A stretch of DNA of 23,320 bases from a virus. Below, piece by piece: positions 1-23,320 of this stretch. The stretch lies in the IMG/VR virus record IMGVR_UViG_3300035188_000729, positions 1-23,320 of that record; one strand, 5' to 3'. The first letter of the stretch is position 1. Each line of letters starts with the position of its first letter. Both the position numbers and the translations under genes were made by a program. The notes below the pieces were generated by a model. The model had not been told where the DNA came from. It worked only from the letters and a program-made list of their open reading frames with translations, and did no database searches.

Positions 1-23
1 TCCGGGCGACTGACCCCCTGCCA

Positions 24-389
24 CTACGCCCTCCCCCCCTCGGCCCGGCCGTGGCACGAGCGACAAAGCGTGACGCAGTTGTCGAGCTCGAGTGCCATTG
101 AACGATCCCTCCTGACTGGGATGATGTGATGGACCGTGAGGGACTTGGCCGTTCCGCATCTCGTGCAGCGATGTCCGTCGCGCTCGATGACAACCTTCCG
201 AAGCTTGCGCCAGGCACTCGACGTGATGAACGCTTGGTGCTCCTGCCTCGCTGGTGTGTTCCGACCAGTGCCGTGACCGTAACGCGCGAAGCGTTCGCGG
301 TTCGCCTCGGGGAGACACCTAGCGCAACGAGCGCGAGACACCTCGGGAACCGTGCGACCGCAGTCGATGCAGATGAATGATTGAGTCAT
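24..389 (-). CDS. HNH endonuclease with N-terminal zinc-ribbon cysteines
   Basis: A 121-residue protein. Two CxxC pairs sit near the N-terminus (C7/C10 and C22/C25). A classic HNH nuclease core follows: C75-x2-C78, the HH pair at 87-88, N104, then C109-x2-C112-H113. HNH proteins of this size normally lie beside the terminase genes of tailed phages and assist DNA packaging cleavage, so the terminase probably follows just beyond the left edge (inference). The ATG at 389 has only a weak upstream purine stretch. The stop is at 24-26. It is preceded by a 209-bp non-coding stretch, so it may have its own promoter. The family assignment is strong; the packaging role is context-based. Confidence 0.88.
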   Translation of the reverse strand: MTQSFICIDCGRTVPEVSRARCARCLPEANRERFARYGHGTGRNTPARQEHQAFITSSAWRKLRKVVIERDGHRCTRCGTAKSLTVHHIIPVRRDRSMALELDNCVTLCRSCHGRAEGGRA

Positions 390-434
390 GAACGCCCAAC
401 GACGAACGCCCGCCGATGTGGCGAGCGATCATGA

Positions 435-459
435 GATCTCACCGAACTTCGGGGAGATC
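435..459. promoter_or_regulatory. 25-bp near-perfect palindrome, operator-like
   Basis: Within the 209-bp non-coding gap 390-598, two 12-nt arms (GATCTCACCGAA and TTCGGGGAGATC) flank a single central C. Eleven of the 12 positions pair. A palindrome this long without a T-run looks more like a dimeric protein-binding site than a terminator. It lies about 45 bp upstream of the HNH start. A weak promoter-like pair on the minus strand (TTGATA, then TATCCC about 18 bp on, within 509-533) lies further upstream. Nothing else was recognised in the gap, which is G/C-homopolymer rich. Confidence 0.5.
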
Positions 460-598
460 CTGCCCCGAGGTGCCGGTGATGCCGGGAGGTGCCCAGGGAT
501 ACCCGGGGGGGCGACTCCCGTATCAAGAGACACCTGTAGCGGGGTGGGAGGGAGGGGTACTGAGCTCTTCGACCGCAGCCCACCTCGCACCCGGGACT

Positions 599-844
599 CT
601 AGTCATCCTCGCGGACGACATGCAACCTAATGCGCCGCTGGTCGGGTCGCGTGCCCGGGATGTGCCCACCGACGCCACCGATGACAGGGATGCCGCGCAG
701 CCTGCGCTCATCGGCCGGCGCTCCTCGTGGGTCGATCTTCGGACTCGTGCCCGAGGCCTCGGCCTCACGCAGCGCCGTATCGACCAGAGCCCCGTGCTCC
801 TTCTCAAGTCTCGCCCGCTGAACTGCCGCGAGTAGCTTCGACAC
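599..844 (-). CDS. Small hypothetical protein (81 aa)
   Basis: Not recognised. The start is GTG at 844, chosen because AAGGAGG sits 6 nt upstream on the minus strand, one of the best Shine-Dalgarno sequences in the window. The gene overlaps the end of the upstream HTH gene by 41 nt in another frame. The N-terminal 30 residues look helical and charged; the rest is Gly/Pro/Arg-rich without a clear fold. It sits between an HTH gene and the HNH nuclease, so a regulatory or packaging accessory role is possible, but nothing in the sequence shows one. Confidence 0.6.
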   Translation of the reverse strand: MSKLLAAVQRARLEKEHGALVDTALREAEASGTSPKIDPRGAPADERRLRGIPVIGGVGGHIPGTRPDQRRIRLHVVREDD

Positions 845-1037
845 GCTCGACCTCCTTGACGATCTTGTGAACAGCGGCCCGGTGATGCGAGCGCACGGTG
901 TCAGGACTCACGCCCAGGATGAGCGCGATGCGCTTCCAACCGAGCCCGGTCTCGTGCAGAAGGATGACCTCGAGCTGCTTCGCCGTACACACTCGCCCGG
1001 CAACAGCGAGCAGGTCGTTGCCATGTTCCAGAGTCAT
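804..1037 (-). CDS. Small HTH DNA-binding protein (LuxR / sigma region 4-like)
   Basis: A 77-residue protein. Residues 17-62 form a LuxR/sigma-70 region 4-type helix-turn-helix: an entry helix at 19-30, then GWKRIALILGVSPDTVRSHH as helix-turn-recognition helix at 33-52. Such stand-alone HTHs in phages are usually transcriptional regulators. I start at the ATG at 1037; the reading frame stays open upstream, but that part is repetitive and non-protein-like. The start codon lies inside the GGGAACATG repeat array described separately, and one repeat copy continues into codons 4-6. The protein is therefore a good candidate to bind those repeats and control itself (inference). There is no clear Shine-Dalgarno apart from the G-rich repeats. 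Confidence 0.78.
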   Translation of the reverse strand: MTLEHGNDLLAVAGRVCTAKQLEVILLHETGLGWKRIALILGVSPDTVRSHHRAAVHKIVKEVERVEATRGSSAGET

Positions 1038-1195
1038 GTTCCCATGTTCCCCATGTTCCCCCTCTCTCTCTCTCTTGTTCCCTTTATAGGTATTACACAT
1101 GAAATGTTTGTAAATAGCGGGGAAAGCGAGGGGGTGAGAGGGGGTGAGAGAGAGTGCGCGGAGGGAACATGGGAACACGGGAACATGGGAACGTG
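1022..1195. repeat. Inverted arrays of GGGAACAT octamers flanking an AT-rich core
   Basis: The right array (1163-1195) is four perfectly phased 8-bp units: GGGAACAT, GGGAACAC, GGGAACAT, GGGAACGT. The left array has four copies in opposite orientation (CATGTTCC at 1022, 1035, 1043 and 1052) plus GTTCCC at 1077. Next inward are (CT)n at 1062-1074 and, opposite it, a tandem GGGGGTGAGA pair (1130-1149) with GAGAGAG, so the arms stay complementary. The centre, about 1083-1117, is strikingly AT-rich (TTTATA, ATTACA, TGTAAATA). The leftward mRNA could fold into a long imperfect stem that hides the start codon of the HTH gene. An iteron-type replication origin and a regulator-binding array are both possible. 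Confidence 0.8.
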
Positions 1196-1199
1196 AGCG

Positions 1200-2510
1200 T
1201 CACGCGACGTCCTCCACGACCCAGTAGCGCACGCTCCTGCGACCGTCCTCGACGAAGTCCAGCAGCCCCGCTTCGGCCGCTGCGCGGATCGCACGCTTTG
1301 CCCTCTCGGCCGTGACCTTGACCCTGCCGCCGCTCTTGCTCGAGAGCATGAACTGCCGGAGCGTCACGGCGCTGGTCTCCGACGTCGCGCCCTTGCGCCT
1401 GGCGTAACGGATCAGCGCCTCGACGTCCGGGTCGGCTTGACTGCCCGAGTCCTCAATCATCGGCGTCCAGTACGCGCACGACCTCTCCACCAGACCGATC
1501 GCCCACTCGACGTCCACGTCCTCGATGCGCAGATCCGCAAGGGTCGAGACCGATGACGCCTGCCGGCCGAAGGCAGACAGCGCCGCGAGCTTGACCGTGG
1601 TCGTCCTTGCCCGGGCCCAGACCTCAGCGGCCCGGTGCGCGGCCTCGTCGGTCGCTGTGTTGTGCGCGACCCAGAGCCCGTCGTACCACTCGATGTAGTG
1701 CGAGGCGGCGCTCGGTGTCCACAGCTCATTGACCTGCACCGGCTCAGGCGTGCGCCTGGCGACCTGCGCGAGCTCGTGGATCATCTCCTCGACCATGTGC
1801 CAGCCCGTCGCACTCGCGGGCTGCGGGAAGGCAACGGGCCGCACGAGCGGCGGGGTGGGCATCACGAGCCACCGGCCGGCGAAGCCCGAGGAGAACATCA
1901 GCTCCGACGCCGAGCCGTGCAGAACGTGCGGCGGGATGTTGCCGATCATCGTCACCGAGACGCGCGTCGCGTAGGCCTTGGTCGCCTTGGTGTGGCTGCC
2001 GACGTAGCCGTCGTACACGCTCAGCAGCACGCGCCGTGACGACTCCTCCCACCGCGCCGCCTCCTTGGTGAACAGCGTGCTCACCTCATTCCATGCGAGC
2101 AGGAAAGACCGCGGCCAGCGGTCCGACCACCGCTCCGCGTCCTCCTCGTTCTGCGCGCCGAGGAGCTCCACGAGGCCGGCGTCGGTGGCCCGTGTCAGGT
2201 AGTCGAACCGCAGCTCGCCTTGGCCTGCGTACTTGCGGGCCTCCTCGATCGCTGCCCGGGCCGACTGCAGCGTCGTGGTCTTGGCCCCGAGCGCCGACTG
2301 CCCGACCACCAGCTGCCAGACGTGCGCGTACTCCTCGCTCTTGCCGATGGTGATGCGCAGCTTCGGCGCACCGATCGCCGACAGCACAGCGATCCCCGTC
2401 GTCAGGTGCGCCTCGGGCGCAGCCTCTCCCACCTTGCCCAGGTCGTCGCACCACTCGCGCAGAAAGCCCTCTGCCGGTATTACCACCGCGTCTCCCATTC
2501 GCTTGACCAT
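1200..2510 (-). CDS. DUF3987-like phage replicative helicase / P-loop ATPase
   Basis: A 436-residue protein resembling the DUF3987/YfjI-type ATPases that accompany phage and plasmid primases. There is a Walker A-like loop at 70-78 (GQSALGAKT) and a Walker B-like hydrophobic strand ending in acidic residues around 136-150 (FLLAWNEVS). A sensor-like MIGN lies at 188-191, and SGFAGR at 208-213 carries a likely arginine finger. The C-terminal 60 residues look like a winged helix. The start is ATG at 2510 after GAAAGAG; extending the frame to 2582 would add 24 residues overlapping the upstream gene. It overlaps the upstream zinc/primase-linker gene by 31 nt, so the two probably act as a split primase-helicase at the replication fork. 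The Walker A differs from the consensus (AKT for GKT). Confidence 0.72.
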   Translation of the reverse strand: MVKRMGDAVVIPAEGFLREWCDDLGKVGEAAPEAHLTTGIAVLSAIGAPKLRITIGKSEEYAHVWQLVVGQSALGAKTTTLQSARAAIEEARKYAGQGELRFDYLTRATDAGLVELLGAQNEEDAERWSDRWPRSFLLAWNEVSTLFTKEAARWEESSRRVLLSVYDGYVGSHTKATKAYATRVSVTMIGNIPPHVLHGSASELMFSSGFAGRWLVMPTPPLVRPVAFPQPASATGWHMVEEMIHELAQVARRTPEPVQVNELWTPSAASHYIEWYDGLWVAHNTATDEAAHRAAEVWARARTTTVKLAALSAFGRQASSVSTLADLRIEDVDVEWAIGLVERSCAYWTPMIEDSGSQADPDVEALIRYARRKGATSETSAVTLRQFMLSSKSGGRVKVTAERAKRAIRAAAEAGLLDFVEDGRRSVRYWVVEDVA

Positions 2511-2989
2511 GCACTCTTTCGCGGAAGCACGCGCGGGCTGCTCCTCGCCCTGCGCACCTGCGCCTTCACCGTGTAGTCGCACTCCCTCGCGCCAAGCCCC
2601 ACAGCAACTCCCTCATCGATAAGGCGGGCGAGCGTGGCATCTTCGGGCAGCTCATGCCCTGCGACCAGACGACCCGCCGCCCACGCCGCGCCGGCTATGG
2701 CGCTGTTGCGCCCGGCTCCCTGCGCCACCTCGTCGTGAAACCTGCCGACGATCTTCTCGAGCACCCGCTGCGCGCGGTCAAGGTCGGGTGCCAAGGCGCG
2801 AAGCCTCTGAGCCTCGCGCAGCTTCTCGCGGCGCGCCTTCTCGCCCTCGACCTGATCGCGCAGGGCTGCGACGAGCTCCTGCTCTATCCGATCAGCGCCG
2901 TGCGCCGCCTCGTCGGCCTCGAGCCAGTGACCGGAGCAGACGCCGGCCATGGCGCTGGGCTGTGTGCAGCGGGGCACGGCGCACGTCAC
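2480..2989 (-). CDS. Zinc-finger protein with primase-helicase linker motif
   Basis: A 169-residue protein starting at GTG 2989, with a 4-nt GTGA overlap with the upstream gene. The N-terminus has a compact zinc-binding pattern, C3-x4-C8-x9-C18-x2-H21. Residues 33-80 form a charged coiled coil. Residues 93-145 (GRNSAIAGAAWAAGRLVAG onward) resemble the GRNxALNxAAxxLGxLVAxG segment seen in phage and plasmid primase-helicases between the primase and ATPase parts. With the ATPase directly downstream, it is likely the remainder of a split primase-helicase (inference). No catalytic primase residues were identified. The last 20 residues run into the helicase gene in another frame and may be poorly conserved. 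Confidence 0.65.
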   Translation of the reverse strand: MTCAVPRCTQPSAMAGVCSGHWLEADEAAHGADRIEQELVAALRDQVEGEKARREKLREAQRLRALAPDLDRAQRVLEKIVGRFHDEVAQGAGRNSAIAGAAWAAGRLVAGHELPEDATLARLIDEGVAVGLGARECDYTVKAQVRRARSSPRVLPRKSAWSSEWETRW

Positions 2990-3183
2990 CTGTCCTCCAT
3001 CTCGTCTTGCAGCTTGTTGTAGTCATCGACGAAGACCGCGGCCTGCCGCTCCTCGTCCTCGCAGATCTCGCGCACTGCCTGCAGCGCGTAATCAATCGCG
3101 TCGCGCTCGGTGGCGCTGAGCCGCTCGGCGATCTGCCGCACGGGCTCGAGCACCTGGGCGACGTCTTCGGCGAGGCCGCTCAT
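2986..3183 (-). CDS. Small acidic helical protein (65 aa), hypothetical
   Basis: Not recognised. A short, acidic, almost entirely helical protein, probably a coiled coil, with no cysteines or membrane segment. The ATG at 3183 overlaps the stop of the upstream HNH-like gene in an ATGA, and its own stop overlaps the next gene's GTG. It is therefore translationally coupled within the leftward chain. Coding status is supported by this spacing and the regular heptad-like composition; function is unknown. Confidence 0.65.
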   Translation of the reverse strand: MSGLAEDVAQVLEPVRQIAERLSATERDAIDYALQAVREICEDEERQAAVFVDDYNKLQDEMEDR

Positions 3184-3581
3184 ATGGCTTGCCCCTTGAT
3201 GTCATCCCACTGGGCTGCCATGAACTTCCACAACAGGACACGCTCCTCTGGCCACGCCCTGTCCCATAGCGATTGCCACGTTCGCTCAACGTGCCATGGG
3301 TCGAAGTGCGAGAGCGGTATGCGATCTGCTTTGTCGTGACAACTCCTGCAGACCAGCGCGGTCTCTGTACCACCGAATCGACGCGGGACGGGATAGTGGT
3401 GCTGCTCTCCACCCGTCTCGCAGTAGCAGCGGCAGAACAAGCACCTGCGTTCGTCTGGCCATTCCTCCGACCTAGCCCACCACGGTGTGCCTGTGTGGCG
3501 TCTCTCTACGAACCGACGCAGTCGTCGTTCCGTAATCGCTTGGTCTCTCCACAACTCGGCCCACCTACGGTCGTTGCTCAC
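3180..3581 (-). CDS. HNH-like zinc protein (possible second endonuclease)
   Basis: A 133-residue protein with a zinc/HNH-like core: C47-x2-C50, HH at 61-62, then C78-x2-C81-H82. The spacing matches HNH nucleases, but the Asn expected between the HH and the last CxxC is not evident (the position is around GGTETAL). Activity may be reduced, or the metal site may only be structural. The flanks are Trp-rich (W7, W11, W34, W35, W41, W96, W102 and more). The GTG at 3581 overlaps the glycosyltransferase stop by 4 nt. It is distinct from the terminal HNH gene at 24-389. A recombination or nicking role, or a homing-type nuclease, is possible. Confidence 0.62.
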   Translation of the reverse strand: MSNDRRWAELWRDQAITERRLRRFVERRHTGTPWWARSEEWPDERRCLFCRCYCETGGEQHHYPVPRRFGGTETALVCRSCHDKADRIPLSHFDPWHVERTWQSLWDRAWPEERVLLWKFMAAQWDDIKGQAI

Positions 3582-4243
3582 CCCTCCACCACCACGTCGG
3601 CGGGCTCAGTGCCGACCAGTAGCTGCCGACCCGGGCCGCGGTCGAGCTTGTTCCACTGCTCCTTGACATGCGTCACGTAGCCGTCGCGCGCGGCGACCAT
3701 CGGCACGCCGGCGTCGCGCAGTCTGCGGCTCAGGTGGAAGTCACTCGACCATGCCTGACTGGCCGAGCCGTAGGCCCCGAAGGGAAACTCGCGCCACATC
3801 TCGCGGCTCATGCACGTAAGCGCGAATCCCACGAAGCCCGTCGTTAGGGTCGGCGTAGGCCACTGCTGGACCTCGGCGAATGAGTAGAAGTCGTAGGCCC
3901 CGACGCTCGGCGTCTCGCCCATGAGATCGCGGCGGGTGATGTTCACGTCGGGGTGCGTGAAGTCCAGCCTGCAGTACCCGGTCACGACCGGGTCGCCTTC
4001 GCGCGATACCTGCAGCACAGCGTCGAGCGCGTGCTGCGTGACAATGCAGTCGTCAGCCACCAGGCACAGGTGCGAGAAGTGAATCGACTCGTCGCGCACG
4101 AGCGAGGCGATGACCTCGATCAGCTGCCACTCGGTGTAGTTCTGCAGCCACGCCTTGCGCACCTTGAGATTCTTGAAGGCGGAGATGCACTCGGGGATCT
4201 GGCGCGGATTCATGATCGCGAGGATCGGGTCGAAGTCGCTCAC
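3578..4243 (-). CDS. Glycosyltransferase, GT-A fold (family 2-like)
   Basis: A 221-residue protein. An N-terminal nucleotide-binding half leads to the acidic pair LVADDC (D64, D65), the expected metal/nucleotide-sugar site. TTGFVGFALTCMSREMW at 134-150 forms the usual acceptor-side segment. A second acidic site, SSDFHL at 166-171, and H192 (THVKE) complete a GT2-like layout. No membrane segment is seen, so it is cytoplasmic. The GTG at 4243 overlaps the upstream stop. It lies amid DNA-metabolism genes rather than tail genes. That would fit glycosylation of DNA or of a host or phage protein, but the acceptor cannot be told from sequence. Fold assignment is fairly sure; substrate is unknown. 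Confidence 0.72.
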   Translation of the reverse strand: MSDFDPILAIMNPRQIPECISAFKNLKVRKAWLQNYTEWQLIEVIASLVRDESIHFSHLCLVADDCIVTQHALDAVLQVSREGDPVVTGYCRLDFTHPDVNITRRDLMGETPSVGAYDFYSFAEVQQWPTPTLTTGFVGFALTCMSREMWREFPFGAYGSASQAWSSDFHLSRRLRDAGVPMVAARDGYVTHVKEQWNKLDRGPGRQLLVGTEPADVVVEG

Positions 4244-4395
4244 GACTTGACCTCTTCGTACATGCGCACGCGCTTGGTGAGCTCCTCGACCTGCTTGAGC
4301 AGCCAGCGCACGTCGACGCCGAGCACGGGCCCGCCGGCGTCCAGCTGCGCGCGGATCTCTGCGAGGCGCTCAGGTTCGGGAAGCGGCGGCCTCAT
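4240..4395 (-). CDS. Small helical protein (51 aa), hypothetical
   Basis: Not recognised. A 51-residue protein starting at ATG 4395 (ATGA overlap with the zinc-ribbon gene upstream) and ending in a GTGA overlap with the glycosyltransferase. It has a Pro-rich start and a C-terminal amphipathic helix (about 30-48). The upstream extension of the frame reads as arginine/proline-rich out-of-frame sequence and was discarded. The tight coupling on both sides is the main evidence that it is a gene. Confidence 0.6.
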   Translation of the reverse strand: MRPPLPEPERLAEIRAQLDAGGPVLGVDVRWLLKQVEELTKRVRMYEEVKS

Positions 4396-4526
4396 CCGCG
4401 CTGCTCCTTGGCCACGGGCTCCACGTGATCGCTCTCCCGCGTGTCCCACAGGCACTCGTCGCAGATGCGGCCGTTGCGGCCCACGGGGTCGCCGCAGGCA
4501 AGGCACGTCGCTTGCTCGTCGGTCAC
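4392..4526 (-). CDS. 44-aa zinc-ribbon microprotein
   Basis: A very small protein with the four cysteines of a zinc ribbon, CLACG and, nine residues on, CDEC, followed by a charged tail. Start GTG 4526 overlaps the stop of the membrane microprotein upstream in GTGA; its stop overlaps the next gene in ATGA. Such ribbons usually bind nucleic acid or mediate protein contacts. The function here is unknown. The cysteine pattern and the coupling support a real gene. Confidence 0.65.
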   Translation of the reverse strand: MTDEQATCLACGDPVGRNGRICDECLWDTRESDHVEPVAKEQRG

Positions 4527-4606
4527 CGCGGCCCCCTGAGCGACCACAGAAGGATCGCCGCCATGAAGAACACCAGCGCCCACATGACGCCTTGGTACGT
4601 GCTCAC
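4523..4606 (-). CDS. 27-aa single-pass membrane microprotein
   Basis: Only 27 residues: a short polar N-terminus (MSTYQG), one hydrophobic helix at about 7-21 (VMWALVFFMAAILLW), and a basic end (RGPR). The GTG at 4606 lies within the stop of the RuvC-like gene (GTGA), and its own stop overlaps the next gene's GTG. The reading frame, the membrane helix and the chain of overlaps argue that it is translated. The role is unknown; a membrane-anchored accessory or host-modulating peptide is conceivable. Confidence 0.55.
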   Translation of the reverse strand: MSTYQGVMWALVFFMAAILLWSLRGPR

Positions 4607-5088
4607 GCCACCACCTCCACCTTGCGTAGTGCGGCGCACGCGATCGCGGCCGCGTCGATCTCGTCTTGGGTGCGGCCGGCGATCTCCGGCCACTGCCCCT
4701 CTGCCCACCCGCGCACCGGCTCCTTGCCGGGACCGCGAATGCCGAGCAGCTGCCGCCACTCGCGCGGCTGGATCACCTCGATCAGCGCGTGGCCGAACAC
4801 ACGCCAGGCGATCGCCTCGACGTTGCCCACCCACCGGGCGTGATCGACCGTGACCTTGCGGCTGGGCCCTGCGAACGGGGCCTCGATGAACACACCGACC
4901 ACGTCGACGTTCGACGCATCAGCGGTGTGCAGCACGCCCACCAGCTCGTCGCGCACCGCGCTGAAGGCGTGCCGGCGGTCCTCGTCACTGCGGTCCACGA
5001 TGATCGTGCCGGTGGTGACCAGGCGCTCGTCGTCGGTCATGAGCGCCCAGCCCGTCACGCCCTGCGCTGCGTCGATGCCGAGGATCAC
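4603..5088 (-). CDS. RuvC-like Holliday junction resolvase
   Basis: A 161-residue protein with the RuvC/RNase H-type fold. The first catalytic Asp lies in ILGIDAAQG (D6) and the second acidic residue in FIEAP (E69). The C-terminal pair lies in QDEIDAAAIA (D142 and D145, spaced like RuvC H138/D141). The length matches RuvC family members. It should cleave four-way or branched DNA made in recombination and replication so that DNA can be packaged. The start is GTG 5088, overlapping the upstream stop by 4 nt. The long frame extension upstream is antisense/out-of-frame sequence and was rejected. Confidence 0.85.
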   Translation of the reverse strand: MILGIDAAQGVTGWALMTDDERLVTTGTIIVDRSDEDRRHAFSAVRDELVGVLHTADASNVDVVGVFIEAPFAGPSRKVTVDHARWVGNVEAIAWRVFGHALIEVIQPREWRQLLGIRGPGKEPVRGWAEGQWPEIAGRTQDEIDAAAIACAALRKVEVVA

Positions 5089-5441
5089 GCTGTCACCGCG
5101 GCGCGCTCGCGGATAATGCGGCGCAGGCTCGCTTGGCGGTATGCCTCTCGGCGGTTGCGCCATGCCTTGCACGCGCAGGCGTTCGCCCCGCAGGTGTAGG
5201 CCGTCGCCCGTGCGGGTGCTCCGCATACCTGGCACCGATTCTCGGAGCGCCGTCGTGCGATCTCGAGCACCGGCTCGGCGGCGTAGCGCTGAAGCCATAC
5301 GACGCGCCCACCGGCGCGGCTCTCCGCGAGCCCTACCCGGTAGGGGCGGCAGGTGCGCTCGGCCGTCCGCAGGGATACGCCGAGGAGAGCCATCACCTCG
5401 CGGGCGCTGTAGGTCTGCGGGCGCTCGGATGGAATGCTCAC
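5085..5441 (-). CDS. HTH / zinc-cluster DNA-binding protein
   Basis: A 118-residue protein. I start at GTG 5441 because GGAGG lies 7 nt upstream; the frame can extend to a GTG at 5474 that has no such site. Residues 10-62 look like an excisionase/MerR-type winged HTH (YSAREVMALLGVSLRTAERT, then a wing ending RVVWL). A cysteine cluster follows (C70-x2-C73, C84, C89, C91), probably one zinc. The C-terminus is Arg-rich. It is the first gene of the leftward cluster and diverges from the rightward cassette across a 95-bp region, the position of a regulator of that control region (inference). Confidence 0.72.
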   Translation of the reverse strand: MSIPSERPQTYSAREVMALLGVSLRTAERTCRPYRVGLAESRAGGRVVWLQRYAAEPVLEIARRRSENRCQVCGAPARATAYTCGANACACKAWRNRREAYRQASLRRIIRERAAVTA

Positions 5442-5460
5442 GAGGCGACCTCCGAAGAAT

Positions 5461-5500
5461 GGTGTGTAGTCCACTTGACACGGCAGGCGGGGGTGTGTAG
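5461..5500. repeat. Paired GGTGTGTAG direct repeats, 31 bp apart
   Basis: Two identical 9-bp copies (5461-5469 and 5492-5500) are spaced 31 bp start to start, about three helical turns. One sits just upstream of the -35 box and one overlaps the -10 box of the rightward promoter. That arrangement suits a regulator binding one face of the DNA and looping or occluding the promoter. Confidence 0.5.
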
Positions 5501-5503
5501 ATT
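5475..5503 (+). promoter_or_regulatory. Rightward sigma-70-type promoter
   Basis: A perfect -35 TTGACA (5475-5480), a 17-bp spacer and a -10 TAGATT (5498-5503). This is the best promoter in the window and points at the three-gene rightward cassette. Transcription should start near 5510, about 25 nt before the first ATG. Confidence 0.78.
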
Positions 5504-5520
5504 CCTGAACATAGGGAATC
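5500..5520. promoter_or_regulatory. Inverted repeat overlapping -10 and start site, likely operator
   Basis: GATTCC (5500-5505) and GGAATC (5515-5520) form a perfect 6-bp inverted repeat with 9 nt between. It covers the -10 element and the predicted transcription start, a classic repressor position. Candidate binders are the HTH proteins at 6005-6184 or 5085-5441 (inference). Confidence 0.5.
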
Positions 5521-5536
5521 CACGAAGGGAGCAGTC

Positions 5537-5770
5537 ATGCAGCGCACGATCAACGCAGAGATTCGGAAGGCCGACGGGGGCGAGTGGAGCGTCGCTTTCC
5601 ATGACGCCGAGGCATGGGAAGTCGTCGTGACCGTGATCGGCGATGAGCGCACGGTCGGCAGCGAGGGAGAAGTGATCGTCACCCGTGACGAGGCAAAGGC
5701 GATCCGCCTCGCCCTCACCACGAACGGCCTCGCGTGCCTTTGCGACGCCTCTCTGACCTACGGCAAGTAA
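5537..5770 (+). CDS. Rightward small protein 1 (77 aa), hypothetical
   Basis: Not recognised. It has alternating beta-strand-like segments at 1-50, then a helix and a short tail with two Cys. The ATG at 5537 follows GAAGGGAG at good spacing, within a 14-nt leader (CCACGAAGGGAGCA, 5520-5533) repeated before the next gene. It is the first gene of the only rightward transcript, driven by the promoter at 5475. An antisense frame spans it but has no start signals and an Arg/Gly-rich composition. Confidence 0.75.
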   Translation: MQRTINAEIRKADGGEWSVAFHDAEAWEVVVTVIGDERTVGSEGEVIVTRDEAKAIRLALTTNGLACLCDASLTYGK

Positions 5771-5797
5771 TCCACCACCACCACGAAGGGAGCACCG

Positions 5798-6004
5798 ATG
5801 AACATCCAAAGCCGCGTTTTCTCCGAGGAACTGAACGGCCGCACGGTTTGGCATTGGCAGGTGTGGGATGCCGACTTGGCCACCACCGACGACGGCACTC
5901 CGATCTTCTACGGGCGGAGCGTCTGCGAAACCCGCGACGAAGCCGAGGCCCGCGCGGAGGCTCGCGTCGCGGAGATTCCCGCCCGTCGCGCGGTCGGTAA
6001 CTAG
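5798..6004 (+). CDS. Rightward small protein 2 (68 aa), hypothetical
   Basis: Not recognised. The N-terminal half looks like strands with several aromatics (FSEEL, VWHWQVWDAD); the C-terminal half is one Ala/Glu/Arg helix. The ATG at 5798 follows the second copy of the CCACGAAGGGAGCA leader (5781-5794), 27 nt after the previous stop. The duplicated leader suggests that both genes are translated at similar levels. The stop (6002-6004) directly abuts the GTG of the next gene. Confidence 0.72.
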   Translation: MNIQSRVFSEELNGRTVWHWQVWDADLATTDDGTPIFYGRSVCETRDEAEARAEARVAEIPARRAVGN

Positions 6005-6184
6005 GTGGCGACGCCGAAGGAACTCGCCGTCGTGGCGAAGGCGACCGCGAAGCGTGAGGCGGGGGATTCGGAATGGCGCGACGCCATCCTCGCCGCCCAC
6101 GCTGCGGGCCTCTCCTACCGCGCCATCGCGGAGCACGCGGGCGTGTCCTTCGCTCGCGTCGCGCAGATCGTGACGGGCCGCTAG
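6005..6184 (+). CDS. 59-aa helix-turn-helix protein
   Basis: A short gene starting at GTG 6005 directly after the upstream TAG, so probably translated by coupling. Residues 25-58 form a clear HTH: AILAAHAAGLSYRAIAEHAG, then VSFARVAQIVTGR as the recognition helix. Similar mini-HTHs in phages act as transcriptional switches. It is the third gene of the rightward cassette and may bind the inverted repeat at its own promoter (inference). It ends 5 bp before the stop of the convergent methyltransferase, with no terminator between. Confidence 0.72.
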   Translation: MATPKELAVVAKATAKREAGDSEWRDAILAAHAAGLSYRAIAEHAGVSFARVAQIVTGR

Positions 6185-6189
6185 CGCAG

Positions 6190-7532
<1,343 letters not shown>

Positions 7533-7536
<4 letters not shown>

Positions 7537-7748
7537 CGGCCCCGCACGCTGCGTCGGTGATGCCGCCAGTACCCGGCGACCACGTCCTCGCGCTTGATCT
7601 CAAGCGCCCCGGCCACGCGTGCGAACGAGCGGGACCGATCAACGCCGCGCTCGATCTCTGCGTGAACGCGGTGAAAGCACGCCTCATCGAGCTCGCGGCG
7701 CTCCTTGCGCTCCTCAGGCTTCATGCCGACCACGTCGAGGAGGCTCAT
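7533..7748 (-). CDS. Small helical protein (71 aa), HTH-like
   Basis: ATG 7748 (ATGA overlap with the Rpf-like gene) to a stop overlapping the methyltransferase ATG. The frame extends further upstream but only through the other gene. Very charged; the C-terminal part (SRSFARVAGALEIKREDVVA) resembles a helix-turn-helix in which the turn is around GALEIKRE. It may be a small DNA-binding protein, but no family was recognised. Coupling to the methyltransferase suggests coordinated expression. Confidence 0.58.
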
Positions 7749-8194
7749 CGCCCGCCCCCGCATCCCCAGCCGGACCAGCCGCGAGTGATCGGGTGCGCCG
7801 CTACGGCGATGGCCACGTGCTCCTGCCATGTAGACGGCGACCAGTAGCCGGTGGCGCGCTTGCCGTAGTCCTGCGTCGTGCGGTACATGCCGAGCGGCCC
7901 GCGGTAGCGGCCGTGCGGATACCAGTCGAGGCGCATCCCGGTCTCGCAGATCGCCACGCGCCGAGCCTTGTCCCAGTTGTAGTCACCGACGCGAGCGCGA
8001 ATCTCTGAGGCCGTGGGCTTCGGCGGCCACGCCAGGCGGTCGCGCTTGACCTGGACGCGGTGCGCCTTCACGCACTGCGCCTTGCTGACCTTGGTCTCGG
8101 CGGTGTGGTTCGCGCATGGCTTCGCCGCGCCGATGGCCGGCGTGAGAAGCAGCGCGGAAGCTGCGGCGATCGTGATCGTGCTGCGTACGTTCAT
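7745..8194 (-). CDS. Secreted Rpf-like / lysozyme-fold cell-wall hydrolase
   Basis: A 149-residue protein. Start ATG 8194, overlapping the upstream stop in ATGA, gives a clean signal peptide: basic MNVR, then a hydrophobic core at 5-20 (AAASALLLTP), with cleavage likely near AxA-like residues about 22-24. Residues 74-145 resemble the Rpf/transglycosylase fold. They carry W74, the C83-E84 pair (VAICETG, E84 catalytic), a short central GPLGMYRTT, STW at 121-123, and a closing WGC (C145) able to bridge with C83. Rpf proteins cleave actinobacterial peptidoglycan. It lies far from the lysis cassette among DNA-metabolism genes. Confidence 0.72.
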   Translation of the reverse strand: MNVRSTITIAAASALLLTPAIGAAKPCANHTAETKVSKAQCVKAHRVQVKRDRLAWPPKPTASEIRARVGDYNWDKARRVAICETGMRLDWYPHGRYRGPLGMYRTTQDYGKRATGYWSPSTWQEHVAIAVAAHPITRGWSGWGCGGGR

Positions 8195-8454
8195 CTGTTG
8201 TAGTCCTGTGGTCGACAATGCGGGCAGACGACACGCAAGGCCCACGGCCTTACGAGGTCGCCGTTCGGCATTCGAACGCCCTGAGGCGTCGGCACCGAGA
8301 TCCATCCATTCCCTGCACACGCTGGGCAGCCCTGCTGCGCTTCTCGGATCTGCATCCACGCCAGCAGGGACTGCCGGGCCTGCTCTGCTCGTTGCCAGGT
8401 GGCCGTGCCCTCCGGTCTCCATCCCTTGTGACGCTTAGGGGTGTGCACAGTCAC
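8191..8454 (-). CDS. Zinc-binding small protein (CxxC...CxxC)
   Basis: An 87-residue protein starting at GTG 8454, with GGGGAGG 4-5 nt upstream. The N-terminal half is basic and helical (Trp and Arg/Gln rich). The C-terminal half carries C43-x2-C46 and a later CPHC pair, a zinc-ribbon arrangement like that of DnaJ-type or topoisomerase-type fingers. It follows the SSB-like gene by 13 nt, so a nucleic-acid-binding role in replication or recombination is plausible. No specific family was recognised. Confidence 0.7.
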   Translation of the reverse strand: MTVHTPKRHKGWRPEGTATWQRAEQARQSLLAWMQIREAQQGCPACAGNGWISVPTPQGVRMPNGDLVRPWALRVVCPHCRPQDYNR

Positions 8455-8467
8455 GCGGCCTCCTCCC

Positions 8468-8911
8468 CTAGAAGGGAATGTCCTCGTCGCCGCCCGAGGC
8501 CTTCGCGGCCTGAGCCTTTGCGACCTTGACAGCGCCCTCGATGCTCGGGGCCTGCTTGGCGATGTCGTAGTTGTGGTACTCGCGCCCGCTCTGCCCGCGC
8601 CGCGGGCCGCGGTAGACGACGTAGACCTTCGTGCCTGCGCCCGGTGCGTCGTCAGAGTCGCTGCCGAGCTCAGCGCGCAGCACCGAGCGGGAGAGGCGGA
8701 ACGTCAGAGCGCCCTCGCCCTGGGGCACGTCGTTGAGCGTGACGCTCTCGACGATGAGCTCCTCGGTCTCGCCGTACTCGGTCTCGATCGTCTGGTGGCT
8801 CGGGTCCGCGACGGTGCCGGCGAACCAGTCGCCGACCTCCTGAAGCCCGATCCAGCTGCCCCCGCTGCTCTTGGCCTGCGCGCGAAGGGTTGCGATTGCG
8901 TCTGCGTCCAT
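8468..8911 (-). CDS. SSB-like single-stranded DNA-binding protein
   Basis: A 147-residue protein with a beta-rich OB-like body (about 20-115) and a flexible Ala-rich stretch. It ends in an acidic tip, GDEDIPF, the hallmark of bacterial and phage SSBs that recruits replication and repair partners. ATG 8911 follows TAGGA. It lies 6 nt downstream of the Cas4/RecB-like nuclease, the usual SSB-exonuclease pairing in phage recombination modules. The body is divergent from bacterial SSB, so the assignment rests mainly on tail, size and context. Confidence 0.66.
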   Translation of the reverse strand: MDADAIATLRAQAKSSGGSWIGLQEVGDWFAGTVADPSHQTIETEYGETEELIVESVTLNDVPQGEGALTFRLSRSVLRAELGSDSDDAPGAGTKVYVVYRGPRRGQSGREYHNYDIAKQAPSIEGAVKVAKAQAAKASGGDEDIPF

Positions 8912-8917
8912 GTGTTC

Positions 8918-9742
8918 CTACTTTCTCTTGGGGACAATCGGTGCCGACAGCGGCGGATAGACCGCGCGCCACGTCTTGTCGTTCTTGACGGCCCAGAGCC
9001 TGCGAGCGGCCATGAACCACTGATGCGCGTTCTCGTCCGAGGCGACAGGCACGACGAGCGCGCTGTCTGGTCGAACGTGAAACACGACCGCGCCGTCGAT
9101 GTCGGGCATGTCTATGACCGTCCCGTCGTTGCCGGTCACGAGCTTGTCGGCGTGGCAGTAGGCCCCGCCGATCTGCGCGGCCATGTCGTCGTACACGCCG
9201 CGCGATGTCTTGATGTCAGCGACCAGGCGCTTTCGCCCGCGGCCCGGGACGTACATCTCGACGATGAGGTCGAGCGTGCCCGCCCACTCAAGCCCGGGCT
9301 CGAGTCCGTAGACGGTGCACTCGGAGTAGATCGGCTCAACCTCGTAGTCGCTCAGCAACTTGTTGAGGTTCTTTACGATCGTCTCGGCGACCGGCGAGAT
9401 CTCGGGCTTCTGGGTGCGCTTGATCTGCGCCTCAATGTACTCGTGCACCATCGTGCCGGCCTGCCCCGCCTCGTCGAGCTCCGACTTCCACGCGGTCTTG
9501 ATCGCCGAGAGCGCCATCTTCTCATCCTGCGCGATCAGCGCCGCGAGCGCGCCCGACTTCTGCATGGTGATCGCGCCCTTCGCGGCCCGGTCCACCTTCC
9601 AGTTAGCGATAGCGGGCTTGTCCACCACGCCGAGCACGGTCGTCACTGACGGCACGTTGATCTCAGGCTCTGCCGGCGGTGGGGGCCACGGGTACAGCCG
9701 CGGGCCCCACCCGCTCTTGGTCGCATTACGCGGTGGCGTCAC
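8918..9742 (-). CDS. PD-(D/E)XK nuclease, Cas4/RecB-like exonuclease
   Basis: A 274-residue protein. GTMVHEYIE (96-104) supplies the upstream His/Glu of the family. WAGTLDLIVE (153-162) carries motif II D158, and LVADIKTS (173-180) carries D176 and K178 of the D-x-K core. QIGGAY (190-195) matches the conserved Gln helix. Such phage nucleases resect DNA ends for recombination with a partner SSB or annealase. The start is GTG 9742, preceded by AAGGAG at 9 nt and overlapping the upstream stop (GTGA). No 4Fe-4S cysteine cluster like that of true Cas4 is seen. Confidence 0.85.
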   Translation of the reverse strand: MTPPRNATKSGWGPRLYPWPPPPAEPEINVPSVTTVLGVVDKPAIANWKVDRAAKGAITMQKSGALAALIAQDEKMALSAIKTAWKSELDEAGQAGTMVHEYIEAQIKRTQKPEISPVAETIVKNLNKLLSDYEVEPIYSECTVYGLEPGLEWAGTLDLIVEMYVPGRGRKRLVADIKTSRGVYDDMAAQIGGAYCHADKLVTGNDGTVIDMPDIDGAVVFHVRPDSALVVPVASDENAHQWFMAARRLWAVKNDKTWRAVYPPLSAPIVPKRK

Positions 9743-10017
9743 CTGTCGGCGCTCCTTACTTCCTTACAAGTCGTCCCGGCGCAGCGGTCGCCCTCACGCT
9801 GCGCCGGGTGCTCAGCCCGGAAGGGAGTTACGGGCGAGCCAGGGGTGCGGGGGACGTCGATTGCCTGCGTGCCCCGCGCACGCTTTCCGGTTGCCCGGAG
9901 GGAGTAGCCAGAGAGCGACCTTGACCGCACGCTCCTGACTGGCTTGTGCTCGAACGCCTCACACGCCCCGGCAGCGATGCGTCGCTGCGGGGTCTTCAGC
10001 GGCGCGAACGCCGCCAT
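9739..10017 (-). CDS. Putative small basic protein (92 aa), doubtful
   Basis: ATG 10017 overlaps the upstream TGA (TGATG), and the stop overlaps the nuclease GTG (GTGA), so it fits the coupled gene chain. However, the protein is Arg/Thr-rich and low in hydrophobics, and a long hairpin (9775-9808) lies inside its 3' end. The stretch may instead be a non-coding leader controlling the nuclease gene. Nothing recognisable was found in the protein. Confidence 0.42.
   Translation of the reverse strand: MAAFAPLKTPQRRIAAGACEAFEHKPVRSVRSRSLSGYSLRATGKRARGTQAIDVPRTPGSPVTPFRAEHPAQREGDRCAGTTCKEVRSADR
9775..9808. repeat. 12-bp perfect inverted repeat upstream of the nuclease gene
   Basis: CCCGGCGCAGCG (9775-9786) and CGCTGCGCCGGG (9797-9808) are perfectly complementary, with a 10-nt loop. 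The downstream minus-strand sequence is not T-rich, so a rho-independent terminator is unlikely. It lies 33 nt before the nuclease GTG and could act as an RNA structure that slows transcription or affects translation, or as a protein-binding site. Confidence 0.6.
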
Positions 10018-10208
10018 CACTTGCCACCCCTTGCGCCCTCGTACCAGCCCGTCTTGTCGTGGACCCATTCTATGACGTCCACGATGTGCGGGCCGACGAT
10101 GTTGAGACCGAAGCGCGTCCCGATCAGTGCGATCAGGAAGCCCACCACGACCACGCCGAGAAGCAGCGTGGCCGGCGTGAGCGCGCGCTTGCGCGAGTGC
10201 CGCGCCAT
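10017..10208 (-). CDS. Small single-pass membrane protein (63 aa)
   Basis: ATG 10208 overlaps the upstream TGA (TGATG). A basic N-terminus (RHSRKRA) is followed by a strong transmembrane helix at about 12-32 (ATLLLGVVVVGFLIALIG), then a short exposed domain with several aromatics (IEWVHDKTGWYEG). The topology is N-in. It lies far from the holin, so it is not an obvious lysis protein. It may be a membrane-acting accessory protein; the family was not recognised. Confidence 0.65.
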   Translation of the reverse strand: MARHSRKRALTPATLLLGVVVVGFLIALIGTRFGLNIVGPHIVDVIEWVHDKTGWYEGARGGK

Positions 10209-10444
10209 CACTGACCCGCCTCCACAGATGCGAGACCGGCCACCATCGCCATACCGCGGGCGGTCTGCATCTGATCAGAGGCGACGCTCGCATTGATGCG
10301 GGCGCTGCCGACCTCATGGTCCCAGGTGTTGCCCTCGTCAAGCGCAGCGATCGCAGCGTCGAGCTCGATCGCCGCAGCGCGGAGCCGGTCAGATGCCCGA
10401 AGCAGCTGCAGCCGGATCTCTGTGCTTATTGTGGGATGGCTCAT
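10208..10444 (-). CDS. Small helical protein (78 aa), hypothetical
   Basis: Not recognised. All-helical and Ala-rich; it looks like two to three amphipathic helices without membrane segments. ATG 10444 follows the CACGAAGGGAG leader (10449-10459) also seen before the two rightward genes. This is the first gene after a 109-bp gap, so it probably heads the early leftward transcript. The stop overlaps the next ATG. Confidence 0.65.
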   Translation of the reverse strand: MSHPTISTEIRLQLLRASDRLRAAAIELDAAIAALDEGNTWDHEVGSARINASVASDQMQTARGMAMVAGLASVEAGQ

Positions 10445-10516
10445 CGTTCTCCCTTCGTGAGCCGTGCCGTGTGTTGCGGTGTATTACCACACAGCCGGGG
10501 ACGCTCCTGTCTCGCC

Positions 10517-10540
10517 GTTGCACGAACTGTTGCAACGTGC
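10517..10540. promoter_or_regulatory. Nested inverted repeats in the 109-bp gap, operator-like
   Basis: GTTGCA (10517-10522) and TGCAAC (10531-10536) form an inverted repeat with 8 nt between. GCACG (10520-10524) and CGTGC (10536-10540) form a second, interlocked one. On the minus strand a TAATAC -10-like hexamer lies further downstream, near 10483-10488, without a convincing -35. The gap separates the metallophosphoesterase/MazG-like pair from the early genes, a natural place for a leftward promoter and its regulator. Confidence 0.42.
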
Positions 10541-10553
10541 GGACGTTTCGGGC

Positions 10554-10826
10554 TCAGTCGCTCACAGGGCTGTCCCGGAGAATCCTTCGGAACGCGAGAT
10601 AGGTGAAGAGGTCGGCGAGCTCTTCACGAGCCTCGGCCTCGCACCACTCGGCGTTCTTTGTCGTCCAGTCGCCCTTGAACTCCTCGCACCCGGCCTCGTA
10701 GCGGGCCTTCACCATCTGAACCAGATCCACCGGCGGGTCCTGCACCAGGGCCAGCAGCTCTCGCCAGGCTCCCTCGAGCTCTCCCAGAACCTGCGGCCAC
10801 AGCTCACGCGCTTCATCAGCCGTCAT
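10554..10826 (-). CDS. Small MazG-like helical protein
   Basis: A 90-residue helical protein whose middle and end (EEFKGDWTTKN and EAEAREELADLFTYLAF) resemble the E-x-x-E/E-x-x-D metal-binding helices of MazG-like nucleotide pyrophosphohydrolases. It is short for that family, and the first metal-binding helix is not certain. ATG 10826 overlaps the metallophosphoesterase stop in ATGA. If active, it would hydrolyse nucleoside triphosphates or alarmone-like nucleotides. I treat the function as tentative. Confidence 0.5.
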   Translation of the reverse strand: MTADEARELWPQVLGELEGAWRELLALVQDPPVDLVQMVKARYEAGCEEFKGDWTTKNAEWCEAEAREELADLFTYLAFRRILRDSPVSD

Positions 10827-12019
10827 GCGGCCATCGGCATCTCAACCTTGCGCCCGGCGTAGAAGCCGAGCCACTCCGGCTTGATGCCGACGACCGAGCC
10901 ATCGTCGCCCAGGCGCAGTGTGACGATCCACGCGCCGACGTCGGGCTGCAGGCCGAGCCTGACCAGCAGGTCGGTCTGCCACTCGAAGCAGCCGGCGAGC
11001 AGGCACGTGACCTGGCGGTGGCGGAAGAAGCCTGAGACATGCCAGTGCCCGAAGATGAGCAGCGCGGGCTTACGGCCCGGAGGCAGGCTCTCCACGTACC
11101 GCTGCGGCTTGTAGCTGATCGCATACCCGCCGCCACCGCGTCCGTGCACCATCGTGGCGTGCGCGCCGTTCGGGAGCTCAAGGCTGCCGTGGTACGCGCC
11201 GCAGTAGATGATGTCCTTGCGCCGGTGGCACACGGCCTGCACCGGGTCGAAGCCCACGCGCCCGGCCTCGCCCTCGATGTCGTGATTGCCCGCGATCATG
11301 TAGGTGGTGATGCCGTCGATCTGCGGGTACACCTCGGTCGCGTAGTCGACCTGGGCGTTGTAGGTGCCCATGCCGTGCGCGAGGCCGTTCGCCTGCTGGC
11401 CTCGGTAGATGCCGATGCCAGCGGTGAGGTCGCCTGCGTGGAGAACCGTGTCGATTCCCCGCGCCTCGAACTCCTCATAGACCGCGAGGAGCTCCGGCAG
11501 GGCCTCCTCACGACTGCCCAGGTGCGTGTCGGAGACGATGCCGATGGTGACCTCGTCGCCCGCGAGCGCGAGGCGGGTCACGGTCGGCGTGGCCGGCGGC
11601 AGCTTCTCGAGGCGGATTGAGCCCGGGGCACCGCTGTCGTCGACGATCCGAAAGCCGTCCTGCCTGAGGATGTCAACGGCCTCGCGGGCCCGCTTCGGCG
11701 ACACATCGAGCGCGTCGGCGAGGAACTCGATCGACACCGCCTTCTTGGTGCGTGCCAGGACCTCACGGGCCCTCTCGAGAAGCGGGTGCTGATCATCCGC
11801 TGGAAGGTCCGGGGCCGCCACCGGGGCGTCGTCGGCGAGCGAGCTGCCGTTGGCCACCCCGCGGCTGAGCGCGATGCCGTTCTTGCGCGCCCAGTAGTGC
11901 AGGGTGGGCGGCGAGACCTCACCGTCTGAGGCCATCGCTGCAGCCTGGGCCGAGCCGTGCTGGCGAATGGCCGCGAGCAGCTTCTCGCGGTCCTGCCACC
12001 ACGGCTTCTTGGGGGCCAA
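10823..12019 (-). CDS. Metallophosphoesterase with N-terminal HTH domains
   Basis: A 398-residue protein. All calcineurin-like motifs are present: DTH (D164, H166), HAGDLT (D197), GNHD (N245, H246), VHGRG (H292) and GHWH (H325, H327), coordinating two metals. The N-terminus (5-50) looks like a phage HTH that reads QAAAMASDGEVSPPTLHYW. A second winged-helix-like region at 85-140 (FLADALDVSPKRAREAVDIL) follows. Enzyme fused to DNA-binding domains suggests action on DNA ends or on nucleotides bound near DNA. The start is TTG 12019, an uncommon codon, chosen because the HTH needs these residues. It lies just after the holin gene. Confidence 0.85.
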   Translation of the reverse strand: MAPKKPWWQDREKLLAAIRQHGSAQAAAMASDGEVSPPTLHYWARKNGIALSRGVANGSSLADDAPVAAPDLPADDQHPLLERAREVLARTKKAVSIEFLADALDVSPKRAREAVDILRQDGFRIVDDSGAPGSIRLEKLPPATPTVTRLALAGDEVTIGIVSDTHLGSREEALPELLAVYEEFEARGIDTVLHAGDLTAGIGIYRGQQANGLAHGMGTYNAQVDYATEVYPQIDGITTYMIAGNHDIEGEAGRVGFDPVQAVCHRRKDIIYCGAYHGSLELPNGAHATMVHGRGGGGYAISYKPQRYVESLPPGRKPALLIFGHWHVSGFFRHRQVTCLLAGCFEWQTDLLVRLGLQPDVGAWIVTLRLGDDGSVVGIKPEWLGFYAGRKVEMPMAA

Positions 12020-12022
12020 GCG

Positions 12023-12280
12023 TTACCCGATCACAGGGGCGTCGGTCGGCGCGTCGGGGATCTCGTCCACAAGGGCCAGATCCTCGATCACGACGCCGTC
12101 GCCGTAGATGGTGTTCACCATCGCCTGCAGCTGCCGGCCGAGAATGACGACCGAGCTCAGGATTGCTGCGATGGTCGCGCCCCAGTTGACGGGGAGCGAT
12201 GAGAACACCGGGGCCAGTGCTGCACAGATCGCGCCGATGAGGCCGATCCACGAGGCCGGGCCGAAGGAGACCTTGTTCAC
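12023..12280 (-). CDS. Holin (two transmembrane helices)
   Basis: An 85-residue protein with two hydrophobic helices at about 10-30 (SWIGLIGAICAALAPVF) and 33-50 (WGATIAAILSSVVILG), and a hydrophilic acidic C-terminus. Size, topology and position right after the endolysin fit a class II-like holin, which would release the endolysin by perforating the membrane. GTG 12280 follows GAAAGGA at 7 nt. Some actinophages carry a second holin; the coiled-coil membrane protein at 13075 is the other candidate. Confidence 0.78.
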   Translation of the reverse strand: MNKVSFGPASWIGLIGAICAALAPVFSSLPVNWGATIAAILSSVVILGRQLQAMVNTIYGDGVVIEDLALVDEIPDAPTDAPVIG

Positions 12281-12295
12281 GGTCTCGTCCTTTCT

Positions 12296-13057
12296 CTAGA
12301 AGGTATTGCCGAGCGCCTGCGGCGCTGCGGAGACGCCCGTCGTCGTCCTGACGCGGGAGAAGGGGCGAAGCTGCCGCCCGAGGCGGCGCTCGAGCACTAA
12401 GGCGGCCTTGTCGCGGCCGTCCTTGTCAAGCCAGGGCCCGTAGACCCGGCGGCCGATGGTGAAGCCGTACTTGCCGCCCACGCGCACACGACGTGCGAGG
12501 CGCTGGTTGCCAACTGAGAGGCTCTTGATGGCCTTCTCGCGGCCTGCCTTGGTTCGCCAGGGCCCGTAGAGCTTCGGCGTCACCTTCTGGTCCTCGAGGT
12601 AGAACTCGCGCACGATCGACGGCTGCGCGTGCCTGAGCTCAGGTGAGACCACGAGCGTCGCGCCGGCGAGGCTCCTGACGCGCCTGGCGACCGAGTCCGA
12701 GGTGTTGCCACCGATCGTGTTCCAGACGGACCCGTCGGGCGTCGCGGGGGAGACCAGCATCTCCACATGCGTGCCGCACCACACGATGAGCGCGCCGGGC
12801 ACGGGTGTATTGGTCACCCAGCCCTCCTCGCGTCCTCGAGAGCAGATCACCGATGTGGCCGGGTGGCTCACGTCGGTCACGCCCGCCTCGCGCAGCCACG
12901 CGCTGCAGGCCATCCCGCACCAGGGCTGATAGCGCATGCTCCAGTAGCGCTCGATCTTGGTGATCCAGCCGCCTGCGTCGTCGTTGCTGCCCGGAGGCTT
13001 CTCGCGTACGCCGACGTAGCGGGCGGCCGTAGCCACGACCCGCTGATTCGCTGTCAC
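12296..13057 (-). CDS. CHAP-domain endolysin with duplicated C-terminal motif
   Basis: A 253-residue protein. Residues 5-140 form a CHAP-type amidase/endopeptidase: catalytic Cys in PWCGM (C47), His in THVEML (H97) and Asn in GGNTS (N118). The C-terminal half contains two copies of a roughly 32-residue unit starting K/V-L/V-Y-G-P-W (about 163-194 and 205-236). Each continues with a [KR]-x-G-R-[ED]-K-A segment and an L-x-R-x-L/V-R end; this is probably a wall-binding domain. GTG 13057 follows AAGGAAG. No signal peptide, so release depends on the holin. Confidence 0.85.
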   Translation of the reverse strand: MTANQRVVATAARYVGVREKPPGSNDDAGGWITKIERYWSMRYQPWCGMACSAWLREAGVTDVSHPATSVICSRGREEGWVTNTPVPGALIVWCGTHVEMLVSPATPDGSVWNTIGGNTSDSVARRVRSLAGATLVVSPELRHAQPSIVREFYLEDQKVTPKLYGPWRTKAGREKAIKSLSVGNQRLARRVRVGGKYGFTIGRRVYGPWLDKDGRDKAALVLERRLGRQLRPFSRVRTTTGVSAAPQALGNTF

Positions 13058-13074
13058 TGCCTTCTTCCTTTCGG

Positions 13075-13440
13075 TTAGAGGAAGTACCCGAGGAGCGCGC
13101 CGAGGGCGACCAGCCCGGCACCGCTCATGAATGTCCAGATGCGCGCGGCCACCACGTCGTGCCTCGTGCCGTCGTCGGCGATGTCACGCTCTGCGATGCG
13201 CGCCCTGGTCTCGAGCTCGCCGAGCCGGTGCTCGGCCTTGGTCACGCGGCCGTTCTGGATGGCGACCTTCTCCGACAGGCCGGAGACGCGCTCGGTGAGC
13301 ACGTCGATGCCGCCCTGGATCTGTGCATGCGCGGTCGCGCTGTTGCGCTCGATGTCGCCAAGGCGAGTGAAGATCGCCTCGAGGCGGTCGTCGGCGGTCA
13401 CCGCGTCTGCCCTGCGGTAAAGGTTTCGGGGGTCCGGCAC
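13075..13440 (-). CDS. Coiled-coil protein with C-terminal membrane anchor
   Basis: A 121-residue protein. Most of it (15-95) is a predicted coiled coil with heptads (IFTRLGDIERN, VLTERVSGLSEKV). One transmembrane helix lies at the very end (about 101-120, WTFMSGAGLVALGALLGYFL). This matches XhlA-like lysis proteins that partner holins and endolysins in Gram-positive phages, and its place directly before the endolysin agrees. GTG 13440 is 4 nt after the previous stop. An inner GTG (VTADDRL) is an alternative start. Confidence 0.68.
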   Translation of the reverse strand: MPDPRNLYRRADAVTADDRLEAIFTRLGDIERNSATAHAQIQGGIDVLTERVSGLSEKVAIQNGRVTKAEHRLGELETRARIAERDIADDGTRHDVVAARIWTFMSGAGLVALGALLGYFL

Positions 13441-13444
13441 GGCA

Positions 13445-14017
13445 TTACGAGACCTGCCCCAGCCATGCGGCCGAGAATGTCGTTTGCTCGACGCCCGCGA
13501 CCTGAATGGACAGCGCGCCGCCTGAGTTCTGATACGCGAGCACGGCGATCTTGTCGCCCGCCGTTAGGCTGACAATCGTTGAGCAGGTGCATACCGTCTG
13601 CGTGATGTTTGACGACGGCGAGACGAGGTTTCCGGTGACGCGAGTTCCGGCCGTGATAGTGGCCGCGTCAGTTGCGCCCGAAACCGTGGCACCCGTAAAG
13701 ATGCCGACGCCACGCGCCCCGGTCGCGTTGGCGGTCCATGCAACGGTCGCGGTCAGTAGATAAGCCCCCGTGGTGCCGACCGTGAGCAGGTTCGACGATG
13801 GCGTAAAGCCCCAGTCGTCGTCGATGTCAATGTCTTTGGTGTCAAAGCGCACCGCGCCGGACACGTTCCCCGCGATACTCTGATCGGCAGCGCGGCGAAC
13901 GCGCAAAATGGGAGGCTTGCGGTAGTTGTTTACGTTGGTCAGCACGTTGTTGAAGTTCGTCGCCGTGAGGACGTCGCCGGTCGACACGTTGGTGAACGTG
14001 TTGTAGGTCTTGGCCAT
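13445..14017 (-). CDS. Minor tail / tip protein with C1q-like jelly roll
   Basis: A 190-residue protein. The N-terminal 35 residues (TGDVLTATNFNNVLTNVNNY) are the short adhesion/coil segment seen in phage tip proteins. Residues 50-188 look like a C1q/TNF-type beta sandwich: GAVRFDTKDIDIDDDWGF, then a strand TTGAYLLTATVAW, LTAGDKIAVLAYQNSG, and a closing TFSAAWLG. Such trimers bind host surface structures, so this is the likely receptor-binding protein. ATG 14017 follows GGAGCGG. It is short for a fibre, so it may sit directly on the tail tip. Confidence 0.72.
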   Translation of the reverse strand: MAKTYNTFTNVSTGDVLTATNFNNVLTNVNNYRKPPILRVRRAADQSIAGNVSGAVRFDTKDIDIDDDWGFTPSSNLLTVGTTGAYLLTATVAWTANATGARGVGIFTGATVSGATDAATITAGTRVTGNLVSPSSNITQTVCTCSTIVSLTAGDKIAVLAYQNSGGALSIQVAGVEQTTFSAAWLGQVS

Positions 14018-14026
14018 GAGCCGCTC

Positions 14027-14998
14027 CTAGTAGGTCAGTCGGGGATAGATCTGCTCGACCCACGCGCCGGCTACGCGCTTGTAGTAGCGGCCGGTGTCGG
14101 ACTCGAGGATGTAGTCGCCGTTGGTCGGCGACGAAGGGCGCGAGGCCGTTGTGCAGACCGTGTAGGTGACGGTGCCGTCGGGCGGCGCGAACGTGCCCTG
14201 AGTGGATGACCCGAACACGAACGGCGCGGGCCCGTAGTCGCTGAGGGTGAACGTGACGGTGAACAGGTTGCCGCCGTCTGCGATCTCGGTCTCAATGCCC
14301 TCAACGATGTAGTCGCCGGAGGTGCCGGCCACGGTGTCGTTGACGGTCACGCGGTCCTGCAGCTCGAGCGAGAGCATCTGCGTCACAGCGGCCGCGGGCC
14401 CGCCGTCCATCTCAACCGTCACTGGGGCGACGAACGAGGAGCGGATGTTCACGATGAACTGAGCCAGGTTGAGCGCCTGGGCGTCGGTGGCGATGTATTC
14501 CGACGTGACCTCGGAGCCATCGACGACGCCGTAGAGCCTTGTGCTGATCTGGTTCTGACCGACCTGTGGAGTGCCGTCCGCGAGCGTGTTGGGCGACGTG
14601 CCCGCCGCGCCGGTCTGGTACTGACGTTTGACCGCCTGGCGGTTTACCAGCTGGTCGAACTCAAAGCCCGGCTGGCTCGTCAGCGCATAAGTCGTGATCG
14701 TCGCGCTCGAGCTTGTGCGGCGGGAGCGGCTGTTGCGCTCCTCGTACGTCGCCTTGCCGTCCTTCGAGATGTAGAACACCCCGCGCTCGGCCTCGAGCAG
14801 GTCCTGGATGATCAAGAGGGCGCTCTTGCCGCCGTCGGCGTTTCCGACCGTGATGGTGTCGCCGGTGTCGAGCGAGCCGGTGCGCCTGGTGCCGTCTGCC
14901 TCGATGCCGCCCTGCCAGAAGTTCGCCCGGTCGTTGAAGTCGATGCCGTCGAGCAGCTGGCCGATGCGGCCCCCGGTCGTGCCTGCGACCCAGCTCAT
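14027..14998 (-). CDS. Minor tail protein, C-terminal half of a split family
   Basis: A 323-residue protein. The start resembles the second half of actinophage minor tail proteins: RIGQLLDGI, then a TGDTIT stretch, SALLIIQDLLEAERGVFYISKDGKATYEERN (an embedded minor-tail/hub domain), and further beta-rich segments ending in a short glycine/Thr-rich YYKR module. ATG 14998 overlaps the upstream stop (ATGA). In related phages this segment is usually fused to the preceding Dit-like part. It probably forms part of the tail tip or hub. Confidence 0.75.
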   Translation of the reverse strand: MSWVAGTTGGRIGQLLDGIDFNDRANFWQGGIEADGTRRTGSLDTGDTITVGNADGGKSALLIIQDLLEAERGVFYISKDGKATYEERNSRSRRTSSSATITTYALTSQPGFEFDQLVNRQAVKRQYQTGAAGTSPNTLADGTPQVGQNQISTRLYGVVDGSEVTSEYIATDAQALNLAQFIVNIRSSFVAPVTVEMDGGPAAAVTQMLSLELQDRVTVNDTVAGTSGDYIVEGIETEIADGGNLFTVTFTLSDYGPAPFVFGSSTQGTFAPPDGTVTYTVCTTASRPSSPTNGDYILESDTGRYYKRVAGAWVEQIYPRLTY

Positions 14999-15831
14999 GC
15001 GAGCCTCAAGAAGCCCGAGCGCGACTTGCCGGCCACCGTTGACTGGCCGGCGTCAATCGCCGTGAAAGCATCCGGCGTGTACGAGTCGGAGCCCGTGCCG
15101 CCCTCTGTCGTGGCAAGCGCCGGGTCCAAGGGGTTGACGCGGCTGAGAACCAACATCAGGTCGGTGCACGACAGGCGGCAGATGCCCGTCGCGTAGTCAA
15201 AGCGCGCCGATCGGATGAATCCCCAGAACAGACCGTAGGTCGTCGCGCTCGCAGGGTCCGTTGCTTGGATGCGGATCGGCCGCATCGGGACGAAGCCCGG
15301 GGCGTTGTCGCTGTTGAGCTGCGAGCTGTTGTTGGCCGGGTTCCAGTAGGCCCGGTCAGACGGGCGCATCATCTCGAGCTCGGCCGTGCCGGCATTCATC
15401 TGGCTGAGGATGTCGTCGCGCCCGCGGCGGATGCGGATGCTCTGCACATCCTCGGTGACGTCGTCGTAGGTGCCGTTGAAGAACGCCGAGTAGGCGTTGC
15501 CGAACGCATCGGTGGTGCGCACCACGCCGACGGTGCCCGATGATGCGGTGCTTGCCACGTTGCCTGCGGTCTTGGCGTATGACACCGTCGTCGTGGTCGT
15601 AGCGCTCACGCGGTAGGTGCCATTGAAGGTGGCGTCGACGCCCGCCACGCCGATGGTGTCGCTCGTCGTGAAGGAGTGATCAGGCACCGTGAGGGTGGCG
15701 ACGTTGCTCGTGAGCGCCTTGTTGGTGACCGTCAGCGGGCTGATGGTCTGAAACGAAGAGAAGTCGAACACGAGCAGCCCGGCCTGCGCGGAGTTCCAGC
15801 CGATCTTCACGCTGTAGGTAGGGACAGCCAT
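14995..15831 (-). CDS. Minor tail protein, Dit-like N-terminal half
   Basis: A 278-residue protein. After a strand-rich start, residues 33-106 look like an inserted Ig-like or repeat domain (ALTSNVATLTV, GVDATFNGTYRVSA, VSYAKTAG). From about 120 the conserved minor-tail pattern appears: DDVTEDVQSIRIRRGRD, NAGTAELEM, a PMRPIRIQA strand and the final CTDLMLVLS. ATG 15831 abuts the tape measure stop. The protein should contact the tail tube end. Its partner half is the next ORF. Confidence 0.78.
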   Translation of the reverse strand: MAVPTYSVKIGWNSAQAGLLVFDFSSFQTISPLTVTNKALTSNVATLTVPDHSFTTSDTIGVAGVDATFNGTYRVSATTTTTVSYAKTAGNVASTASSGTVGVVRTTDAFGNAYSAFFNGTYDDVTEDVQSIRIRRGRDDILSQMNAGTAELEMMRPSDRAYWNPANNSSQLNSDNAPGFVPMRPIRIQATDPASATTYGLFWGFIRSARFDYATGICRLSCTDLMLVLSRVNPLDPALATTEGGTGSDSYTPDAFTAIDAGQSTVAGKSRSGFLRLA

Positions 15832-18537
15832 CTAGACGGCGAGCCTCACGAGGCGGTCGAGCTCGGGCCGGAGCATGCGGGCGGCATCCTTGGCGTCGAG
15901 CACGCCGTTGAACGTGAGGTTGACCGACGGCCCGCCGATGCCGGTTGAGCGCAGCATGCGGCGTGCGCGGGTTCCCTCGAGCGGGATCACGGCCTCGCGG
16001 CCGGCCTCACCGATGAGTGCGTTGGTCGGGCCGGTGGTGATGCCGCCCTTCGCCAAGGCGATGCCGTACTTGCCCGCGTTGGCGCGCTTCCAGGCGTTCA
16101 GCTTGTTCGTGACCCACGGGCCCTTCTTGTTGTTCTTCTTCCACGCCTCGCTGTTGCCGTCCCACTGGCTCTCGAGCGACCGCTTCACGTTCTCAACGGC
16201 CTGATCGAATGCCTCACGCGGACGCTCGACCTCCACGCCTGATCCCACCACGGCGTCAGCGCCGCCGATCTTCGAGATCTCGGTGATCTGCCTCCTGATG
16301 CCGGCCAGAGCAAGGCTGAACTGCAGCGCGAAGGCGTCGCCGAGCGCGCCACCCTTCTCGCCGCCGATGAGTGCGTCGAGCTCGGTGCTGAACTGCGCGG
16401 CGCTGATCTGGCCGGCGGCGAAGCGCGCGGCGAGGTTGTTTACCGCCTCCTCGTTCCTCGTGCGATCGGCCTCGGCGATTGCCCGGAGGTCGTCGATCTG
16501 CTTCTGGCGGTTGAAGTCCGAGAGAGCGATACGGGCGTCTGCCGTTGCCTTGATGGCGTCCTGGTAATCCCGCTCCGCAGCGACCTGATCCTCTGCCGTT
16601 GCCTTCGCGGCCAGCTTGGCGGCTTCTTCTGCCTCTGCAGCGGTGACCGCGCCCTCGAGAGCCGTCTTTTGACGCGCCTGCTGGTCTGCGGCGAGCCCCG
16701 CCTCAAGCGTGGAGATGTTGCCGAACTGGCCTGCCGTGCTGGCCTGAGAGAACATCGAGGCGAAGGACCCGGCCAGCGAGACCACGTTGCTCTTGGCAGA
16801 CGCCACCGCAGCCTTCATGGCGGCGTTCACGACCTTGATCAGTGCGGCCTTGGGCTTGGCCTGCTCGCGCTTGATCCCCTCGGCAATGCCCTGCGAGATC
16901 GGACCGCCGACCTGAGTGGCGAACTTCTCGGACGGCGACTTGATGCCGTTCTCCTGCTTGGCCTGCTGAATGCCCTGGCGGATCACGTCGCCGATCGCGC
17001 CGCCGACGTTCGGGCCGGCGTCGCGCACGCCTTGGGCGATGCCCTTCGAGATCGCCGACCCGACCGGCTTTGCCTTGCCGCCGGCGGTTCCCTTTGCGTC
17101 GGCTGACGCGCCGCCGAGCATGACACTCATGCCCTTGGCGACCTTGCCCTTGCCGTCAGTGATGCCCTGCGCGACGTCCTTCGGGATGCCAGCACCAAGT
17201 TGCGTGACCGATCGCGGAATCGCGTTAGGGTCACCAGCGAGACCGAATAGGCTCGAGAGCCCCTGCTTGATGAGCCCTGGCGCAGAGGCGATGCCTTCTG
17301 CGATCTTCTTGACGACCTTCTTACCAAGGTCCAGTGCGGCCTTGAGCAGGCCCGCGGCCGCGTTCAACAGCGCCTGCGGGAGGTTCTTCATGAGCGAAGC
17401 GATGCCGCTCACGGCCGACGAGGCGATTCCCTTGATCGCCTGCCAGGCACCGCCGAAGTCGCCACGCAGGATCGAGGCGACGAGCTTCACGACGTTGGCG
17501 ATAGTCGTGAGCGTCGACTTGACCAGCCCTCCAAAGCCACGGACTAAGGGCCCGACCACGGACATGATCTGCGGGAAGTAGGTGCGGAAGATCCCGACGA
17601 TCGACACGACGATCGAGGCGATGCCGGTGCCGATCTCGCGGAACGTCGGCAGCAGGTTGGCGCTGAACCAGTTCCATACCTGCATGGCGACGGCCTGAAT
17701 GCGCGGGAAGTTCGCCTGGAAGAAGCTCACCGTGCCGTTGATGGCAGCCGTGAGGCCCGGCAGCACCGCAGCTGCAAGAGGGGCCACGGCAGTGACCACT
17801 CCCTGTGTGAGGTCCTCAAAGGCACGCTGGGCCTTAGCCACCTGGCCCGGCGTCGTCTCGCCGAAGGCGCGGGCCGATCCCCCGACCTGAGTCTCGAGCT
17901 CGCGCAGGATCATCTTCTGCGCGTCGGCCACGCGGCCGGTCTCGACCAGGCTCTTGATGGTCTCCTTCTGACTGGCGGTGAACTGCACGCCGGCACGACC
18001 AAGGGCGCTCACGCCCTTCACGGGGTCGTTCAGCGCCTTGCCGACCATCAGGGCCGAGCTGCCCATGTCCTTGCCGAGCGCGACCGAGAGGTCGAGCGTG
18101 GCGCGGGTGGCCCGGTCAAAGATCTTGTCGGGCCCGGCGTTGCTGATCTTGGTAAAGGTCAGCAGCAGGTTCTGCGAGCTCTGGATCGCGTCGTCCTGCA
18201 GGCCGGTCTGCTTCTGCAGCGCGCCGGCCATCGACTCGATGTGCTTCTGCGTGACGCCGGCAGCCCCGCCGGTCGACTTGAGCGCAGCTGCGGTCTGCGC
18301 CGAGACCTTCTGCGCCTCGGAGAACTCGTTGATGCCCGTCTTGAACGCGGACACGAGCCCCTGCCCGACAGCGACAGTGAGCCCGGCCGCGCCACCGGCG
18401 AGCAGCCCCATCCCGACCGCCCCGAGCTTCGACCCGCGCTTGCCAAAGCCGCTCGCGGCGGTGTCTGCCTGGCGAAAGGCACGGACCATCGACGACGCAT
18501 CGCCGACAATGGCGACCTCGACCTTGCGCGTCGCCAC
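15832..18537 (-). CDS. Tape measure protein
   Basis: A 901-residue, Ala/Lys-rich protein, largest in the window and directly after the chaperone, as is usual. The N-terminus is helical, with hydrophobic stretches near 40-65, 245-275 and 310-330 (IGTGIASIVVSIVGIF). The central part has repeated SAGIASAxK-like segments and coiled coil near 640-720, and the C-terminus ends with GEAGREAVIPLEG, a signature seen in tape measures. GTG 18537 overlaps the chaperone extension stop (TAGTG). At the usual 1.5 Å per residue, the tail would be about 135 nm (inference). Confidence 0.93.
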   Translation of the reverse strand: MATRKVEVAIVGDASSMVRAFRQADTAASGFGKRGSKLGAVGMGLLAGGAAGLTVAVGQGLVSAFKTGINEFSEAQKVSAQTAAALKSTGGAAGVTQKHIESMAGALQKQTGLQDDAIQSSQNLLLTFTKISNAGPDKIFDRATRATLDLSVALGKDMGSSALMVGKALNDPVKGVSALGRAGVQFTASQKETIKSLVETGRVADAQKMILRELETQVGGSARAFGETTPGQVAKAQRAFEDLTQGVVTAVAPLAAAVLPGLTAAINGTVSFFQANFPRIQAVAMQVWNWFSANLLPTFREIGTGIASIVVSIVGIFRTYFPQIMSVVGPLVRGFGGLVKSTLTTIANVVKLVASILRGDFGGAWQAIKGIASSAVSGIASLMKNLPQALLNAAAGLLKAALDLGKKVVKKIAEGIASAPGLIKQGLSSLFGLAGDPNAIPRSVTQLGAGIPKDVAQGITDGKGKVAKGMSVMLGGASADAKGTAGGKAKPVGSAISKGIAQGVRDAGPNVGGAIGDVIRQGIQQAKQENGIKSPSEKFATQVGGPISQGIAEGIKREQAKPKAALIKVVNAAMKAAVASAKSNVVSLAGSFASMFSQASTAGQFGNISTLEAGLAADQQARQKTALEGAVTAAEAEEAAKLAAKATAEDQVAAERDYQDAIKATADARIALSDFNRQKQIDDLRAIAEADRTRNEEAVNNLAARFAAGQISAAQFSTELDALIGGEKGGALGDAFALQFSLALAGIRRQITEISKIGGADAVVGSGVEVERPREAFDQAVENVKRSLESQWDGNSEAWKKNNKKGPWVTNKLNAWKRANAGKYGIALAKGGITTGPTNALIGEAGREAVIPLEGTRARRMLRSTGIGGPSVNLTFNGVLDAKDAARMLRPELDRLVRLAV

Positions 18538-18988
18538 TAGTGGTTAGTCCTGTTCATCTGCTTGATGTCCTTGCCGATGGCTTCGATCTCGGCGGGAGTG
18601 AGGTCCTGCATCTGCCAGGGGTAGATGCCGTAGATCCTCAGGAGTCCTGGGTTCCACCAGGCTCGGGGGTCGTCTGAGGTGCGCTTGCGTCGTCCTCTGC
18701 CGCCTCGCTGGCGGCCGGCGTAGGGTCCGCCTCGACCTCGACGCGGATCGCGCCGAACTCGAGGTTCTCGAGCGCCTCGATCGGGGCGGTGTCACCGGCG
18801 CGCTCAGCCGCGATCTGGGCGATCGCAATGATCACGTCGGTGTCGCCGGCCAGCAGCGCGTCCTCGATCTCGCCGGCACGGATGCCGGTGAGCGTCTTGA
18901 TGCGGCCCATCTCGCGGTAGGTGAATGACTCCGGCATTGCGTACCGCTTCGGGCCTTCCGGCCACTCGATGACGATCTCGGTTGCCAC
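18537..18988 (-). CDS. Tail assembly chaperone, -1 frameshift extended form
   Basis: Programmed -1 slippage at 18664-18670 would join 108 residues of the upstream frame to a 42-residue extension, for a total of about 150. The extension reads RAWWNPGLLRIYGIYPWQ, then a helix ending GKDIKQMN, a pattern typical of the second part (T-domain) of tail assembly chaperones. It ends at TAG 18537-18539, overlapping the tape measure GTG. This gives a short and a long form from one gene, as in lambda G/GT, both helping the tape measure and tube assemble. Confidence 0.8.
18638..18988 (-). CDS. Tail assembly chaperone, short form
   Basis: A 116-residue protein. The start is GTG 18988 (MATEIVIEWPEG...), preceded by GAAAGGA; a longer frame to 19039 would overlap the gp10-like gene and lacks a site. 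The N-terminus is strand-like, then helical with ALLAGDTDVIIAIAQIAAERAG. The end is acidic and Pro-rich. It is placed between the gp10-like gene and the tape measure, the standard position for gpG-type chaperones. Stop TGA is at 18638-18640, after the slippery site. Confidence 0.85.
   Translation of the reverse strand: MATEIVIEWPEGPKRYAMPESFTYREMGRIKTLTGIRAGEIEDALLAGDTDVIIAIAQIAAERAGDTAPIEALENLEFGAIRVEVEADPTPAASEAAEDDASAPQTTPEPGGTQDS
18664..18670 (-). promoter_or_regulatory. Probable -1 ribosomal frameshift site (ACCCCCG)
   Basis: On the coding strand the heptamer A-CCC-CCG holds a five-C run. A tRNA on CCC (18665-18667) can slip back one base and keep pairing. The -1 frame then stays open to 18537, giving the typical chaperone extension. 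It lies 24 nt before the zero-frame stop. Confidence 0.68.
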
Positions 18989-19002
18989 GAGCGTCCTTTC
19001 TC

Positions 19003-19437
19003 TTAGAGGTCGTTCTTGCTGAGGAACGTGTCGAGCCATCGCTCCATGGCGCGCTCGACCTCGTTCTGCGACTTGACTAGCGCGGGCTCGAGGAACGGCC
19101 GCCCGCGGCGGATGCCGTACTCGTAGACGGCCGGGTACGGGTATCCGCTGGGGTACTTCGGGCTCTTGCGCTTGGCCTTCGCCTCAACGAACACGCCCTG
19201 TTGGCGGACGGTCGGGACGATGCGCCGGATGAGCTGCCCGGTCTTGTTCAGGCCCTTGACCGCAGCGATGAGCTGCGCCTGGTCGGAGACAATCTTTCCG
19301 ACGCCCTTTAGCCCGTCGCGCACCTCACCCTTCGCGGTCTTGTTGACCTTGTTGAGGTCGCGCTGAAGCGCGGCGAGACCCTCAACACGCAGGGTCCCGC
19401 CGAAGCTCGCAGCGCGCAGAGCGCCACCACGTGCCAT
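19003..19437 (-). CDS. HK97 gp10-like head-tail / tail completion protein
   Basis: A 144-residue basic protein of the HK97 gp10 family. An N-terminal helix (GLAALQRDLNKVNK) is followed by the RxxxxxGRPFLEPALVK tail that marks the family (near 110-125). The beta region between is Lys-rich. These proteins finish the neck or start the tail tube in siphoviruses. It lies between the tail tube and chaperone genes, the expected order. GTG/ATG 19437 is adjacent to the tail tube stop at 19440. Confidence 0.82.
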   Translation of the reverse strand: MARGGALRAASFGGTLRVEGLAALQRDLNKVNKTAKGEVRDGLKGVGKIVSDQAQLIAAVKGLNKTGQLIRRIVPTVRQQGVFVEAKAKRKSPKYPSGYPYPAVYEYGIRRGRPFLEPALVKSQNEVERAMERWLDTFLSKNDL

Positions 19438-19439
19438 GA

Positions 19440-20438
19440 CTACGAAGCCGTGTCCGAGGTCATGTAGTTGACGGTGATCGGAGCGTTTGTGCCGTCGTTC
19501 AGCACCTTGAACGGCAGCTCATGCGTCAGCACGTCGGGGCCACCCACCTGCGGGTTGGCCGGACCGTCGAAGCGCACCTTCGGGATGTCAATCTCGAGGT
19601 ACGGGAACGTGGTGCTCTCGATCGCCGTGGCGGCGGTCCACTTGGCGTTCAGCGCCACCTGGGTGTTGTTGACGAACCGCTCGTAGGCGGTGAGGTTGAG
19701 GAACTCCACCGAGACCGTGCCGGTGATCTCCGTCATGCCGGCGAGGATCGGCTCGCTCATCGTCGCGCCGCCCAGGAAGTAGCGGTCGGACTTGAGGTTG
19801 TTGTTGATCTCGATCTCGAAGTCGGTCACCACACCGACCGTCGATCCGGCAACCGAGATGACGCCCTGCGTCCAGTAGAACTGCTCGTAGGTGGCCGCAG
19901 ACCCCGTGGTGGGGTAGGTGGCCGTCGCCAGCGCCTGAGCGCGCGTCTCGTCCTGACCGACGAGGCCGAGCTCGCACTGCAGGATCTCGTCCACCGAGCT
20001 GGTGAACGAGAGGGTGTCGGCGCGGCAGCCCAAGAAGCTGAACGGCTGCACGGTCCCGGAGGAGTCCGGGCGGCCGACCTGCACCGTGAGCGACGTGCCG
20101 AAGATGTCGCCCAGCGTGTGTGCGTGCAGGCGCGCGTTGGTCGCACCCGACGGGGTGGTGATCGACGCAGAGCCCAGCGCGTGCTTGAGCACGAGCCCGA
20201 AGCCCTTGGTGGCGGGCTCGAGCGTGATCGAGCCCTCGACGCGCTTCTGGCCCGGCGCGTAGCGGTCGGTGCGGAGCACACGGTTGTTGGCGCGAAGCCC
20301 AGGGGACTCCACACGCTCGATCTGGTACTCGAGCGACTCCTCGTTGAACTCGAGGAAGCGGGTCGGGGTCGTATAGGTCCCGAACGTGCTGGACTCGGCA
20401 AGGCCCAGCTGGGCTGCCAGCCCTGAACGGATAGCCAT
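19440..20438 (-). CDS. Major tail (tube) protein
   Basis: A 332-residue beta-rich protein with the phage tail tube pattern. It starts AIRSGLAAQLGLAESSTFG, with TRFLEFNEESLEY following. The core has TDRYAPGQKRVEGSITLE and LKHALGS, then FEIEINNNLKSDRY and GMTEITGTVSVEF. It is longer than lambda gpV-type (about 250) and similar to actinophage tube proteins. ATG 20438 follows GAGGATTAG, and the gene lies 3 nt after the small upstream gene. Hexameric rings of this protein form the tail lumen. Confidence 0.88.
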   Translation of the reverse strand: MAIRSGLAAQLGLAESSTFGTYTTPTRFLEFNEESLEYQIERVESPGLRANNRVLRTDRYAPGQKRVEGSITLEPATKGFGLVLKHALGSASITTPSGATNARLHAHTLGDIFGTSLTVQVGRPDSSGTVQPFSFLGCRADTLSFTSSVDEILQCELGLVGQDETRAQALATATYPTTGSAATYEQFYWTQGVISVAGSTVGVVTDFEIEINNNLKSDRYFLGGATMSEPILAGMTEITGTVSVEFLNLTAYERFVNNTQVALNAKWTAATAIESTTFPYLEIDIPKVRFDGPANPQVGGPDVLTHELPFKVLNDGTNAPITVNYMTSDTAS

Positions 20439-20441
20439 CGG

Positions 20442-20645
20442 CTAATCCTCCTCGGCCTTGTGGGCCTTCTTGGTGGTCTGCTTCGGAGCCGGCTCATCTG
20501 CCGGCATCCACTCCCCGTTGACGAGGAGGCTCTTGGCGACCTCGTCGGGGAAGGCGGTGGGCTCGCCGTGCATCGCCGTCAGGACTCGCCCATCGGCGAG
20601 CGGGACATCGACGCCGTCGTGCGGCCCCTGGTAGGTGATCTTCAC
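20442..20645 (-). CDS. Small structural-region protein (67 aa), hypothetical
   Basis: A 67-residue protein: a compact strand-rich first half (KITYQGPHDGVDVPL), then a Lys/Glu-rich tail. GTG 20645 follows TAGGAGA. It lies between the tail terminator and the tube protein. Similar small proteins are seen at this position in many actinophages, but no family or function was recognised. Confidence 0.65.
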   Translation of the reverse strand: MKITYQGPHDGVDVPLADGRVLTAMHGEPTAFPDEVAKSLLVNGEWMPADEPAPKQTTKKAHKAEED

Positions 20646-20654
20646 GGCGGTCTC

Positions 20655-21089
20655 CTAGATGCGCGCCTGCACGCGCACGCCGATCGTGAGGAGGGCAGAG
20701 CGGGTGGTATCGCTCGCGCCGACCTCGAGGTTGACTGACTCCACGGCCGCGACGCGCACGGTGTTGCTCATCGTCGGGGCAGTGCTCGTCTCGCGCAGCT
20801 GGTCCTCCAGCTGGGCGAGAAGCTCATACGCCCGCTCGACGGCGGGCTGGGTCTGCTGGCCCTCGCGGATGACGAGAATCAGCACCTGGACGGTGTAGAC
20901 CTCCTCCTTGGCCAGCTGTCCGAGACCTGCGAAGGACTGCTGGCCCTCGAGGCCGAGGATGTTGACGCTCTCGCGCCCCGGGTCGGGAAGCGCGGGCCCG
21001 TAGTTGACACGGACGCCTGACAGCCCGGGACGAGCGCCGAGCGCGTCGTGCAAGGCGTTCATGAACGCCGGGGCGGTGCTGGTCGCCAC
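20655..21089 (-). CDS. Tail terminator-like protein
   Basis: A 144-residue alpha/beta protein. The start (FMNALHDALGARPGLSGV) is followed by strands (EVYTVQVLILVI), a helix (ERAYELLAQLEDQLRE) and a final strand pair (SALLTIGVRVQARI), a layout shared by lambda gpU-like tail terminators. Its position between the adaptor and tube genes agrees. GTG 21089 overlaps the upstream TAG (TAGTG). It should cap the tube at the head-proximal end. Confidence 0.75.
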   Translation of the reverse strand: MATSTAPAFMNALHDALGARPGLSGVRVNYGPALPDPGRESVNILGLEGQQSFAGLGQLAKEEVYTVQVLILVIREGQQTQPAVERAYELLAQLEDQLRETSTAPTMSNTVRVAAVESVNLEVGASDTTRSALLTIGVRVQARI

Positions 21090-21724
21090 TAGAAGGCCCC
21101 TGCGGTGCGTCGGAATGGGGCCAGAAGGCGACGCGATGCGGCGGGGATGGAATGAGTCGCCGGACCCTCGGGGGCGATCGCCTGAGGCTCGTCGATGCCG
21201 GCGATCGCCAGCTCGGTCAGATCGCGCCTGAGCGCAGACTGCACCGCGATCACGCAGGCGCGCTTGACGTCCTCAGGCACGGTGGCGAATCCGAACGCGC
21301 CGTTGACGTCGACCAGGGTGTAACCGTAGTCCTGCGCGGTCTGCGAGGTGTGCAGGCTGGTCAGGCGCGCGGAGAAGCGGATTGACTCGTAGGTGCCCTG
21401 CTGGGTGACCACCGGCATCAGCTGGAAGTCGGTGGTGGCCGTCAGCGCCGTGCCGCCGCTGGCCTCAGGGTTGATGGTGAGCGTGCTGACCGTGCGCAGG
21501 TCATACGGCGCGAGATCGAGCAGCAGGCTTCCCGCGGGCACCTGGAAGCGCCTTGTCGCGGTGGCCGCCGGCGCGAACTCGCGGTCGTACTCGCGGATGA
21601 TCGCCCGGGAGAGGTCGCTGATGAGCGACTGGATGAGGTTGTCGCGCGTCGTGTCAGACGCGGGGAGCTCAAGCGCCTCGCGCACGTTGGCGAGAGTGCA
21701 CAGGTCCCAGGCGGCAGCGGCCAT
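21089..21724 (-). CDS. Head-tail adaptor (HK97 gp6-like)
   Basis: A 211-residue protein. The N-terminus is helical (LANVREALELPASDTTRDNLIQ, then DLSRAIIREYDREF), as in gp6-like adaptors that form a ring beneath the portal. The middle is beta-rich (ATRRFQVPAGSLLLDL), and VPEDVKRACVIAVQSALRRD is the conserved second helix region. ATG 21724 follows GAGGTAG. It lies between the capsid region and the tail terminator, the expected order. Confidence 0.82.
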   Translation of the reverse strand: MAAAAWDLCTLANVREALELPASDTTRDNLIQSLISDLSRAIIREYDREFAPAATATRRFQVPAGSLLLDLAPYDLRTVSTLTINPEASGGTALTATTDFQLMPVVTQQGTYESIRFSARLTSLHTSQTAQDYGYTLVDVNGAFGFATVPEDVKRACVIAVQSALRRDLTELAIAGIDEPQAIAPEGPATHSIPAASRRLLAPFRRTAGAF

Positions 21725-21727
21725 CGG

Positions 21728-21925
21728 CTACCTCGTCTCGGACTTCTTCGTCTTGGTGGCGCGCGGACGGCTCTCGGCACGCTTGGCGGGCGCTGCGGAC
21801 TCGTGGCCCGCCTTGCGCAGCTCGGCGTTGATGTCCTTCACGCGCTCGTCCTGCCCCCAGCGCTCGCAGTAGCGGCGCTCCTCGAGCAGCGACTTGATGT
21901 AGTCAGCCTTCTGTTGGTCGGTCAC
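21728..21925 (-). CDS. Small basic protein after the capsid (65 aa)
   Basis: A 65-residue protein: an N-terminal helix rich in charged residues (QQKADYIKSLLEERRYCERW), then a Lys/Ala/Pro-rich tail. Small proteins of this type commonly follow the capsid in actinophages; the role is not established. GTG 21925 follows AGGAGA. The capsid hairpin lies just upstream. Confidence 0.65.
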   Translation of the reverse strand: MTDQQKADYIKSLLEERRYCERWGQDERVKDINAELRKAGHESAAPAKRAESRPRATKTKKSETR

Positions 21926-21951
21926 GTTGTTCTCCTGGTCTCAGGAACGCG

Positions 21952-21987
21952 ACGGGCCCGCCGCCTCGGATGAGGTGACGGGCCCGT
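21952..21987 (-). terminator. Long hairpin after the capsid gene (attenuator?)
   Basis: ACGGGCCCG (21952-21960) pairs with CGGGCCCGT (21979-21987), and CGCCTC with GAGGTG (one G-T pair), around a GGAT loop. This makes about 15 pairs with one bulge-like mismatch. No T-run follows on the minus strand, so it is not a textbook terminator. Its place between the highly expressed capsid and the connector genes suits partial termination or mRNA 3' end protection. Confidence 0.55.
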
Positions 21988-22007
21988 TCACGGTCAGATC
22001 AGTCCGA

Positions 22008-23291
22008 CTACAGGGTCTCGTTCAGACCCGTGCCGGTGATCTTGCAGATGGCCTCCGGGTACCGGCCACTCATGAACCCGGAGTAGCCGTAGTAGCTCAG
22101 GCGCACCGTAAGCGTGCCCGAGCCGACCGACTCGTGCACCTTGAAGCGGGGCTGACCCTCCATGACCCGCAGGGCCGGGGCGTTGATCACGAGGATCGCG
22201 TCCTCGTCGGTGCCCGAGCCGAGGGTGGTCGGGACGTTGGCGTCCGCCACCACCGGCAGGCCCGCGATCGAGCCGACCAGACCCTCGTTCTGCTCGCCGG
22301 CAGCCATCATCAGGCCACCCTGCTGGAAGATCGGGTTGGACGTGCTCTGGCCGGCAGCCAGGAAGGCAGCGCGGCGCGGGTGCATCACGATGTGCGTCGG
22401 GGCCTCGAAGTAGTTCGAGGTCACGGTGCTGATCGCCTTGTAGATCGGCGAGAGGAAGTCGCCCGAGGTCGGCGTCGTGCTGGTGAAGGTCACCGAGCCG
22501 ATCGAGGAGACGTTCAGCAGGCCGGTGTGCTCCGAGGAGGCCGACTGACCGTTGATCAGCTGGCGGTCGAACTCCGTCGTGTACGCACGCGCCAGGTCGT
22601 CAGCGATGACGACGTCGGCACCCGGAAACGACCTCTCGAAGAACTGGATCGAGACGTCGCTCTGGCCGGCGATGGTGCGCACCGAGGTGCTGAGCTGCGA
22701 CGAGACGAAGTCCGTCTCGCTGACCGAGCCGTTCTCGGTCTGCACAGCGACCGAGGTGCCGGTGGTCACGCGGGGCACCGAGATGGTCATTCCAGCATCT
22801 GGGAGGGGTGCCTTCGGGAGCTGCGCGAGGAGGGGTCCTCCTGCCCGAGCCTTTGGCGCTGCGAATTCGGACAGGTAGACCGGGGGCACGTAGCCGGCAC
22901 CGCCCGAGGCGGCCGTCACGTCACGCATCTCCACCGAGTGACGGTGCAGGCGCTCACGCGCCTCGACGTCGCCCGAGTGAGCGCGCATCACGTCACGGAA
23001 GAACGACTGCTGCCCGTCGGGGCGGTAGATCGACTCCTCCTTGCGAACCTCGACGCGCACGTCGTCCTCCTCGACCAGGAGCGGCTGCGAGGCACGAGCC
23101 TCGGTCACCTTCTCCATGCGGTCCACGATCTTCTTGCGGCGCTCGATCTCGACCTCAGCGGCGGCGCAACGCGCCTCCAGCTCGTCCAGATCAGTGCCCT
23201 CAGCCGGCTCGGACAGCGCAGCGGTGGCCTCGTCGAGCTCCTCGACGGCGGCAACGAGCGCGGAGCGAGCCTCAATGAGCTTGTCGCTCAT
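22008..23291 (-). CDS. Major capsid protein, HK97 fold
   Basis: A 427-residue protein. The first 70 residues are coiled-coil and acidic, like the scaffold (delta) domain that a prohead protease removes. From about 125 onward the HK97 layout follows: a glycine-rich VPPVYLSEF start, the long strand VAVQTENGSVSETD, the spine helix DVVIADDLARAYTTEFDRQL, FEAPTHIVMHPRRAAFLAAG, and a C-terminal strand SYYGYSGFMSG. I use ATG 23291 because GAGGTGA precedes it; an in-frame GTG at 23300 lacks a site. A protease and portal probably lie just outside the window. Confidence 0.93.
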   Translation of the reverse strand: MSDKLIEARSALVAAVEELDEATAALSEPAEGTDLDELEARCAAAEVEIERRKKIVDRMEKVTEARASQPLLVEEDDVRVEVRKEESIYRPDGQQSFFRDVMRAHSGDVEARERLHRHSVEMRDVTAASGGAGYVPPVYLSEFAAPKARAGGPLLAQLPKAPLPDAGMTISVPRVTTGTSVAVQTENGSVSETDFVSSQLSTSVRTIAGQSDVSIQFFERSFPGADVVIADDLARAYTTEFDRQLINGQSASSEHTGLLNVSSIGSVTFTSTTPTSGDFLSPIYKAISTVTSNYFEAPTHIVMHPRRAAFLAAGQSTSNPIFQQGGLMMAAGEQNEGLVGSIAGLPVVADANVPTTLGSGTDEDAILVINAPALRVMEGQPRFKVHESVGSGTLTVRLSYYGYSGFMSGRYPEAICKITGTGLNETL

Positions 23292-23320
23292 GTTGGTCAC
23301 CTCGTGTTCAGTCTGTGATG

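Follow-up and report, generated by a model that had tools for sequence, protein, structure and literature searches.

The helicase-HTH gene junction

The window, by which we mean the whole 23,320-nt stretch of viral DNA analysed, carries all of its genes on the minus strand. Read along that strand, the locus contains a replicative helicase/primase-type gene of 432 aa (1200-2498), the repeat element described here, a gene encoding a 76-aa LuxR/sigma-region-4-like HTH protein (804-1034), a gene encoding an 81-aa protein (599-844) and an HNH gene (24-389). A longer record of the same phage (L004) continues with a fused ParB-like/methylase ORF, a small-terminase-like ORF and a large-terminase-like ORF, assigned by reading. 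The carrier is not a satellite island, since the window encodes a major head protein family and portal- and terminase-like ORFs are present in L004.

The element consists of arrays of the heptamer GGGAACA, placed in opposed orientation on either side of an AT-rich core between the helicase gene and the small HTH gene. The right array (1163-1194, plus strand) has four units of the form GGGAACA(T/C) or GGGAACGT, namely GGGAACAT at 1163, GGGAACAC at 1171, GGGAACAT at 1179 and GGGAACGT at 1187, with an exact period of 8 bp; four phased octamers had been reported on this side in a preliminary description of this DNA. The left array (1036-1060, minus strand) is inverted relative to the right one and has three GGGAACAT units (1053-1060, 1044-1051 and 1036-1043) with periods of 9 and 8 bp. 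Four inverted copies had been described on this side: three are the phased units, while the fourth, GGAACATG (1022-1029, minus strand), is an outlying, degenerate unit off phase, and an additional GGGAACA unit further in, on the margin of the AT core (1076-1082, minus strand), had been missed. The two arrays are separated by an AT-rich stretch of roughly 100 bp. An AT-rich core had been described here earlier; no other 40 bp of the record are as rich in AT as this core (1076-1115; 72.5% AT), which is a candidate unwinding site.

The element is placed immediately 3′ of the putative replication initiator gene, with only 5 bp between the right array and the helicase stop codon (1200-1202), a spacing that had been noted correctly. 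On the other side, the HTH gene had been said to start inside the left array; the start is indeed at the array, but its ATG (1034) abuts the phased left units. The CT/GA tracts mentioned in the preliminary description are present in the element, and so is the tandem GGGGGTGAGA pair, although the latter is not kept in the relative L005. Note that an in-frame GA/CT repeat tract (RERERERERE) resembling these tracts occurs in a cytosine-methyltransferase gene elsewhere in the window (6190-7536, minus strand).

Exactly one heptamer (GGGAACA) forms opposed arrays of at least three copies each in the real window, and no heptamer did so in any of 200 dinucleotide shuffles. The octamer GGGAACAY occurs six times in the window, every time in the element, compared with a mean of 0.97 and a maximum of 3 in the shuffles.

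Conservation in close relatives

The window helicase has few close relatives (four species). Those in IMG/VR are L004, which belongs to the same species, and L005, L012 and L008, whose helicases are 81%, 65% and 57% identical to that of the window, respectively. No relatives were found in two scans of GTDB genomes, and the phage isolates gave no close relative by DNA or protein. A search of related phages for the octamer at the helicase-HTH junction had been proposed, and it was productive: opposed arrays around an AT-rich core are kept at this junction in L005, L012 and L008. The unit itself varies: in L008 all copies in the two arms read GTGAACA, and L012 has a mixture of GGGAACA and GTGAACA. 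Only one heptamer cluster is present in each of the window, L005 and L008 records, and the core is the most AT-rich 40 bp in the records of L004, L005 and L008 as well. An outlying unit resembling that at 1022-1029 is also found in L005, L008 and L012, and a core motif, TTTCCCCGCTATTTACAAA (1107-1125, minus strand), is identical in L005. A fifth, distant relative, L013 (31% in the HTH protein and 58% in the 81-aa gene), has another upstream gene, no intergenic gap and no array.

These comparisons also disposed of three candidate explanations of the repeats. The frame that would extend the HTH N-terminus through the left array is open in the window and in L005 and interrupted by an in-frame stop in L008, so a coding role for the left array was rejected. 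A short ORF (MGNMGT) that overlaps the HTH start has no conserved counterpart in L005, and the resemblance of GGAAC to an ECF sigma −35 element is broken in L008, where the unit is GTGAACA.

Other features of the region were observed in the same records. The 81-aa protein (599-844, minus strand), whose family is unknown, is 79-83% conserved, more than the HTH protein and most helicase pairs, and the 3′ half of its gene (PADERRLRGIPVIGGVGGHIPGT) is nearly invariant, even in the distant L013. Between the 81-aa and HNH genes there is, in the relatives inspected, a conserved C-rich tract (about ACCCCCTCCCCCCACCCCGCT, then TGTC) at 529-559 in the window, 3620-3650 in L005 and 7014-7040 in L008. The cumulative GC-skew maximum falls at this tract and the window and L008 contigs stop shortly downstream; the tract and the nearby contig ends would fit a packaging end. 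The fused ParB-like and DNA-methylase ORF, which lies at 4376-5596 in L004/L026 between the HNH and small-terminase-like genes, seems absent from this place in L005.

The same layout in unrelated phages

We then scanned IMG/VR with a pattern of two TGTTCMC units, a gap of 82-110 bp and one GKGAACA unit. This gave 105 stretches, many with two or three units per arm in both arms, and after removal of redundancy 73 opposed elements remained, the clade of the window included. Of these, 33 had two or more units in each arm and the other 40 had two in one arm and one in the other. In 43 of the 73, a recognised replicative helicase gene had its 3′ end facing the element within 400 bp, whereas at random positions in the same loci a helicase 3′ end lay within this distance in 3.5% of cases. 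The profiles used for this were built from helicases adjoining the elements, so that the count for the first group (21 of 33) is partly circular, most profile seeds coming from those loci, and that for the second (22 of 40) much less so. The core was richer in AT than its locus in 32 of the 33 elements with at least two units per arm (by 13 points on average), and the median gap was 98 bp. All units of an element were of a single variant, GGG or GTG, in 71 of the 73.

The neighbouring helicases belong to several families. Independent family searches with 19 abutting ORFs identified DUF927 in nine, the Cch domain HTH_56 in nine, VapE in four, D5/Pox_D5/DUF5906 in up to five, and DUF3987 and DnaB/AAA_25 in one each; 'DNA primase/helicase' PHROGs were prominent among them. 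The array-adjoining DUF927 helicase of L047 matches the structure 8tch, a 'Pathogenicity island protein' (2e-21), and the helicase 5dgk, and the helicase beside the arrays of L059 matches the P4 alpha C-terminal structure 1ka8 (1e-25). The C-terminal domain of P4 alpha, whose known structure is 1ka8, has an origin-binding role.

A control pattern with the units in convergent orientation also retrieved GGGAACA clusters (20 non-redundant), 7 of the 20 beside a helicase. The orientation control is therefore not a clean null, and since convergent clusters also adjoin helicases, the helicase loci marked by the heptamer are not all of one arrangement. The opposed form is frequent, the commonest seen, without being obligatory. 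One near-identical convergent or mixed GGGAACA cluster was present in 18 contigs (L136, L140, L146 and 15 others), where 17 bp separate its edge from the 3′ end of a helicase gene with an AAA_25-type profile. In addition, L107 has more GGGAACA units (5860-6075) beyond a complete three-by-three opposed element, which suggests a duplicated origin region.

The window helicase and its predicted C-terminal winged helix

The window helicase falls in phrog_3022 (DNA primase), a PHROG that is also matched by the DUF3987 protein of L042, and we refer to it as DUF3987-like. It gave no Pfam family match and no PDB sequence match, and neither a P4/D5 family, 1ka8 nor HTH_56 was matched. The model of the full-length protein is of low quality in its P-loop half (mean pLDDT 59), and its top structural match, a weak one, is MCM4 in a CMG helicase. 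The last 88 residues (345-432), in turn, were modelled by AlphaFold2 as a winged helix with a pLDDT of 81. A Foldseek search with this model found TubR (4asn) as best match (E 1.4e-3), followed by other winged-helix regulators. Alignment of C-terminal domain profiles between the helicase families with hhalign, for which few sequences were available, found no match. From the position of the domain (residues about 357-427, encoded at 1218-1430 on the minus strand), and by analogy with P4, SaPI Rep and Cch2, we infer that this winged helix may be the part of the protein that binds the iterons.

A probable iteron replication origin

We propose that the element is a replication origin of the P4/PICI kind, whose iterons would be bound by the winged helix at the C-terminus of the neighbouring helicase; we hold this to be very probable, the binding and the origin activity themselves being predictions from comparison. 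The proposal is based on the conservation of the junction in three relatives, the recurrence of helicase genes 3′ of which such elements lie in unrelated phages, and the identity of the unit, apart from the G/T variant, with the type 1 repeat of P4, and the origin reading offered in the preliminary description is thereby well supported. In the mechanism that we envisage, the winged helix would bind the heptamer G(G/T)GAACA, and on each opposed array one assembly of the helicase would build up. Together, the two assemblies would melt the AT-rich stretch of roughly 100 bp between them, after which helicases would load on the two strands and replication would start. Both the stoichiometry of the helicase on the arrays and the melting of the core are suppositions of this model.

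GC skew gave no support to the proposal, since the cumulative maximum, which is terminus-like by convention, lies about 0.5 kb downstream of the element; an extremum near the element was consequently rejected as an origin sign, given this terminus polarity and the neighbouring C-rich tract. A perfect DnaA box (TTATCCACA) lies in the core of L005 only, and around the other elements such boxes showed no enrichment (1 near, 13 elsewhere), so a DnaA-box origin was rejected too.

The arrays could instead be operators for the 76-aa HTH protein, serving autoregulation, as the preliminary description had suggested, or switching on the packaging genes downstream. In favour of this, the left array and the start of the HTH gene overlap, direct repeats of 8 bp could suit an HTH, and the protein matches the GerE and sigma-region-4 families. 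Its gene precedes the HNH and terminase genes, and a position before the packaging genes is typical of late regulators in other phages. However, such arrays adjoin helicases in dozens of unrelated phages, and none of 10 far-side genes tested resembled the HTH gene of the window (nine had no Pfam family and the tenth was terminase-small-like with an HTH match below cutoff). Conversely, the HTH gene of L013 has neither arrays nor such a helicase alongside. Since arrays recur without the HTH gene and the HTH gene occurs without arrays, this gene is a bystander, its product is not a likely iteron binder, and autoregulation was not borne out; we consider the operator reading very unlikely. The overlap with the HTH start may nevertheless have an extra regulatory effect on this gene.

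The long leader hairpin that had been described over the HTH start codon raised the possibility of an RNA element that governs how the HTH gene is translated or serves as a site for RNase III. The predicted RNA fold of the window element is very stable (−85.1 kcal/mol, z = −7.1), the folds predicted for the relatives are stable too (z of −3.7, −4.6 and −2.9), and in L008 and L012 the spacing of one arm is mirrored by the other. A selected hairpin would pair its spacers in register, but across the 33 opposed-array elements the spacer letters matched no better in the nested register (0.63) than out of register (0.69) or within one arm (0.65), compared with 0.26 between elements. Because the same 9-bp unit is reused in inverted form, without position-specific pairing of the spacers, the hairpin is a by-product and not a selected feature; to judge from the sequences, the sharing of an element's own 9-bp unit would be as expected for sites of one protein. 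Moreover, the units are oriented otherwise in P4 crr and in the convergent clusters, and no Rfam family reached the gathering score. A functional hairpin is thus extremely unlikely. Finally, a partition (centromere-like) or packaging site is scarcely tenable. In its favour, the fold that most resembles the winged helix of the helicase is that of TubR, a protein that binds iteron arrays, and terminase genes lie a few genes downstream of the element. Against it, neither a partition ATPase nor a tubulin-like gene was noted next to the element, the large terminase is preceded by a separate gene, small-terminase-like and with an HTH-like N-terminus of its own (by reading), and across phages the gene that accompanies the element encodes a replicative helicase.

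We also put forward a broader proposal, as somewhat more probable than its contrary: G(G/T)GAACA would be a near-universal iteron of phage and satellite origins, situated 3′ of the helicase gene and shared by at least four helicase families (P4-alpha/D5, DUF927/Cch/SaPI-Rep, VapE and DUF3987), the word being kept while the helicase core is exchanged, and the origins of many uncharacterised phages could then be read from sequence. For most tailed phages, the replication origin has yet to be mapped. Should the proposal be confirmed, both the origin and the initiator could be predicted in many unrelated phages from one simple signature, a pair of opposed G(G/T)GAACA arrays separated by about 100 bp and placed directly 3′ of a helicase gene, and a layout described as restricted to phage-inducible islands would extend to whole phages. 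This also raises the question of why different helicase families should use one heptamer. The point most worth following is this single heptamer, common to the origins of several helicase families and usable for the prediction of phage origins.

Comparison with known systems

The preliminary description stated that no element of this form had been described. This is wrong, since the PICI/SaPI origins and P4 crr and ori share the form. The GenBank record of P4 annotates an 'ori type 1 repeat' in both ori (9086-9809) and crr, the cis-required region (4291-4590), and at these coordinates the sequence reads TGTTCACC/GGTGAACA. The heptamer GTGAACA, to which all the units of L008 correspond and of which GGGAACA in the window is a one-letter variant, lies within GGTGAACA. 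As in the window, the P4 iterons occur in both orientations and crr is directly 3′ of the gene for the initiator helicase, alpha. In contrast, P4 has a separate ori and crr and also type 2 repeats, whereas the window has one heptamer cluster; its crr is a 120-bp direct duplication with mixed orientations; and alpha has 777 aa, versus 432 aa for the window helicase, the two not being homologous by family search. On present comparisons, the window element appears to work like the P4 origin but is not filed as one; at L059, homology to alpha was found.

The layout also resembles that of the SaPI/PICI (Pri-Rep-ori) origins, which directly follow the 3′ end of rep and in which two sets of iterons 'always' enclose an AT-rich region; such a rep-ori drives a plasmid (PMC6092414). 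The element of the window likewise has opposed iteron sets and an AT-rich core immediately 3′ of a helicase gene, the likeness being one of layout. The PICI origins were described for satellites, whereas the carrier here is a phage with a head protein. At the putative SCCmec origin, the isolated C-terminal domain of Cch2, an initiator helicase, binds iterons in direct repeat that lie just past the end of its own gene (PMC7581432). The Cch HTH domain, HTH_56, is the one found in 9 of the 19 array-abutting helicases, although not matched by that of the window, and the SCCmec iteron is AAGTG in a single short repeat region. The element is thus most likely an iteron origin of the known P4/PICI layout, carried by a tailed phage with a DUF3987-type helicase.
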